A stretch of 64,000 bases of DNA from Hyphomonadaceae bacterium (lineage in GTDB: Bacteria; Pseudomonadota; Alphaproteobacteria; Caulobacterales; Aquidulcibacteraceae): NCBI GenBank assembly GCA_009773395.1, contig WRPI01000002.1, positions 296,413-360,412 on the forward strand, in the 5' to 3' direction. Positions within the stretch are counted from its first letter, which is position 1; each line of letters begins with the position of its first letter. The translations under genes and the position numbers were made by a program. A model generated the notes under the pieces. It searched no databases. It had not been told where the DNA came from and worked only from the letters and a program-made list of their open reading frames with translations. Below are positions 1 through 64,000 of the stretch, one piece after another.

Positions 1-314
1 TGCGCAGTATCGACAAATGGCAATCGCCTTTCATCGGGAATTGATTTGAAAACCGCAATCGCGAGTTCTTTGTCATGAAAATTGGAACGCAAAAAATGTT
101 CTTCATAAGTAAGAGGTTGCCAAATTTCGAGTTCTTCAATCATTTCTGGCATATCACCCAAAAGGCCAAATAACATTGTCGCTTCGTTGAAAACATTTAG
201 GTAATCGGTGGCAAAGCCAGTTCGCGGCATAATATTGGCACCGGCCAACATGTCCTTGTCATAGAGGTCAAAATCCTGGTGAAATTCAGGTGAAAGAACG
301 GTGTTTGCTAACAC
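1..314 (-). CDS. Unknown protein, N-terminal part only (gene runs off the left edge)
   Basis: An open frame of about 104 codons continues past base 1. The first possible start is the GTG at 314-312, directly after an in-frame TAA at 317-315; the next ATG is near residue 23. The protein is acidic and rich in aromatic residues, with a segment reading MPRTGFATDYLNVFNEAT. No transmembrane helix or signal peptide is visible. I do not recognise the family. The codon pattern and lack of stops support a real gene, but the start is uncertain because no clear Shine-Dalgarno precedes the GTG. Confidence 0.6.
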   Translation of the reverse strand, partial: MLANTVLSPEFHQDFDLYDKDMLAGANIMPRTGFATDYLNVFNEATMLFGLLGDMPEMIEELEIWQPLTYEEHFLRSNFHDKELAIAVFKSIPDERRLPFVDTA

Positions 315-396
315 TTATGAAAATCGCTTTCTTAGAATCTAATCCTGCCTAATAACACTGCAATTCTTAACTATACCCTACTAAATTGACGATTTT

Positions 397-2190
397 TTAG
401 AACTTCACTTCGCCGCGCATAATTCTGCCATAGGCGACAGAATTAAGCGGAACATAGGTTTTCGCGAGTGGGTCAAGCCACATTATTTTGTCATGCACGA
501 AATTAGGATCGAACCCCTGTTTTACAAGCTCAATTTTTTTATATTTGAAAGTGCCAGTAACTTCGACATGGTCTTTAATCCGCAAGAAAATCGGCACCGC
601 ATAGGAAGGGAGCTCGGCGCGCAAATGAGCCGATAATGCGTCGAAATCCAAATCCTGCGGCGCGACAATAACGGCCATACCGGCGCGGCCATCATTATGG
701 GGAATGGTTACGCCATATGCGTTCGCTTGTTCAACGCCGTCAAACGCTGACAATGCATCACCAACATCGGTGGTCGAAACATTTTCCGATTTCCAGCGAA
801 ATGTATCACCAATTCTATCGATGAAATAAATATAGCCGTCTTTGTCAATTTTCATCAAATCGCCAGTGCGAAAATAAGTATCACCCTCGGCAAATACATT
901 GTGCAGGATTTTCTTGTTGGTCGCCTCTTGGTCATTGGCATAGCCGTCAAATTGGGCACGCGGGTCGTCCACATCAATTTTGCCGATAACTTCGCCAACT
1001 TCGTCATGTTCGCATACCGCGCAAAGGCCATTAACGTCGCGCCATGGCATTTCGGTTTCATAATCAAATTTGATAATTTCAAAATTCACTTGTTTACGCA
1101 AATATTTTGGAACTCGGCCCACGGCGTGATTTTTGCCAAGTGCATTTATGAAAAACACATTGCCTTCGGTCGAAGCGTAAAACTCCATGATTTTTGGGAT
1201 CTTAAAGCGAGCTTCAGCTTGTTCCCAAACTTCGGGGCGTAAGCCATTGCCAAAGCAGGATTTTAGCTTGTGCGCAGTCTCGTTGGGGCCAGGTGAGTTG
1301 GACAATAAATAGCGGAATAATTCGCCAATATAAGCAAAAATCGTGCAATTATATTTGACAATATCGTCCCAAAAATTGCTGGCCGAAAATTTGGGTGCCA
1401 AAACAATAGTCCCACCCAAATTAAACGCCATGCCAACGGCGCAAATCCCGCCAGTGCTGTGATATAATGGCAAGGGGATATAAATAACGTCGTCGGGTTT
1501 TGCGCCCGCGCCCGCGATAAATACTCGCGACATGGCACGAGTTCGGGTTTGCGTTAGTAGTGCGGCTTTCGGGTGGCCAGTCGTGCCTGACGTGAAAATA
1601 TAAAGGCAGGGATCGGCACCGATTATTGTGCTGCGATAAATTGGGTTGGGACGTCTTATGGTTTGCGCATTCAAGGCGCGGTCTAAATCATTAAAACCAT
1701 CTGCCACTGCGCCGCGTAAAAACGCAGTCACGTCTGACAGGCCATGCGCAATATCGAGCCATTCTTGTTTGAGGCTTTTATCAACGACTATTGCACTGGC
1801 TTTGGCGATTTTGATACAATGCGCCAAAGGCGGGCCAGTCAAATTATAATTGATAAATGCAGTAACCACGCCGACTTTGGCCAAGCCATACCAACAAGCA
1901 ATATAATCAGGCTTATTGGGCATAAATAAAGCCACCACCGATCCTTTGGTTAAGCCAATCGAAATCGCCCAATTTGCGTAAGTATTGGCGATATTATCAA
2001 ATTGGCTATAGCTTAACGTCTTGCCTTCAAACATAATTGCTGGCTTGGGGCCATTTTGGTCGCAAATTTTTTCCCAATCATCGGCGATAGTGCCGTGACT
2101 GGTTCTGTCCAATTCGGCGACCCATTTTTTAGTGTCATTCATAGCGCTAATGAAACGAACTTCATCAATAATATTCTTAATAACGCCCAT
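397..2190 (-). CDS. Long-chain acyl-CoA synthetase, FATP/very-long-chain type
   Basis: This 597-residue adenylate-forming enzyme would activate fatty acids to acyl-CoA using ATP and CoA. The AMP-binding P-loop TSGTTGHPKA lies near residue 200. The YFRTGDL motif and the signature DRIGDTFRWKSENV lie near residues 435-460, followed by a C-terminal domain carrying TGTFKYKK. The GDTFRWKSENV wording is characteristic of the FATP/very-long-chain acyl-CoA synthetase branch rather than classical FadD. The length fits that branch. The start is ATG at 2190. It stands alone, with no beta-oxidation genes adjacent. Chain-length preference cannot be read from the sequence. Confidence 0.88.
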   Translation of the reverse strand: MGVIKNIIDEVRFISAMNDTKKWVAELDRTSHGTIADDWEKICDQNGPKPAIMFEGKTLSYSQFDNIANTYANWAISIGLTKGSVVALFMPNKPDYIACWYGLAKVGVVTAFINYNLTGPPLAHCIKIAKASAIVVDKSLKQEWLDIAHGLSDVTAFLRGAVADGFNDLDRALNAQTIRRPNPIYRSTIIGADPCLYIFTSGTTGHPKAALLTQTRTRAMSRVFIAGAGAKPDDVIYIPLPLYHSTGGICAVGMAFNLGGTIVLAPKFSASNFWDDIVKYNCTIFAYIGELFRYLLSNSPGPNETAHKLKSCFGNGLRPEVWEQAEARFKIPKIMEFYASTEGNVFFINALGKNHAVGRVPKYLRKQVNFEIIKFDYETEMPWRDVNGLCAVCEHDEVGEVIGKIDVDDPRAQFDGYANDQEATNKKILHNVFAEGDTYFRTGDLMKIDKDGYIYFIDRIGDTFRWKSENVSTTDVGDALSAFDGVEQANAYGVTIPHNDGRAGMAVIVAPQDLDFDALSAHLRAELPSYAVPIFLRIKDHVEVTGTFKYKKIELVKQGFDPNFVHDKIMWLDPLAKTYVPLNSVAYGRIMRGEVKF

Positions 2191-2366
2191 TATTTATGGT
2201 TCCCGATTCGCAAAAATCCCGCTTAGTTAGTTTATCCAACAATATTCGATTTTTGAAAAGGTGAGCGTTCGGTAAGGCTGCTTGTTTTTGCAATGTGCAA
2301 TAAAATTGCCACCATGTAGCGGGTTGCAAGAAATTGTTAAGCGAACGCAAATCGGCAAAAGGAGGT

Positions 2367-2490
2367 GTCACGAAAATCCCGAACGAAGTGAGGCAAGGGC
2401 GACCGCCCGCCGCGCCTAGTGGCGCGCCCCATCGGAGGCATGAGGGGATAGCGCTTGCGACAAGCAAGCGCCCCGAATTGGCCGTGAGAT
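2367..2490. repeat. GC-rich, hairpin-dense intergenic element next to tRNA-Leu
   Basis: The stretch between the acyl-CoA synthetase start and the tRNA (2191-2497) has no credible gene. Its right part is much richer in G+C than its neighbours and holds several perfect hairpins. These are a 5-bp stem at 2397-2408, a 6-bp CGCGCC/GGCGCG stem with a TAGT loop at 2411-2426, and an 8-bp GCGCTTGC/GCAAGCGC stem with a 5-nt loop at 2451-2471. It lies immediately downstream of the tRNA in the tRNA's own direction. It could act in 3' end formation or be a repeat element inserted beside a tRNA. Open frames crossing it look like artefacts of its base composition. Confidence 0.5.
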
Positions 2491-2497
2491 ATAAAAA

Positions 2498-2582
2498 TGG
2501 TGCCTCCAGACAGACTCGAACTGTCACACCTCTCGGTACTCGATTTTGAGTCGAGCGCGTCTACCAATTCCACCATGGAGGC
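2498..2582 (-). tRNA. tRNA-Leu, anticodon CAA
   Basis: On the minus strand an 85-nt cloverleaf can be drawn. The 7-bp acceptor stem is GCCTCCA/TGGAGGC, and the D-arm contains TGGTAGACGCG. The anticodon stem CTCGA/TCGAG has loop CTCAAAA, giving anticodon CAA. A long class-II variable arm follows, then a T-arm with GTTCGAGTC. The CCA end is encoded (2500-2498). The long variable arm and the anticodon both indicate leucine, reading UUG codons. Confidence 0.93.
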
Positions 2583-2755
2583 AATCAAATGGCTCTCGCC
2601 ATGTGAAAGAAAACTTGTTAGCCAAGTCGCATTCAATTTACAATCCGTTTTGGCATCAATTGGAGGGCTTCGTGCATTTGGCGCATAAATTTTGGTAAAG
2701 CTGCTGTGCTTTGTCGCACTCGCTTTGTGAAATAAAATCATATATTATTAAAAAC

Positions 2756-3307
2756 ATGACGATGAATTTCAAAAGCGCTGAACAACAAATTCGCAGCAAC
2801 TGGCCTTTATTTGCGGGTTTTGTCTCAATTTCGATGCTTGGTGCCGCCCATGCGTTTGAAAAATTTGGTGGGCTTTATCCATGCGCATTATGCCTTCATC
2901 AAAGGTCTGCCTATTGGATGGCTTTGGGAATCGCAATTGTCGCCCTGATGACCCGCAAATTTGCGCCAAAATTCAATAAGATAGGCGCGTTTGATGCAAT
3001 TTTGGCGGTAGCGTTTTTTGCAGGGGCTTTTATCGCGGGTTTTCACGCTGGTGTGGAGCAACATTGGTGGCCGGGCCTTGCCGAATGCGCCAGTGACGGC
3101 AATATTCCCAGTAGTGCCGATATTTTAGGCGCGCTTACCAATGCCGTTAAAGTGCCAGCATGTGATGCGATTGCGTGGTCGTGGCTTGGGCTTTCAATGG
3201 CTGCTTGGAATATGATTGTTTCAGCATTCATGGCGATTTATTCGGCCTATTGTGCTTTTGCCGGCTACACTAATAGCGCTCCTTTTTCACAAGAAGGGCA
3301 ATCATAA
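2756..3307 (+). CDS. dsbB: Disulfide bond formation protein B (DsbB family)
   Basis: An inner-membrane oxidase that passes electrons from DsbA-type proteins to quinones. About four hydrophobic segments are visible. The first periplasmic cysteine pair is in YPCALCLHQR (Cys43, Cys46, counted from the ATG at 2756). The second pair is Cys111 (AECAS) and Cys136 (VPACDA). About 183 residues is usual for this family. An upstream TTG at 2711 would add 15 residues with no ribosome site, so one of the two adjacent ATGs at 2756/2762 is preferred. It overlaps coq7 by one base (TAATG), implying a joint transcript. Quinone links the two products. Confidence 0.88.
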   Translation: MTMNFKSAEQQIRSNWPLFAGFVSISMLGAAHAFEKFGGLYPCALCLHQRSAYWMALGIAIVALMTRKFAPKFNKIGAFDAILAVAFFAGAFIAGFHAGVEQHWWPGLAECASDGNIPSSADILGALTNAVKVPACDAIAWSWLGLSMAAWNMIVSAFMAIYSAYCAFAGYTNSAPFSQEGQS

Positions 3308-3879
3308 TGCGTAAGCCGCGCCCCATCGCCCCTGGCAATAGCGCGGGTGCGCAAATTGATAAGGCGCGCTTGGCGCAAATGCTGCGCGTGGATCATGCTG
3401 GCGAAATGGCGGCAGTTGAAATTTATAAAGCGCAAAAAGCAGTTTTTGCGCGAACCGCGAACACTGGCGATATTTATCGGCAGTTAGACGCGCAAGAAAA
3501 AGATGAAATAATCCATAAGGCCGAGTTTGACAAAATATTGATTGAGCGCGGCATTCGCCCAACAATAATGGCACCAATTTGGCAGCCTGCTGCTTGGGCC
3601 TTGGGGACAATCACAGCTTTAATGGGCGAAAAAGCCGCCCACGCCTGCACCGAAGCCGTCGAAGCTGTGATTGAAGAACATTATCTTTCGCAAGAAACCG
3701 AATTAGGTGCGACGGAAGCCGATTTGCGCGCGACAATCCAAAAATTCCGCGAAGAAGAAACCAAGCATAAAGATGATGCAATCGCATTTGGTGCAAAGGA
3801 GGCGGTTGGCTATCCAATTTTATCGGCGTTTATAAAAGCAGGCTGTCGCGCGGCGATAGGCATAAGTCAGAGAATTTAA
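3307..3879 (+). CDS. coq7: Demethoxyubiquinone hydroxylase, Coq7 family
   Basis: A di-iron monooxygenase that hydroxylates the ring of a late ubiquinone intermediate. Ferritin-like iron ligands can be followed through the sequence: HAGEMAAVE (Glu33), EKDEIIH (Glu67 and His70), EAVIEEHY in the middle and EEETKHKDD near the C-terminus. This is the two-repeat Coq7 pattern. At 190 residues it matches bacterial Coq7 proteins with a short N-terminal extension. It starts inside the dsbB stop codon. Its 3' end overlaps the convergent kinase gene by four bases, so no separate terminator fits between them. Confidence 0.93.
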   Translation: MRKPRPIAPGNSAGAQIDKARLAQMLRVDHAGEMAAVEIYKAQKAVFARTANTGDIYRQLDAQEKDEIIHKAEFDKILIERGIRPTIMAPIWQPAAWALGTITALMGEKAAHACTEAVEAVIEEHYLSQETELGATEADLRATIQKFREEETKHKDDAIAFGAKEAVGYPILSAFIKAGCRAAIGISQRI

Positions 3880-6326
3880 GCCGCTTCTTCGTCCTGAATC
3901 ACCGCTACATGCGGTAAAATAATATCCACTTTGGTGCCGACGCCGAGTTTCGAGCTGATGTTCATTTGCCCTCCGTGCATTTCGGCGAATGAGCGACAAA
4001 GCGCAAGCCCCAAGCCGGTTCCTTGATTTGTGCGTGCATGTTCGCTTTCAACTTGTTCAAAAGCATTGCCGAGGCGCGGCAAATTGGTTTCCGAAATGCC
4101 AATGCCAGTATCAATAACTGAAATGACCGAAGCATTGCCTTCATCGCGGCTACGGATTAATACCCGCCCGCCGGGTTCGGTGAATTTGATTGCGTTGCTT
4201 AAAAGGTTAATGAAAATCTGCTTTATCGCTCTGGCATCGCCAATCATGTCGTCCGAGGCCGCGAAATTACGTTCAATCGCGATATTTTTCTCAGCGGCCC
4301 GCCCATGAACCACGCGGATTGCCTGTTCAATCGATTCCGTAAGGCTCATAGGTTGGGCAAAAACTTTGAACTTGCCAGCTTCAATTTTGGCCATATCCAA
4401 AACATCATTGATGAGGTCAAGCAAATGTTTGCCGCTGGCCAAAATATCTGCTGAATATTCAACATATCTTTTGTCTCCCAAAGGGCCAAAAATCTGTTCG
4501 GCCATAATTTGTGAAAAACCATTGATGGCGTTCAATGGGGTTCTTAATTCATGGCTCATATTGGCTAGGAACGAGTTTTTCGACGCTGACGCTTCAACCG
4601 CCTTGATTTTTTCGCGTTCATATTGTTTGGCAAGTTCGGCGGCTTCACCTTCGGATTTTTGTAATTGGGTCACGACTTCGCGCAATTGGCGTTCTGAGCG
4701 TAAAGCTTCTTCTTCGGTTTCTTTTTGCGGCGTGATGTCGATGCCAATTGATACAAGGCCACCATCGGAAGTGCGGCGCTCCACCAAACGCAACCATTTT
4801 CCGTTGGTAAGTTCAATTTCTTGGGCTTGGGAGTCAAATTTATCGGTTCGTTGTGAAACTACGTTGCGACGCGCCAGCTTGGACACGTCTTCATATAAAG
4901 ACCCAACTCGCAAGCTCAAAGCATCAAGCTTGAAATTTGTCGCGAATGCATTGTTCCACATAACCAAAGCGCCTTTATTGCTCCAAAGTGCGAACGGGCC
5001 AGACATCGAATCTAAGGCATCGCGCAACCGTCTTTCGGCGGAAGCCACCCGAGCCTCATTTGACATATGTTCAGACACGTCAATCGAAACCCCAATAACC
5101 CGAAGTTGCGCTGGGTTCTTTTTGGTTGATGCACCACGCCCACGAAGCTGAATATGGCTCGGGGGCTTAAGTGGTTTGCCATTTTCCATTCTTGGCGCGA
5201 GTTTCACTACAATGTCGATAGAGCCAATTTGCAATGCGGAACGAATGGCGGCGCGAAGCTTAATTTTGTCGGGTTCAACCAAAGCATCGATAAGTTGGTT
5301 GGTTTGATATCGGCCAGCATCACCCAATCCGAAATCATTGGCCAATCTTTCAGTCATGAAAATCGTATCGGCGGAAATGTCCCAATCCCAGACGCCACAT
5401 TTCGCGCCATCAATAGCGATTTGCAAGCGTCGTTCGGCCTCGCGTTTTTGTTCCTGGGCGTCCTTGAAGCTACGTTGTTGGCGATTTGCGATTCCCCAAA
5501 TGAAAACAAAAGCCAAAATCGGGCCTAACACCAAAAGCAGATAAAAACCCAATGTCTTTTGCCACATCGCGTCGCTTATCGCCCGTGGTTGCGCGACAAT
5601 AGCCCAATATCCAGCTTTTGTTGGTGAGATGCCGAGCGCAAATTTTCTGCCGTCGCTGGTCTGGGCGTATGCCCCGTGACTAGCGCCGCTTGTCGCCTCT
5701 AAGCCAGTGACACTAATCCCCAATGCTTCGGTGATATTTCTTGAACCCGCAAATTGTAAATTTGTCGGCAAGGAAATTAGTGTTCCGTTTCTGTCGGTAA
5801 TTATTATGTTCGATCCAACGGGAATGGCCGCGACATCTCCCAGTTTCAAAGTCGCCGCAATAATGGTTCCGTCTTTTTCTTTTTTGGCAATCGCTGGCGC
5901 AAACACACCGTTGCCGCGCGCAATTGAGCCTATCCAGCCAGCATCACTTGCCAATTGCGCTGCCGCAGCAAGCGGGAGCATGTCTTGCGTGGCATTGACG
6001 CCAATATGGGCAAGTGTGCCATCGGGGTTATATGTTGCAATTGATAGGATATGGGCAGGCTGTGCGGGTGCTCCGGCGATTTCCAACTCACTTATTGCAT
6101 AAAGCGGATTAATTTTGGCCATTGCGACTAAAACTGTTGAATCAATTTGTGCCGCCGCAATTTGCGCGTCTTTGGTCAAACTATCAAATAAATGGGCTTT
6201 GAATTTTTCGGATTCACTTCGAGTTTTCAGAGTAATTGCGGCGACAAATAAAGCGCATATCACGAGCGAGACAGCAACTGGCCACTGCCCAGCGTCGCGT
6301 CCTTTGCGCCTGCCTTGTTCGCTCAT
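3876..6326 (-). CDS. Membrane PAS sensor histidine kinase, PleC/DivJ-like
   Basis: This 816-residue kinase has TM helix 1 at about 15-35, an extracytoplasmic sensor region to about 255 and TM helix 2 at about 258-280. Two PAS-like domains lie at about 300-425 and 435-545, followed by a coiled coil, HisKA with His592 in MSHELRTPLNAINGF, and HATPase_c with N- and G-boxes (LLSNAIKF, DTGIGI, GTGLGLAL). There is no receiver domain. The wording around the H-box (FGPLGDKRYVEYSADI, then LINDVLDMAKIEAGK) is typical of the PleC/DivJ group controlling DivK and polarity in dimorphic alphaproteobacteria. Length and layout resemble Caulobacter PleC. Orthology to PleC itself is inferred; no response regulator gene is adjacent. 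Confidence 0.8.
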   Translation of the reverse strand: MSEQGRRKGRDAGQWPVAVSLVICALFVAAITLKTRSESEKFKAHLFDSLTKDAQIAAAQIDSTVLVAMAKINPLYAISELEIAGAPAQPAHILSIATYNPDGTLAHIGVNATQDMLPLAAAAQLASDAGWIGSIARGNGVFAPAIAKKEKDGTIIAATLKLGDVAAIPVGSNIIITDRNGTLISLPTNLQFAGSRNITEALGISVTGLEATSGASHGAYAQTSDGRKFALGISPTKAGYWAIVAQPRAISDAMWQKTLGFYLLLVLGPILAFVFIWGIANRQQRSFKDAQEQKREAERRLQIAIDGAKCGVWDWDISADTIFMTERLANDFGLGDAGRYQTNQLIDALVEPDKIKLRAAIRSALQIGSIDIVVKLAPRMENGKPLKPPSHIQLRGRGASTKKNPAQLRVIGVSIDVSEHMSNEARVASAERRLRDALDSMSGPFALWSNKGALVMWNNAFATNFKLDALSLRVGSLYEDVSKLARRNVVSQRTDKFDSQAQEIELTNGKWLRLVERRTSDGGLVSIGIDITPQKETEEEALRSERQLREVVTQLQKSEGEAAELAKQYEREKIKAVEASASKNSFLANMSHELRTPLNAINGFSQIMAEQIFGPLGDKRYVEYSADILASGKHLLDLINDVLDMAKIEAGKFKVFAQPMSLTESIEQAIRVVHGRAAEKNIAIERNFAASDDMIGDARAIKQIFINLLSNAIKFTEPGGRVLIRSRDEGNASVISVIDTGIGISETNLPRLGNAFEQVESEHARTNQGTGLGLALCRSFAEMHGGQMNISSKLGVGTKVDIILPHVAVIQDEEAA

Positions 6327-6400
6327 TTATACCGCCCCAACAGCATTTAACTTGCAAAATTCAAAAAAATAGCAAGATTTACAAATAGTCGGATTTTACA

Positions 6401-9040
6401 TCAAAGCGATTTGACAATTGGCGCAACAATTTCCTGCAATAGAGAACTGATTTTTTTATCCAATGTTTGTTGCAATACTTGCTTTGCAATCGCCCTACGC
6501 TTTGGCGCGACCATGGTCACACGCGCAAAAGCTGGCGCAAGGCGGGCTGCGCCGATTTGATTTACCTTGTCTAACTTTAATAGAAAATCAGCCAGTTTTT
6601 TGTAGCCAAGACCATCTTCGGCGTGAAATGCGATTGGATTTGATATTGAAAAACTTGAAACGACCGCTCTGACCCGATTGGGATTGGTAATTTCAAAATC
6701 CTTATGGGCCAATAATTCATCGAATTTTGCGATTGGATTCCCAGCGGGAGACGCTGCTTGCAGCGAAAACCATTTATCCATCACCAATGGATTATGCTGC
6801 CATTTATCGGCAAAATGAGCCATCGCATTATTGAATATTTCACCGCCAATTCGAGACATTGCGCTCAAAACCGACATTACGTCAGTCATATTTTGCGAAG
6901 CGCTATAGGCCTTTTTCAATATTTGCTTTGCAGTGTCAGTTGGTGCAAAACTCGCATAATAAAGACACGATGATAAAAATGCACGCCCACCCGCCGATTG
7001 CGCATCGGGTGTGAAAGTGGCGGCAAAATTATATGCTTGCACTGCACCAATTATGGTTTCTGCGAAGCGAGCGTAAATCGCGGTGGAAATCGCATTTTTG
7101 GCTTCCAAAATAATTTCGGGCGCACAGTCTTTTATCAATGACATCATCTCGGAAATTGACGGCAATAATAAAAGTAATGCCGCAAAATTCTTTTTTGGTT
7201 CATTAAACGCGTGACCAAATATATCAATTAATTTTGCCGACGGCACAAATTTTTTGCCTGAAACCAGCTTTTTATAGCCGGCAGTAATTTCGCGGCGAGC
7301 AATAATTTGCACTGATTCCCATCTCACAAAAGGGTCGTCATCAAATGCCGCCAGAACTGCCAAATCATCGTCATCAATGTCAAAATTGATTTTCACAGGT
7401 GCGCTAAAATCGCGCAAAACTGAGACAATTGGTTTGGTTTCAATTCCATCAAATTCAAGGGTCGCAGTTTCGCTGTCAAAGGTGAAATTCAAATCGCCAA
7501 TAGTCGATGTATTGCGGTCGGGCAAAATCGCTAGTTTTTTGCCGTCCCTATCAAAAAATGCCATTTTGATTGGAATTGGCACTGGCAATTTGTCGATTTG
7601 GTTGGGTGTGTCTGGGGTTTTTTGGTTGAAGTTCAAGCGCAAACATTTGGCCGCCAAGTCGAAATCCGAACTAATAGTAACTTCGGGCGTTCCCGCTTGG
7701 CTATACCATTTTTCAATCCCATTTAGGGCATCACCATCATTACCACGAAGGGCGGCTAGCCAATCTTCAATAGTTGCCGCTTTGCCGTCATTTGTTTCAA
7801 AATAATTGATTGCGCCTTGCAAAAAATTTCTAGTCCCCAAAATATTTTTAGCAATCCTAATTACTTCTGCGCCTTTGTTGTAAATTGTGCTGGTATAAAA
7901 ATTATCAATCGCAACATAGGATTCTGGGCGCACGGGGTGGGCATTGGGGCCTGCGTCTTCAAGAAATTGGGTATTGCGCAACATAATCACGTCGCCAATT
8001 CGGCAAACTGCGCGTGAGCGCATATCGGCGGAAAATTCTTGATCCCTAAAAACCGTGAAGCCTTCTTTTAAAGAAAGCTGAAACCAGTCGCGGCATGTGA
8101 CCCGATTGCCCGACCAATTGTGGAAATATTCATGCGCCACAACGCTTTCAATTCGCGAAAAATCAACATCAGTCGCGGTTTCACTATCTGCCAATAATAA
8201 AGATGAATTAAAGATATTAAGCCCTTTATTTTCCATTGCGCCAAAATTAAAATCGCGCACCGCGACAATGTTGAAAATATCGAGATCATAAATTCTCCGA
8301 TATTCATCTTCGTCCCATTTCATCGCGCGTTTCAGCGAGTCCATTGCATAATGGGCTTTGCCAGCATCGCCTTTATCGACATAGATATTAAGTTCGACCT
8401 GTTTGTTGTCGAGGCTCAAAAACTTGTCACTTATGACATCAAGATTACCACCTGCGACAATTGCGAAAAGATAAGTTGGTTTGAGGAAAGGATCGTCCCA
8501 TTCAACAAAATGCCGCCCATCGCCAAAATCGCCAAAACTTACCCGATTGCCATTGGCGAGCAAAATTGGATATTCGTCTTTAGTCGCTTCAAGCCTCACG
8601 AAAAAATGGCTCAAAACATCGGGTCGGTCGGGAAAAAAGGTGATGCGGCGAAAACCTTCTGCTTCGCATTGCGTGCAAAAACGCCCGCCCGACATATAAA
8701 GGCCAGAAAGCGCGTGATTTGCGCTTGGGTTAATCGCGACTTTGGTTTCAAGCACAAAACGCTCGCTCGCGAAATGGGGAATTGTAAGTTTGTCGTTTTG
8801 ATACTCATATTCTGTGCTGGTTAGAATTCGTCCATCGACTTTAATTTCAATTATCTCAAGCCCTTCGCCGTCCAAAACCAAGGTGGCGTTTATTGCATTC
8901 GACGACAGGTTCGGCTGGATTCGTAATTTAGTACTTACGATGGTTCGCGTCGGGCTAAGCTCGAAAACTATACTCGTGGAAGCTATTGAATAGGGAAAGG
9001 GCTTGTATTCAGATAGGTAAGTTTTGGCTTGGTTTTTCAT
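6401..9040 (-). CDS. pepN: Aminopeptidase N (M1 zinc metallopeptidase)
   Basis: A cytosolic aminopeptidase that removes N-terminal residues from peptides. The GAMENKG substrate-recognition motif is followed by the zinc site HEYFH (His303, His307), with the third ligand Glu326 in LKEGF. These positions lie within a few residues of their places in E. coli PepN. The length of 879 also matches, including the C-terminal helical domain. The start is the ATG at 9040. It is divergent from the HerA-like gene across a 146-bp shared upstream region. No oddities seen. Confidence 0.97.
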   Translation of the reverse strand: MKNQAKTYLSEYKPFPYSIASTSIVFELSPTRTIVSTKLRIQPNLSSNAINATLVLDGEGLEIIEIKVDGRILTSTEYEYQNDKLTIPHFASERFVLETKVAINPSANHALSGLYMSGGRFCTQCEAEGFRRITFFPDRPDVLSHFFVRLEATKDEYPILLANGNRVSFGDFGDGRHFVEWDDPFLKPTYLFAIVAGGNLDVISDKFLSLDNKQVELNIYVDKGDAGKAHYAMDSLKRAMKWDEDEYRRIYDLDIFNIVAVRDFNFGAMENKGLNIFNSSLLLADSETATDVDFSRIESVVAHEYFHNWSGNRVTCRDWFQLSLKEGFTVFRDQEFSADMRSRAVCRIGDVIMLRNTQFLEDAGPNAHPVRPESYVAIDNFYTSTIYNKGAEVIRIAKNILGTRNFLQGAINYFETNDGKAATIEDWLAALRGNDGDALNGIEKWYSQAGTPEVTISSDFDLAAKCLRLNFNQKTPDTPNQIDKLPVPIPIKMAFFDRDGKKLAILPDRNTSTIGDLNFTFDSETATLEFDGIETKPIVSVLRDFSAPVKINFDIDDDDLAVLAAFDDDPFVRWESVQIIARREITAGYKKLVSGKKFVPSAKLIDIFGHAFNEPKKNFAALLLLLPSISEMMSLIKDCAPEIILEAKNAISTAIYARFAETIIGAVQAYNFAATFTPDAQSAGGRAFLSSCLYYASFAPTDTAKQILKKAYSASQNMTDVMSVLSAMSRIGGEIFNNAMAHFADKWQHNPLVMDKWFSLQAASPAGNPIAKFDELLAHKDFEITNPNRVRAVVSSFSISNPIAFHAEDGLGYKKLADFLLKLDKVNQIGAARLAPAFARVTMVAPKRRAIAKQVLQQTLDKKISSLLQEIVAPIVKSL

Positions 9041-9186
9041 TATTTTGTCTTAAATCCAAATCGACAATTTGTCGCTATTGCCAATGCAATTATTGCAAAC
9101 AAATCGCAAATTTTTGCACGTAAGAACCAAGCGTTAACCATATTGATACAAGACAATGTGATGATTAAGAATGTCGGGAATTTGCA

Positions 9187-11454
9187 ATGAACGAACCTGC
9201 AAATCAAAATGATGGTCCATTGCCCCATCCACAAGGTTTGGGCCTCGGCGCTGCGCCAATTGAAAAGCCAATGTTCAAGACATGGGGAGATGAACCCGCA
9301 TTTTCAGCGCCGCCCCCAACCAATCAAATGGACGTTAATTCAGCGCCAATTGAAAAAAGCTGGTTAATACAAAAAGAGCCAAAAATTTCTGATATTTTGC
9401 CGGTAGGATTATTTGGCAATTCCGTGCCAGATGCTTCGGCAAAGCAAAGCGAAATCGACCCATGGCATGAAAAGGAAATGAAAAGGCAAAATTTGGCCCC
9501 GAAAGCGCCAGTTAGGCCAAGCTATTATCCGTCTGAAAAAAGATCGGGCCTACAAACCACAGCCCGCGAAATTGGTTATGTAACTTCATGCAATGGTTCA
9601 AAAATCGTAATTGTCACCGAAACCACTAATCCAGTCTTGTTAAATGAGGACATTTGGACCGTCGGGCAAATGATATCAGTTAAGACTTCTTTCGCGCGCG
9701 TGGTTGTGATGATTCGCGAAATCGAAACCGAACATTCGACATGGCACGACAAGGAAATTAATGCCGTCGTTGTTAAAGGCGATATAGTTGGCGAAGTTCA
9801 AGAAAGCGCCGACCATAAATTATCGTTCAAGCGCGGAGTCCGCCAATATCCGCCTATGGGTTCAATCGCCCATAGAATGCGAGTCGGCGACCTTCAATGT
9901 ATTTTTGATATTGGTGCCAGGAAAAGCGTAAGTGTTGGAAAAATCAGCCAAAATGAAAATATTGACGCTTTGGTTGCGGTTGAAGACATTTTAAGCCGTC
10001 ACGTCGCTTTTGTCGGCACGACTGGCGTTGGCAAATCGTGTGCGGTTAGTTTGGTCGTATTGCGGGCGTTAGACGTTGAGCCAAACTTGCGGGTGTTGTT
10101 TCTTGACCCGCACAATGAATTTTCGGCGGCTTTTGGCGATAAAGCCAATATTTTGGATTCAACCAATCTTGACTTGCCCTATTGGCTTTTGAATTTTGAT
10201 GAACTTGAAGACGTGATTTTTCGTGGACGTGCCAATGCCGAAGAAAGCGATATATTGCGCGAATTTGTATTAATTGCCAAAATGGACCGTATTGCAGCAG
10301 TTGGCGGCGCACAAAGAAAATTGGACGCAAGTTCTGTTAATGTCGATACGCCTGTGCCCTACCGACTGAGTGAAGTTATTAGGCAAATCGACGAAATGAC
10401 GGGTCAGCTTGAGCCAAAATTCCACCGCCACGAGTTGCGAAATCTCAAAGTTAAAATCGAACTTATCGAAAATAATCCGCGGTATGCTTTTATGTTTGGG
10501 CGTGCGGGCCGCGAAGATAATTTTGCTTCGATTGTCTCGAAAATTTTCCGTTTGCCTGCTGACGGTAGGCCATTAACAACAGTCAATTTGGCAGGATTAC
10601 CCAATGAAGTCGTCAATTGTGTAGCTTCGGTTTTGGCGCGAATGGCATTTGAAGTCGCGCGCGCATCAGAAGGCGCGATTAAGGTGCTTTTAGTTTGTGA
10701 AGAAGCCCACCGCTATGTCCCATCTGACCCAAACTTAGGATTTTTGCCAACTAGATTAGCAATTGCGCGGATTGCCAAAGAAGGGCGAAAATATGGTTGC
10801 GCCGTAGCAGTAGTTACCCAAAGGCCAGGGGAGCTAGATCCAACGATTCTGTCGCAATGCTCTACCGTTTTTGCGATGCGCCTAAGCAACGAAAATGACC
10901 AAGAAATAGTGCGGGTGGCATTGGGCGATTCTTCGTCTGGAATTATAGCCTTTTTGTCGGCGCTTGATAATCGCGAATGCATTGCGTTTGGCGAGGGTGT
11001 GCCTGTGCCAATGCGATTGCGATTTGCCGATAATGATATTGGCAAAAACCGCATGGTCGAAAGCGACGAGCCTGACAACTTGCTCGAAACGGCTGATAAC
11101 ATTGATCTTGGAGCGCTTATTTTTGCCATGCGCGGTGTTTCTGAAATAGCAAATCAAATTACAATAAATCAAAACGCGCTGCAAACACCACAGGCCAGCA
11201 ATTTAACGCAATCAAAACTGTTGAAACCAGGGGCATTATTGGCGAATAGGCCGCAACTAAATGGCGACAGTGCATTGCCGTTTAGTGGATTGGCGCAAAA
11301 TGCCTTGGCTTCAAAAACACCAAAAACTACCACGCCAACGTCGGCGCAAAGTCAAATCGCCGCCATCACACCCAATGCAAACGCCAAACTGCGTGAACAA
11401 ATAATGGGTAGCGCCAATAAAGATGAATCTGCGCGTGGAAAAACTTGGTTTTAG
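9187..11454 (+). CDS. HerA/DUF87-type ATPase
   Basis: A 755-residue P-loop ATPase of the HerA-FtsK class. The N-terminal ~115 residues are Pro/Gln-rich and probably disordered. A beta-rich region follows, resembling the HAS-barrel, then Walker A GTTGVGKS at about residue 277. Walker B is LLVCEEAHR near residue 500, and an arginine/sensor region follows (VVTQRPGELD, then STVFAMRLSN). The C-terminal ~100 residues are again low complexity. HerA proteins are hexameric DNA translocases, often paired with a NurA nuclease, but no nuclease is encoded here. Stand-alone DUF87 ATPases are known in alphaproteobacteria, so a housekeeping role is likelier than defence. Confidence 0.8.
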   Translation: MNEPANQNDGPLPHPQGLGLGAAPIEKPMFKTWGDEPAFSAPPPTNQMDVNSAPIEKSWLIQKEPKISDILPVGLFGNSVPDASAKQSEIDPWHEKEMKRQNLAPKAPVRPSYYPSEKRSGLQTTAREIGYVTSCNGSKIVIVTETTNPVLLNEDIWTVGQMISVKTSFARVVVMIREIETEHSTWHDKEINAVVVKGDIVGEVQESADHKLSFKRGVRQYPPMGSIAHRMRVGDLQCIFDIGARKSVSVGKISQNENIDALVAVEDILSRHVAFVGTTGVGKSCAVSLVVLRALDVEPNLRVLFLDPHNEFSAAFGDKANILDSTNLDLPYWLLNFDELEDVIFRGRANAEESDILREFVLIAKMDRIAAVGGAQRKLDASSVNVDTPVPYRLSEVIRQIDEMTGQLEPKFHRHELRNLKVKIELIENNPRYAFMFGRAGREDNFASIVSKIFRLPADGRPLTTVNLAGLPNEVVNCVASVLARMAFEVARASEGAIKVLLVCEEAHRYVPSDPNLGFLPTRLAIARIAKEGRKYGCAVAVVTQRPGELDPTILSQCSTVFAMRLSNENDQEIVRVALGDSSSGIIAFLSALDNRECIAFGEGVPVPMRLRFADNDIGKNRMVESDEPDNLLETADNIDLGALIFAMRGVSEIANQITINQNALQTPQASNLTQSKLLKPGALLANRPQLNGDSALPFSGLAQNALASKTPKTTTPTSAQSQIAAITPNANAKLREQIMGSANKDESARGKTWF

Positions 11455-11487
11455 ACTCAATTCTTACCAAATAATTAAAATAAGTAA

Positions 11488-12051
11488 TTGAAAAATAATA
11501 ACCTTTTGTTCACCGAAACAAATCAGTTTGCAAATATAAGTTTAGGGAATCCTTTAGTGCAAATTGAAAATATTGGTGATATTCAGGCGGAATTTGATTT
11601 TGCGGACGTAGTTTCATTGGCGAAAATCGGCCAAGAAAGCGCGCAAAAACATTGTTGGCGGATGCTAAATGAAGTCAACCAAGTTATCGATTTGTCATGT
11701 GTGGATATTTTAGAAGTTTGGGGCCCAGATGGTGGTGCTCATATCGCATTATTGGCAAGGCTTTACCCGAATTTGGCGTTTGAATTTGGCAATCCAACCA
11801 ATTGCGACAAAGCATCGAGGGTTTTGTGGGTCACAGGTGACGTTGAAATCAGCGAAATCGCCGAAATTTCGACTAAATCCGACGCAATTGTTATTGCCCA
11901 CCTAGCCCAAGATGCAATTCCAATTCTGCAGGCGATAAGTGGCTATGCCCGCATAGCCGCCAAACGCCGTATTGGTGCCGATTTTGCGCTAAGTGTTTTT
12001 GGCAAAGGCTTGCTTCGTGATATTTATCGCACGAAAGTCAGAAGTCACTGA
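11488..12051 (+). CDS. Unknown 187-residue protein
   Basis: The frame begins with a TTG at 11488 because no ATG occurs in the first ~55 codons. No strong ribosome site is seen, so the start is doubtful. The sequence looks cytosolic and alpha/beta, with a segment DILEVWGPDGGAHIAL that has a glycine pattern but not the canonical motif I of SAM methyltransferases. The C-terminus is basic. It lies 33 bp after the HerA-like gene and 20 bp before the membrane protein gene, so all three are probably co-transcribed. I cannot assign a function. Confidence 0.62.
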   Translation: MKNNNLLFTETNQFANISLGNPLVQIENIGDIQAEFDFADVVSLAKIGQESAQKHCWRMLNEVNQVIDLSCVDILEVWGPDGGAHIALLARLYPNLAFEFGNPTNCDKASRVLWVTGDVEISEIAEISTKSDAIVIAHLAQDAIPILQAISGYARIAAKRRIGADFALSVFGKGLLRDIYRTKVRSH

Positions 12052-12071
12052 CTCTTTGGGGCTGGCTTTAG

Positions 12072-13733
12072 GTGAGTGATAACCGCACTAATGAAGAAAA
12101 CCTGTGGCGTCAGATTTTTACGTGGATTTGGCAGGCAGCGCAGTGGCTTCGCGAGAGGTTAAATGGCATTACTAGCCACCCACGAGTTATTACATTCGCG
12201 AGCTTGTTGATATTCATTTGGTCGCTCAATATTATTGCCCGCGAATTGAAGAACTATTCACCAGCGGATTTGGCGCAGGCATTTGATGATGTGCGTATTT
12301 CAACAACAATGCTGGCGATTGCTGCAGCCACGGCGTCATATATTGCGCTAAGTTTTAGTGACAGATTTTGCCTTACTATGATTGGCAAACGGCTTTTGAT
12401 AGGCCGCACAATTAGGGCAAGTCTTGCGACCAATGCACTGGCAAAAACTCTTGGGTTTTCCTGGGCAATTGCCGCCACTGCGCGCTCAAAGCTATACCGA
12501 AAATGGGGCTTGACCACGGGCGAAATTGGCGCGCTTTCTATGACAACTGGAACCATGGTTTTACTTGGCGCAATAAGCGTTGCGGCAATGGGGCTAATAT
12601 TGGGTGCGCCAGAAATTGCGCGCCACGGCAAGTTCCCAGCGTCGATTTGGTGGCTAATGGCGGCGATTTTAAGCATGCCAGCGCTGGCGTGGTATTTATT
12701 TGCGCTAAAAGGGCCAGTGGATTTCAAATGGGGGCAGGCGGCAGTTTTTCGGCCAACAGGCGCACGTGCATTAGCGCATCTTGCGGTGGCAATGTTTGAT
12801 AAAATTGGCGCGGGGCTCGCGCTTTATATTTTATTGCCTGATCATGGTGGTTGGTCGCTGCCAGCGTTTTTGGCGGTGTTTACTTTGGCAGGATTATTGG
12901 GGGCATTGTCGGGCGCACCGGGCGGGCTTGGGTTGTTTGAAGCAACGATATTGGCAATGGCACCCAATAGCCAAAATATACCAGGTGCGGCGGTGGCATT
13001 GGTATTTTATCGGCTAATCTATAACGTAGTGCCATTATTTGGCGCGACAATTATATTGGGCCTGGATCACGCCCATTTTATCGCAAAACCAGCCGATAAG
13101 GCGGTTCGGCATTTAAGCAACCGCGCCGAAGATTTCGCGCCGCAAATCATTGCGCTTTTGGTTTATGCTTATGGCTTTGCTTTGATTGCCGCCGCAACAT
13201 TGCCCAATGTCATTAATAATCATTATTGGGCAAGCGGCAAATATGCATTGCCGATTTTCGATGTTTTGCATGGTGCAAGCGCAGCGATTGGCATGGCATT
13301 GATGGTCTCGGCATGTGGATTATGGCGTGAAGGCAAATCGGCATTTTATTCGGTTTTGGCAATATTGGTTTTCGCATTTTTGGTGACATTTGCTGGCGGC
13401 ATCATTTGGCCCGCATTAGCGCTCAATTTGGCGATTTTGGCATTATTATTATTTAACCACGACGAATTTAACTTGGCATCTGCGTTAGTTAAGAAGTCGC
13501 TTGGTTTTGGCTGGATTGCAACAATGTTTGGCTCGCTTGTTGCAATTATTTGGTATGCTTATTTTACTTATCAGTCCGTTCCTTATTCACATGGCATATG
13601 GAGTGAAATGGGCGCAAATGCGGACGCCGCAAGGGCTTTGCGGGCTCTGGTGGCGGCAACATCAACATTTGCGATTTCAAGTTTTGCTATTTGGCTATTT
13701 GCACCGCAAAAACCCGTGAGAATTGAGAATTAG
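12072..13733 (+). CDS. Integral membrane protein like the MprF flippase domain (no synthase domain)
   Basis: 553 residues with roughly 13-14 hydrophobic segments. The region around residues 110-165 (ATNALAKTLGFSWAIAATA, then a SKLYRKWGLT stretch) and the later GALSGAPGGLGLFEATIL match the pattern of the lysylphosphatidylglycerol synthetase/UPF0104 transmembrane domain. That domain flips aminoacylated lipids in MprF. The soluble C-terminal aminoacyltransferase domain is absent, because the protein ends shortly after the last helix. It may therefore flip another lipid or depend on a separate synthase. The start is the GTG at 12072 with TAGG just upstream. The stop codon TAG is made partly by the 160-bp repeat that follows. 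Confidence 0.7.
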   Translation: MSDNRTNEENLWRQIFTWIWQAAQWLRERLNGITSHPRVITFASLLIFIWSLNIIARELKNYSPADLAQAFDDVRISTTMLAIAAATASYIALSFSDRFCLTMIGKRLLIGRTIRASLATNALAKTLGFSWAIAATARSKLYRKWGLTTGEIGALSMTTGTMVLLGAISVAAMGLILGAPEIARHGKFPASIWWLMAAILSMPALAWYLFALKGPVDFKWGQAAVFRPTGARALAHLAVAMFDKIGAGLALYILLPDHGGWSLPAFLAVFTLAGLLGALSGAPGGLGLFEATILAMAPNSQNIPGAAVALVFYRLIYNVVPLFGATIILGLDHAHFIAKPADKAVRHLSNRAEDFAPQIIALLVYAYGFALIAAATLPNVINNHYWASGKYALPIFDVLHGASAAIGMALMVSACGLWREGKSAFYSVLAILVFAFLVTFAGGIIWPALALNLAILALLLFNHDEFNLASALVKKSLGFGWIATMFGSLVAIIWYAYFTYQSVPYSHGIWSEMGANADAARALRALVAATSTFAISSFAIWLFAPQKPVRIEN

Positions 13734-13894
13734 AGCGCCCAATGTTCAAGATGCATCGAATTTGGCGCAGCAATTTTGTGCCAGTTTTGGTGGCAAATAA
13801 GCGGTGAATACTGGAGTATTCGCCAAATATTTGCTGCCAAAAATGGTGCAAAAGGGCGCGGCAAAACGGTGCAACTTGGACATTGGGCGCTCTA
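13731..13894. repeat. 160-bp palindromic element, copy 1, flanked by TA
   Basis: The element proper is 13733-13892, bounded by TA at 13731-13732 and 13893-13894. It starts GAGCGCCCAATGTTCAAG and ends with the near-exact reverse complement. Complementarity continues with mismatches to the centre, GAATACT-GG-AGTATTC (around 13808-13823). It fills the whole gap between two convergent genes and completes the TAG stop codon of each. A second copy of identical length is at 22094-22253. TA flanks plus terminal inverted repeats fit a non-autonomous MITE of the IS630/Tc1 type. The RNA would form a long hairpin on either strand, so a bidirectional terminator function is also possible. Confidence 0.85.
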
Positions 13895-15448
13895 TATCAT
13901 CGCCTCAATCAACCACGGCTCATTTGAAGCCAATGCGCTTTCCAATATTTCATCAAATTCTTCGGAAGTTGTAACACTGGCAGCTTGCACGCCGTGGCCT
14001 TTGGCAAGAGCAACAAAATCCAAATTTGGGTTGGCAAGGGACAACATTGATTTTGCAGTCGCACCAACATCGCCAGCACCAGTGCGCATCATTTCAATAT
14101 TGAGAACTTTATAGTCGTGATTGGCGAAAATAATGGTCACGATGGGCAATTTTTCGCGCGCCATTGTCCATAATGCTTGGATTGCATACATAGCCGAGCC
14201 ATCACCCGATAAAGCAATGGTTTTGCGCTGCGGCGCGGCCATTTGCGCGCCAATTGCCATTGACAGCCCAATACCAATCGCACCGCCAGTTAAAGCCAAC
14301 CAATCATGCTTTTTCGCGCCCATTGTTCCAAAATACATGGCAAAGCCGTTTGAAACACTATCATCGCAAATAATTGTGTTTTCAGGCATGTGTCGGGAAA
14401 GGCTTTGCGCGATTTTGGCTGGGTTTAACGGCCCAGTCGGTGCGGGCATTTGCGCCGCCGTTACGACAGCCGCCATTTCAACCGCACCCAAAGCATCGAC
14501 TAGTTTTTGCAAAGCTTCAATTGTATCTTCACATCGCTCGCTTAGGGTTAGCGTCACGCAGCCATCAGGCACCAAAATGGAAGGCGTATTTGGGTAAGCA
14601 AAAAACGCGCATGGAATGCTGGTTCCTGCCAATATCATTAAATCAACACCCGCCATTGAACTTATTGCCATTTCGGCAAAATACTGCATTTTTTCGGGTG
14701 CAAAACGACCAGCGCCGCGTGCTTGGCGGGCGGGGAAGGTGTCAATCATCACCCGAACCCCTGCTTTGGCGAGCCGCGCCATGTTATTGAGTGCGCCTTC
14801 ATCGTAAAGCGCTGCACCGCCCACCAAAATAATTGGCTTTTGCGCGGCTTTAATCGCGCCAACCACTTCATCAAGCGCTTGCGAAGTTACAAGGCTTGGT
14901 GATTTGGCGATTACATTTGGGCCATCAACCCCGCCATCCGTCCAAGCGGTGTCAGCAGGTAAAATCAAGGTGACAGGGGAATTTGGGGCATTGGTTGCAG
15001 CTTCAAAGGATTTTGCGGCAACTTCGCCAGCTTCAAGCGCGGTTTCGGCAACGCCAATCCAGCTTGAATTGGCTTTGACGATTGTTTCAATATCGCTTGT
15101 CAATGGCGCGTCTAAATCGCGGTGATAGGTCGCGTGGTCGCCAACAATATTAATCATCGGCGAATAGGCGCGCCTTGCATTATGAATATTGGCCAAAGCA
15201 TTGCCATAGCCTGGGCCCAAATGCAGCAAAGTGATGGCAGGGACACCACTTATGCGGGCAAAACCATCAGCAGCTGCACTTGCAACGCCTTCAAACAAAC
15301 ATAGCACGCTATGAATGCGCGGCTCTTTATCCAATGCCTGAATTAAATGCATTTCCGAAGTGCCGGGGTTGGCAAAACAATGGGTGACACCACAATTCGC
15401 CAATGTTGCGACCAAGGCTTGTGAGCCAGTTTTTTTATTATTGACCAT
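13892..15448 (-). CDS. Thiamine-diphosphate-dependent enzyme, acetolactate-synthase-like
   Basis: A three-domain ThDP enzyme of the acetolactate synthase/benzoylformate decarboxylase superfamily. The N-terminal domain has the cofactor-activating glutamate in LFEGVASAAADG. A central domain follows, then the C-terminal ThDP motif beginning GDGSAMYAIQALW and continuing to FANHDYKVLN. The start is taken at the ATG at 15448, which has AGGA eight bases upstream. An upstream ATG at 15496 would add 16 basic residues. It has no partner small subunit and is not near ilv genes. It is therefore probably not the main branched-chain synthase, and the substrate is unknown. Its TAG stop is completed by the palindromic element. 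Confidence 0.78.
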   Translation of the reverse strand: MVNNKKTGSQALVATLANCGVTHCFANPGTSEMHLIQALDKEPRIHSVLCLFEGVASAAADGFARISGVPAITLLHLGPGYGNALANIHNARRAYSPMINIVGDHATYHRDLDAPLTSDIETIVKANSSWIGVAETALEAGEVAAKSFEAATNAPNSPVTLILPADTAWTDGGVDGPNVIAKSPSLVTSQALDEVVGAIKAAQKPIILVGGAALYDEGALNNMARLAKAGVRVMIDTFPARQARGAGRFAPEKMQYFAEMAISSMAGVDLMILAGTSIPCAFFAYPNTPSILVPDGCVTLTLSERCEDTIEALQKLVDALGAVEMAAVVTAAQMPAPTGPLNPAKIAQSLSRHMPENTIICDDSVSNGFAMYFGTMGAKKHDWLALTGGAIGIGLSMAIGAQMAAPQRKTIALSGDGSAMYAIQALWTMAREKLPIVTIIFANHDYKVLNIEMMRTGAGDVGATAKSMLSLANPNLDFVALAKGHGVQAASVTTSEEFDEILESALASNEPWLIEAMI

Positions 15449-15624
15449 ATTTGTTTTCCTAAATCTGCGGCATTTATATTTGTGGCAGTTGGTCATGGAA
15501 TGTCAAGTTCACGTAACGGCATCATGGCGGCGTAATTTTTCAATAAAAATACCAAAGACTGGTGACAAATGGTCCTTCACGCATTATCAATTGGTGATAA
15601 TTTGACCGCTCGGAAAGGGCAAGA

Positions 15625-16011
15625 ATGCAAATAATCGTTCAAAGCTACCCCGCATTATCGGCGGCATTTGTCGGAATAATAACATTTTATATTCACACTT
15701 TTATCGGCGGTAAAATTGTTGCAAGGCCGTTATTGGCGGATAATAATTTGCCGAAAGCATCAAAATGGTTGAATTATTATTGCTGGCACATAGCCACCCT
15801 AACCATTTTGTTTGTCAGTTATCGGTTTTTCAAATTAGCGCTTTTTCCTATTTCCAGCGAATTGATTGAGCTTGCAATATTCGCAACGTGTCTTTCAGTT
15901 TTGAGTGCCACGGTTGCCTTAAAAGGCGGAATAAATCCATTTAGATTTCCATCGACAACTTTGTTCCTTTTGATGGGAATAATTGGGCTTTTCGCTGGAT
16001 TTTCTATTTGA
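15625..16011 (+). CDS. Small membrane protein of unknown function
   Basis: 128 residues with four predicted transmembrane helices and almost no soluble part. A conserved-looking loop, HTFIGGKIVARPLL, sits after the first helix. AAGG is found about ten bases upstream of the ATG. The 3' end overlaps the convergent pyrC gene by eight bases. The 176 bp before it, back to the ThDP gene start, show nothing recognisable. I do not assign a function. Confidence 0.65.
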   Translation: MQIIVQSYPALSAAFVGIITFYIHTFIGGKIVARPLLADNNLPKASKWLNYYCWHIATLTILFVSYRFFKLALFPISSELIELAIFATCLSVLSATVALKGGINPFRFPSTTLFLLMGIIGLFAGFSI

Positions 16012-17329
16012 GATTTTCTAAAAATTCTAATGGTTGCCCTAAACCGCGCCCAATTATTTCGCCATTTCCCATGACAATATTTCCGCGCACAATTGTATGC
16101 GTCGGCCAGCCTATTGCCTCAAACCCATGAAACGGCGTCCATTGGCTTTTTGACGCAATCCAATCATTTTGGATTATGCGCTTTTGCTTGATATCGACAA
16201 GAGTGAAATCAGCATCATAGCCCAGTGCCATGCGGCCTTTATTGACCAGCCCAAAAATGCGCTGTGGGCCGTGGCATAATAAATCGACGAGGCGCAACAA
16301 ACTTAACCGCCCATTGGCGACATGGGTTAACATCACTGGCAGCATCGTCTGCACTCCGGGAGTGCCAGAGGGGGAGGTGGGGTAAGGCTTAGCTTTTTCT
16401 TCCAAAGTGTGCGGCGCGTGATCTGAGCCAATTACATCGACCAGGCCATTGGCAATTGCCGCCCATAGCGCATCTTGGTGGTATTGTTCGCGGATTGGTG
16501 GGTTTTGTTGACCCAAAGTGCCGATTTTTTCATAAATATCGGGTGCGGCAAATGATAAATGATTGGGCAAAACTTCGATTGTGGCCAAATCCTTATGCTC
16601 TTTTAGAAGGTGCATTTCCGAAGCCGTCGAAATATGCAAAACATGGACACGCTTTTTATGCTCGCGCGCGAGGCGGATTAGGCGCTTGGTGCAATTAAGA
16701 GCCGCTTCTTCATTGCGCACTTCATGGTGCGAAGTTGGGTCATCAAAGCGTGCCAATTCACGCCTCTGTTCGAGAATATATTCGTCCTCGCAATGAAAAG
16801 CCGCGCGGCGGTTTATGTTTTGCAAAATCTGCCCGACCGATACATCGTCTTTGACCAATAATTTGCCAGTCGATGCGCCCATAAAAACCTTAATCCCCGC
16901 GCAGCCGATTTCGCGCTCAAGCTCCGCCAATTGGCCAGTATTTTCGCCTGTTGCACCTGCATAAAAAGCAAAATCGCAAGACATTCGGCCAGTTGCCCTG
17001 CGTACTTTTTCTTGCAAATCATCAATTGTCGAAGTGGTTGGGTTGGTATTCGGCATTTCAAAAACCGAAGTTACGCCGCCCAAAACCGCAGCATTCGCAC
17101 CAGTTTCCAAATCCTCTTTCCATTCAAGGCCGGGTTCACGAAAATGGACTTGGCTATCAATTATACCGGGGAGAATGTGCAGACCTTTGGCATCAATAAT
17201 TTGTGCGGCGCTTTGGGTTAAAAGGTCGCCAACAGCAGCGATCTTGCCACCTATGACACCAATATCGCCGCTGCCAATTCCTGCATGATTGACCAAAGTT
17301 CCATTTTTTATGATGAGGTCAAAAATCAT
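16004..17329 (-). CDS. pyrC: Dihydroorotase (class I, catalytic-type copy)
   Basis: A zinc amidohydrolase converting carbamoyl aspartate to dihydroorotate in pyrimidine synthesis. The N-terminal motif reads DSQVHFREPGLEWKED, where the usual HxH pair is QxH. Later sites are intact: KVFMGAS for the carboxylated lysine, RAAFHCEDE, VLHISTA and GSDHAPHTLEEKA. The QVHFREPG form is the usual one in alphaproteobacterial dihydroorotases. The 441-residue length fits. The gene lies 7 bp upstream-to-downstream from the FabH-like gene on the same strand. A second, degenerate homologue sits beside pyrB at 49252-50541, so this copy probably does the chemistry. Confidence 0.88.
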   Translation of the reverse strand: MIFDLIIKNGTLVNHAGIGSGDIGVIGGKIAAVGDLLTQSAAQIIDAKGLHILPGIIDSQVHFREPGLEWKEDLETGANAAVLGGVTSVFEMPNTNPTTSTIDDLQEKVRRATGRMSCDFAFYAGATGENTGQLAELEREIGCAGIKVFMGASTGKLLVKDDVSVGQILQNINRRAAFHCEDEYILEQRRELARFDDPTSHHEVRNEEAALNCTKRLIRLAREHKKRVHVLHISTASEMHLLKEHKDLATIEVLPNHLSFAAPDIYEKIGTLGQQNPPIREQYHQDALWAAIANGLVDVIGSDHAPHTLEEKAKPYPTSPSGTPGVQTMLPVMLTHVANGRLSLLRLVDLLCHGPQRIFGLVNKGRMALGYDADFTLVDIKQKRIIQNDWIASKSQWTPFHGFEAIGWPTHTIVRGNIVMGNGEIIGRGLGQPLEFLENLK

Positions 17330-17336
17330 TTATTCC

Positions 17337-18467
17337 TCAGGCCGCCCTTTCGACAAAAACCGTTCCCGCTGAATATCCGGCCCCAAACGAGCAAATCAAA
17401 CCCAATTCGCCGATTTTGAAATCCGCCGAATTTTTATTGAATGCGATAATTGAACCCGCCGATGACGTATTGGCATAAGTATCAAGCACAGTTGGGCTTT
17501 CATCGTCGCTGGCTTCATGGCCTAAAACCTTGCCGCTTATCATGCGGTTCATGCCAGCATTTGCTTGATGCAGCCATAATCTGCGCAAATTTTTGGCTTC
17601 TAAGCCCAATTCCTGCAAATGCTCGGTGATCATTGCCGCGACCATTGGCACCACTTCTTTGAAAACTTTGCGCCCTTCTTGCACGAATAATTTATCGCGC
17701 GCGTCAACTCCTGTCGGTGCAGTGCGATTTAGGAAGCCAAAATTATTGCGAATATTATTGGAAAATTGGGTTTTTAATTTGGTGCCAAGGATTTTCCATT
17801 TCGCGCCATTGTTTTGCACGCTTTCGCCCTCAACAAGAATTGCGGTGGCAACATCGCCAAAAATGAAATGACTATCTCTATCGCGAAAATTCAAATGTCC
17901 CGAACAAATTTCAGGATTGATAACTAAAACCGATTTTGCCGAGCCTGATTTCACCATATCAGCGGCCATTTGAATGCCAAATGTTGCCGATGAACAGGCA
18001 ACATTCATATCAAATGCATAAGAATTTGGTCCACAACCCAATTCATTTTGGATTTCAATTGCAATAGCAGGATAGGCGCGTTGCATATTCGAAGCCGCGC
18101 ATATTATGCAATCAATATCGGCGGCATCGCGCCCTGCTTGTGCCAGTGCGTCTTTGGCGGCCGCGACCCCCATTTCAGCCAAAATCGAAATTTCCTCATT
18201 TGGGCGCTCAGGAATTAAAGGCGTCATGATTTTGGGATCAAGCAAACCAGTTTTTGACATTACAAAACGCGATTTTATGCCCGATGCTTTTTCAATAAAT
18301 TCGGTGGACGAGGGGCCAAGTGCTTCAAGCGCACCAGCCGCAATTTGCGCCGCATTTTCTTGATTATATTGTTCAACAAAAGCGTTGAAAGCGGCCACCA
18401 ATTCGGCATTTGAAACGGAATTAGGTGGGGTAAAAAGGCCAGTGGCCGTTATGTAAACATCACTCAT
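17337..18467 (-). CDS. Beta-ketoacyl-ACP synthase III-like enzyme
   Basis: A 376-residue thiolase-fold condensing enzyme. The catalytic triad is visible as Cys in NVACSSATFGIQ, His in LHQANAGMN and Asn in YANTSSAGS. It is longer than FabH (about 320) because of an insert near residues 25-60. That matches the ~373-residue FabH2 branch (Pseudomonas PA3286 type), which can condense longer acyl-CoA primers with malonyl-ACP. It is followed 7 bp later by pyrC on the same strand. Whether it feeds fatty-acid synthesis from recycled acyl-CoA is inference from the branch. Confidence 0.83.
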   Translation of the reverse strand: MSDVYITATGLFTPPNSVSNAELVAAFNAFVEQYNQENAAQIAAGALEALGPSSTEFIEKASGIKSRFVMSKTGLLDPKIMTPLIPERPNEEISILAEMGVAAAKDALAQAGRDAADIDCIICAASNMQRAYPAIAIEIQNELGCGPNSYAFDMNVACSSATFGIQMAADMVKSGSAKSVLVINPEICSGHLNFRDRDSHFIFGDVATAILVEGESVQNNGAKWKILGTKLKTQFSNNIRNNFGFLNRTAPTGVDARDKLFVQEGRKVFKEVVPMVAAMITEHLQELGLEAKNLRRLWLHQANAGMNRMISGKVLGHEASDDESPTVLDTYANTSSAGSIIAFNKNSADFKIGELGLICSFGAGYSAGTVFVERAA

Positions 18468-18517
18468 GCGGTCACTTTATAGCACGGGGCAGGAAGTTTC
18501 AATCGCTCAAATGAAAT

Positions 18518-19333
18518 CTATAGCCCTATAACCGGCATGAAGGCGACAATGCCAAATAATGCGCCCATTTCTGTGACCCAGCCCACAGCTTCTTTCACAT
18601 TTACATTATCGAGGTGGTGACGGCATTTAGTGAGCGTGAAAAATAACGCCGATGAAAGCCCCATTCCAACAAATGCGCCAAAAACCGTCATCCCAAAGCC
18701 AACCACACTGGCGCTGAAACTTTGGCCAATTGTCGCCATCATAATGGTGACAATGCCAATAATTGCTCCAACAATCATCGAAGTTGTGGCATCTATTTTG
18801 CTCGGCTGGGTCGCGCTATCATCAGATGTAAAAGCCATCAATTGCACTTGCGCGGCGCGGCCAAACGCTGCGCTGGCAATAAGCCCCATTGCTGCGATCC
18901 ACGGGTTTGCAAGTTCGGCGACCAAATGAATTTTCAACAAAAGCATTAGGCCGGCTGCAATCGCGCCTGCGGCAACGCCCATATCTTCATCGCGGCCTTG
19001 AGTATCGGCGGACGGGTGCGGGCGCAATGAAACTACTTTAGTGAAACCAATTTCCTGACTGCCGCCCGAAATCAATAATTGCGCCGAAACCGCCAAAATA
19101 GCGGCAACATAAACTGGATTGCCACTCATAGAATTGCCAATAAAATATGCAATTGCGCCAACAAGCCCAGTTACAACCCCAACCAAAGGCGCGGCGCGAT
19201 AAGCTTTGCCAATGCGGCCCAAATCTTGGCTACCATCGCCATCCGCGTCCAGAACTTCCTTATTTATTGGAATTGGCAGGCGTGTAAGCAATGAAAGGCA
19301 AATTTTTGCATCTTCTAATAATTGTCTTGGCAT
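18518..19333 (-). CDS. CobS-like membrane protein with degenerate active-site motif
   Basis: 271 residues with about six hydrophobic helices. The N-terminus (CLSLLTRLPIPIN, then YRAAPLVGVVTGLVGA) and the overall helix pattern match adenosylcobinamide-GDP ribazoletransferase, the last step of cobalamin assembly. The family's acidic signature, normally HEDGLADxADG, should follow the second helix. Here it reads GGSQEIGFTKVVSLRP, leaving few of the acidic residues expected to bind magnesium. No other cobalamin gene is in the window. It may be a diverged paralogue or an inactive relative; I would not call it a working cobalamin synthase from this sequence alone. Confidence 0.6.
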   Translation of the reverse strand: MPRQLLEDAKICLSLLTRLPIPINKEVLDADGDGSQDLGRIGKAYRAAPLVGVVTGLVGAIAYFIGNSMSGNPVYVAAILAVSAQLLISGGSQEIGFTKVVSLRPHPSADTQGRDEDMGVAAGAIAAGLMLLLKIHLVAELANPWIAAMGLIASAAFGRAAQVQLMAFTSDDSATQPSKIDATTSMIVGAIIGIVTIMMATIGQSFSASVVGFGMTVFGAFVGMGLSSALFFTLTKCRHHLDNVNVKEAVGWVTEMGALFGIVAFMPVIGL

Positions 19334-19468
19334 TTTGGTCTTCTATAATTGGCGTAATACTTTGCGTTTATTGTAAGTTGAAACCTTAACTTTACAAAGC
19401 AATATAATCAGATGATTTGTGCGGTTTTGCAACAGTGTGGTAAAAGAGCCGCAACAATGCCAGTCTTG

Positions 19469-20275
19469 CTAAAATTCCCTACGAATAAATGCCGATGCAA
19501 TCGCGCAAATCACCAATACCAATACCACCAAAGGCGCCGGGTTTATTTCCAAAATTCGACCAAAAACAAGCCCCAAAATCATTGCTCCAATTGAAAAAAA
19601 TACGCTTGTGAGCATTTGCCGTTTAATTTCGCCACCCCAATATTTGGCGCAAATCGCGGGGCCAATGAAGATTCCGACTGACAAGAGCGTGCCAAGTGAT
19701 TGGAATGCGGCAACGCTAACCAGCGCCAAAAGGACGTAAAAAATACCGTTAGCATTTTTGATTTTTGGGCTGTTTTCCAAGAAATTCTTGTCAATGCTCG
19801 ATAAAAGTAGCGGCTTGTAGATATACGCCATGCCGCCAAGCGAAATTATCCCCGCAAATACGCTTAAAAAAACCGTAAAATTATCGAGATTAAGAATATT
19901 GCCAAATAATATATCTTCTAAATCAACTTGCGCGCCGCCAATATCGGCAATAATAAGCCCAAGGGACAATGATCCTAAGTAAAACAAAGCAAAAACTGCG
20001 TCTTCTTGCAATTTCATGCGTTTTTGCACGCTCGCGGCAAAACCGAAAAGCGCCGAGCCAGTAATAGCTGCGCCAAAACTTATTCCCCAACTTGCGCCGC
20101 CTGATAATAATGCGCCCAAAGTTGCACCTGGCAACACTGCATGGCCCAACGCATCACCGACCAGCGCCAAACGCCTAACCAGCAGGAATACGCCAATCGG
20201 GGCGGTGGCAATTGCCAGAAAAAGCCCGCTAACCAATGCCCGCCCAGTTTGCGCGTCAAATATGGCGTCAATCAT
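19469..20275 (-). CDS. znuB: Zinc/metal ABC transporter permease
   Basis: 268 residues with seven to eight transmembrane helices of the ABC-3 permease family. The early segment FLLVRRLALVGDALGHAVLPG is the characteristic ZnuB/MntB stretch. A second typical block, DILFGNILNLD, is in the middle. The start ATG overlaps the stop of znuC by four bases, so the two are co-translated. Together they form the membrane core of a metal importer. The metal is inferred as zinc from the probable Zur site upstream. The 135 bp after its start-distal end (19334-19468) hold nothing recognisable. Confidence 0.9.
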   Translation of the reverse strand: MIDAIFDAQTGRALVSGLFLAIATAPIGVFLLVRRLALVGDALGHAVLPGATLGALLSGGASWGISFGAAITGSALFGFAASVQKRMKLQEDAVFALFYLGSLSLGLIIADIGGAQVDLEDILFGNILNLDNFTVFLSVFAGIISLGGMAYIYKPLLLSSIDKNFLENSPKIKNANGIFYVLLALVSVAAFQSLGTLLSVGIFIGPAICAKYWGGEIKRQMLTSVFFSIGAMILGLVFGRILEINPAPLVVLVLVICAIASAFIRREF

Positions 20276-20949
20276 GCCGCTTGCTCAATTTCAGCTTTGC
20301 AATCATGGAGTTCGCATTCGTGCTTATGGGTTGGCTTTTTATATTCCCATTTCGCTTGGCTCCCGCTTAAAGTTACGAAATGATCAAAGCCAATGCTCAG
20401 CCGTTCATCATGAATTGAAACCACAATAATTTTCCCAAGTGCTTTCAAATTTTCCAATAATTGCAAAATTTCTTGGGCTGAAGTGGCATCAAGTGAAGCA
20501 AATGGCTCGTCCAAAATTAGAATATCGGGATTGGAAACTAAGTTGCGCGCCAAACAGGCTTTGACAAACTGCCCCGCCGATAATTGGCCAATTAGCTTTT
20601 TTGCTAGCGGGGCGATACCGACTAAAGCTAAAGCGGTAGTGGCTTGGACGGCTTCTTTAGTATTCTCAAGTGCCAAAGTCCCCAATTCAACAAAATCGAT
20701 TACTGAAATCGGGATTTCCTTATTTATTTCAAAGGTTTGCGGTAAAAAGCAAAGTCGGTTGCTGCTTACTAAAATTCGACCTTGCTTTGCGGTATTAAGC
20801 CCTGCTAACGCTCGCAAAAAGGTCGATTTCCCAGTGCCATTGCAACCCAAAACTGCCAAGCTTTCGCCAGATTTTAGATTTGCATCAAGACCCGCAAATA
20901 AATTGGTTTCACCAAAGCCAATAGCTAGATTTTCGATTACTAATTCCAT
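20272..20949 (-). CDS. znuC: Zinc ABC transporter ATP-binding protein
   Basis: 225 residues. Walker A is GCNGTGKST (35-43), the signature is LSAGQFVKA, Walker B is ILILDEPFASLDA, and an H-loop SIHDE is present. The C-terminal tail is rich in His and Cys (THKHECELHDC), a trait seen in zinc-linked ATPases. The ATG at 20949, with GGA ten bases upstream, is preferred to the TTG at 20964. No periplasmic binding protein (ZnuA) gene is next to it, so that component must be encoded elsewhere. Regulation by zinc is suggested by the 20971-20991 site. Confidence 0.9.
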   Translation of the reverse strand: MELVIENLAIGFGETNLFAGLDANLKSGESLAVLGCNGTGKSTFLRALAGLNTAKQGRILVSSNRLCFLPQTFEINKEIPISVIDFVELGTLALENTKEAVQATTALALVGIAPLAKKLIGQLSAGQFVKACLARNLVSNPDILILDEPFASLDATSAQEILQLLENLKALGKIIVVSIHDERLSIGFDHFVTLSGSQAKWEYKKPTHKHECELHDCKAEIEQAA

Positions 20950-20970
20950 TTGTTTCGGTTCCAATTTATC

Positions 20971-20991
20971 ATACGTTATATTATATCATTT
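20971..20991 (-). promoter_or_regulatory. Probable Zur (zinc uptake regulator) box
   Basis: On the znuC strand the site reads AAATGATATAATATAACGTA plus T. It agrees with the Zur palindrome AAATGTTATAnTATAACATT(T) at 18 of 21 positions. It lies 21 bp upstream of the znuC ATG, where a bound repressor would block transcription. It is also in the 92-bp gap shared with the divergent MBL hydrolase gene. The call rests on consensus matching by eye. Confidence 0.7.
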
Positions 20992-21041
20992 GCATTTTTG
21001 GAAGGGGTGCGTATTAACTTGCCACAGCAGATTGAGAACTA

Positions 21042-22094
21042 ATGACCCCAGAACCAGCATCTGACATCCAAAACGGCCTTGAATATCCATTTTCAATTGG
21101 CCCATTACCGGGCGAAGTGATTGAAATATGCGACGGCGTTTATTGGTCGCGTATGGCGCTTGGCATGGATTTGAAATGGGTAAATATTTGGCTGCTTCGT
21201 GATGAAGGCGGTTGGGCTGTTGTCGATACTGGCGTTAATAATGAAGCCACCCGTGATGCATGGCAGACGCTTTTAGCCGATTTTATGCAAGGTGAGCCAG
21301 TTACAAGGGTCATTGGGACGCACATGCACCCAGATCACATTGGCATGGCGGACTGGCTCACTGATAAGTTCGACGCAAGGCTTTGGATGACAAGGCTTGA
21401 ATATGTAACTTGCCGAATGTTGGTGAATGATGTCGCAAATCGACCACCCAAAGAGGGCCTCGATTTTTACGCTAAAGCTGGTTGGCATGAAGACGCTTTG
21501 GAAAATTACAAAAAGCGTTTTGGCGGGTTTGGCAAAATGGTTTACCCAATGCCCGATGCCTATAAGCGCATTCAAGACGGCGATGAAATAAAAATTGGCG
21601 AATATGTTTGGAAAATTATTATCGGCAATGGCCATTCACCCGAACATGCTTGCCTTTTGTGTGAAGAATTGGGGCTGCTTATTTCGGGCGATCAGATTTT
21701 GCCAAAAATAAGTTCCAATGTTTCGGTTTTTCCGACTGAACCTGATGCAAATCCGCTGCATGATTGGATTACATCTTGTAAAAACCTACTCACAAAAATC
21801 CCCGCCGATGTTTTGGTCTTACCTTCGCACAATAAACCTTTTTACGGTGCACATATAAGGCTCGAAGCGCTGATAAATAAGCACGAAAAAACTTTGCATC
21901 GCTTATTCGAATTGGTCTGCCAAAAACCCGTCGCCGCCGTGGATTGCTTTGGCGCTTTGTTCAAACGGACAATCGGTGGCGGTTCAATATCGCTGGCGAC
22001 GGGCGAAGCCATCGCGCATTTGAATTATTTATTATTCCAAGGCAAAATTAAGCGCGAATTACAAGGTGAAGTTTATATTTATTCGGTGAAATAG
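21042..22094 (+). CDS. MBL-fold metallohydrolase
   Basis: A 350-residue metallo-beta-lactamase-fold protein. The metal motif is THMHPDHIGMADW (the HxHxDH pattern) at about residues 88-100. The next ligands are in NGHSPEHACL and SGDQILPK. The C-terminal third is helical and may shape the substrate pocket, as in COG0491-type hydrolases acting on thioesters or lactones. It shares its upstream region, including the probable Zur box, with znuC. A zinc-related link is possible but unproved. Its stop codon TAG is completed by copy 2 of the palindromic element. The substrate cannot be named. Confidence 0.8.
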   Translation: MTPEPASDIQNGLEYPFSIGPLPGEVIEICDGVYWSRMALGMDLKWVNIWLLRDEGGWAVVDTGVNNEATRDAWQTLLADFMQGEPVTRVIGTHMHPDHIGMADWLTDKFDARLWMTRLEYVTCRMLVNDVANRPPKEGLDFYAKAGWHEDALENYKKRFGGFGKMVYPMPDAYKRIQDGDEIKIGEYVWKIIIGNGHSPEHACLLCEELGLLISGDQILPKISSNVSVFPTEPDANPLHDWITSCKNLLTKIPADVLVLPSHNKPFYGAHIRLEALINKHEKTLHRLFELVCQKPVAAVDCFGALFKRTIGGGSISLATGEAIAHLNYLLFQGKIKRELQGEVYIYSVK

Positions 22095-22255
22095 AGCGTT
22101 GGATGTTCAAAGTGAATCGAATTTGCTGCAGCAATTTTGTGCTAGTTTTGGTAACAAATACGCGGTGAATACTGGAGTATTCGCCAAATATTTGTTGCCG
22201 AAAATCGCGCAAAAGGGCGCAGCAAAACGATGCATCTTGAACATCCAACGCTCTA
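22092..22255. repeat. 160-bp palindromic element, copy 2, flanked by TA
   Basis: The element proper is 22094-22253, with TA at 22092-22093 and 22254-22255, the same length and flanks as copy 1. The core, from about CGGTGAATACTGGAGTATTC into CGCCAAATATTTG, is nearly identical to copy 1. The ends differ: GAGCGTTGGATGTTC here versus GAGCGCCCAATGTTC in copy 1. In each copy the opposite end carries the matching complement, so pairing is kept. It again lies between convergent genes and supplies the final G of the upstream gene's TAG stop. Confidence 0.85.
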
Positions 22256-22262
22256 CACCCAA

Positions 22263-24515
22263 TTATTCCACAACTGGCGTATTAGCAGGCGCGCGTTCTG
22301 GCTCTGGTGGTGGGCCGCCTGGCGCATCTGCACCGGGCATTATTCTGATATTAAACTCTGGTGGTGGTTTTGTGCCGCGAACCAAATCCTCATAAATGCG
22401 CAAAGGCGAAGCATCGCCGTTAAGCCGCGCGCGATAAACTTGCATATTTTCCATGACCCGTTGCACATAATTTCGGGTTTCCGAAAATGGTATCATTTCG
22501 ATCCAATCTATGATTTTATCAACGTCTTCACCCCTAATTTCACCATAGGCATCAATCCATTGAGTGGCGCGGCCGGGGCCCGCATTATAGCTGATTATTG
22601 CCAAGACATAGCTGCCATAAAAGCGATTGGTCAAATCGGCCAAATGGGCGCTACCCAGCGTGAGATTATGTTGCGGGCGCGATGTTAACCAAGCGGTGGA
22701 ATGCGGGATTTCCATTCGCCGCGCTTGCGCATTGGCGGTTGCGGGCATAAATTGCATCAGCCCACGCGCACCTGCATGTGAGTGCGCATTGGGATTAAAC
22801 TCGCTTTCTTGCCTAGTAATTGCCAATGAAAACGCGTCCTCGGCTTGATTATAGCCTGAAAGCCTCGGAATATCTATGATAGGGAATGCGGCTTCGGTGG
22901 CAATTATACCGCGATTTAAGCCAGCTTTGGCAACCCTTATGCCAACCAAATTCTCGCCACGTGAACGCGCAAACTCGCTCAAAGCTTGGTGCTCACCATT
23001 GGTTTCCAAAACATCGTCAAGCGAAAACGCAAATTTGATGAATAAATCGCGCTCGCCCAATTCGCTAAAAATCTTGGCAATTTGCATCATTGGCCTTGCG
23101 TTAAGGCTTGACCAATCGGCAGGTGTTGCGCGGCCTTCGGGCGGCAAACGCAAAGTCGCAATAGTGCCAGATTGCGCCGCCAAACGCGCCGCTGCCAATT
23201 GGCCATAATAAAAGGCGGGATAAGTTGCGGCTTGGTTATATGCAGCATTCGCGCTTGATTGGTTACCCAAAGCTTCAAAGGCGCGGCCCTGCCAATAAAA
23301 GCCACGTGATTTTGACATATGGGTCTGCACTGCGGTGTCAAAACGCTGAAAATGGCGAAGTGCGACATCGGGTTGGTTCAGGAAACGCAAAGCAATCCAA
23401 CCCGCACTAAATTCTGATTCAGCGAATTTTGAGCCTGACGCGAGGCCGTGCTGTGACGCAATTTGATAGCCGTCCTGCCATCGGCGCGAGCGAATTGCCT
23501 CCAAAAGCAATATCCGCCTTTCATTCCAAATGGCCTCTTGTCCGGGTTCAGGTAGGCCGTTTGAATCAATACTGGTTAAAAGGTTTAAGGCTTCACTGTT
23601 GCGACCTTGTAATCTTAGACTTTTTACGCGTTCGTATTTCACGCCTCTGTCGTCGATGGTAGCCCCCGAAAGCACTGCGCCTTCGCCAGTTTGGATACCC
23701 AAATGCGCATTGTAAGTGGTGCGTCCTTGCTCACTTAAAAGTGGCAAGAGTGCGCGGGCTTGGGTGGTTCTATCAACCCAAAGCAATAAATCCGCGCGGG
23801 CATCATGATCCTGCGCCGAATAAACCCCTCGAAATCTGTCTAAATAAATGGCTTGTAAGCGGCTATCAAAGCGGTAATTGCGCCATGCGTCTTTGGCTAG
23901 ATTTTGCCCAGCTTCGGCGCGGCCCGTAGCCAAATAAGCCGATGCCAACGCCATTTTGCCTTCGCCAGTTATTGGCAAATTCGCGTCAGTATTGCGCGGG
24001 CCACCAGTCAAAAAATTGGCGATCTCATGGGGCGATAATGCGCGGTTTTCGATATTGCGCTCCATACGCATTCGAAGTTCACGCATTTGCGGAAAACCTT
24101 GCAGTGATTGCAAAGCACGGTTCTGCTCACTAAATTCAGCGTCGCTAGCTTCGTCACTTACCAAAAGCCAAGTGATGGCTTGTTTTGACGCGTCATCAGG
24201 GGCGACAGTGCTAAGCCTGCGCAGTTCGTTCCAATTACGAGCGCGAACCGCACCAAGCGCCAATTGCATGGCGTGCCTGCCATCAGTTGGAATAATTGGC
24301 GCCATAATCACAGGCACTGGTTGGGGCTCGGACGAGAATATTACTGGCACGCTGGTTGGGGGAGGCGTTGCTGCTGGTGTCGCCTCCGGTGCCACCACTG
24401 GGGGTGCGGCTGCCACTGGAGGTTCTTGAGCCGATGCAAGGCTTGGAACTACAAAAAAAGTTATAATAATCCAAAGAAAACTGAAAAAATTTGGCTGGTT
24501 CGGGGTGGCCCGCAT
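22263..24515 (-). CDS. slt: Soluble lytic murein transglycosylase (Slt70 type)
   Basis: A periplasmic enzyme that cleaves peptidoglycan to 1,6-anhydromuropeptides. A signal peptide (FLWIIITFFVVPSLASAQ) is followed by a Pro/Ala-rich linker. A long helical superhelix typical of Slt70 runs to about residue 560, and the GEWL-like catalytic domain is C-terminal. Catalytic Glu is in TRQESEFNP, followed by AGARGLMQFMPATA and the ISYNAGPG motif. The ATG at 24515, with GGA nine bases upstream, is preferred over those at 24530 and 24527. The final ~45 residues are Pro-rich. NagZ, encoded at 37022, acts in the same recycling route. Confidence 0.92.
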   Translation of the reverse strand: MRATPNQPNFFSFLWIIITFFVVPSLASAQEPPVAAAPPVVAPEATPAATPPPTSVPVIFSSEPQPVPVIMAPIIPTDGRHAMQLALGAVRARNWNELRRLSTVAPDDASKQAITWLLVSDEASDAEFSEQNRALQSLQGFPQMRELRMRMERNIENRALSPHEIANFLTGGPRNTDANLPITGEGKMALASAYLATGRAEAGQNLAKDAWRNYRFDSRLQAIYLDRFRGVYSAQDHDARADLLLWVDRTTQARALLPLLSEQGRTTYNAHLGIQTGEGAVLSGATIDDRGVKYERVKSLRLQGRNSEALNLLTSIDSNGLPEPGQEAIWNERRILLLEAIRSRRWQDGYQIASQHGLASGSKFAESEFSAGWIALRFLNQPDVALRHFQRFDTAVQTHMSKSRGFYWQGRAFEALGNQSSANAAYNQAATYPAFYYGQLAAARLAAQSGTIATLRLPPEGRATPADWSSLNARPMMQIAKIFSELGERDLFIKFAFSLDDVLETNGEHQALSEFARSRGENLVGIRVAKAGLNRGIIATEAAFPIIDIPRLSGYNQAEDAFSLAITRQESEFNPNAHSHAGARGLMQFMPATANAQARRMEIPHSTAWLTSRPQHNLTLGSAHLADLTNRFYGSYVLAIISYNAGPGRATQWIDAYGEIRGEDVDKIIDWIEMIPFSETRNYVQRVMENMQVYRARLNGDASPLRIYEDLVRGTKPPPEFNIRIMPGADAPGGPPPEPERAPANTPVVE

Positions 24516-24738
24516 GTAAAATTCCATCAAAATCTATATTGTCAAACGTTCAAAACTTGAGTGAGGTAAACACGGCTTTGCTAATAGGTTCAACCCTTTA
24601 AGCCATAATTCATTGAATTAATCACACAATTTGTTGAAAATTGGGCAATTGAAGCGCCTTGCACATCATGGCAGCTTGCAAATTGAGGCCACAAATAATA
24701 TTCTTGAAGAAAGCTTCAAAGCGAAAAATAAAGACATT

Positions 24739-25626
24739 ATGGCCCACTCACCTAAAGCATTCAAAGGCGCAATTTCTGCACTGGTTACACCATTCAAAAA
24801 CAACAAAATTGATGAAGCGGGGTTCCAAAAACAGATTGAATTCCAGATCCAGCGCGGCATTCATGGCGTGATCCCAGTTGGCACGACTGGCGAAAGCCCG
24901 ACAATCAGTCTCAAAGAACATTGGCGACTATTTGAATTGGCGGTGGAAGCGGCTGCGGGCCGCGTGCCAGTAATTGCGGGTTGCGGTTCAAATGACACTG
25001 TGAACGCGATCGCCCATATGAAAACCGCAAAATCGCTTGGTTGTGATGGGGCCTTGGTGGTTGCACCTTATTACAATAAGCCCAATCAAGCGGGTTTGAT
25101 TGCCCATTATGAAGCAATTGCCAATTCGAGCGATTTGCCAATTATGATTTATAATATCCCTGGCCGCACTGGGGTTGATATATTGCCGGCAACCATAGCG
25201 CATTTATCGAAGCATAAAAACATTGTCGCGCTCAAAGACAGCGCAGGGGATCCATCGCGCACTTCATTGCATTTGGCACAATGTGAAGCTGGGTTTAAGG
25301 TTTTTGCGGGTGATGATAATTTGGCGCTTGGTTTCGCCGCTTATGGGACTGTTGGCGTAATATCGGTTTTGTCCAATATTGTGCCAGATTTGGTTGCGCA
25401 AATGCAAAACCACTTGGCGGAGGGCGATTTTGAAGCGGCGCGCGCTATTAATACCCGCCTTGACCCATTGCAAAGGGCGTTGTTCATCGAGCCAAATCCA
25501 GTTCCTGTTAAATATGTATTGGCACAAATGGGCATGATATCGCCTGAAGTCCGCTTGCCATTGGTGGCACTTTCGGCGGAGTCGAAAAAGACCATTGATG
25601 ACGCTTTGATTTTCGCTGGTTTGTAA
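24739..25626 (+). CDS. dapA: 4-hydroxy-tetrahydrodipicolinate synthase
   Basis: Condenses pyruvate with aspartate semialdehyde in lysine and diaminopimelate synthesis. Motifs are GTTGESPT, the catalytic tyrosine region [10 protein letters not shown], and the Schiff-base lysine in VALKDSAGD. The TIM-barrel length of about 295 residues is normal when started at the ATG at 24739. The longer frame from 24631 adds 36 atypical residues. smpB begins one base after its stop, so the two are in one transcript, an order common in alphaproteobacteria. The ~220 bp upstream contain no recognised feature. Confidence 0.95.
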
Positions 25627-25627
25627 A

Positions 25628-26128
25628 ATGTCAAAAGAGCAAATTAAGGAAAATGCGCGGCAAGCGGCGAAGAAATTAATCGCCGAAAACCGTCGTGCGC
25701 GTTTTGAATATGCAGTCGAAGATACTTATGAAGCCGGTATTGTTTTGACTGGCACTGAAGTGAAATCCTTGCGGCTTGGGCGCGCGAATATCGCTGAAAG
25801 CTATGCTAGTTCGGAAAAAGGCGGGATTTGGCTTATCAACGCCAATATCCCCGAATATGCGCCCGCATCGCAATTTAACCACGCGCCGACCCGCCCACGA
25901 AAATTGCTTTTGCGGCAAAAAGAAATCAATAAACTTACTGCGGCGATTGAGCGCGAAGGCCGCACTTTGGTGCCACTAAAGCTCTATTTCAATGATAAGG
26001 GCCTTGCAAAAATCCTGATTGCGCTGGCAACAGGTAAAAAAGCCCAAGACAAACGCGAAGCCACCAAAGACCGCGAATGGAAAGTTGAACAAGGCAGATT
26101 ACTGCGTAAGAATTTGAAGGGCGAATAA
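25628..26128 (+). CDS. smpB: SsrA-binding protein SmpB
   Basis: Binds tmRNA and brings it to stalled ribosomes for trans-translation. Family landmarks are the N-terminal [17 protein letters not shown], the core [14 protein letters not shown], and the C-terminal basic tail with KDREWK before the end. The length of 166 fits. It follows dapA directly. No tmRNA gene was recognised in this window. Confidence 0.96.
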
Positions 26129-26173
26129 TTTCGGCTTAAGAAGCGTTCAAGAGAGAGATGAGAATATATAGAG

Positions 26174-26442
26174 ATGGTAACATTGAAAACCAAAGAAGCG
26201 AAAATGCTCAAAGAGCTTGAAGAGCTTGTACGTAGGGGTGGCGTAGATATCGACCTTTCTGATATTCCCGAAGTCACCAATTGGGAAAGCGCACGGCGTG
26301 GGGTTTTTTTCGGCCAGTCAAAAAGGCGCTTTCATTGCGTATTGATAGTGATTTAATTGCATGGTTTAAGCGCGGTGGCGCTGGTTATCAGACTCGAATA
26401 AATGAAGCATTGCGCGAATATGTGAAGCAAAAACAAGGTTAA
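26174..26442 (+). pseudogene. BrnA-type antitoxin, frameshifted in a T7 run
   Basis: The first frame starts at ATG 26174 and gives LSDIPEVTNWESARRGVFF, then goes out of frame and stops at 26356. In the +1-shifted frame the protein continues RPVKKALSLRIDSDLIAWF and GYQTRINEALREYVKQK to the stop at 26440-26442. That is the standard C-terminal DNA-binding half of BrnA antitoxins (SxRxD, WFK, GYQTRINxxLRxY). One extra T in the run of seven at about 26304-26310 would restore the frame. The usual upstream brnT toxin gene is absent; smpB ends 45 bp before. This is either decay, a sequencing slip or slippage-dependent expression. Confidence 0.78.
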
Positions 26443-26446
26443 AATA

Positions 26447-26674
26447 ATGTCGGAAACTAATATAGAAACTGCCCTCGAAGCAATTTACCAATCCTTGCGC
26501 GATGATAATCTTGAAATTGATGATCGCATAAAAGAACTAAAAGCCGCTCTAAAAGCCGAAAACAAATCCGAAGCGATTGTTGATGCTGAGAAACTCGCCA
26601 ATAATAATCGGCAAGGGCGCAAATTGATGCAAAGCTATTTCAAAAAACGTGGGGTTATTGTGAAGTTTGCTTAA
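26447..26674 (+). CDS. Small acidic/lysine-rich protein, unknown
   Basis: 75 residues, mostly charged and helical (SLRDDNLEIDDRIKELKAAL), with a basic C-terminal part ending QSYFKKRGVIVKFA. AAGG lies about ten bases before the ATG. It starts 4 bp after the brnA-like frame ends, so it was probably in the same transcript. There are no membrane segments or recognised motifs. It could be a third small partner of the antitoxin locus or an unrelated conserved small protein. Confidence 0.6.
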   Translation: MSETNIETALEAIYQSLRDDNLEIDDRIKELKAALKAENKSEAIVDAEKLANNNRQGRKLMQSYFKKRGVIVKFA

Positions 26675-26696
26675 ATCATTGGATAGTTTGGCTTTT

Positions 26697-27182
26697 CTAA
26701 AACCTAGACGCGCATCTTTGAAATGCTTGTAAGTGCCTTTGCTGTGAAGCATCGCGCAGGTTTTCAAAAACGAATTTTATGTCATCATAATCTGCCACCA
26801 TTGGCAATAATTGATTCTCATATATACCCGCATTATCAATTTCTGCTTGAATTCCCACTTCACAAGCTTCGCGCAGACTAGAAGGTGCTAAAGGGCGGTT
26901 GACGCCTGCCAAATATGGATTTGCTGCAATAGGAATGCGATACTTGACCATCAAATCTTTGAGCATCTCGATATGGCGCATTTCGGCCTGAATAATATTG
27001 GAAAATGGCCGAACGTCCCCGAATTTTTCGATTACGACTTGATAAGTCGTGTATGCTTTATATTCGTCATCCAGTGCCTTTTTTAGGGCATTGCTGGCGT
27101 TAGATGGTAGTGCATTCACAGAAGTGGTTCCTAAAATTAGCGTGGCTGCGATTGCAGCAAAAATTGCGTTTGGTTTTTTCAT
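26697..27182 (-). CDS. DUF2202 ferritin-like protein, exported
   Basis: 161 residues beginning at the ATG at 27182 with AAAGG seven bases upstream. A signal peptide (FAAIAATLILGTTSVNA) is followed by an all-helical domain. Acidic/histidine motifs DDEYKAYTTYQVVIEKFGD, QAEMRHIEML and a final FENLRDASQQRHLQAF fit the DUF2202 family. That family has a ferritin-like four-helix bundle with ExxH-type metal ligands. The function of DUF2202 is not established. The periplasmic location is inferred from the signal peptide. Confidence 0.82.
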   Translation of the reverse strand: MKKPNAIFAAIAATLILGTTSVNALPSNASNALKKALDDEYKAYTTYQVVIEKFGDVRPFSNIIQAEMRHIEMLKDLMVKYRIPIAANPYLAGVNRPLAPSSLREACEVGIQAEIDNAGIYENQLLPMVADYDDIKFVFENLRDASQQRHLQAFQRCASRF

Positions 27183-27349
27183 GGTTTTGCCTTTCATATT
27201 GGTTGAACGGCAGGTAAAAATAATTCCGCTTGTGGCATTTTGGCACGGCCTTTATGCCACGCCTGAAAATCAATTGACAAAGCACTTGCGAGGTGTAGCG
27301 TTCATATCAATTTTGGGGCATTTATATTTAGCTAAACGCGGAGCTGCAG

Positions 27350-27754
27350 ATGTACGGAAAAAACAACATGGCGATTGGCCTTTGGTTCCTTGCAGGGTTT
27401 ATGGTCTATGGATTTGTGCTAATTTATTTGCGTGATTTTGCACCTGATAAGGCAGCTTGGATTGCCGATTACGCGGTAGGTAAACACTTTGAATCACGCC
27501 TTGCCCATGTCCACGGAAACCTTTTTGCGCTTATTAATTTGATTGTTGGATATATCCTATTGCGCATTCCAATTGCCGAAAATGCTGCCAAAGGCGTGTC
27601 GCTCATGGCCTTGGTTGGAATGGCGATGCCAGTTGGGATTTTGTCCGAAGTATTGTTTGGCTTGCCGCCGCTCTTGGTAATTATGGGCGGAATTTCCATG
27701 GTTGTGTCAATGATTTGGCTCGGATTTGCGATTTGGAAACTTAAAACAGTTTAG
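27350..27754 (+). CDS. Small four-helix membrane protein, unknown
   Basis: 134 residues with about four transmembrane helices. GGAG lies eight bases before the ATG at 27350. A loop FESRLAHVHGNLFALINLIVGYIL contains conserved-looking His and Asn residues at the start of helix 2. It is divergent from the DUF2202 gene across 167 bp without visible features. I do not recognise the family. Confidence 0.65.
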   Translation: MYGKNNMAIGLWFLAGFMVYGFVLIYLRDFAPDKAAWIADYAVGKHFESRLAHVHGNLFALINLIVGYILLRIPIAENAAKGVSLMALVGMAMPVGILSEVLFGLPPLLVIMGGISMVVSMIWLGFAIWKLKTV

Positions 27755-27808
27755 GTCACGAGTCCGGTTTTCGGATTGACATTCGCTTAAATTGTGAAAC
27801 TGTAGGGA

Positions 27809-28429
27809 ATGGAAAATCCCAACAAATATTCGGTCCGCAAAGCCCAAATTGCAGACACTGAAATAATTTCACATACTCTAAATGACGCCTTCAGCGATGA
27901 TCCTGTGTTTAATTGGTTCATGCGAGATGATGCAAAACGCTCGCATCACCAATCGAGGTTTTTCCAGAAGCTCATTCAATTATTGGGTTTTGAGGAAGGC
28001 GAAATATCAATCATCGAAGAAGGCAAGGGCGTTGCGTTTTGGATTCCATTTCCTGGGGAAATGACGCCGCCGCTTGCCAAAGAAATCGTCGCTTTGCCCT
28101 ATCTTATTGGGGCCACTGGTTTTGCTCGTTTCCACCGATTGGTAAAATTGCGCAGTGAAATGGAAAAATATAAGGAAAAATCACCCCACGCCTATTTGTG
28201 GTTTTTGGGGGTTCGCAGCGATTGCCAAGGCAAGGGCATGGGCGGCAATTTGCTTGATGTTTGCCTCAAAACCATTGATGAAAAAGGCATTGTCGCCGCA
28301 TTGGAAACCGCCACTCCGCGCAATTTGCCACTATATCAATCACGCGGGTTCGAAATTATCCATGAATATCGCCCAGCAAAATCGGCACCTTCTATTTGGA
28401 CTATGAGGCGCAAACCAAAACAAAATTAA
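27809..28429 (+). CDS. GNAT-family N-acetyltransferase
   Basis: 206 residues. The acetyl-CoA pyrophosphate loop is [18 protein letters not shown] at about 138-155 (Q/RxxGxG/A pattern). The N-terminal [20 protein letters not shown] and the C-terminal [12 protein letters not shown] complete the GNAT fold. This arrangement is common in the yeast Mpr1/MarR-neighbour type acetyltransferases of unknown substrate. The 3' end overlaps the convergent trmFO by four bases. Confidence 0.85.
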
Positions 28430-29817
28430 TCCAAAGTAATTTCTTCCAACCATGCCCGCAAATCCAATTTCGCGCGATTTGTAACTTCAAGTTTTTTAGC
28501 TTTATCACGCAGTTTGCCTTTGACTTTTTTTAATTCGACAATGGTCTCGGGTGCAAGTTCGGGGAATAGGCCGAAATTGACATTCATCGGTTGAAATGTC
28601 CCTTTTTGCCCCGCAACATGCCCCATTGTTACGTGGTGCAAGATTGCGCCCAAAGCCGTAGTTTCGGGTGGCAATTTAATCGCGCGCCCCGCCATTTCCA
28701 TCGCCGCAAAACGCCCCGCCAAAAGCCCAATTGCCGCGCTTTCAACATAACCTTCGCAGCCCGTAATTTGACCGGCAAAACGGATGTTGGGCTGGGGTTT
28801 GTAGCGCAAACTACTGTCCAAGATCTTTGGCGAATTCAAAAATGTGTTGCGGTGTATGCCGCCAAGCCGCGCGAATTGCGCACCTGCAAGCCCCGGAATC
28901 ATACGAAAAATCTCGGTCTGCGCACCATGTTTCAATTTGGTTTGGAAGCCCACCATATTGAATAGGGTTCCCAATTTATTGTCCTGCCGCAATTGCACCA
29001 CGGCATAGGGGCGGCTGCCAGTTTTGGGATTGGTCAGGCCAACTGGCTTTAAGGGGCCAAAGCGCAAAGTATCGCGCCCGCGCTCCACCATTATTTCGAT
29101 TGGCAAGCAGCCTTCAAAATATGGCGTGCCTTCCCATTGTTTAATATCGGCCTTTTCGCCCGCCAATACCGCATCAATAAAAGCGTAATATTCGTCTTTT
29201 TCCATTGGTAGATTGATATAATCCGCGCCATCACCCTCGGGGCCCACTTTATCATACCGGCTTTGAAACCATGCAATATCAAAATCAATGCTATCTCTAT
29301 GAATTATCGGGGCGATTGCATCAAAAAAGCTAAGACTTTCTTCGCCGCTACTTGCCAAAATTGATTGGCTCAATGAGGCCGATGTTAAAGGCCCCGTGGC
29401 AATTATTGCGGGTCTGTCCCCCAAAACATCAATATTATCAATTGCTTCACGGACAATTCTAATGTTGGTGTGAGCTTCGATTTTTTGGGTTACTGCCGCC
29501 GCAAAGCCATCTCTATCCACTGCCAAAGCCGAACCTGCTGGCACTTTATTGTCGTCGGCGCACGCCATAATAAGCGAGTTCATTTGCCGCATTTCATGGT
29601 GAATAAGGCCAACCGCATTATGTTCATCATCATCGGAGCGAAAGGAATTGGAACAAACCATTTCGGCAAAATTGGCGCTGTGATGGGCATCAGTCATCTG
29701 CACAGGCCGCATTTCGTAAAGCGCAACTCGCACGCCCATTTGCGCGATTTGCCACGCCGCTTCGGAGCCAGCCAAGCCGCCGCCAACCACGATTATTTCA
29801 TTTGAGTTATTATCCAT
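28426..29817 (-). CDS. trmFO: tRNA m5U54 methyltransferase, folate/FAD-dependent
   Basis: Methylates U54 of the T-loop using methylenetetrahydrofolate and FADH2. The FAD dinucleotide-binding motif [14 protein letters not shown] is at the N-terminus. Further family blocks are [13 protein letters not shown] (with the conserved catalytic-region Cys), [23 protein letters not shown] and [13 protein letters not shown]. The length of 463 is typical. It starts with ATG at 29817, 80 bp from the divergent membrane paralogue cluster. Confidence 0.95.
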
Positions 29818-29897
29818 AAATCTGATTTACTGCCTTGCACATGTTAGGTCGAGGTCGTTATACTGCGTTTGACAAACAAATATTTTGTGGGGATTTT

Positions 29898-30788
29898 ATG
29901 CAAGCTAAATTTTCGCCGTCTGATGCAGCAATATCTATATTTGGTTTTATTAAAGCCAACCCGCAATTTACATACCGTTATATTGCGATTTCGGCGGTTG
30001 TTGGTTTGTTAAATTCATTTGCGCTCGCTGCCGCTGGTTTATTTGCCTTTTTGGAACGCTTTACAGAAATATCAAAAGGCAGCAGCCCGCCAAGTTCAAG
30101 CGAAATGATGGCCGCAGTAAATATGATAAAACTCCCGCATTTGGCAATTTTCGCGATTATTTCAACTTTCGTTACCATTTTGGTTCTTGGTATGGCGCTT
30201 CGCAAAACTGTATTGAACAAGGAAATTGGTTTTTATGGATTAAGTTGGGGAAATGATGAAAACCAACTGGGAATTGCGATGCTACAATTGGCTGGCATTT
30301 GGTTCGCTGCTTATGTTTTGGTGTTCATATTTGGCTCTTTGGTGGCGATGGTATCGCCATTTTTGGCAGTATTGTTCTTCGTAGCTTTTGTCCTGTTTAT
30401 GGTCTTTTTATTGGGACGCTGCGGAATGTTTGGCGTTTATACTATCGTCAACCAAAAAGCATCACTAGCCCAAACAGCAAGAGAAACCAAAGAGCAATTT
30501 TGGTCATTTGTCGGCGCGTATTTTTTGGCTTGGGTGATTTGTTTTATCGTGGTCTTGGTTATGCAGGCTTTAACGGGGTTGGCATTGAGGCCATTGATGG
30601 GCGACGTCGGTGCAAGCGGTTACCCTACCGATTTCAAAGGGACGTTCAGCATTGGTGCAATTTTATATTTTGCACTTAATGGAGCGTTCGCTGGAGTTTT
30701 TCAATTGGCTCTTGTTTGCGTCGGTGCTTTTGCATATCACAAAATGAATGAAGCATTGCCAGCTACCATTAATCCCGCAACCAATTAG
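29898..30788 (+). CDS. Membrane protein, paralogue 1 of 3 in tandem
   Basis: 296 residues from the ATG at 29898, with GGGG eight bases upstream; an earlier frame start at 29835 lacks a ribosome site. About six transmembrane helices. It shares a fixed plan with the next two genes. This is an N-terminal FSPSDAAISIFGFIKANPQF, then RKTVLNKEIGFYGLSWGNDEN after helix 2, a LGRCGMFGVYTIVNQKASL loop, and TKEQFWSFVGAYFLAW before helix 5. The family is not recognised. Nine bases separate it from paralogue 2. Confidence 0.78.
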   Translation: MQAKFSPSDAAISIFGFIKANPQFTYRYIAISAVVGLLNSFALAAAGLFAFLERFTEISKGSSPPSSSEMMAAVNMIKLPHLAIFAIISTFVTILVLGMALRKTVLNKEIGFYGLSWGNDENQLGIAMLQLAGIWFAAYVLVFIFGSLVAMVSPFLAVLFFVAFVLFMVFLLGRCGMFGVYTIVNQKASLAQTARETKEQFWSFVGAYFLAWVICFIVVLVMQALTGLALRPLMGDVGASGYPTDFKGTFSIGAILYFALNGAFAGVFQLALVCVGAFAYHKMNEALPATINPATN

Positions 30789-30797
30789 GAGGCCTAA

Positions 30798-31724
30798 ATG
30801 GCAGGCGAATTCAAACCAACCGAGGCCGCAACATCAGTTTTCACTTTCATCAAAGCCTATCCCGCATTTGTGGCGCGCTTTGTCTTATTTTCAATAGCAG
30901 CGACTTTGCCTTGGATTATTTATTTCGTTTTTGTGTCGGGCAAAATTATTGAACATGTCGGTTTGGATGGAAGAAATTGGGAAGATATTGAGGCTTTCAG
31001 GGCGATGCTTAGCCAAATAAACGCATTGCCCTTATTGATAGCGACAGCGATTTTTTGGTTTGCACTAAGCATCGCAACCCAAGCGATGGCAATTCGCAAA
31101 ACTGTTTTGAACCAAGAAACTGGCATTTTAGGGCTTGCTTGGGGCGGATTTGAAACAAGATTGTCAATTATTTGCATCATCTTTTCATTTGCACCTTTGC
31201 TTATATTTTGGCCATTGTTTAAGACTTTTGCAATCATGGCTGATGGCACAGCAAGGATCGAAGCGCTGGTCGCTCCATTGGTACTTTTTTGCATTGCATT
31301 TCTGTTTTTCATTCCATTTTTCATTTATGCGATCGGGCGTTGGGGGCTTTACGGAATTTGTGCGCTGCAAGAAAACAACTTCGGAATAAAGGCCGCAGGC
31401 AAGGTTTCCAAAGGGCGATTTTGGGTATTATTTGGTGCGTTTGCGCTAACCTATCTTATTTGGATGGTGATTTCTGGTATTTTCCAGAACCTTGGACGCG
31501 TATTGCTGGGTTTACATGATGTGGTAATAACTGATCCCACCGAATTTGCCGAATTTATGGCATTGTTTACGCCCGAATTAATAAGTAAATTCAGCGTCTA
31601 TATGCTTGTATTGATGATAATTGGGGCACTAATGCATCTGGCATATATTTGCACTGGTGCATTTGCATATTTGAAAATTAAACAAGCGGAGGCTGCAAAT
31701 CACGCTTTGGAGGAAACCAAATGA
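30798..31724 (+). CDS. Membrane protein, paralogue 2 of 3 in tandem
   Basis: 308 residues, about six transmembrane helices, with AGGAGG a few bases before the ATG. It shares the plan of its neighbours: FKPTEAATSVFTFIKAYPAF, RKTVLNQETGILGLAWGGFE, IGRWGLYGICALQENNFG and KGRFWVLFGAFALTYL. Sequence identity to paralogue 1 looks moderate, which suggests an old duplication. It overlaps paralogue 3 by four bases (ATGA), so the two are translationally coupled. Confidence 0.78.
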   Translation: MAGEFKPTEAATSVFTFIKAYPAFVARFVLFSIAATLPWIIYFVFVSGKIIEHVGLDGRNWEDIEAFRAMLSQINALPLLIATAIFWFALSIATQAMAIRKTVLNQETGILGLAWGGFETRLSIICIIFSFAPLLIFWPLFKTFAIMADGTARIEALVAPLVLFCIAFLFFIPFFIYAIGRWGLYGICALQENNFGIKAAGKVSKGRFWVLFGAFALTYLIWMVISGIFQNLGRVLLGLHDVVITDPTEFAEFMALFTPELISKFSVYMLVLMIIGALMHLAYICTGAFAYLKIKQAEAANHALEETK

Positions 31725-32665
31725 ACAAATTTTCTGCGACCAAAGCGGCGTTCTCAATATTTGATTTTATGAAATTCAATCGGAACTTCGTATTAAAATA
31801 TATTGCGTTTTATTTCTTGTTTATCGTGGCCTATTTGACGGCAATGTGGGCAATTGGCTATTTTGATCTTTTCAAAATAATGATGGAATCAGCGGCTTCG
31901 GGCAATCCAGAAGCTATGGACATAGCCGCTCTAAATCAATGGAGTGGCAGTATTGTCCCAAAAATGGGCCTAGTAATGATTTTGAGTGCGGGCGCTTGGG
32001 TCATGTATATTAGTGCAGTTTTGCGCAAAATGCTTCGAAATGAGGAAATTGGTTTTCACGGCCTTTCATGGGGCAAGGATGAAAATCGCATGGCACTTGC
32101 GTTTTTGGTTTATTTTGGCCTTTATATTGGCTTTTATCTAATGCTGGTCGTTGGCATGCTTATCGGGGGTGGCATTGCTTGGGGGCTTGGGCAAATTTCA
32201 CCAATTTTGTCAGGGATAATTAGTGTGTTGATTGGCATAGGTTTTTTTTGCGCGCTATTAGCATTTATAATTCGTTTAAGCCAATTCGGGGTTTTGACCA
32301 TTGCAAACCGCAAAATGGGCACGATTGATTCATTCAAAGAAACTCGCGGTAATTTTTGGTCTTTTTTTGGGGCGCATTTCATATTGTCATTCATAGTAAT
32401 GCTTGTGATGTTTGTGTTATTTGCGGTTGGGGTGATGATTTATGGTAATAATCTTGGAACGCCTGGTGCGGAGAATAGTGAAACATTAACCGCGATAATG
32501 CCACAGTTTTTTGCTCTGGGCTTGATATACAGCCTTTTTGCCGGATTTGTAATGCAGGCGCAAATTTGCATTGGCGCATATGCCTATAAAGTGATGCATG
32601 AAGGCGAAGAATTACCAATCGAACCCGAAGCCACGCCGCACATTTGGCCAACTTTGGGGGAATGA
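31721..32665 (+). CDS. Membrane protein, paralogue 3 of 3 in tandem
   Basis: 314 residues, about six transmembrane helices, with GGAGG nine bases before the ATG. The shared signatures are FSATKAAFSIFDFMKFNRNF, RKMLRNEEIGFHGLSWGKDE, IRLSQFGVLTIANRKMG and TRGNFWSFFGAHFILSF. It carries an acidic, Pro-containing C-terminal tail (EGEELPIEPEATP) not seen in the other two. All three genes are the only members of their transcript. A heteromeric membrane complex is a reasonable inference, but transport or signalling motifs are not visible. Confidence 0.78.
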   Translation: MNKFSATKAAFSIFDFMKFNRNFVLKYIAFYFLFIVAYLTAMWAIGYFDLFKIMMESAASGNPEAMDIAALNQWSGSIVPKMGLVMILSAGAWVMYISAVLRKMLRNEEIGFHGLSWGKDENRMALAFLVYFGLYIGFYLMLVVGMLIGGGIAWGLGQISPILSGIISVLIGIGFFCALLAFIIRLSQFGVLTIANRKMGTIDSFKETRGNFWSFFGAHFILSFIVMLVMFVLFAVGVMIYGNNLGTPGAENSETLTAIMPQFFALGLIYSLFAGFVMQAQICIGAYAYKVMHEGEELPIEPEATPHIWPTLGE

Positions 32666-32734
32666 GGAAGACTATCATTTCAGCATCGCCTCATCCTTTT
32701 GCAAAAAAACCTCTGAGACAGCTATAAAATCAAC

Positions 32735-32805
32735 TGTCATCCCGGGGATCTCAGGGAAATAAATACGAGATCCCCGACAAAATCTGCGATTTTTCGGGGA
32801 TGACA
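32735..32805. repeat. Palindromic intergenic repeat (TGTCATCCC type)
   Basis: A 71-bp element bounded by TGTCATCCC and GGGATGACA. It has an inner pair GGGGATCTC/GAGATCCCC around 32744-32776 and a second CCCCGA/TCGGGG pairing to the right. It lies in the 285-bp gap between the third membrane paralogue and the DUF2585 gene. Similar GTCATCCCGG...GGGATCTC repeats are familiar from many alphaproteobacterial genomes. The rest of the gap shows nothing else. Confidence 0.75.
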
Positions 32806-32950
32806 ATGAGCTTTGTTGCGTTCGCGAAAGCGCTTTCCACGAAATTGCAATACCTCCCAAAAATCGTGGCATTATGCCGCGAAAATTCTTATTGGCTTTG
32901 CATCGGTAAAGGCATAGACTATTAGGTCGCCATGAGGCGTGGGAGGCGAT

Positions 32951-33628
32951 ATGTTAAATCAAAGCCACTACCCAGAATATTTAGTGAAAAATTGGGAGCC
33001 ATTGTTTCCAAAGCAGGGCGGTCATCATTCGCGCTTTGCCATCAAAAGAAATATGGACACCCACAAAGACTGGCTAATTGCAATTGGTGGCATTGCGCTG
33101 GTTTTGGTGGTGCAAATGCTCACCATGGCTGCGATGGGGCGGCATGCAATTTGCCAATGTGGTTATTTGAAGTTGTGGCACGGCGTGTTGCGAAGTGTCG
33201 ATACTTCGCAGCATTTGTTTGATTGGTATAGCTTCACCCATGTGTTGCACGGCTTTATTTTCTACTTCATTTTGAGAGTGGTTTTTCCAAAGCTATCGCT
33301 GGCTTATTCGCTTTTGGCGGCATTCGCGCTCGAAGGTCTGTGGGAAGTGCTTGAAAATTCGCAATATGCAATTGAATATTATAGATCTGGGGCGGTAGTA
33401 ACTGACAAATTCGGCGACACAATGGTGAATTCATTTACCGACACTATCGTGATTTTTGTCGGATTTTACATGGCGTATAAATTACCAGTTTGGACTTCAA
33501 TTGCTTTCGTCATATTTATTGAAATTATGCTCGCAGCATTTGCGCAAGGCAATTTGACGATATTATTCCTGCGAATGATGAGTGAGCTTTTTGCGCTTTT
33601 GGGCTTTGGCACGAGTAATTACCGGTAA
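32951..33628 (+). CDS. UPF0314/DUF2585 membrane protein
   Basis: 225 residues with about five transmembrane helices. Family features are GRHAICQCGYLKLWHGV, then SQHLFDWYSFTHVLHGF, LEGLWEVLENSQYAIEYY and DTMVNSFTDTI. These conserved polar residues lie at membrane edges and suggest a ligand or metal site, but the family has no established function. It is common in Alphaproteobacteria. The ATG at 32951 has GGAGG five bases upstream, which is better than the GTG at 32939. Confidence 0.85.
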   Translation: MLNQSHYPEYLVKNWEPLFPKQGGHHSRFAIKRNMDTHKDWLIAIGGIALVLVVQMLTMAAMGRHAICQCGYLKLWHGVLRSVDTSQHLFDWYSFTHVLHGFIFYFILRVVFPKLSLAYSLLAAFALEGLWEVLENSQYAIEYYRSGAVVTDKFGDTMVNSFTDTIVIFVGFYMAYKLPVWTSIAFVIFIEIMLAAFAQGNLTILFLRMMSELFALLGFGTSNYR

Positions 33629-33632
33629 GCCT

Positions 33633-34424
33633 TTAAACCTCAAAATCCGCACTTACCGGCACATGATCGCTGGCTTTCACTGCTTCGCGCTCATCACGCC
33701 AAATTTTTATTGCGCGCACTTTATCGGCGGCTTGGGGTGACAAAAGCAAAGTATCAATATGAATGCCATTATTGCGCGGCCAAGCGCCGCCTTGATAGTC
33801 CCAAAATGTGTATTGATGGCCGCGTGCATCCAAAGCCATAAATGCGTCAGTCAGGCCGAGATTTAATAATTCATGCCATTTTTGCCGCGATTTGGGGTGA
33901 AAAAGCGCGTCATTTTCCCAAGCTTTAGGGTCAAAGCAATCTTCGGCGCGCGGGATAATGTTCCAATCACCACAAATCACCATTGGCTCCTCAAATTTCA
34001 AAAGATTCGTAACATGGTTTCGCAATCGATCCATCCACGCCAATTTATAGTCAAATTTTGGCGTATCAATCGGGTTGCCATTGGGGCAATAAACACAAAT
34101 CACTCGCATCGCAGTGCCATTGGGCAGGCTGATGATGCTTTCAAGATAACGCGATTGTTCGTCGCTCTCCTCATCACCAAAGGGCAGGGCGCGGCGCTCT
34201 TCTTCAATTGGGAATTTTGATAGTATCGCAACGCCATTATAGGATTTTTGACCATGTATAAGGCAATTATAGCCGAGCGCTTCAATTTCTTCAGAAGGGA
34301 ATTTATGGGCTTCGCATTTAAGCTCTTGCAAACAAACCACATCGGGCCGCGCGCGGCTTAGCCAATCTAAAACATTTGGCAATCGCGCATTGACCGAATT
34401 CACATTCCAGCAGGCAATTTTCAT
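33633..34424 (-). CDS. xthA: Exodeoxyribonuclease III
   Basis: An AP endonuclease and 3'-5' exonuclease for base-excision repair. Motifs run from the N-terminal MKIACWNVNSVNARL through CLQELKC, the VYCPNGNPIDTPKFDYKLAW block, the active-site GDWNIIPRAED and IDTLLLSP to the C-terminal KASDHVPVSADF. The ATG at 34424 begins exactly at the family N-terminus; the longer frame adds 29 foreign residues. It overlaps erpA by four bases (ATGA), so the two genes are coupled. Confidence 0.95.
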   Translation of the reverse strand: MKIACWNVNSVNARLPNVLDWLSRARPDVVCLQELKCEAHKFPSEEIEALGYNCLIHGQKSYNGVAILSKFPIEEERRALPFGDEESDEQSRYLESIISLPNGTAMRVICVYCPNGNPIDTPKFDYKLAWMDRLRNHVTNLLKFEEPMVICGDWNIIPRAEDCFDPKAWENDALFHPKSRQKWHELLNLGLTDAFMALDARGHQYTFWDYQGGAWPRNNGIHIDTLLLSPQAADKVRAIKIWRDEREAVKASDHVPVSADFEV

Positions 34425-34765
34425 ACTGAAAAACTCATGCCACAACCACACGATGATTTGGCATTGGGGTTTATTACCCGGAAAGTTGAACCGATTAAAT
34501 CGACTTTCCAATCCAATTTCGCATTTTCCAAAAATGGCAAAGACACCAAATCCACCGCCACTTTCGCGTCACCATTTTCGATTATTATATCATCTTCATT
34601 AGCATTTTGTGCAAAGCCAAATTCATACTCAAAACCCGAACAGCCACCACCATTAACCGCCAAACGGAAATATTTGCCATTTTCGCCGCTTAGTAACAGA
34701 TTTTCAATTTGGGCTTTTGCGGCCTCGGTAATCGAAAAATTATGGGTGGCATTTTGCTCGGTCAT
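34421..34765 (-). CDS. erpA: Iron-sulfur cluster insertion protein ErpA
   Basis: An A-type carrier delivering Fe-S clusters to apo-enzymes. At 114 residues it has the three conserved cysteines: Cys42 in GGGCSGFEY, and Cys106 and Cys108 in KSSCGCGMSF at the C-terminus. The length and N-terminal ITEAAKAQIENLL are typical. It is translationally coupled to xthA and divergent from dgt across 119 bp. Confidence 0.93.
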   Translation of the reverse strand: MTEQNATHNFSITEAAKAQIENLLLSGENGKYFRLAVNGGGCSGFEYEFGFAQNANEDDIIIENGDAKVAVDLVSLPFLENAKLDWKVDLIGSTFRVINPNAKSSCGCGMSFSV

Positions 34766-34884
34766 TTGCAGGTTTCTCGAAATTGTCGTTAATGATAGTC
34801 AGTATATGGGGATAAACATAAAATCTTAAAGAGTTTTGTGCAATTGAATAGTTGCTTTATTAGTTTCGAAAAGTGAATTAGCAA

Positions 34885-36072
34885 ATGGATAATGCGACAT
34901 CTTCCAATTTGGCCAAATATGCCTCACTGCCAAGCCAATCGCGCGGACGCCGTTATGCCGAGCCTGAAAGCCTTACCCGCACGCCATTTGAGCGTGATAG
35001 AGACCGAGTAATTCACTCAAGCTCTTTCAGGCGGCTAAAAGGCAAAACCCAAGTATTTGTTTCGCATGAAGGCGACCATTATCGCACCCGCTTGACCCAC
35101 TCGCTCGAGGTCGCACAAATTGCGCGCTCAGTCGCGCGGCGCTTGGGTTTGAATGAAGATTTATCCGAAGCCTGCGCATTGTCACACGACCTTGGCCACC
35201 CGCCTTTTGGCCATACTGGCGAAGACGTATTGCAAGAAAAAATGAAAGCCTATGGCGGGTTTGATCATAATGCCCAAACCATACGCGTAGTCACAAAAAT
35301 CGAACAAATTTACCCCAATTTTGACGGCATAAACCTTTCATGGGAAACTTTAGAAGGCACTGTCAAGCATAATGGCCCATTGATAAAGAACGCGCAAGAA
35401 TACAAAAACCTTGCCCCAGTGTGGCGCTCTATCAATGATGGTTTTGATTTAATGCTAACTTCATGGGCCTCAGTTGAAGCCCAAGTTGCGGCAGTTGCCG
35501 ATGATATTGCCTATAATAATCACGATCTTGACGATGGCCTTCATGCTGGCATTTTTACAATTGATGATGTTGCAAGTGAAGTCCCATGGGTTGGCGAAGT
35601 ATTTGAACAAGTCGCCAAAACCTATCCTAAAATTTCGGCAACTCGAATTCGCGGCGAAGCCATAAGGCGCTTAATCGGCGCTTGGGTCAATGATTTGGTC
35701 ACAACCAGCCAAGCCCGCCTCGCGCACCACAAACCCGAATGCGCCGATGATGTGCGCAATCTTGACGATGCAGTAGTGGCATTTTCGGATGATATGTTGG
35801 CAAAGGCCGGCACTTTGCGCAAATTTCTATACGCCAAAATGTATCGCCATTGGAAAGTAAACCGCGCCAGATCGCAAGCGCGGCGAATATTGGCCGAATT
35901 ATTTGATGTATTCACCAATGAACCTGATACACTGCCGCCATTATGGCAAAATGTAGATTTTACTGACACAGAACGCCTTCACCGCCACATTTGCGACTAT
36001 ATCGCGGGCATGACAGATGATTTTGCAATTGATGAACACCGTCGATTATTCAATCTTGACAGGTTCTTGTGA
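34885..36072 (+). CDS. dgt: dGTP triphosphohydrolase-like HD protein
   Basis: Hydrolyses dNTPs to deoxynucleoside and triphosphate, helping balance nucleotide pools. HD-domain ligands are in [18 protein letters not shown] and [17 protein letters not shown] (HD pair), with a later [16 protein letters not shown]. The upstream [15 protein letters not shown] segment is the family's nucleotide-binding stretch. 395 residues matches the shorter, type-2 alphaproteobacterial form. In many relatives argS follows directly; here the SPOR protein gene comes next. Confidence 0.92.
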
Positions 36073-36181
36073 CAAATTGCTGGAAATTTAATGCAAATCG
36101 CATCAAAAACCTGCCTCAGATTCAGCGAATCATCGCTTAATTTGTTACAATTTTATGAAACCCATAGGTCGGAGCTTTAAT

Positions 36182-36994
36182 ATGTCACAAAATCACCGCG
36201 ATCCCTTTGATGATTATGAGGACGATGATGGTGCCGACTATCTGACTTTTGACGCCCGTGACGAAGAAGAGGGCGGAAGGCGTGGCCCAATTATCCTCGC
36301 AGCAATTGTATTATTGATGGCGGTTTTTGGCGCTATTTTGTGGGTATATTTTGTTGGTGGTAAACAGGATGACGCTGCACCACCTGCAATTGAGGCCAGC
36401 TCCCAAGAATATAAAGAGGCGCAAGTGAATGAATTGCCGCCAGTCACCAACGAAGTTGGCAATAGTGTCTATGGCACGTCAACTGGCGCTGAACCAGCTC
36501 CGCTTGAAGTTGAAGCAATTGGCGCAACCGAAGCCCCAATCGTGGCCGCCAGCGCCGTTGCGCCGCCAGCCCCCGCCAAAGCTGCGCACACCAATACAGC
36601 GCCACCACGCCCAACCGCAACCGCCAGTGCGACACCAAAGCCTAAGCCAGCGGTAAAGGTTGCGGCAACTACACCAGCCGCTACGCCAGCACCAAAAGCT
36701 GCGCCAAAAGCGGCGGCGACCCCTGCCACGCCTAAAGCAAAAACTACCAGCAGCAGTGGCAATGGGTCATTTTCGGCGCAATTGGGTTCATTTCCAGACC
36801 GTGCTTCAGCGGATAGAGCCGCCGCCACTTATTCGAATTATACCCCAGCAACTATTGCGGTTGTGCCAGCTAATCTTGGTGCCAAGGGAACTTGGTATCG
36901 CGTGCGAGTAGTGGGTCTAAATTCTCGTGGCGACGCAGTGGATTTCTGCGCCACAGTTAAAGCTAGTGGTCAACAATGCATTCCTTCGAATTGA
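36182..36994 (+). CDS. SPOR-domain membrane protein
   Basis: 270 residues. An acidic cytoplasmic N-terminus (DDYEDDDGADY) is followed by one transmembrane helix (IILAAIVLLMAVFGAILW). A long Ala/Pro/Thr/Lys-rich periplasmic linker leads to a C-terminal SPOR domain (FSAQLGSFPDRASADRA to the end). SPOR domains bind denuded glycan strands at division septa, so a cell-division role is expected. The ATG at 36182 has GGAG eight bases upstream. The next gene, nagZ, acts on peptidoglycan fragments. Confidence 0.9.
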   Translation: MSQNHRDPFDDYEDDDGADYLTFDARDEEEGGRRGPIILAAIVLLMAVFGAILWVYFVGGKQDDAAPPAIEASSQEYKEAQVNELPPVTNEVGNSVYGTSTGAEPAPLEVEAIGATEAPIVAASAVAPPAPAKAAHTNTAPPRPTATASATPKPKPAVKVAATTPAATPAPKAAPKAAATPATPKAKTTSSSGNGSFSAQLGSFPDRASADRAAATYSNYTPATIAVVPANLGAKGTWYRVRVVGLNSRGDAVDFCATVKASGQQCIPSN

Positions 36995-37021
36995 TATGAA
37001 TTTTGCCAAAGGAGCAAGCGC

Positions 37022-38068
37022 TTGAGCCTTGCATGTATTATTGATGTTGCGGGAACTAGCCTTTCCAAAGACGAAATCGCGTTTTTCAAAGACGCGCAGC
37101 CTTGGGCATTTATTTTGTTCGGGCGCTCGTGCGCAAATCCAGATCAAATACGGGCGCTAACTAGTGAAATCCGTGGGGCATTGGGCCGTGATTGTCTGAT
37201 TTTTCTAGATCAAGAAGGCGGGCGGGTGCAACGCTTGAAGCCGCCACTGTGGCCGCAATGGCCGACTTATAGCCTTTATGGCGCAATTTATGAAACCCAC
37301 CCTGAACAAGCGCGCGAAGCTGCATATTTGCATCACCGCCTTATCGCCCATGAGCTTCGCGCAGTTGGCATAGACGCCGATTGTGCCCCCTGCCTTGATT
37401 TGGCAATTGAAGGCGCACATTCGGTTATTGGCGATCGGGCTTTTTCGGCTAATCCCGAAATAATCGCGGATTTGGGTCGCCATTCCATGAATGGCTTGCA
37501 TGATGGCGGCGTTACCAGTGTGATTAAGCACATTCCGGGGCATGGTCGCGCCAATGCCGATAGTCACCATGAATTGCCAATTGTTACCGAAGGCCATAAT
37601 CAATTGGCCGCCGATTTTGCGCCATTCAAGGCTCTAAACGATGCGCCAATGGCAATGACCGCCCATGTGAAATATACGGCTTATGATGCAGTGGATTGCG
37701 CGACGACTTCGGCCAAAATTATCAATGAAATTATTCGCGGTGAAATGGGTTTTGATGGCCTCTTAGTAAGTGACGACATTTCAATGAAAGCACTTAGCGG
37801 TAGCAACCGCGAGAAAGCTGCGGCTTGTTATCGGGCAGGGTGCGAAATACCAGTTTTGTGCAATGCTTCACTTGAAGATAGGCAAGATTTTGTCGCCGCT
37901 TGTATTCCTTTGGCTGGCAAAGCCCAGGCGCGCGCCGAAGCCGCTGAAGCAATTGCCCGTAAACCAATTGCTGAATTTGATTTAGCACTGAATTGGGCGC
38001 GTTTTGCCGAATTGACCCGTATAAAATCAAGCGCGGAAATAAGTTTCGACCCAACTGAGCGCAGATAG
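37022..38068 (+). CDS. nagZ: Beta-N-acetylglucosaminidase (GH3)
   Basis: A cytosolic enzyme removing GlcNAc from anhydro-muropeptides during wall recycling. Motifs are LFLDQEGGRVQRL (LIFLDQEGG variant), the mobile-loop KHIPGHGRANADSHHELP carrying the catalytic His, and the nucleophile Asp in GLLVSDDISMKAL. The length of 348 fits. The start is TTG at 37022 with GGAG eight bases before. It is followed by scpA after two bases and forms a transcript reaching tatC. Confidence 0.95.
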   Translation: MSLACIIDVAGTSLSKDEIAFFKDAQPWAFILFGRSCANPDQIRALTSEIRGALGRDCLIFLDQEGGRVQRLKPPLWPQWPTYSLYGAIYETHPEQAREAAYLHHRLIAHELRAVGIDADCAPCLDLAIEGAHSVIGDRAFSANPEIIADLGRHSMNGLHDGGVTSVIKHIPGHGRANADSHHELPIVTEGHNQLAADFAPFKALNDAPMAMTAHVKYTAYDAVDCATTSAKIINEIIRGEMGFDGLLVSDDISMKALSGSNREKAAACYRAGCEIPVLCNASLEDRQDFVAACIPLAGKAQARAEAAEAIARKPIAEFDLALNWARFAELTRIKSSAEISFDPTERR

Positions 38069-38070
38069 CC

Positions 38071-38850
38071 ATGAAAAATGGCGACCAACCCGAATTAGTA
38101 ATAAATGACGAGCATGAAAATACGGCTTTAATTCTCGATCTTGATGGTTTTGGCGGGCCACTGCATTTACTGCTTAGCCTTGCAAAAGAGCAAAAAGTCG
38201 ATTTGCTGCGGATTTCAATTTCAAAATTAGTGGATCAATATTTGGCATTTGTGCAAATTGCCAAACGCGAACGCATAGATTTGGCCGCCGATTATTTGGT
38301 GATGGCGTCATGGCTTGCTTATTTGAAATCACGAATGTTATTGCCAAAAACCGAAATCAAAAATGACGAAATGTCACCGCAATTGCTTTCATCCCATTTG
38401 GCTTGGCGCTTGAAAAGATTGGAAGCCATGCGAATTGCTGGCAATAAGGTGTTGGATTTACCGCAAATAGGGCAAGATATTTTTGTGCGCGGTGAAGTCG
38501 ATGAAACGTCTAATCAATCACTGGCTTTGTTTGATGCCGATTTATTGGAATTGCTGCAAGCCTATTGCGCCAAACGCAATATTAGCAAACAAAAAGTCCA
38601 TAAAGTTCAGCCTTGGGCGGTATATTCACTTGAAGAAGCGCGGGTAAATTTGAAAAATAAATTATCGGCAGACGGTGCGTGGCATGATTTGGCGCGTTTT
38701 GTGCCGAAAGAAAGCGCTTTGGCCAAGAAACCGACAACTTCTTCATATTACGCCAGCCTTTTGGCAGCGGGGCTTGAAATGGCAAAACAAGGCGATTTGC
38801 AAATTCGCCAAATCGCGACATATGATAATCTTTATTTGAAAAAAACCTAA
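38071..38850 (+). CDS. scpA: Segregation and condensation protein A
   Basis: The kleisin subunit of the SMC-ScpAB condensin that compacts chromosomes. The N-terminal domain DLDGFGGPLHLLLSLAKEQKV and the following DLLRISISKLVDQYL are diagnostic. LAADYLVMASWLAYLKSRMLLP continues the family pattern, and a winged-helix region is at the C-terminus. The length of 259 is normal. It starts 2 bp after nagZ and ends 1 bp before scpB. Confidence 0.95.
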   Translation: MKNGDQPELVINDEHENTALILDLDGFGGPLHLLLSLAKEQKVDLLRISISKLVDQYLAFVQIAKRERIDLAADYLVMASWLAYLKSRMLLPKTEIKNDEMSPQLLSSHLAWRLKRLEAMRIAGNKVLDLPQIGQDIFVRGEVDETSNQSLALFDADLLELLQAYCAKRNISKQKVHKVQPWAVYSLEEARVNLKNKLSADGAWHDLARFVPKESALAKKPTTSSYYASLLAAGLEMAKQGDLQIRQIATYDNLYLKKT

Positions 38851-38851
38851 A

Positions 38852-39601
38852 ATGGCCGACGAGGACTTCAACGAAACCGATATTTACAACGCAGTTCGGG
38901 CAATTGCGCGTAAAAAAGACGTGCTCGATTTGGCAGATGCCGCCGACGCGTTGTCGCACGGCGTTGATGACGGCGAGCGTATGGTTGAAGCGCTTTTATT
39001 TGCAAGCCAAATCCCAATGCGCGCGCAAGAAATTGCGGCACGTTTGGGCAATATTGAAAATGTTGGTGATGCATTGGCGCGCCTTAAACGCCGCTATATT
39101 GGGCGCGGTGTAACCTTGGTTGAAGTCGCTGGTGCGTGGCGTTTTCAAACTGCGGTTGATTTGGCTGAAGTGCTTGCCGAGCATAAAACCGACCCCAAAA
39201 AATTATCGCGCGCGGCGTTGGAGACTCTGGCGATTATTGCCTATCACCAGCCTTGCACCCGCAGCGAAATTGAAGAAATTAGGGGCGTGAGTGCGGGCCG
39301 TGGCACATTAGATTTATTGATCGAGCTTAAATGGGTGCGCCCCGCCGCGCGCCGCAGATCCCCCGGCAAACCTTTGACTTATCGCACCACAGATGGGTTT
39401 TTGGCGCATTTTAACCTTGCGGGCCTTGATGATTTACCGGGAAAAGCTGAATTGCAAGCACAAGGGCTTTTAAGCGCGAACTTGCCCAAGGATTTTGAAG
39501 TGCCTAAGCCCAGCGAAGCGGCTTTTGATGCCGACCTGGACGAGCGCGCCCAAAATGGCGAGAGCGACCATAATTTCGCCATTGATTTTTTTGAGGATTG
39601 A
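38852..39601 (+). CDS. scpB: Segregation and condensation protein B
   Basis: A partner of ScpA with two winged-helix domains. Recognisable segments are VEALLFASQIPMRAQEIAARLG, then VTLVEVAGAWRFQTAVDLAEVL and the highly conserved RAALETLAIIAYHQPCTRSEIEEIRGV. An acidic C-terminal tail ends in DFFED. The first ~35 residues are an extra acidic extension compared with shorter ScpB proteins. Coupled to scpA. Confidence 0.95.
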   Translation: MADEDFNETDIYNAVRAIARKKDVLDLADAADALSHGVDDGERMVEALLFASQIPMRAQEIAARLGNIENVGDALARLKRRYIGRGVTLVEVAGAWRFQTAVDLAEVLAEHKTDPKKLSRAALETLAIIAYHQPCTRSEIEEIRGVSAGRGTLDLLIELKWVRPAARRRSPGKPLTYRTTDGFLAHFNLAGLDDLPGKAELQAQGLLSANLPKDFEVPKPSEAAFDADLDERAQNGESDHNFAIDFFED

Positions 39602-39643
39602 AATTTGTTGTGCTTGCGCGAAATTGTGGTTGCTGTGCAAAAT

Positions 39644-39769
39644 TACCCCCCAGTCTCGCTTTCGCTCGACAGCCCCCCTATAAATAGGGTGGCGGCTTAG
39701 TGTCGTGGATTGAAAAAGCCTCCTCCCTGATTTTAGGGGGGTGCCAAGCGTAGCGCAGGCCGGGGGTAT
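39644..39769. repeat. Long imperfect palindrome between scpB and tatA
   Basis: In the 306-bp gap between scpB and tatA, a 126-bp element begins TTACCCCCCAGTCTCGCTT and ends GCGCAGGCCGGGGGTAT. The two halves pair imperfectly. Short hairpins stand out, such as CCCTATAAATAGGG in the left half, and both halves carry a run of six C or G. Its G+C content is well above the surroundings. It interrupts an otherwise tight gene series. No transposase is present, so it is probably a non-autonomous repeat or a structured leader upstream of tatA. The rest of the gap shows nothing else. Confidence 0.7.
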
Positions 39770-39907
39770 CAAGCCTAGCTGAGCATGTTTGGCAGCCATA
39801 GTTAGTGATTTGTAATTCGCTATACTCACAAATATGCTTTCATGATTTCGCCTTTTGATATAAAGACTGAGCAGATTTTGAAATCTTAGCCCAAATTGGA
39901 GAAATTC

Positions 39908-40135
39908 ATGCACGCCCCAGGTTTACCAGGTTTATTGCTTATCTTATTGGTTGTATTAGTATTTTTCGGTGGTAGAGGAAAACTGTCAGGAATGATGACT
40001 GATTTGGCCCAAGGCATAAAGGGTTTCAAAAAGGGACTTCAAGACGAAGAAACCCCAGTCAATGGCACACCGCGCGTAAATGATGCCAATACGATTGATG
40101 CAAATGTGGTTAGCAAAGACAAAGTCGAAAGTTAG
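39908..40135 (+). CDS. tatA: Twin-arginine translocase subunit TatA
   Basis: 75 residues. A single N-terminal transmembrane helix (LPGLLLILLVVLVFFGG) is followed by an amphipathic helix (SGMMTDLAQGIKGFKKG) and an acidic tail. This is the TatA layout that forms the protein-export channel. The ATG at 39908 has GGAG eight bases upstream; an earlier TTG at 39896 is less likely. It is followed by tatB after 31 bp. Confidence 0.92.
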   Translation: MHAPGLPGLLLILLVVLVFFGGRGKLSGMMTDLAQGIKGFKKGLQDEETPVNGTPRVNDANTIDANVVSKDKVES

Positions 40136-40166
40136 CGCAACCAATTTTTGAAGTTCGGAGTATTTA

Positions 40167-40652
40167 ATGGGGTCTGAAGTAGGGTTCAGTGAATTGCTGC
40201 TGATAGGCGTGGTTGCGCTTTTGGTAGTTGGCCCCAAGGAATTGCCAGGGCTTGCGCGCAAGCTTGGCGTGTTCGTTAAGAAAATGCGCGGAATGGCAAT
40301 GGATTTTCGCCATAGTTTCGACGATTTGGCGCGCCAAGCCGAACTTGATGATTTGCGTAAAGAAATCCAGGAAATTCGCGCCCTTAACCCAATGAATGCG
40401 ATTAAAGACGAAGTAAATAAGGCCTTCATTATGGGTGAAGAAACTTATAGTTCCAAACCCCTTACCAAAGCAGACACTATGTCCAAGGAAGCGAAAATCG
40501 CGCAAAAAATTGCCGAAACTGAAGCTCGCAAAAAGGCCGCCGAAATTGAACCGCTTTTAGACGAGGCAACACCAATCAAAAAGTCGCGCAAGCCACGCAA
40601 GAAAAAAGCCGAAACCGCTCAAAATGCTGAAATCGTGGAAGCTGCAAATTGA
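40167..40652 (+). CDS. tatB: Twin-arginine translocase subunit TatB
   Basis: 161 residues. The N-terminal GFSELLLIGVVALLVVGPKELP is the TatB signature with the conserved Glu and GPKELP. A long amphipathic, charged helix follows, then a Lys/Glu-rich tail. It binds substrate with TatC. It overlaps tatC through TTGA, so the subunits are coupled. CGGAG precedes the ATG. Confidence 0.94.
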   Translation: MGSEVGFSELLLIGVVALLVVGPKELPGLARKLGVFVKKMRGMAMDFRHSFDDLARQAELDDLRKEIQEIRALNPMNAIKDEVNKAFIMGEETYSSKPLTKADTMSKEAKIAQKIAETEARKKAAEIEPLLDEATPIKKSRKPRKKKAETAQNAEIVEAAN

Positions 40653-41512
40653 CCAAAAACCTCCCCCAATTATCCAATCAAGAAATCAAGCTACAGGCCG
40701 AAGAAGAACGCCTGAAGGCCGAGGAGGAGCGCATAAACGAAACTGCGGCTCCTTTGATGGAGCATTTAATTGAATTGCGTAATCGCTTATTTTGGAGCGT
40801 TTTGACAATTGTAATTGCGGTGGTGTTTTGTTTTGCATTCTCCCGCCAGATTTTTGAATTTCTGCTGATTCCCTATAAAGAAGCGGCAATTTCGATTAAA
40901 GGCGCAGAAGCATTGGGCAATTTGCAGCTTATATTTACCGCGCCGATGGAATCGTTTTTCGCAATGCTTGATGTTGCGATATTTGGTGGGCTTTGTTTGT
41001 CCTTCCCCATCATAGCTTGGCAAATGTATCGCTTTATTGCCCCCGGCCTCTATAGCCATGAGAAAAATGCGTTTTTGCCCTTCCTATTGATGGCCCCAGT
41101 GTTGTTCACTGCTGGCGCGGCAATGGCATATTATGTGGCGATGCCAATGGTTATGCAATTTTCATTGCGTCAGGAAATTGTTGCGGGAATTGGCGGCATA
41201 GATGTTTCTTACCAAGGCAAAGTATCCGAATATATCCAAATGATAACTACATTGGTTTTGGGTTTTGGCGTGTGTTTCCAAATCCCAGTGGTGCAATTAT
41301 TATTGGGCCGCGCCGAATTGGTAAGTTCAGATTTTTGGATAAAATCGGGCCGCTATGCGATTTTGGCCATAGTTACGGTTTCAGCATTTGTCACACCGCC
41401 CGATATTATCAGCCAGCTATTGATGTCCTTGCCACTGGTAATACTTTATTATTCTGGTGCATGGCTGGTGAAATTGGGTGAGAAGAAACGGGCGAAAGTC
41501 GAAGCAATTTAA
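40649..41512 (+). CDS. tatC: Twin-arginine translocase subunit TatC
   Basis: 287 residues with six transmembrane helices; the receptor for RR signal peptides. The family motif MEHLIELRNRLFWS opens the protein, preceded by a 35-residue charged extension. The conserved periplasmic Pro-rich stretch FTAPMESFFAMLDVA and the later VTPPDIISQLLMSLPL are present. The start is TTG at 40649, overlapping the tatB stop. The 3' end overlaps the convergent rnr by four bases. Confidence 0.95.
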   Translation: MTKNLPQLSNQEIKLQAEEERLKAEEERINETAAPLMEHLIELRNRLFWSVLTIVIAVVFCFAFSRQIFEFLLIPYKEAAISIKGAEALGNLQLIFTAPMESFFAMLDVAIFGGLCLSFPIIAWQMYRFIAPGLYSHEKNAFLPFLLMAPVLFTAGAAMAYYVAMPMVMQFSLRQEIVAGIGGIDVSYQGKVSEYIQMITTLVLGFGVCFQIPVVQLLLGRAELVSSDFWIKSGRYAILAIVTVSAFVTPPDIISQLLMSLPLVILYYSGAWLVKLGEKKRAKVEAI

Positions 41513-43800
41513 CGCCGTTTCCCGCGCCTTACGCCTTTTGGAAATGAGCTTGGCCCACGTCTGAAATCGCGACCAGTTTTCATGCGGCCTTTTGGTGCTG
41601 GGCCTTTTTTGGGGTCGGATACCATATCAAACATAAGGCCACCTGAAATTGGCGTGGCTTCGAGCAGGCGAACTTGCACTCGCATACCCAATTGCCACCT
41701 GTCGCCTGAATATTGGCCAATAAGGGTTGCGGCACCTTCGTCCAAAAAGAAATACTCATCGCCCAAATGTGAAACGGGAACCAGCCCGTCACCCATGGTT
41801 TCATCAAGGCGCACAAATACCCCAAAATTGGTTACGCTGGTTATACGGCCTTCAAAAATAGCGCCCACGCGGTCAGATAAATATGCCGCCAAATACCTAT
41901 CGGTTGCGTCTCGTTCGGCGGCCATTGCGCGGCGTTCAAGATCCGAGATTTCGCGTGCGATATTTTGCAGCTCGGTTTTAGCGGGTGCTTGGCTTTCATA
42001 ATTATTGCCGCCAAGTTCCAAAACGTCAATCAAAGTGCGATGCACAGTCAAATCGGCATAACGGCGAATTGGTGAAGTGAAATGCGCATATTTGTGTAAT
42101 TGTAAGCCGAAATGCCCAATATTATTAACATCATAAATCGCCTGGGCCTGCGAGCGCAGCACCATTTCATTTATGGTTTGAAAGTTTTCGCCTTCCTTGG
42201 CGATTTCCAAAATCCGATTGAAGCGTTTTGGCGTCGCCACTTCGCCTTTGGTCCATTTGATGTTCAAAGTCGCAAGAAAATCACCCAGCGCCGCGATTTT
42301 AGTTTCGCTTGGCCTATCATGGACCCGAAAAATCAAGGGTTTGTGCTTGTTTTCAATTGCCGTGGCCGCGCAAACATTGGCGAGAATCATAAATTCTTCA
42401 ATCAATTTATGGGCATCAAACCGCTCTTTGGTGGTTATGCTTTCGACTTTGCCATTTTCGCCCAAGACAATTTTGCGCTCATTTGATTCAATTTCCAGCG
42501 GAATTCGTGATGCGCGTTCAATTTTAAGTGCTTCATAGGCGGCCCAAAGTGGCTTTAATACGTTCTCCAAAATCGGCGCAGTTTGCTTGGTCAGTTTTCC
42601 ATCGATCGCCGATTGTGCGTCATGGTAGCTTAGGCTTGCGACCGATTTCATCAAGCCACGGCAAAATTCAAACCCCTGCAAAGTGCCGTGCTTATCAACG
42701 CGAATTTCAACCGCCAAACATGGCCTTACCTCATTCTCACCCAAAGAACATAAATCCGCAGACAAGCGAAATGGCAACATTGGCACAACACGGTCGGGAA
42801 AATAAACCGAATTGCCGCGCATTCTTGCGCCATTATCAAGCGCAGTATTGGGGCGCACATAATGGGCGACATCGGCAATTGCCACCATAATAATATGCCC
42901 GCCATTCGCGCTCGGTCTTGCATAAACTGCATCATCATGGTCACGGGCATCTTCAGGATCAATAGTGACAAATGGAATTTCGCGTAAATCTTTGCGATAT
43001 TCGAGCGAGCATGTTAGGGCGGCTTCTGCCTCTTTTTCCTCCGCCGTGCTAAATCCAATTGGGATATTATGCGCTGCGATTGCCAAGATAGACGCAGATT
43101 TCGGGTCTGCGACATTGCCAAGCACGTCAATAATTTCGCCTTTGCGAATGCCTTGCCCACGATTTGGCAATAGGCGCAAACTAACCAAATCGCCATTTTT
43201 TGCTTTGCCCAAATGTTGCGGCATAACCATAATTTCGAACTTGGTTTTGCGATCTGCTGGGATAATTCGCCCAACTTCTTGCCCCGTTTCAATATGCAAC
43301 ACACCGAATATCTTACTGACTTCAACACCAAGTCGTTTAATGACTTTGATTACGAATTGGCCGTCTTCCGCGTTATCGCTTTTTTGTGCAATGCCGACAA
43401 ATCTTTCATTAATTCCAACCGCGCCACCTCCCGCACTTCGGGATGAAGTTTGCACCAAATATTTCTCGCCAATTGGCCCATCTTCGCCAATTTGTTTGGC
43501 CCATAAATCGCCATGCTCATCAATTTCAACGGCTTGAAAAATGCCTGATTTCGGCGGCGCGCCGGCTGCACTTACATCGCGGCGCTTTTTCATTGAAAGC
43601 TCACCTGAGCCATCAAGTTCACGCAGCAAGCTATTCAATATTCGCCTATCTTCGCCTTTAATTCCAAACGCAGCAACGATTTCGCGTTTGGTTGCCATGC
43701 CGCCACGCGTGCCCAAAAATGCCAAAAGTGATTTTTTATCAAGTGCGGGGGAGGGCGCGCTTGCATGTTTATGGCGTTTTTTGATGATTTTTTTGCTCAC
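41509..43800 (-). CDS. rnr: Ribonuclease R
   Basis: A processive 3'-5' exoribonuclease degrading structured RNA. An N-terminal winged-helix/cold-shock region precedes the RNB catalytic block with FVTIDPEDARDHDDAVYA (the catalytic Asp cluster). HKYAHFTSPIRRYADLTVHR follows, then a C-terminal S1 domain (VGAIFEGRITSVTNFGVFVRL) and a basic tail. The length of 763 is normal. It lies 18 bp after topA on the same strand and is probably co-transcribed with it. Confidence 0.95.
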   Translation of the reverse strand: MSKKIIKKRHKHASAPSPALDKKSLLAFLGTRGGMATKREIVAAFGIKGEDRRILNSLLRELDGSGELSMKKRRDVSAAGAPPKSGIFQAVEIDEHGDLWAKQIGEDGPIGEKYLVQTSSRSAGGGAVGINERFVGIAQKSDNAEDGQFVIKVIKRLGVEVSKIFGVLHIETGQEVGRIIPADRKTKFEIMVMPQHLGKAKNGDLVSLRLLPNRGQGIRKGEIIDVLGNVADPKSASILAIAAHNIPIGFSTAEEKEAEAALTCSLEYRKDLREIPFVTIDPEDARDHDDAVYARPSANGGHIIMVAIADVAHYVRPNTALDNGARMRGNSVYFPDRVVPMLPFRLSADLCSLGENEVRPCLAVEIRVDKHGTLQGFEFCRGLMKSVASLSYHDAQSAIDGKLTKQTAPILENVLKPLWAAYEALKIERASRIPLEIESNERKIVLGENGKVESITTKERFDAHKLIEEFMILANVCAATAIENKHKPLIFRVHDRPSETKIAALGDFLATLNIKWTKGEVATPKRFNRILEIAKEGENFQTINEMVLRSQAQAIYDVNNIGHFGLQLHKYAHFTSPIRRYADLTVHRTLIDVLELGGNNYESQAPAKTELQNIAREISDLERRAMAAERDATDRYLAAYLSDRVGAIFEGRITSVTNFGVFVRLDETMGDGLVPVSHLGDEYFFLDEGAATLIGQYSGDRWQLGMRVQVRLLEATPISGGLMFDMVSDPKKGPAPKGRMKTGRDFRRGPSSFPKGVRRGKRR

Positions 43801-43818
43801 TTAATTTGTCGTTACCTT

Positions 43819-46446
43819 CTATTTCGCCTTTTTAGCGGCGGGTTTTTTAGTGGTTGGCTTTTTGGCTGCAGGCTTTTTGGCGGCAGGTTTCTTTGCTGCC
43901 GCGCGTTTGAATTTGCCTTTTTTGGCAGGGCCAAGCGCCGCTCGTGCCGCCAATAATCCCAATGCGATTTCGAGCGTCAAAGCGTCTTGCGTCACATCTT
44001 TTGGTAAAGTCGCATTGGTCATGCCATCGGTGACATACGCACCATAGCGTCCGCTCATCAACTTAATCGCAGCCTCGGTTTCGGGGTTTGTGCCAAGCTC
44101 TTTCAGTGCAGCAGGCGCGCTCCGTCCACCCTTAAATCCGCCTTCGCGTTTTTGCGCCAAAAGCGCAACTGCATGGTTGAGGCCAATTTCAAAAACATCA
44201 TTAGAATCAGCTAGATTGGCGTATGTCCCGTCATGCAATATGAAGGGACCAAAACGGCCAAAATTGGTAATTATTTCCTTGCCATCTTCGGGGTGATTGC
44301 CAATTACGCGCGGCAAATTCAAAAGCATCATTGCGCGTTCGAAATTCATTTCGTTCACGGTCCAATTTTTAGGAATTGAAGCGCGTTTTGGCTTTTCTTT
44401 TGAGCCTTTTTCTGGATTTTCGCCCAATTGGACATAATTACCAAAACGGCCATTGCGCAAACTAACCGATAATCCAGTTTCGGGATCTATTCCCAATTCT
44501 TGGGTGTCGCCATTCATATTTTCGGCATCGCCATTTTCGCCAGCATTGCCCAATTTGCGAGTAAATTTGCATTCGGGGTAATTGGAACAGCCAGTGAATG
44601 AGCCAAAACGGCTTAATTTCAAACTCAAAACCCCATCGCCGCAACTTGGGCAGGCGCGCGAGCTTTTTCCGTCAATATTCGGGAATAAATAGCCCGCCAT
44701 TTTTTCGTTTAGCGCGTCAATAACTTGGGTAATTCGCACTTCGGCAATATCGTCTATGCCTTGGTTGAAATCGATCCAAAATTCACGCAATAATTGTTTC
44801 CAATTGAGATCGCCCGCCGAAACCAAATCCAGTTTTTCTTCTAAATCGGCAGTGAAATCATATTGCACGATTTTGCCAAAAAAGCTCTCGAGAAAGCCAA
44901 TAACCAAGCGCCCTTTTACTTCGGGGTGGAAGCGGGCTTTTTCGAGCCGCATATATTCGCGGTCCTGCAAAACGCTCAAGGTTGAAGAATAGGTGGAAGG
45001 GCGGCCAATGCCGATTTCTTCCATTTTCTTCACCAAAGTCGCTTCGGAATAGCGTGGTGGCGGCTCGGTGAAATGTTGGGTTTCGGCTATTTCATCGACT
45101 TTTACTGCATCGCCGACCACAAGTTTTGGCAATTTTGCGTCTTCATCATCGGCTTCGTCGTCTTTGCCTTCTTGGTAAAGCGCGTAATAACCATCAAATA
45201 ATATTACTTGGCCGGTGGCGCGAAGCGTGGTTTTGCCATCATTGGCTTCCATATCAATTGTGGTGCGTTCAATTATTACTTGCTCCATTTGGCTCGCCAT
45301 AGTGCGCTTCCAAATAAGCTCATAAAGGCGCGCCATATCGGGCTCTAGCCGCAATGATTTTGGCTCGCGCATTATATCAGTTGGGCGAATTGCTTCATGG
45401 GCCTCTTGCGCGTTTTTGGCTTTGACCGAATAAAAACGTGGTTTTTCTGGCACATATTTATCACCAAATTTGCCCCCAATTGCCTCACGAACCGCATTCA
45501 TCGCGCCTATATCCATGCTGACGCCATCTGTTCGCATATAGGTGATAAGGCCGACAGTCTCGCCGCCAATATCGACACCTTCATACAAGCGCTGCGCCAC
45601 GCTCATGGTGTGTTTGGTGTTAAAACCAAGTTTGCGCGCGGCTTCTTGTTGCAAAGTGGAGGTGGTAAATGGCGGCGGCGGATTGCGCTTGACGGGCTTG
45701 GCTTCGACCGATGCAACTTTATACGAAGCGCCGCGCACCAAATCGGCGGCGGTTTTTGCACTTGCGGCATTTGGTAAATCATATTTGCCAAGTTTTTTGC
45801 CATTCAGCGTAATAAGGCGCGTGGGAAATTTAATGCTTTCTTTGGCTTGGCCTTTGCCTTCAATGGTCCAATATTCGGTGGTGATGAAAGCTTCAATTTC
45901 CTGCTCACGCTCGACAACCAGCCTTAAAGCCGCAGATTGCACGCGGCCCGCAGAACGCGCCCCGGGCAATTTGCGCCACAAAACTGGCGATAATGAAAAG
46001 CCCACCAAATAATCAAGCGCGCGGCGCGCCAAATAAGCGTCCACCAATTCTTGATTTATTTCACGCGGATTTGCCATGGCCTCAAGCACGGCGGGCTTGG
46101 TGATGGCATTAAAAGTAACGCGCGAAACCGGCACTTTGGCTAATAGTTTTTTATCACGCAAAACTTCGATTATATGCCAAGAAATCGCTTCGCCCTCTCT
46201 ATCAGGGTCGGTCGCGAGAATTACGGCTTCGGATTTCTTTACCTTGTCGGCAATGTCTTTAATGCGTTCCTTGCCGCGCCCATCGGCTTCCCAATGCATT
46301 GCAAAATCGCGTTCAGGCTCAACCGAGCCGTCTTTCGAAGGCAAGTCCCGCACATGGCCAAAACTGGCAATTACTTCATAACCATTGCCCAAATATTTAT
46401 TAATGGTCTTGGCTTTGGCAGGTGATTCAACGATTACTAATTTCAT
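43819..46446 (-). CDS. topA: DNA topoisomerase I
   Basis: Relaxes negative supercoils through a tyrosine-DNA intermediate. The TOPRIM domain starts at VIVESPAKAKTINKYL and holds ATDPDREGEAISWH. The active Tyr303 is in GLITYMRTDG. A C4 zinc finger (CPSCGDGVL to CSNYPECKF) and DUF-type repeats follow. The extreme C-terminus is a Lys/Ala/Pro low-complexity tail made of repeated AAKKP units. The length of 875 fits alphaproteobacterial TopA. In relatives dprA usually lies just upstream; here a ~1.1-kb insert separates them. Confidence 0.96.
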   Translation of the reverse strand: MKLVIVESPAKAKTINKYLGNGYEVIASFGHVRDLPSKDGSVEPERDFAMHWEADGRGKERIKDIADKVKKSEAVILATDPDREGEAISWHIIEVLRDKKLLAKVPVSRVTFNAITKPAVLEAMANPREINQELVDAYLARRALDYLVGFSLSPVLWRKLPGARSAGRVQSAALRLVVEREQEIEAFITTEYWTIEGKGQAKESIKFPTRLITLNGKKLGKYDLPNAASAKTAADLVRGASYKVASVEAKPVKRNPPPPFTTSTLQQEAARKLGFNTKHTMSVAQRLYEGVDIGGETVGLITYMRTDGVSMDIGAMNAVREAIGGKFGDKYVPEKPRFYSVKAKNAQEAHEAIRPTDIMREPKSLRLEPDMARLYELIWKRTMASQMEQVIIERTTIDMEANDGKTTLRATGQVILFDGYYALYQEGKDDEADDEDAKLPKLVVGDAVKVDEIAETQHFTEPPPRYSEATLVKKMEEIGIGRPSTYSSTLSVLQDREYMRLEKARFHPEVKGRLVIGFLESFFGKIVQYDFTADLEEKLDLVSAGDLNWKQLLREFWIDFNQGIDDIAEVRITQVIDALNEKMAGYLFPNIDGKSSRACPSCGDGVLSLKLSRFGSFTGCSNYPECKFTRKLGNAGENGDAENMNGDTQELGIDPETGLSVSLRNGRFGNYVQLGENPEKGSKEKPKRASIPKNWTVNEMNFERAMMLLNLPRVIGNHPEDGKEIITNFGRFGPFILHDGTYANLADSNDVFEIGLNHAVALLAQKREGGFKGGRSAPAALKELGTNPETEAAIKLMSGRYGAYVTDGMTNATLPKDVTQDALTLEIALGLLAARAALGPAKKGKFKRAAAKKPAAKKPAAKKPTTKKPAAKKAK

Positions 46447-46672
46447 GGATTATTTCTATGCAAAGTTCCCAAGTTTTGCCTTGGGGCTTTAAGGGCAACT
46501 TTGTCAATAGAATGAAACTTAGCATTTGTGCAAATGGAATTGCATTATTGGCGGAATTGCGCAAAAATGTATATTTGTTCGGCGGCTATGGCGCGAACCA
46601 ACTGCAAGTAAAATTTGACACTGAATATGGGGCAAAAGGAAACCAATGTTTTACGGAGCAAAACCAAAGCAA

Positions 46673-46694
46673 AACCAATAATGCAATTGAAAAC
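46673..46694. repeat. 22-bp direct repeat, copy A
   Basis: AACCAATAATGCAATTGAAA plus AC, identical to 47110-47131, with further similarity for about 14 bases. Both copies, read in the frame of the ACC codon, encode TNNAIEN followed by xxGK. Copy A precedes the small gene at 46751. The surrounding 46447-46750 (304 bp) holds no gene I would accept. It may be decayed coding DNA. Confidence 0.75.
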
Positions 46695-46750
46695 TCTTTT
46701 GGAAAATCCAGATCTGTGACCCGAAATATGATTATTAGGGAGCCGTTTTG

Positions 46751-47041
46751 ATGGGACTTTATAATGAACTAATCGTGGAAGACCCTGACCTAGGCAAATT
46801 TGATATACAATTCAAGTTTGGTGAACTGTGGTTATATAAATATAAAATAGGCGATTGCCTAAGACTGGCTGACAGTCAAATGGGACTTAAGCACGGTGTT
46901 TATATTGCGTCTGGAATAGCAAATATCTCAGGTACGTATTATTATTTCAAGATAACATTTAGAGACGCTATAATCATAAAATATGAGCAAATAAGTGAAT
47001 CGGAATATGATATATTGGTATTTTCGGAGCGCAATTTATGA
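46751..47041 (+). CDS. Small protein, possible orphan immunity-type protein
   Basis: 96 residues from the ATG at 46751 with GGGAG about ten bases upstream. The N-terminus MGLYNELIVEDP, followed by FDIQFKFGELWLYKYKIGD, resembles a group of small MGLFN/MGMFD-type proteins often met beside polymorphic toxins. The zinc-ribbon cysteines found in many of them are absent. It is AT-rich, on the opposite strand to its conserved neighbours dprA and topA, and has no toxin gene next to it. The immunity role is inference only. Confidence 0.55.
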   Translation: MGLYNELIVEDPDLGKFDIQFKFGELWLYKYKIGDCLRLADSQMGLKHGVYIASGIANISGTYYYFKITFRDAIIIKYEQISESEYDILVFSERNL

Positions 47042-47109
47042 TTGCAATAATTAGAGATTAAATTTCGATATTTCGGTGAAAGTTCGTTAATTACAAAACC
47101 AAAGGTAAG

Positions 47110-47131
47110 AACCAATAATGCAATTGAAAAC
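47110..47131. repeat. 22-bp direct repeat, copy B
   Basis: Identical to 46673-46694 and 437 bp away, ending 12 bp before the start of the small gene at 47144. The same reading frame (TNNAIENISGK) runs into that gene's ATG without a stop. Upstream it is open from about 47053 (EIKFRYFGESSL). This suggests a duplicated, partly decayed coding segment rather than a regulatory repeat. Confidence 0.75.
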
Positions 47132-47143
47132 ATCTCTGGGAAA

Positions 47144-47482
47144 ATGAAAAATATTGATGAATTAGAGTTTCTATTAGGTGCGCAAATTGAAGAAATATCG
47201 TTTGTTGCAGACTATGTCGAATTGAAAAATGAATTTGGGATAATTCGACTGCTTGGGTTCACCGAATTGACTGTAGCTGGATGCCAAATCGCGGATGGCG
47301 ACGACCAGTTTGAACACGAAATTCGCAAGCTCATAGGCGCTACTTTGACTTGTTTTCAATTTGTTGAAGATGAGGTGGTGCAGGTTTTGCTTTCCAATAA
47401 TGTTATCGCCAAGTCCACATCCAAAGGATTTGAAATCATGCACTTCGTTTATAGCAAGACCGGACAAGTCCTGGTGTGGTAG
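47144..47482 (+). CDS. Small acidic protein, possible orphan immunity-type protein
   Basis: 112 residues. The pattern LLGAQIEEISFVADYVELKN, a middle RKLIGATLTCFQFVEDEVV and a final aromatic GQVLVW resembles a common family of small beta-rich hypothetical proteins seen as candidate immunity factors. GGG lies about four to six bases before the ATG, so the ribosome site is weak. It is convergent with dprA (52-bp gap) and out of place in the conserved order. The assignment is by resemblance only. Confidence 0.55.
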   Translation: MKNIDELEFLLGAQIEEISFVADYVELKNEFGIIRLLGFTELTVAGCQIADGDDQFEHEIRKLIGATLTCFQFVEDEVVQVLLSNNVIAKSTSKGFEIMHFVYSKTGQVLVW

Positions 47483-47533
47483 CGTGTAGGTGATGAGATA
47501 TATCAGATTAGTTGAAATAGAGGCCGCAATTAA

Positions 47534-48622
47534 CTACCTCACACTCGAAACCCTATTCCCACTCGTCATAACCGCGCGACCTTCAAGTTCAAGTTCCACT
47601 ATAATCGCAGCAATTGTGCGCCAAGGAAGTGATGTTATTTCACATAATTCATCAATTGAAATTGGGGTGGGGGATAGTAGGACTTCGATTTGTTTTATGG
47701 TGTTTGCGCTGGCTTCAATTGGTGCGGCATTGCCATAAATGCCTTTACCTTCAGGCTCGGCAACCCTTCCGAAGCCTTGCAAACAGGCATGCACATCGGC
47801 GGCATTTGTTACCAAATGTGCGCCTTGTTTAATCAGCCCGTTGGGGCCGGCGGCGCGTGGATCCAAGGGTGAACCCGGCACAGCCATAACTTCACGGTTT
47901 TGTTCAAGGGCAAAACGCGCGGTTATGAGTGAGCCTGATTTTTCTTCGGCCTCGGTAATGATAACGCCCGAACATAGGCCAGAGATTATGCGGTTACGGC
48001 GCGGAAAATCGCGCGCGGTTACTTCGGCATTGAGAGCATTCTCCGAGACCACAAGGCCGATTTCTTTGATATTGTGATATAATTCAGCGTGTTCGGCGGG
48101 GTAAATATGATCAATGCCGCCCGCGAGCACTGCGATTGTGCCAGTGCTTAGTGCCGCTTTGTGCGCTGCGCCATCAATGCCGCGCGCAAGACCCGACACC
48201 ACCACATAGCCCATTGCACCAAGCCCCGCGCTTAATACACGGGCAATGCGAATGCCAATTGCCGAGGCATTACGCGCGCCAACAATGCCCACCATCGGTT
48301 TTTGCAAAAGTGACAAATTGCCAATAACGCTTATGACAGGTGGAGGCGGGGCAATTTGCGCAAGATTATTGGGGTATTCATCGTCAATAACTCGCAACAT
48401 TTTGCCACCGAATTGTTGAGTGGCGGCAATTTCATTTTGAATATCTTCCAACGCGGGGATTCTGTATTTTTGCGCGCCGCTTTTGGTGTTGAAGCGTGGC
48501 ACGGCATCAAGCGCGGTTTTGGCGTCGCCAAATTTTGCCAAAAGGCCAAAAAAAGTTACAGGCCCAATGCCTTCGGTGCGGGCAAGGCGCAGCCAATGCA
48601 CAAGGTCGTTATTCTTGCTCAA
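47534..48622 (-). CDS. dprA: DNA processing protein DprA
   Basis: Binds incoming single-stranded DNA and loads RecA during transformation. The Rossmann-like core carries VGIVGARNASAIGIRIARVL, VVSGLARGIDGAAHKAAL and IAVLAGGIDHIYPAEH. A C-terminal winged-helix region follows (ISIDELCEITSLPWRTI). The length of 362 is normal. It starts with TTG at 48622, overlapping the plsY stop (TTGA). No other competence gene is in the window. Confidence 0.94.
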   Translation of the reverse strand: MSKNNDLVHWLRLARTEGIGPVTFFGLLAKFGDAKTALDAVPRFNTKSGAQKYRIPALEDIQNEIAATQQFGGKMLRVIDDEYPNNLAQIAPPPPVISVIGNLSLLQKPMVGIVGARNASAIGIRIARVLSAGLGAMGYVVVSGLARGIDGAAHKAALSTGTIAVLAGGIDHIYPAEHAELYHNIKEIGLVVSENALNAEVTARDFPRRNRIISGLCSGVIITEAEEKSGSLITARFALEQNREVMAVPGSPLDPRAAGPNGLIKQGAHLVTNAADVHACLQGFGRVAEPEGKGIYGNAAPIEASANTIKQIEVLLSPTPISIDELCEITSLPWRTIAAIIVELELEGRAVMTSGNRVSSVR

Positions 48623-49239
48623 GTTGCAGTGGTTTCGGTGGCGTCTTTTTTTGCGCCGATTTTAGGTTCAGTGCCGGCCATTAGGCGCTTGATATTGTCC
48701 TTATGGCGAACATAAATCAAAATACTCATCACCGCGATTGCACCAATTGCTATCGGGCTGGCGTGAAATGCAAATGCGATGAATGGGGCCAAGACGGCTG
48801 CAATCAAAGCGGATAATGATGAAAATCTGAAAACAAATGCGGCGGCAAGCCATGTGAGCCCACAAGCAATGCCGACTGGCCAAATGCCAAAAAACAAAGT
48901 GCCGAAAAATGTCGCAACGCCTTTGCCTCCCTTAAAGCCAAGCCAAATAGGAAAACAATGGCCCAAGAATGCCGCAGCACCCGCGATAAAGCCGATGTCG
49001 GAATTGTAAAAATGGCGAAAAATCAATAATGCGATGCCTGCTTTTGCGCCGTCCAAAATCACGGTGGCTAAGGCAATGTCCTTGCGGCCCGTGCGCAAAA
49101 CATTGGTGGCACCAATGGACTTTGAGCCAATATCGCGAATGTCACCAAGCCCTGCGGCTTTGGTTAGAACCAAGCCAAATGGGATTGAACCCAATAAATA
49201 GCCGCCGCCGATTGCCAAAAATAAAGCCAAATAATCCAC
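48619..49239 (-). CDS. plsY: Acyl-phosphate glycerol-3-phosphate acyltransferase
   Basis: Adds the first acyl chain to glycerol 3-phosphate at the inner membrane. Family motifs are GSIPFGLVLTKAAGLGDIR, SIGATNVLRTG and FPIWLGFKGGKGVATFFG. Five or more membrane helices are visible in 206 residues. A Thr/Lys-rich tail ends the protein. It is coupled to dprA and lies 12 bp after the pyrC-like gene on the same strand. Confidence 0.95.
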   Translation of the reverse strand: MDYLALFLAIGGGYLLGSIPFGLVLTKAAGLGDIRDIGSKSIGATNVLRTGRKDIALATVILDGAKAGIALLIFRHFYNSDIGFIAGAAAFLGHCFPIWLGFKGGKGVATFFGTLFFGIWPVGIACGLTWLAAAFVFRFSSLSALIAAVLAPFIAFAFHASPIAIGAIAVMSILIYVRHKDNIKRLMAGTEPKIGAKKDATETTAT

Positions 49240-49251
49240 GGCAAATCCCCT

Positions 49252-50541
49252 TTATCGCACAACACCAGTTTCGATGTCATATAGTTTTGCGCCATTTACA
49301 AAAGTTTGCAAGACTTTGCCTTGAAATAGCCTGCCATCAAAAGCTGCATTTTTGGATTTGGAAAAAGTTTGGCTGGCATCAAAGCGGTGGGGATAGCCTA
49401 AATCGACGACAATCAAATCCGCAGGCGCGCCAATTTGGATTTTGCCTTGCGCCAGACCCAAAATAGCGGCGGGATTTGCCGTCAAGGGCTTGATGATTTC
49501 CAATAATTCAAGATTGCCCGCATGATACAGCGTCAAAGCGGCTGGTAATAATGCTTCCAAAGCGCTCGAGCCAAAGGCGGCTTCATCAAATGGCAAGCGC
49601 TTTTCTTCGGGTGGGCGCGGGTCGTGGCCTGAAACGATGACATCAATTATGCCGTCTTTAATGGCCTTAATAAGCGCCAATCTGTCGCTTTCACTGCGCA
49701 GTGGCGGGTCGAGTTTGGCGAAAGTTCGATAATCGCCAATGTCATTATCATTGAGGCATAAATTATGAATATTCACCGATGCAAAAACATCAAGCCCATG
49801 GCCTTTGGCAGTTTCAATTAGCGGTATAGTATTCTTGCTTGAAACCATATCGAGCAGCAATTTCGCGCCAGTTGCCGCCGCAAGTGAAATATCGCGATTG
49901 GCAAAAATGGTTTCGGCGCTTGAAGAAATGCCGCCCAGCCCAAGCCGTGCCGCCAATTCGCCTTGCGCAACCACGCCGCCTTTGGCGAGCCATGGATCTT
50001 GTGGCCTTGCGGCAATGAGGGCATCAAAAGTGCATGAATAGGCCAAAAGCCGTTGCATGACTTTGGTGTCTTTAATTGCACCATAGCCATTTGCGAACAT
50101 GATTGCGCCCGCTTGCGCCATTAGGCCAATTTCGGCCATTTGCTCGCCAGCTAGGCCCTTGGTTAAGGCGCCGCATGGCAAGACTTTGGCGAGGCAATAA
50201 TCACGGCCACGGCGTTTGATGAAATCAACTTTACTGGCATCATCAATGCATGGGTTTGTGTCGGGCTGCACCACAATTGTAGTAATGCCGCCCGATACCG
50301 CAGCATAACCTGCCGAGCGCAAAGTTTCGCGGTGTTCTTCCCCCGGCTCACCAGTTGAAACTCTCATGTCAATAAGGCCGGGCATCAAAACGTGGCCATC
50401 GCAATCAATGATTTCGCATTGATATTCTTCGGTTAATTCGTCACCAATTCCCACAATGACGCCTTCATTGACCAAAACCTGAGTTTTTCCGTCAAAGTCG
50501 CTGGCAGGGTCAATTACGCGGGCATTGGTAAAGATTTTCAT
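49252..50541 (-). CDS. pyrX: Inactive-type dihydroorotase homologue (PyrC'/PyrX)
   Basis: About 429 residues of dihydroorotase fold without the catalytic sites. The metal motif that should read HxHFREPG is DMRVSTGEPG. The SDHAPH loop is SGHDPRPPEEK, and no carboxylated-lysine block like KVFMG is seen. The fold markers GYAAVSGGITTIVVQPDTNP and the C-terminal AAILGLAQGKIQIGAPADLIVVD remain. In Pseudomonas and many other bacteria such a homologue is needed to assemble active aspartate transcarbamoylase. pyrB lies 1 bp upstream, which fits that role. The start at the ATG at 50541 is preferred; alternative ATGs lie inside pyrB. Confidence 0.88.
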   Translation of the reverse strand: MKIFTNARVIDPASDFDGKTQVLVNEGVIVGIGDELTEEYQCEIIDCDGHVLMPGLIDMRVSTGEPGEEHRETLRSAGYAAVSGGITTIVVQPDTNPCIDDASKVDFIKRRGRDYCLAKVLPCGALTKGLAGEQMAEIGLMAQAGAIMFANGYGAIKDTKVMQRLLAYSCTFDALIAARPQDPWLAKGGVVAQGELAARLGLGGISSSAETIFANRDISLAAATGAKLLLDMVSSKNTIPLIETAKGHGLDVFASVNIHNLCLNDNDIGDYRTFAKLDPPLRSESDRLALIKAIKDGIIDVIVSGHDPRPPEEKRLPFDEAAFGSSALEALLPAALTLYHAGNLELLEIIKPLTANPAAILGLAQGKIQIGAPADLIVVDLGYPHRFDASQTFSKSKNAAFDGRLFQGKVLQTFVNGAKLYDIETGVVR

Positions 50542-50542
50542 G

Positions 50543-51508
50543 TTATTCATCATTGCGGCCATAACTGGCCAAAGCCTCTAAAATTGCCATGCGCATTGCA
50601 ACGCCTGATTCAACTTGATCGGGGATAAGTGAGATTTTTGGGTCATCGGCAATGTCACTGTCGATTTCAACACCTCGGTTCATTGGGCCAGGGTGCATTA
50701 CCATTACATTGGGCGATGCTGCCTTTAGTTTTTCGCGGTCGATACCAAAAAAGCGGAAATATTCGCGCGGGCTTGGCAAAAACCCGCCTTCCATACGCTC
50801 AAGTTGCAAACGCAGCGCCATCACTACGTCAACGCCTGCAATGCCTGTTTCCAAATCGTTGAAAACTTCAACCCCCCAATTTTGCACTTCAAACGGCAAA
50901 AGGGTTGGTGGCGCGATCAAGCGAACCCTTGCGCCAAGCATATTAAGCAGCGCAACATTGGAACGCGCGACGCGGGAATGCAAAATATCACCGACAATTG
51001 CGATTTTAAGGCCCTCAATGCGGCCAAATGAGCGTTTAAGCGTTAGCGCGTCAAGAAATGCTTGGCTGGGGTGTTCGTGCTTGCCATCGCCAGCATTTAT
51101 TACTGAGCAGGATACTTTGCGTGATAATAATTGCACCGCGCCAGATGAAGCATGGCGCACAACCAATAAATCTGGGCCCATTGAATTAAGGGTCGCCGCA
51201 GTGTCGAGAAGTGTTTCGCCTTTAAGCACGCTTGAATTGCGCACTGACATATTAACAACATCGGCGCCCATGCGTTTACCGGCAAGCTCAAAACTCGCAA
51301 GCGTGCGGGTGGAGTTTTCAAAAAACAAATTAACCAGCGTCCGCCCTTGCAGGGTTTTCAGCTTTTTTTCGCGCGATACACAAAAAGGAAGGAATAATTC
51401 CGCCCGCTCAATAAGCTCAAGTGCCTCGAGACGATTAAGGTCGGAAATTTGCAACAAATGCCTGTGGGCAAATGGCGCGCGGGAAGTGGGTTCTTGCAAT
51501 ATGTTCAC
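50543..51508 (-). CDS. pyrB: Aspartate carbamoyltransferase catalytic chain
   Basis: Joins carbamoyl phosphate and aspartate, the committed step of pyrimidine synthesis. Carbamoyl-phosphate motifs are [20 protein letters not shown] and the loop [25 protein letters not shown] binds the substrate, and [13 protein letters not shown] is near the C-terminus. The length of 321 is normal. It is followed by the degenerate dihydroorotase gene. No regulatory pyrI subunit is present. Confidence 0.96.
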
Positions 51509-51571
51509 AAGCCCAAGCTGTTAAAGCTATTTTTGCGTTTCGGCAAGGGGGGAATGTTTTGGGTGAAAATT

Positions 51572-51646
51572 TTATGAGGATGGAATTTCAGACAGATGGC
51601 GCGGTAAGTCCATTTTTTCGTGAAGGATTCTTACAATTTCAATGGT
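51572..51646 (-). pseudogene. ParE toxin remnant (last 24 codons)
   Basis: Just past and overlapping the end of parD, another frame reads TIEIVRILHEKMDLPRHL followed by SEIPSS and a stop. This is the usual C-terminal end of ParE/RelE-fold toxins. The rest of the toxin, about 75 residues, is missing: the parD frame joins directly to this tail. It is best explained by an internal deletion that fused the parD 3' end to the parE 3' end. The product could not be a toxin. Confidence 0.8.
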
Positions 51647-51879
51647 GCTTCTTTTTTTCGTGAAATGAATTTGTCAAAGTCAAACGGTTGCGCGGGGCCA
51701 CTTTCTTCGCCTTCAATCAGTGCTTCTCTCAGTTTTTGAATTTTTAATTCATGTTCCTCCAAAAGCCTTAGCCCCGCCCTGACAACTTCGCTGGTTGAAC
51801 TAAAGCGCCCGTTGTTGACTTGGAAATCAACAAATTGCGAAAAATGTGCGCCCAGACTTATCGAAGTATTCTTGTTCAT
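51631..51879 (-). CDS. parD: ParD-type antitoxin
   Basis: 82 residues. The N-terminal ribbon-helix-helix has SISLGAHFSQFVDFQVNNG and FSSTSEVVRAGLRLLEEHE, the standard ParD pattern for dimeric DNA binding. An acidic toxin-wrapping tail (ALIEGEESGPAQPFDFDKF) follows. The last few residues (APLKL) come from the deletion junction with the parE tail. GGAG precedes the ATG. It may still repress its own promoter. Confidence 0.85.
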   Translation of the reverse strand: MNKNTSISLGAHFSQFVDFQVNNGRFSSTSEVVRAGLRLLEEHELKIQKLREALIEGEESGPAQPFDFDKFISRKKEAPLKL

Positions 51880-51975
51880 AGTGGCTCCTAATTACCGAAT
51901 AATAATATTTATTGGTATAGTGTCAATCGAAATTTGGCTTGAAATAATCAATTTCTTAAGCGCTTTGCTATGCAT

Positions 51976-52446
51976 TCAACCCCGCAATCTATCCAAAACC
52001 CCTTGCAAAACAAATGCGGCGGCGGCGCTATCGACTTTTATCGCGCGGTTTTTACGGCTGACATCAGCGTCAATCATTTGCCGTTGCACGGCACTGGTTG
52101 AAAGCCGCTCGTCCGCCATCAATATCGGCACATCGCGCAAAGCGGCGAGATTACGGGCAAAGGCGCGGGCGGCTTGGGCGCTTGGCCCTGATGTTCCGTC
52201 CATATTGATGGGGTAGCCGACCACGACCGCGATACATTCTTTGGCATCAAAAATTTTGAAAACCGCCGCCGCAGTTTCACCGAATTTGCCGCGTTTGACT
52301 GCGCTTTGCGGCGAAGCAATCAAGCGAGTTAAATCCGAAACCGCAATGCCGATGTTTTTCTCGCCATTATCAATGCCCAAAAGCGCACCATTTTTGGGCG
52401 CTGTTTGCAAAAATTCGCTAAATTCGTCGAAGTTCATAATGGGCAT
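51976..52446 (-). CDS. ruvX: YqgF/RuvX-type RNase H-fold nuclease
   Basis: 156 residues. The RNase H-fold site GIDNGEKNIGIAVSD is followed by VVGYPINMDGTSGPSA and MADERLST. All three are family blocks; the first usually reads GxDxGxxxIGxA. The family is linked to 5' maturation of 16S pre-rRNA and to Holliday-junction processing. The start at 52446 or the ATG at 52437 are equally possible. It is divergent from thrB. Confidence 0.92.
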   Translation of the reverse strand: MPIMNFDEFSEFLQTAPKNGALLGIDNGEKNIGIAVSDLTRLIASPQSAVKRGKFGETAAAVFKIFDAKECIAVVVGYPINMDGTSGPSAQAARAFARNLAALRDVPILMADERLSTSAVQRQMIDADVSRKNRAIKVDSAAAAFVLQGVLDRLRG

Positions 52447-52509
52447 ATCGGCAATCTAAAATGAAAAGCGGCTTGCTTCAATGGGGCAAAACGGCTTTAT
52501 ACCCATATC

Positions 52510-53475
52510 ATGGCCGTTTATACTATTTTGACTGACGAAGATTTGGAAACCGTACGCATTGCTTTTGGTTTGGGCGAAATTAATGTCATCAAGGGCATTG
52601 CCGAAGGCGTTCAAAATACTAATTATTATGTTGAGGCAGGTGGTGAGCGCCACATTCTGACCATTTATGAGAAAATGGTTGATGTCTCGGACTTGCCGTT
52701 TTTCCTTGGTGCAACCGAAATGGCGGCAAAATTGGGCCTGCCGACTGCAAGGCCAATTCGCACACAATCTGGAGAAATTACGCTGCAAATTGCTGGCAAA
52801 ACTTGTTCAGTTTGCACTTTCTTGAACGGCATATCTCCGCGAAACCCCAATGCCACTCAAGCAAAATCTGCGGGCGCTGCATTGGCGAAATTGCATTTGG
52901 CATTGGCAGATTCTGGCCTTAACCGCAGCAATGATCTTGGGCCAAATGCGTGGCCTGTGCTTTGGGACAAATGCAAATTGGGTGCAGAGCAGCTCGAAAC
53001 TGGCGTGGGCAAAGCGATTGAGGCCGATTTGGCGGATTTTGCGCAATATTGGCCCAAGGATTTGCCAAGCGGATTTATTCATGCCGATTTATTTCCCGAT
53101 AATGTCTTGTTTTTGGGCAATGAAGTATCGGGTCTGATTGATTTTTATTTCGCCGCCACCGATTTTTTTGCTTATGATTTGGCGGTCATGCTAAATGCCT
53201 GGTGCTTTTTGCCGTTGGGGCGGGAATTTGATTTAACCAAAGGCCGCGCGCTGATTGCTGGTTATGAAAGCGTGCGCAAACTGAGTGATGCCGAATGTGC
53301 AGCCATCCCAATTTTGGCGCGCGGTGCTGCTTTGCGGTTTTTCCTCACACGCATGATGGATTGGTCGCGCCCCGATGATGGCTCAATTGTCACCAAAAAA
53401 GACCCGCGCGAATATTCGGCCCGATTGGCCTTTCACCGCGCGGCAAAGTCGATAATGGATTATGGGAGAGTTTGA
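52510..53475 (+). CDS. thrB: Homoserine kinase (ThrB, choline-kinase-like type)
   Basis: Phosphorylates homoserine in threonine synthesis. 321 residues of the aminoglycoside-phosphotransferase fold that alphaproteobacteria use in place of the GHMP-type kinase. Motifs are the N-terminal GIAEGVQNTNYYVEA, the catalytic FIHADLFPDNVLF (HxDxxxxN) and GLIDFYFAATDFFAYDLAV (metal-binding Asp). The length is normal. It converges with the first DUF4349 gene two bases later. Confidence 0.94.
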   Translation: MAVYTILTDEDLETVRIAFGLGEINVIKGIAEGVQNTNYYVEAGGERHILTIYEKMVDVSDLPFFLGATEMAAKLGLPTARPIRTQSGEITLQIAGKTCSVCTFLNGISPRNPNATQAKSAGAALAKLHLALADSGLNRSNDLGPNAWPVLWDKCKLGAEQLETGVGKAIEADLADFAQYWPKDLPSGFIHADLFPDNVLFLGNEVSGLIDFYFAATDFFAYDLAVMLNAWCFLPLGREFDLTKGRALIAGYESVRKLSDAECAAIPILARGAALRFFLTRMMDWSRPDDGSIVTKKDPREYSARLAFHRAAKSIMDYGRV

Positions 53476-53477
53476 AT

Positions 53478-54308
53478 CTAATCTTTGGATTCAATTTTCT
53501 TTTGGGCCAATTTTTCATAAAGGCCTTTTATCGGCTGTCTCAACGCGGAATATAAAAAATACGCAAGTGCAAACGGAAGCACGACGGCAAAGAAATAAAT
53601 CAAAACACTTAGGCTTTGGAAAAATATGATGAAAAAGTTTTCGAAAGCCTGGTGAATTGGCGCCAAAGCCACGCGATTAATTCCACCTCTCGAGGTTTCA
53701 TAGCGTATATCCATGGTTGACATATTTACGCGACCACTAAGCACTGCGGATTGGCTCGAGGAATAATCAATTTCCGATTGCAATTCGTCGAGTCGAGTTT
53801 GCACATTCAACAAATCTCGAGCATTCAAAGTCTTGCTATTTATTTGCGCCAATAAGCGGTCACGACTAGCGATTTTATTTCGCATATGGGCAGCCACATC
53901 ACGGATTTCCCCGGTTAAGTTTTCAGCGTTCGCGTGTTCCGATGTTACTTTGCCGCCGAGTTTGCCCATTTCGACGGCTCTTGCGTCGCGAAACGGCGAC
54001 AGCCATTCAGGAACTGCGCGCAATTGCAGACTCGCGCCGATGCTATTTTTGTCGTCCTCGAAATTATAAGAAAGCACTTGGCATTTATCGGGGCCTGCAT
54101 TTTCACAAGCTGCGCGGTCGGCGCGCATGGCAATATCAATTTTATTTATCGGCAGGGTAATGCCGATATTATACGCCAGCGCGATTCTTTGAACAGTTTC
54201 ACTTGCGGCATCAGCCGACGCGTCGGCGATGCTATTCGCGCTATAGTCGGAAGGTTTACCACATGAAGCAGTGGCGATTAGGGCGACAATTAGAAAATAT
54301 TTTTTCAT
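53478..54308 (-). CDS. DUF4349 lipoprotein, copy 1
   Basis: 276 residues from the ATG at 54308. The signal with lipobox FLIVALIATASCGKP gives a predicted lipidated Cys. A central helical hairpin includes NLTGEIRDVAAHMRNKIASRDRLLAQ and NVQTRLDELQSEIDYSSSQ. One transmembrane helix near the C-terminus (FAVVLPFALAYFLY) precedes a basic tail. These are DUF4349 features. The family has no settled function. It is a tandem paralogue of the gene at 54475. The 166 bp between them contain nothing recognised. Confidence 0.82.
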   Translation of the reverse strand: MKKYFLIVALIATASCGKPSDYSANSIADASADAASETVQRIALAYNIGITLPINKIDIAMRADRAACENAGPDKCQVLSYNFEDDKNSIGASLQLRAVPEWLSPFRDARAVEMGKLGGKVTSEHANAENLTGEIRDVAAHMRNKIASRDRLLAQINSKTLNARDLLNVQTRLDELQSEIDYSSSQSAVLSGRVNMSTMDIRYETSRGGINRVALAPIHQAFENFFIIFFQSLSVLIYFFAVVLPFALAYFLYSALRQPIKGLYEKLAQKKIESKD

Positions 54309-54474
54309 AAACAAGTCCTTTGCGAACATGCCCCCCGTAAAGATAATTATCTTAGTTTACCGGCAGCGACAAATACCAAGCCGCCGATAGAGCCATGCGA
54401 TAATGCATAAACAATGCGGCTTTTGTATGCGTAATGCGCTTGCTTCACTTAGAGAAGTGCAATTGATTGGGCTC

Positions 54475-55419
54475 CTAACTTGCCGCTCCAGATTTCCTCG
54501 CTTTGCGCTTGTTCCAATATTTCAACGCAATCCATACGAAAGGCGCAAAAACTAATGCAAATGGAAGTGCTGTCGAAATCAAATCAACCACCACGGCAAA
54601 GCCCGAGACTACATTGCGGAAGAAGTTTAAGAACGACTGTTTCAAAGGCTCAAGCGCCGAATTATTGACCGCGGCTGGGCGTGATGCATAATTTAATTCC
54701 AAAGTGGACATATCAACCCTTGCGCGCGCCACCGCTAAATTACTGTTGAAGCTATCTATTTCGCCTTGCACCCGCGCAAGTTCACGCTCGGCTTCCAATA
54801 AATCTGAAAGTTTCCCTGGGCGGCCCGCTATAATGGCTTCAAGCCGCGTGCGCAGAGCGTTAAGCGCGCGTAACCTTGCTTCGGTATCAGTTATTTCACG
54901 GGTTAAATCTTGCGAACTGACATTGGAATTAACAATGCGCCCACCAGCGTTCTGTGCGTCCTTTTGCAAATTGCCTCGAAAAGCTGCAAGCCAAACTGGC
55001 TCACCACGCAAAGAAAGGCTTGCTGAAATATTGGCTTCATCATTATTGGCGCTGGCATTGATAACTTGGCATTTGGCAAAGCCAGCAGCCTCGCAAGCCC
55101 GCCTATGTGCATTCATTTGGCTTTCAACTTTGTTTTGCGGCAATAAGAAAGAAACCGCATATTGATATGCCAACATCGGGCGGATATTTATTGCCGTGCT
55201 GGTGGTGGCACTTATTTGAGTGCTCTCGCCTGCAACTTTTAGGGTTGCAACTTCAGCAGTGGCATCTGCGAAACCAGATTCTGCGGCTGCTTGCGGTGAA
55301 ACCTCGGCGTTGAAAGTCGGCCGCGATTTCATCGCACCAATAACAGCTATTTCCTCAGCAGGTTTCTGACACCCGACCAAGGCAAGAGCACATATTACCA
55401 ATATTGAAAAATTACGCAT
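54475..55419 (-). CDS. DUF4349 lipoprotein, copy 2
   Basis: 314 residues from the ATG at 55419, with GGGAG six bases upstream. The lipobox is LVICALALVGCQKPA. The coiled region SSQDLTREITDTEARLRALN, then LLEAERELARVQGEIDSFN, is the family core. A C-terminal helix and basic tail match copy 1. The two copies align over their whole length, and each has a CxxxxFxKCQV-like cysteine pair (CEAAGFAKCQV here, CENAGPDKCQV in copy 1). This extra pair suggests a disulfide in the periplasm. Confidence 0.83.
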   Translation of the reverse strand: MRNFSILVICALALVGCQKPAEEIAVIGAMKSRPTFNAEVSPQAAAESGFADATAEVATLKVAGESTQISATTSTAINIRPMLAYQYAVSFLLPQNKVESQMNAHRRACEAAGFAKCQVINASANNDEANISASLSLRGEPVWLAAFRGNLQKDAQNAGGRIVNSNVSSQDLTREITDTEARLRALNALRTRLEAIIAGRPGKLSDLLEAERELARVQGEIDSFNSNLAVARARVDMSTLELNYASRPAAVNNSALEPLKQSFLNFFRNVVSGFAVVVDLISTALPFALVFAPFVWIALKYWNKRKARKSGAAS

Positions 55420-55516
55420 TTGCAGCTCCCAAATTATTCTGCTAACTTCAAGCATCATTTGGGCATAACTATGGCAAAGACTTGACGAGGCGGCATTTTG
55501 TTTTACTAGAGCAAGA

Positions 55517-55987
55517 ATGGCACATTTCGCAATCCAATTTGGCAAAACAATTCACGGCAAACAATATAAAGAGCGCCCCAGCGTTTATGGTATTTGCTTA
55601 GGCGAGGGTGGCAAAATCGCCATTGCCCGCATTGGTGACAAGAACCACCATCATTATGACCTTCCAGGTGGTGGCATCGAAAGCGAAGAAAGCGACCCCG
55701 AAGCCCTTATACGTGAATTTGAAGAAGAAGTTGGCATTCCAATTTGGCCCTTGCGCCAAATGGGTCGCGCTGGCCAATATTGGATAAATGAAACAGTGCC
55801 AGTTAATTCACTTGCCAGTTTTTACGAAGTTGAAATTACTGGCGGCATCATTCGGCCAACTGAACCAGATCACACCTTGGTTTGGATGTCGGTTGAAGAC
55901 GCAGTCAAAAAAGTGCGCCACGATAGCCACGCTTGGGCGATTTTATCGTGGGACAGAGAGCGCTATTGGGACGCGCAGGGGCGCTGA
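55517..55987 (+). CDS. Nudix hydrolase
   Basis: 156 residues. The complete Nudix box GGIESEESDPEALIREF, then EEEVGI, fits Gx5Ex7REUxEExGU exactly, so a metal-dependent hydrolase of nucleoside-diphosphate derivatives is expected. It is preceded by LPGGG and followed by a short C-terminal helix. The substrate cannot be told. It is convergent with the broken SMP-30 gene, with stops one base apart. GAGCAAG lies near the start. Confidence 0.9.
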   Translation: MAHFAIQFGKTIHGKQYKERPSVYGICLGEGGKIAIARIGDKNHHHYDLPGGGIESEESDPEALIREFEEEVGIPIWPLRQMGRAGQYWINETVPVNSLASFYEVEITGGIIRPTEPDHTLVWMSVEDAVKKVRHDSHAWAILSWDRERYWDAQGR

Positions 55988-55988
55988 A

Positions 55989-56901
55989 TCATTGCTGATG
56001 CGCGAGTTTTAATCCCGCAATTGGGCTTCTGGTTTTCAATAAATGTTTTGCGTTCAAGCTGCCAATATATAAATCGCGCATATCTTCGCCGCCCCAAGTC
56101 ACATTGGTGGGTGAATGAAGCTGGTTTCCACTTGGGTCACAGGCAATTGTCACGAGGTTTTCATCGGGAGTTATGGCGACGATTTTATTCGCGCCTGGTA
56201 AAGTTACCCATAAATTACCTTCCACATCAATGCCGCAACCATCGGGATAGCCAACATGTTGCATTATGAACCCCAAATGCTTGGTAAGGGCAGGGTCAGG
56301 CAGTTTTTTAGTGACCATCGCGTTGGGCAGGCGAAAACCCAATTTCGGGCCGTATTGACGGCGGCCTGAAAGGGCAGGAGCTTCGCCATCATAGGCAATT
56401 TCAAAGCGCATAATATTGCAGGCGCTGGTTTGGCAACAATAAAGATATTTCCCATCCGCCGATAATGCCAAGCCATTGGGGAAACACAGGTTTTCGGCCA
56501 ATATTTGCGAACTGCCATCGGGCCGCACCACATAAATAAAGCCATCGTCGCGGCCATCAAGCGCGTTCATCCAAACTGGCGCGCTGGTTTCCTACTTCGG
56601 TTGCCAATATTTCGCGGGTCTGGGTAATTGGATCAAAACTTTCCAACGGCCCGGCGACGCCATCATAAATGCCAAAATTGGCAATAATGATTTTGCCGTC
56701 CTTGGTCGCATTAATGCCATTGGTCGCACCAGTTTTTGTGCCAAGTTCGGTAAAGCTGGCATCACCATGAATTTGCACCACCGCGCAATTATGGCAAGAC
56801 GCATAAACCCGCCCATCATCAAAAACCACTACGTCTTCGGGTCTGTCAATGCCAATTGCGATTTTGGTGAAGGAAGAAAGGGGCATGGGGGAAAGGGGCA
56901 T
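55989..56901 (-). pseudogene. SMP-30/gluconolactonase-like gene, frameshifted
   Basis: The upstream frame (56901-56557) gives the N-terminal blades RPEDVVVFDDGRVYASCHN and ATNGINATKDGKIIIANFG, then runs out after EVGNQ. The downstream frame continues APVWMNALDGRDDGFIYVV through NGLALSADGKYLYCCQTSA and GYPDGCGIDVEGNLWVT to 55989. Joining them needs two extra bases in the CGCGC tract at about 56576-56581, meaning one GC unit was lost. The whole would be about 300 residues of six-bladed lactonase, close to the family length. It is either a disrupted gene or a sequence error. Confidence 0.8.
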
Positions 56902-57072
56902 GATGGTCTCACTGGAAAATTACTTCGCCAGTGAAACAAGCTTATGTTTGAATGTCAATGAAGTTATTTTGCTGCGCCCGAATTTGACATAGTGCTAGTT
57001 TATGTAATTCATATCGGCGATTCGACTGGGCGTCCAAGGCCTCGAACCGCCCAAAATTCCGAAACAATTAGA

Positions 57073-57078
57073 AGGAGG
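57073..57078 (+). promoter_or_regulatory. Perfect Shine-Dalgarno (AGGAGG)
   Basis: AAGGAGGT with seven bases before the ATG at 57086 is the strongest ribosome site in this part of the window and fixes the start of the small gene. A TTGACA hexamer at 56984-56989 could be its -35 box, but no good -10 is spaced from it. Confidence 0.85.
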
Positions 57079-57085
57079 TAAATTC

Positions 57086-57268
57086 ATGGTTTACATGGAA
57101 AATGAAGGGGCGCTATTTCGCGGCCCGCGCGCTTACTACATGACAGAAGTCTTTAGCAAGCGCGACCAAATTTGGAAGCCCTATACTGGCATCAAATCCA
57201 AGCCCGGTTATTGGGGTAATGTCCTATCTCAAGAAGAATTAGAAACAGAATGGCCCGAAGCGCTATAA
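57086..57268 (+). CDS. Strongly translated 60-residue protein, unknown
   Basis: 60 residues, rich in aromatic and charged amino acids (RAYYMTEVFSKRDQIWKPY, ending ELETEWPEAL). No membrane helix, no cysteines and no known motif. The perfect Shine-Dalgarno sequence argues for abundant translation. It lies 31 bp before the HD hydrolase gene, probably in the same transcript. It is too short for confident family assignment. Confidence 0.75.
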   Translation: MVYMENEGALFRGPRAYYMTEVFSKRDQIWKPYTGIKSKPGYWGNVLSQEELETEWPEAL

Positions 57269-57299
57269 GTCCCGACGACTTAGAAAATTAGGAAAAAAT

Positions 57300-57842
57300 A
57301 TGAAACAAGAAACATCAAACACAGCACTAATATTAAATGCAATTGCCTTTGCCGCCCATAAACACAAAGACCAAAGGCGCAAAGACGTTGAGGCATCGCC
57401 CTATATCAACCACCCAATTGCCTTGGCAAATTGTTTGGCGAATGAAGCGGGCATAGAAGATATTGAAGTGCTTTGTGGCGCAATTCTCCATGATACCATT
57501 GAAGATACGCAGACCAGTGAACAAGAACTGATTGACGCTTTTGGCATCAATATCGCCAAAATAGTTGTCGAAGTCAGCGACGACAAATCGCTGCCCAAAG
57601 CGGTGCGCAAACAAGCGCAAATCGACCATGCGGCGCACATATCTGTAAATGCAAAATTAGTAAAATTGGCCGATAAAATCAGCAATTTGCGTGATATTAT
57701 TGCTTTTCCGCCCGCAAATTGGGACGCTGAACGCAAGCGATTATATTTTGAATGGGCCGCAATGGTTGTTGCCAATGTGCGCGGAACCAATGCTACGCTC
57801 GAAGCGATTTTTGATGGTTTGATGGCAAATAAGCCCGCTTAA
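57300..57842 (+). CDS. Small HD hydrolase of the SpoT/MESH1 type
   Basis: 180 residues consisting only of the RelA/SpoT-like HD hydrolase domain. Motifs are FAAHKHKDQRRKD, YINHPIALA, GAILHDTIEDTQ (the HD metal pair) and LVKLADKISNLRDI. This is the small alarmone hydrolase/MESH1 layout, which removes the 3'-pyrophosphate of (p)ppGpp or acts on NADPH in animals. It has no synthetase domain. AGGA lies upstream of the ATG. Activity is inferred from the motifs. Confidence 0.85.
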   Translation: MKQETSNTALILNAIAFAAHKHKDQRRKDVEASPYINHPIALANCLANEAGIEDIEVLCGAILHDTIEDTQTSEQELIDAFGINIAKIVVEVSDDKSLPKAVRKQAQIDHAAHISVNAKLVKLADKISNLRDIIAFPPANWDAERKRLYFEWAAMVVANVRGTNATLEAIFDGLMANKPA

Positions 57843-57914
57843 GATTAAATCAATTTAATTCACCTAACCGCATTGTAAGGTGAAAACACTTTCCGCAATT
57901 GCCAATAAAGTTGC

Positions 57915-58691
57915 ATGGGGAAATTGCTTTTAAGCATTGATAATAGACCAACAATGTTCGCGCGCTTCTTGGCGCGCGGCGCAAGCGCTGCTGTGGTTTT
58001 TATATTATTGGTATTGCTCAACCAAACCCAAGGCATTCACTTGCGGTTTCAACGTGACGACCAAATTGCAAATATTACGGTAGTAATAATCGAAGAAATA
58101 CCGATTCCAAAGCCAAAAATTTTGCCGCCGGAAAAGCTGAAAGAGAAGTTGGAAAAGCCGCAGCGTATCCGGATACCCAATATCCGCGATAGATTGCCAA
58201 AAAATGCGAACTTGCCGTCGATCGCTGTGCCAACACAAACACAGGCGCAAACGCAAATTACCCCTCGCATTGCGGCGAACGAAGCGCCGCCTGCGTCCGC
58301 CCAACCCACACCGACCCCAGCTCGTTCGGGGCTTGGGCGGGCATTGTGGTTGCAGGCTTGCGAGCGGGTTGATATCGCCGATAGGCCGCCTGATTGCCCA
58401 GTTACAGACCGCGCTCGCCGCGCCGTCGCCGCCGCCAGCGCGCCAAAATATAACCCAGAGCGTGTGCAGGGCCACAGCCGCGCCGAAATCAACGCCAAAA
58501 AATCGGCGGGCTGGCGAGATAGATGTGAAACCAATGACGGAAGGCGGGCATCCGTTTGCATGGCAATCGGGCGCACCCCAACCCAAGTGAAAACCCCCTA
58601 TGAAATCTGTATGGAATACGGCCTAAGCAATTGTCGCCCACCCTCAAGCAAATATGATGATCCAATTTTGGGTTTTGGCAGTCAGCAGTGA
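57915..58691 (+). CDS. Single-span protein with Pro-rich linker, unknown
   Basis: 258 residues. One N-terminal transmembrane helix (ASAAVVFILLVLLNQTQG) is followed by a charged Pro/Lys stretch (IPIPKPKILPPEKLKEKLEK) and a Gln/Thr/Pro linker. The C-terminal part holds several cysteines (WLQACERVD, PDCPV, CMEYGLSNCRPP) that could form periplasmic disulfides. The layout resembles TonB-like or envelope-spanning proteins, but no TonB domain is visible. The start could also be the ATG at 57954. Confidence 0.65.
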   Translation: MGKLLLSIDNRPTMFARFLARGASAAVVFILLVLLNQTQGIHLRFQRDDQIANITVVIIEEIPIPKPKILPPEKLKEKLEKPQRIRIPNIRDRLPKNANLPSIAVPTQTQAQTQITPRIAANEAPPASAQPTPTPARSGLGRALWLQACERVDIADRPPDCPVTDRARRAVAAASAPKYNPERVQGHSRAEINAKKSAGWRDRCETNDGRRASVCMAIGRTPTQVKTPYEICMEYGLSNCRPPSSKYDDPILGFGSQQ

Positions 58692-58741
58692 GAAGCCAAA
58701 AAAATAGGTTTTTGTCTGTTCGTGAGCTGCCAGCATTATGT

Positions 58742-58869
58742 CCTTCCCTTGAGGGAAGGTGGCACGCCGAAGGCGTGACGGAAGGGTGCTCGTGCCGCGA
58801 TAACAGAGATTGCCACTCGCCCAACCGCTTTCACCCTTCACCGCTACGCGGAGCTTCCCTCAAGGGAAG
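58742..58869. repeat. Palindromic repeat upstream of uvrB
   Basis: The left arm at 58743-58788 starts CTTCCCTTGAGGGAAGGTGG and ends GGAAGGGTG. The right arm at 58832-58869 is its near reverse complement, ending CTTCCCTCAAGGGAAG. The spacer is ~43 bp. The outer 16 bp, CTTCCCTTGAGGGAAG, is itself palindromic. It lies 85 bp before uvrB, in a 263-bp gap without genes. Its composition differs from the surroundings. Presumably a dispersed repeat; a regulatory role for uvrB is unproved. Confidence 0.75.
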
Positions 58870-58954
58870 CACTTAAGTTGTTCCATCACGGGAGGACGAC
58901 TTATAGGGCGATACACCTATTGCTTAATTCTTTTGTTGCCATTATGTTCTAGCG

Positions 58955-61180
58955 ATGCGCAAACCTGCTCCACTTCCAAAAACTTCGCCCGAGCAGGCCG
59001 CGCAAAATCGTGCTAATGCGGGGGCAGGTGAGGCGGCGCCGAATAAGTTTATTTATGATTTTGACTATGATTTATTAGATAGTCGCGGCAAAGAAGCGCC
59101 GCCGCAATGGGATCCGCACCGCGCGCAATTCCCGGATAAACTCGAAGGCGGCAAGAAATTTGAACTTGTTGCGCCTTATGAGCCAGCAGGGGACCAGCCG
59201 CAAGCAATAGAGGAATTGACCCAAGGCATAAAAGAAGGCGAGCAAAATCAGGTTTTGTTGGGGGTTACTGGCTCGGGCAAGACTTACACAATGGCGCAGG
59301 TGATTTCGCGGCTGCAACGGCCCGCTTTGATTTTGGCGCATAATAAAACTTTGGCTGCGCAATTATACGGTGAGTTTAAGGCGTTTTTCCCCAATAACGC
59401 GGTTGAATATTTTGTTTCTTATTATGATTATTACCAACCCGAAGCCTATGTGCCGCGCACCGATACTTATATCGAAAAAGAAAGCACGGTTAATGAGCAA
59501 ATCGACAGAATGCGCCATTCGGCAACGCGTTCATTATTGGAGCGTGACGATGTAATTATTGTCGCTTCGGTCTCGTGCATTTATGGCATCGGTTCGGTTG
59601 AATCTTATTCCAATATGGTGATTTCAGTTGAGGCGGGCGAAACTTGTGATTTAACCCAATTAACCCGCGAATTAGTGGCATTGCAATATAAACGTAATGA
59701 TATTGCCTTTACGCGCGGCACATTTCGACTGCGTGGTGATGCCATTGATATTTATCCTTCGCACCTTGAAGATAGCGCTTGGCGCATAAGTTTTTTTGGC
59801 GATGAGGTTGAAAAAATTATTGAATTCGACCCATTGACAGGCAAAAAAACCGATGAATTCAAAAATGTAAAAATCTATGCCAATAATCACTATACTTTGC
59901 CACGCCCTGCGCTTTCGGCGGCAATGATAAAAATCAAAAATGAGATGACTGCGCGTGTCGATTGGCTTGAAAAAAATGGTCAATTGATTGAAGCGCAACG
60001 GATTAATGAACGGGTGAAGTTTGATTTAGAAACCATGATGGCAACTGGTTTTTGTTCGGGCATTGAAAATTATTCGCGTTATTTAACTGGGCGCGCACCC
60101 GGTGAGCCGCCGCCGACTTTGTTTGAATATTTGCCGCAAAATGCACTTATATTTGTCGATGAAAGCCATGTTTCAATTCCGCAAATTGGCGCAATGTTCA
60201 AAGGCGATTATGCCCGTAAACGCACTTTGTCCGAATATGGTTTTCGATTGCCAAGCTGTATGGACAACCGCCCATTAAGGTTTGAAGAATGGGACGCAAT
60301 GCGCCCACAAACCGTGTTTGTTTCGGCAACCCCGGGCCCGTGGGAATTGGGGCGCACCGAGGGGGTGTTTACCGAGCAAGTTATCCGCCCAACTGGCCTT
60401 ATTGATCCGCCAGTCGAAGTGCGGCCTGTCCAGGCCCATGGCAGAACCCAAGTTGATGATTGCCTTGAAGAATGCCGCCTTGCAGTTGAAAATGGCCACC
60501 GCGTTCTGCTTACCACGCTGACCAAAAAAATGGCCGAGGATTTGACCGATTATCTGTTCGAACAGGGTCTTAAAGTTCGCTATATGCACTCTGACGTTGA
60601 AACCATTGAACGCATTGAAATTATTCGTGATTTACGCAATGGCGTTTTTGATATTTTGGTGGGCATCAATTTATTGCGCGAGGGTCTGGATATTCCTGAA
60701 TGTGGCTTGGTTTGTATTTTGGATGCCGATAAAGAAGGATTTTTGCGCTCGCAAACTTCATTGATACAAACCATTGGCCGCGCCGCGCGTAATGCCGAGG
60801 CCAAAGTTATTCTTTATGCTGATAAAATAACAGGCTCCATGGAACGGGCAATGGCGGAGACCACAAGGCGCCGCGACAAACAAATGGCGCATAATATTCT
60901 ACATAATATCACGCCAAAAACCATAAAATCCGAAGTTAAGGACATTATGGAACAAGTCTATGGACAAAGCGCCGAAAGCAAAGCCAAACGCGCCAATTTC
61001 GCCCGCGATGAGAAAATTGAAGCCGCCAAAATCGCTAAATCGGGTGGGCATAATATCCGCGCAGTTATCGCCGATCTAGAAAAAAGAATGCGCGCCGCCG
61101 CCGAAGAATTGGAATTTGAAGAAGCAGCAAAATTACGCGATGAAATCCATGAATTGGAAAGGGTGGAGTTGGAGATGTAA
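58955..61180 (+). CDS. uvrB: Excinuclease ABC subunit B
   Basis: The damage-verifying helicase-like subunit of nucleotide-excision repair. Walker A is GVTGSGKT (103-110). The beta-hairpin YYDYYQPEAYVP follows, with RTDTYIEKESTVN after it. Helicase motifs include VDESHVSIPQIG and the family block DILVGINLLREGLDIPE. A UVR motif is at the extreme C-terminus (AAKLRDEIHELERVELEM). About 60 extra N-terminal residues are common in alphaproteobacterial UvrB. It is convergent with cysK without a gap. Confidence 0.97.
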   Translation: MRKPAPLPKTSPEQAAQNRANAGAGEAAPNKFIYDFDYDLLDSRGKEAPPQWDPHRAQFPDKLEGGKKFELVAPYEPAGDQPQAIEELTQGIKEGEQNQVLLGVTGSGKTYTMAQVISRLQRPALILAHNKTLAAQLYGEFKAFFPNNAVEYFVSYYDYYQPEAYVPRTDTYIEKESTVNEQIDRMRHSATRSLLERDDVIIVASVSCIYGIGSVESYSNMVISVEAGETCDLTQLTRELVALQYKRNDIAFTRGTFRLRGDAIDIYPSHLEDSAWRISFFGDEVEKIIEFDPLTGKKTDEFKNVKIYANNHYTLPRPALSAAMIKIKNEMTARVDWLEKNGQLIEAQRINERVKFDLETMMATGFCSGIENYSRYLTGRAPGEPPPTLFEYLPQNALIFVDESHVSIPQIGAMFKGDYARKRTLSEYGFRLPSCMDNRPLRFEEWDAMRPQTVFVSATPGPWELGRTEGVFTEQVIRPTGLIDPPVEVRPVQAHGRTQVDDCLEECRLAVENGHRVLLTTLTKKMAEDLTDYLFEQGLKVRYMHSDVETIERIEIIRDLRNGVFDILVGINLLREGLDIPECGLVCILDADKEGFLRSQTSLIQTIGRAARNAEAKVILYADKITGSMERAMAETTRRRDKQMAHNILHNITPKTIKSEVKDIMEQVYGQSAESKAKRANFARDEKIEAAKIAKSGGHNIRAVIADLEKRMRAAAEELEFEEAAKLRDEIHELERVELEM

Positions 61181-62158
61181 TTACAGCCAATCCGCCACTG
61201 GCAGGCCTTTTTCGCGCAAAAATTCGGGGTTGAATATTTTGCTGGCGTAGCGATTGCCATAATCACAAAGCACCGTGACAATGGTCTTCCCGGGGCCAAG
61301 TTCGCGCGCTAATTTCATCGCGCCAACAATGTTCACACCAGTCGAGCCGCCCATCACAAGGCCCTCATTCTTGACCAAATCAAAAACCACGGGCAACCAT
61401 TCTTCGTCGCTCACTTGGAAAGCATGGTCAATTTGCACGCCCTCAAGATTGGCGGTTATGCGGCCTTGGCCTATGCCTTCGGTGATTGATGTGCCGCTTG
61501 ATGCGAGTTCGCCATTTTTGTAATATTCATACAATGCCGCACCCATTGGGTCGGCGAGGCCAATTTGTAGCTTGCTGTTTTGCGATTTTAGATACATTGA
61601 TACCCCGCCTAATGTCCCGCCCGAGCCAACAGCGCAAATAAAACCATCAATTTTGGCAGAGGTTTGCGCCCAAATTTCGGGGCCAGTGCCTTCAATATGG
61701 GCTTGGCGGTTAGCGACATTATCAAACTGATTGGCCCAAAAAGCCCCAGTTTCCTCGGCCAAGCGCCCCGAATAGCGCACATAATTGTTGGGGTTGGAAT
61801 ATGGCGCAGCATCAACTTCAATCAATTCAGCCCCAAATATTTTGATGGCGTCCTTCTTTTCTTGGCTTTGGGTACGCGGGATAACAATTTGGCACTTGTA
61901 ACCCAAAGCATTGGCAACCATTGCAAGTCCAATTCCAGTATTGCCCGCCGTGCCTTCAACAATTGTGCCGCCTTTTTTGAGAAGCCCGCGCCGCTCGGCA
62001 TCAAGTATAATCCATAGTGCCGCGCGGTCTTTTACTGATTGACCAGGGTTCAAAAACTCACACTTGCCATAAATCTCACACCCCGTGGCCTCACTTGCGG
62101 CGTTGAGGCGGAGGAGGGGCGTATTGCCGATTAGGTCGGTGATGGATTTGGCTGTCAT
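61181..62158 (-). CDS. cysK: Cysteine synthase (O-acetylserine sulfhydrylase)
   Basis: A PLP enzyme making cysteine from O-acetylserine and sulfide. PLP-binding Lys43 is in NPGQSVKDRAAL. The phosphate-binding loops are EGTAGNTGIGLAM and VGSGGTLGG. The length of 325 fits CysK-type enzymes. The final residues (LPVADWL) do not show the Ile that binds serine acetyltransferase. No cysE is nearby. Confidence 0.9.
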   Translation of the reverse strand: MTAKSITDLIGNTPLLRLNAASEATGCEIYGKCEFLNPGQSVKDRAALWIILDAERRGLLKKGGTIVEGTAGNTGIGLAMVANALGYKCQIVIPRTQSQEKKDAIKIFGAELIEVDAAPYSNPNNYVRYSGRLAEETGAFWANQFDNVANRQAHIEGTGPEIWAQTSAKIDGFICAVGSGGTLGGVSMYLKSQNSKLQIGLADPMGAALYEYYKNGELASSGTSITEGIGQGRITANLEGVQIDHAFQVSDEEWLPVVFDLVKNEGLVMGGSTGVNIVGAMKLARELGPGKTIVTVLCDYGNRYASKIFNPEFLREKGLPVADWL

Positions 62159-62296
62159 TAGAGATATCTATCTCAAATTCCCTAAAGTTCAAGCCATGGT
62201 TTGACAGCAAATAGCGTGGCACTTTGACAATCATGTATATGCATCTTACATAACGCGCGCGCATCAGGAAATATCGTTGTTAGAGGCCGTTAATCA

Positions 62297-62821
62297 GTGC
62301 AAAATCGACACTCAAATTTCGGTCTATTTGGCAAGAGCCTAGTTTGGTTGGTATATTTGGCATATATCGTCGCGTTTTTGACCATAAGTATCAATGTATT
62401 TTCTGACCTTGCTGCATCAATGTATTGGGTATCTTTGATTGAACCGCTTTTTAAGCTGAGAGTTTCAAATTTGTTCAAACATGCATTTGAAACAACTATG
62501 CTTCCGGGGCCCAATCTAATTTTAATGGCGGCATATCCCTTCAAGTCGTGGGTTCTGGGTTTATTATCCAACGCGCCAGCGCTTGTAGGAACGATTTCTG
62601 TTGGCTTAATTTTTCGAAAAATTGTCAGAAAACTTTGCATCAAACAACTTGTATCTTTTATTGGTTCGTTGATTGTTTTCCAAATCACAATGCGCACTTG
62701 GGGTCAAGTATTGCCTTTCCCTGCAATTCCAAATGGAATTATAATTTGCACGGTGACAGCCGGTTATGTCGGATTCTGGTCATGGTTCGCTTTTTGGCGC
62801 AAGAACAAGAAATTAACTTAA
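62297..62821 (+). CDS. Small membrane protein, unknown
   Basis: 174 residues from a GTG at 62297, with about four hydrophobic segments and a Lys-rich C-terminus. Codon use is acceptable, but the frame has no clear ribosome site. AGAGG lies about eleven bases before the GTG. It overlaps the end of the phosphofructokinase gene by four bases. The 138 bp before it contain nothing notable. It could be an unannotated real gene of a local type; confidence is limited. Confidence 0.5.
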   Translation: MQNRHSNFGLFGKSLVWLVYLAYIVAFLTISINVFSDLAASMYWVSLIEPLFKLRVSNLFKHAFETTMLPGPNLILMAAYPFKSWVLGLLSNAPALVGTISVGLIFRKIVRKLCIKQLVSFIGSLIVFQITMRTWGQVLPFPAIPNGIIICTVTAGYVGFWSWFAFWRKNKKLT

Positions 62822-64000
62822 ACCTCAAACCTCTCCAATTTCTTTGCTATCAATTGGTTTTTCAAAGTCACATAGGCTGGCATCCCATCTTTATATGGTG
62901 GGTAGTCTTCGCCTTGAATAAGGCCGGTTAGATATTCGCGGCAGGCGGGGGTTATGCCAAAGCCGTCTTCGGTGATAAAATCACGCGGCATGAATTTTTC
63001 TACATTGGCAACATCCGCCAAATTGGCCTTGCCAACTGACCATTTGTATGGCGTAGAGCTTTCACGGACAATTGTTGGCATAACTGCATTATCGCCAGCC
63101 GCAGCATATTCCACCGCAGCTTTGCCAAGCGCATAAGCCTGATCGACATCAGTTTTCGAAGCCAAATGCCGCGCGGCGCGCTGCAAATAATCGGCAACTG
63201 CCCAATGGAATTTATAGCCGAATTTTTGTTTGACCATATTGGCAACAACTGGCGCGGCACCGCCCAATTGCGCATGGCCGAATGCATCGCGCGTGCCTTG
63301 TTCGGCAATGAATTTGCCGTCCGCATAATGGCAACCTTCGGAAACCACGACCGAGCAATAACCGTGGGACTTAACTTTGGCATCAACTGCGGCGAGGAAT
63401 TTTTCTTCATCAAAGACAATTTCGGGGAATAAAATTACTACGGGAATATCATTGTCCGCATCCGCAGCCAAACCACCAGCGGCGGCAATCCAACCTGCAT
63501 GGCGGCCCATAACTTCAAGCACAAATACTTTGGTTGATGTAAGGCACATTGAGCGCACATCAAATGATGCTTCACGTGTCGAAACCGCAATATATTTGGC
63601 AACCGATCCAAAGCCAGGGCAGCAATCAGTAATTGGCAAATCATTATCAACAGTTTTGGGAACGTGAATTGCCTGCACGGGATAACCCATTTTCTCCGAT
63701 AATTGCGAGACTTTGTAACAAGTATCAGCGCTATCGCCGCCGCCATTATAAAAGAAATAGCCAATGTCATGCGCTTTGAAAACTTCAATCAAACGCTCAT
63801 ATTCGCGCTTATTTTGCTCTAAAGATTTGAGCTTAAAACGGCAGGAGCCAAATGCCCCCGAAGGCGTATAACGCAAAGCCGCAATATCGGCGTCGCTTTC
63901 AACGGAAACATCAATTAAGTCTTCGGTCAAAGCGCCAATAATGCCATTTTGCCCAGCATATATTTTACCAATTTTATCACTATGCGCGCGCGCAGTTTGA
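62818..64000 (-). CDS. pfp: PPi-dependent 6-phosphofructokinase (N-terminus beyond the edge)
   Basis: Phosphorylates fructose 6-phosphate with pyrophosphate, reversibly. The frame is open to base 64000, beginning HSDKIGKIYAGQNGIIGAL, so ~20-30 N-terminal residues at least are missing. GGGDSADTCYKVSQL replaces the GGDGS of ATP enzymes, and PKTVDND has the Lys that marks PPi use. The F6P site is VFVLEVMGRHAGWIAAAGG. Reversibility lets it serve glycolysis or gluconeogenesis. The TTG at 63930 is internal, not the start. Confidence 0.93.
   Translation of the reverse strand, partial: QTARAHSDKIGKIYAGQNGIIGALTEDLIDVSVESDADIAALRYTPSGAFGSCRFKLKSLEQNKREYERLIEVFKAHDIGYFFYNGGGDSADTCYKVSQLSEKMGYPVQAIHVPKTVDNDLPITDCCPGFGSVAKYIAVSTREASFDVRSMCLTSTKVFVLEVMGRHAGWIAAAGGLAADADNDIPVVILFPEIVFDEEKFLAAVDAKVKSHGYCSVVVSEGCHYADGKFIAEQGTRDAFGHAQLGGAAPVVANMVKQKFGYKFHWAVADYLQRAARHLASKTDVDQAYALGKAAVEYAAAGDNAVMPTIVRESSTPYKWSVGKANLADVANVEKFMPRDFITEDGFGITPACREYLTGLIQGEDYPPYKDGMPAYVTLKNQLIAKKLERFEV

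Follow-up and report, generated by a model that had tools for sequence, protein, structure and literature searches.

Does the DNA between dprA and topA in this genome hold immunity genes kept after the loss of a toxin, as a preliminary description proposed, or accessory cargo of another kind? In the window (i.e., the whole 64,000-nucleotide stretch that was analyzed), the dprA-topA spacer measures 1,087 bp (positions 46447 to 47533) and is bordered by two minus-strand genes, topA (43819 to 46446, with its start at 46446) and dprA (47534 to 48622, with its stop at 47534). Both lie in a minus-strand run that we take to be pyrB-pyrC'-plsY-dprA-topA-rnr, the names other than dprA and topA coming from the preliminary description and from family knowledge. 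Two small genes, ORF2 and ORF3, are located in the spacer on the plus strand, opposite to the neighboring housekeeping genes. The locus had been described as ~1.1 kb of AT-rich DNA with two small plus-strand genes, and its composition agrees: the GC content of the spacer is 0.372, compared with 0.465 for the window, and only 2 of 1,259 same-size window tiles are equally low.

The insert had been taken to span the entire spacer. This holds for ~46511 to 47533, a low-GC stretch of ~1 kb that is absent from the congeners G001, G002, and G004, as judged from gap lengths and composition. The remaining part, ~46447 to 46510 (minus strand), is the native topA leader and promoter-like region, kept beside the insert and delineated by alignment with the dprA-topA gaps of G001 to G004. 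A -35-like box, TTGACAAA (46500 to 46507, read on the minus strand), is common to all four congeners; the extra DNA is accordingly located past the box, with ~46447 to 46510 being native. The match of the leader with G001 and G003 is longer than TTGACAAA alone. As far as the sequence tells, dprA, topA, and the topA promoter-like box are all left intact by the insert.

In the three congeners with an intact junction (G001, G002, and G004), the gap between dprA and topA is only ~75 to 90 bp, and the extra DNA is thus specific to the source species. Conservation of the gene pair at this place across the family was looked for and not found. The fourth congener, G003, has other cargo at the junction. 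On one contig, topA adjoins the N-terminal portion of a protease-like gene (Tricorn_C1 domain); on a different contig, dprA is followed directly by an S41 peptidase domain (E = 7.6e-29), so that the S41 peptidase gene is split over two contigs (L011, 1 to 740, and L065, 2577 to 3296); the two parts would form a single gene at the junction. Because G003 has other cargo there, the spot takes cargo. With the source genome included, two of the five genomes of the genus have cargo between dprA and topA, each of a different kind.

A survey of the topA junction covered 61 genomes, including the source genome, and the best 30 places were fetched, 29 of them from relatives. dprA was present in the fetched flank of 20 of these 29 places, with 81 to 454 bp between the end of the dprA match and topA; the 9 places without dprA in the flank (L011, L021, L023, L027, L028, L033, L034, L036, and L037) include some at contig ends. 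At four places from other genera (L014, L015, L024, and L038), an apparent small frame of ~70 to 90 codons, read by eye, was seen in a dprA-topA gap of 380 to 430 bp, on the strand opposite to dprA and topA. The gaps of G001, G002, and G004 are too short for such a frame.

In 2,000 dinucleotide-preserving shuffles, two same-strand open reading frames of at least 112 and at least 96 amino acids occurred at a frequency of 0.5%, and a single frame of at least 112 amino acids occurred at 7%; ORF length alone is therefore weak evidence. For both ORF2 and ORF3, a codon model with the genes of the window as its training set ranked the annotated frame best of six, with scores well under those of native genes (negative in the case of ORF2). 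ORF2 (46751 to 47041, plus strand; 96 amino acids from its ATG, beginning MGLYNELIVEDP) is preceded by AGGGAG, a good ribosome-binding site, and exhibits a codon-position GC bias. A third frame, ORF1 (46512 to 46751, plus strand; 79 amino acids), did not appear in the preliminary description and is doubtful. It starts just past the topA -35-like box, and its stop overlaps the ATG of ORF2 (TGATG). ORF1 alone had no match in viral contigs. It was dropped as a real gene because its GC content is flat by codon position and, queried as 46422 to 46748, it had no convincing relative in 150 genomes.

Also absent from the preliminary description is a repeat of ~50 bp that precedes both genes. Copy 1 (46659 to 46705, plus strand) lies 45 bp before ORF2, and copy 2 (47094 to 47143, plus strand) lies directly before the ATG of ORF3. 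The copies are three single-base gaps and a few mismatches apart, and their alignment score was 64 (best of 1,000 shuffles, 35). Because of the single-base gaps, the copies have no reading frame in common throughout, and the repeat is therefore not a conserved toxin segment. A pretoxin remnant was likewise rejected: (K/R)TNNAIEN is a possible reading of both copies, but the flanking single-base gaps break the frame. With up to 2 mismatches allowed, the genome contains no further copy of the 20-bp core of the repeat (other matches have 3), and a dispersed element was dropped because the core occurs only at its two places. The repeat may represent duplication of a leader or decayed DNA. Additionally, a 14-bp segment of the repeat recurs in inverted orientation at 46538 to 46551 (minus strand), 123 bp ahead of the copy 1 core, and matches 46675 to 46688 perfectly. 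With a further copy at 47112 to 47125, this word occurs three times, around ORF1 and before ORF3. Three matches to a 15-bp word, with one mismatch allowed, were obtained in 0 of 100 window shuffles.

Both genes had been said to resemble small immunity proteins found beside polymorphic toxins. The searches do not bear this out, as neither ORF2 nor ORF3 had a match in Pfam or NCBIfam (up to E = 1) or in PADLOC. Matches to PHROGs were at chance level, and, the source genome aside, no convincing match to either protein was found in 101 relatives or in 398 genomes of the phylum. Searched singly against plasmids, neither had a convincing relative. A housekeeping family was also sought for both proteins, and none was found. 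Weak matches that were opened (L008, L041, L045, L047, L055, L068, L069, and L130) were judged to be chance, and this verdict covers these eight; the L008 match, for example, is 58 bp inside a 749-amino-acid topoisomerase-like frame despite its E value of 2e-4. One of these places (L045, 572 to 1944; G039, of the same order) encodes an Rhs-like C-terminal protein, whose gene is overlapped by a small lipoprotein-like gene downstream. The two are perhaps a toxin-immunity pair, unrelated to ORF3 beyond chance.

On the searches made here, ORF2 is an orphan. Alone, it had no match in viral contigs. A guessed consensus used as the query for a family search retrieved nothing from plasmids or viral contigs and, from 378 genomes, the source genome plus two weak matches; it also led to small zinc-ribbon-like proteins of two Bacillus phages (BUCT083 and KLEB27-3). 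ORF2 shares with these an MG start and a QFK...E..L..Y..G stretch, and single BLASTP comparisons yielded E values of 0.002 and 8e-5. Unlike ORF2, the phage ("MGMFD") proteins have CxxC cysteines. Natural relatives of the phage proteins led to no further members in viral contigs, and a four-member profile gave ORF2 a nonsignificant E value of 0.39 (best of 200 shuffles, 39). The structure model of ORF2 was too poor to use (mean pLDDT, 55.8), with no PDB fold match below E = 0.18. By sequence, the PDB provided one chance-level match for ORF2 and none for ORF3.

ORF3 (47144 to 47482, plus strand; 112 amino acids) very probably belongs, as a divergent member, to an unnamed family of ~120 residues with the motif [VI][SCV]F[VI]xDY[VF][EQ]L. 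Alone, it had no convincing relative in plasmids, phages, or genome contigs. The family search began with a guessed consensus, for which ORF3 was part of the seed, and this consensus led to natural relatives on Streptomyces, Embleya, and Paraburkholderia plasmids. In single BLASTP comparisons, one natural relative aligned with almost all of ORF3 at 24% (E = 6e-10), and another showed no similarity. A scan of genome contigs for the family recovered 26 loci, from actinomycetes, Verrucomicrobiales, Chloroflexi, and Burkholderiales. Viral contigs, scanned in the same way, had none. We built a profile from 25 natural members (L090 to L114), without ORF3 and without the remaining locus (L115), whose match was a short piece in a long frame. 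The profile matched residues 3 to 112 of ORF3 with an E value of 4.8e-10 (Z = 25,000; best of 200 shuffles, 4.2), a match that is partly circular because the loci were selected by a motif from an alignment containing ORF3. With the motif masked, ORF3 scored 11.1 bits (E = 0.4), which indicates that much of its signal lies within the first 37 residues. E values against subprofiles ranged from 1.9e-7 to 0.029. In a control that kept the motif, none of 2,000 shuffles reached the 39.8 bits of ORF3 (best, 26.0). The nearest named family is Pfam DUF6188 (PF19686), with weak matches in 3 of 14 rows (13 relatives plus ORF3; best E = 0.017). The examined relative scores below the curated cutoff of this family, and ORF3 did not match it up to E = 1; a literature search for DUF6188 returned no papers. 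The structure model of ORF3 (mean pLDDT, 41.7) was too poor to use.

At two Burkholderiales loci (L109, 1 to 10285, and L100, 1 to 8911), one ORF3-family relative each lies within an array of small same-strand genes with attC-like repeats between them, i.e., as single genes in the manner of integron gene cassettes. The attC site is marked by the motif pair RYYYAAC...GTTRRRY. Both loci contain two strict sites, compared with shuffle means of 0.18 (L109) and 0.17 (L100); the shuffle maxima were 2 and 3, respectively, so this count alone is not decisive, and the array call rests on the repeat copies (11 to 13 in L109 and 5 to 6 in L100). Among 30 proteins neighboring ORF3 relatives, called by a simple ORF rule rather than taken from annotation, none had a toxin match; the matches include peptidase M78, acetyltransferase, 2'-5' RNA ligase, DUF4386, AHSA1, ATP-grasp, DUF7003, and amidase.

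We consider it probable that ORF2 and ORF3 form an accessory gene pair of lateral origin, which one species has acquired in the space between dprA and the topA promoter. Such a pair would enter by recombination at the cargo-tolerant dprA-topA junction and may grow by the joining of two modules with a common 50-bp leader. The ORF3 family, for its part, would move as single-gene cargo, in some Burkholderiales inside the cassette-like arrays. That the two genes are themselves integron-derived cassettes at a secondary site would suit two small same-strand genes with an ORF3 family found in such arrays, but it is very unlikely. Unlike the Burkholderiales loci, the insert has no attC motif pair, its repeats precede the genes and are not hairpin-like, and no integron integrase above the TIGR02249 cutoff was found in any of 101 genomes (the source genome and 100 relatives). 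Cassette insertion was dropped on these grounds of missing attC and integrase. A lack of any function, with the frames being remnants of decaying foreign DNA, would explain the low codon scores, the doubtful ORF1, and the small indels in the repeat. We think this improbable, given that ORF3 is intact from end to end against the family profile and that ORF2 has its ribosome-binding site and codon-position bias.

Orphan immunity, in which ORF2 and ORF3 would each neutralize a polymorphic toxin lost or never present and so guard against neighbors, is what the preliminary description favored. Its picture of a foreign-looking, species-specific insert stands; the resemblance to immunity proteins does not. 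Small single genes, a foreign composition, and two consecutive unrelated genes that follow a common repeat all point in this direction. The layout recalls immunity arrays left by displaced effectors in Vibrio cholerae type VI clusters, which, as here, consist of successive small genes that are unrelated and have no toxin with them (PMC5361080). In contrast to those arrays, the insert lacks both an effector cluster and a match to an immunity family, and its repeat keeps no frame. With Pfam, NCBIfam, and PADLOC silent, no toxin match among the 30 neighbors of ORF3 relatives, and no toxin gene or remnant recognized in the insert, we regard orphan immunity as doubtful. The pair may nevertheless have a neutralizing (immunity-like) role. 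Small cargo for defense against phages or stress is unlikely in our judgment. Some cassette genes are thought to act against phages or stress, and the ORF3 family, with members in cassette-like arrays and on plasmids, may do likewise; the weak likeness of ORF2 to phage zinc-ribbon proteins (E = 8e-5 in one comparison) would fit. PADLOC had no match, however, viral contigs and phages contained no ORF3 relative, and the ORF2 profile result (E = 0.39) was not significant. For the accessory pair, the single most likely mechanism, put forward tentatively, would be that ORF3, as a soluble protein, blocks incoming phage factors or harmful proteins by binding to them; other accessory functions of ORF3, taken together, are more likely than this role.

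A clearer case than the insert of the toxin-loss idea is found ~4 kb away, where a parD gene and a parE remnant occupy 51572 to 51879 (minus strand). The ParD antitoxin gene (51631 to 51879, minus strand) was matched by Pfam (E = 2.2e-33) and NCBIfam (E = 2.3e-27). The remnant consists of 16 codons that overlap the end of parD in another frame; their translation matches the C-terminal 16 residues of ParE-type toxins with solved structures (E = 0.033 and 0.78) and had no match in Pfam. Because ParE persists only as its ~16 last codons and the gap between parD and pyrB leaves too little room for a toxin gene, the antitoxin seems, from these sequence matches, to have been retained after the loss of the toxin.

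These results correct the label "immunity," which would otherwise pass into annotation, and assign ORF3, very probably, to a family without a name in Pfam or NCBIfam. They also describe a small, well-bounded, putatively acquired locus adjoining the competence gene dprA, at a junction with different cargo in two of the five genomes of the genus. It is a quite improbable combination that the ORF3 family is an unrecognized cassette-borne protective family spread over several phyla and, at the same time, that the dprA-topA junction is an integron-free site of single-gene swaps in the genus. If the ORF3 family is protective, its cassette-like spread would merit a survey.
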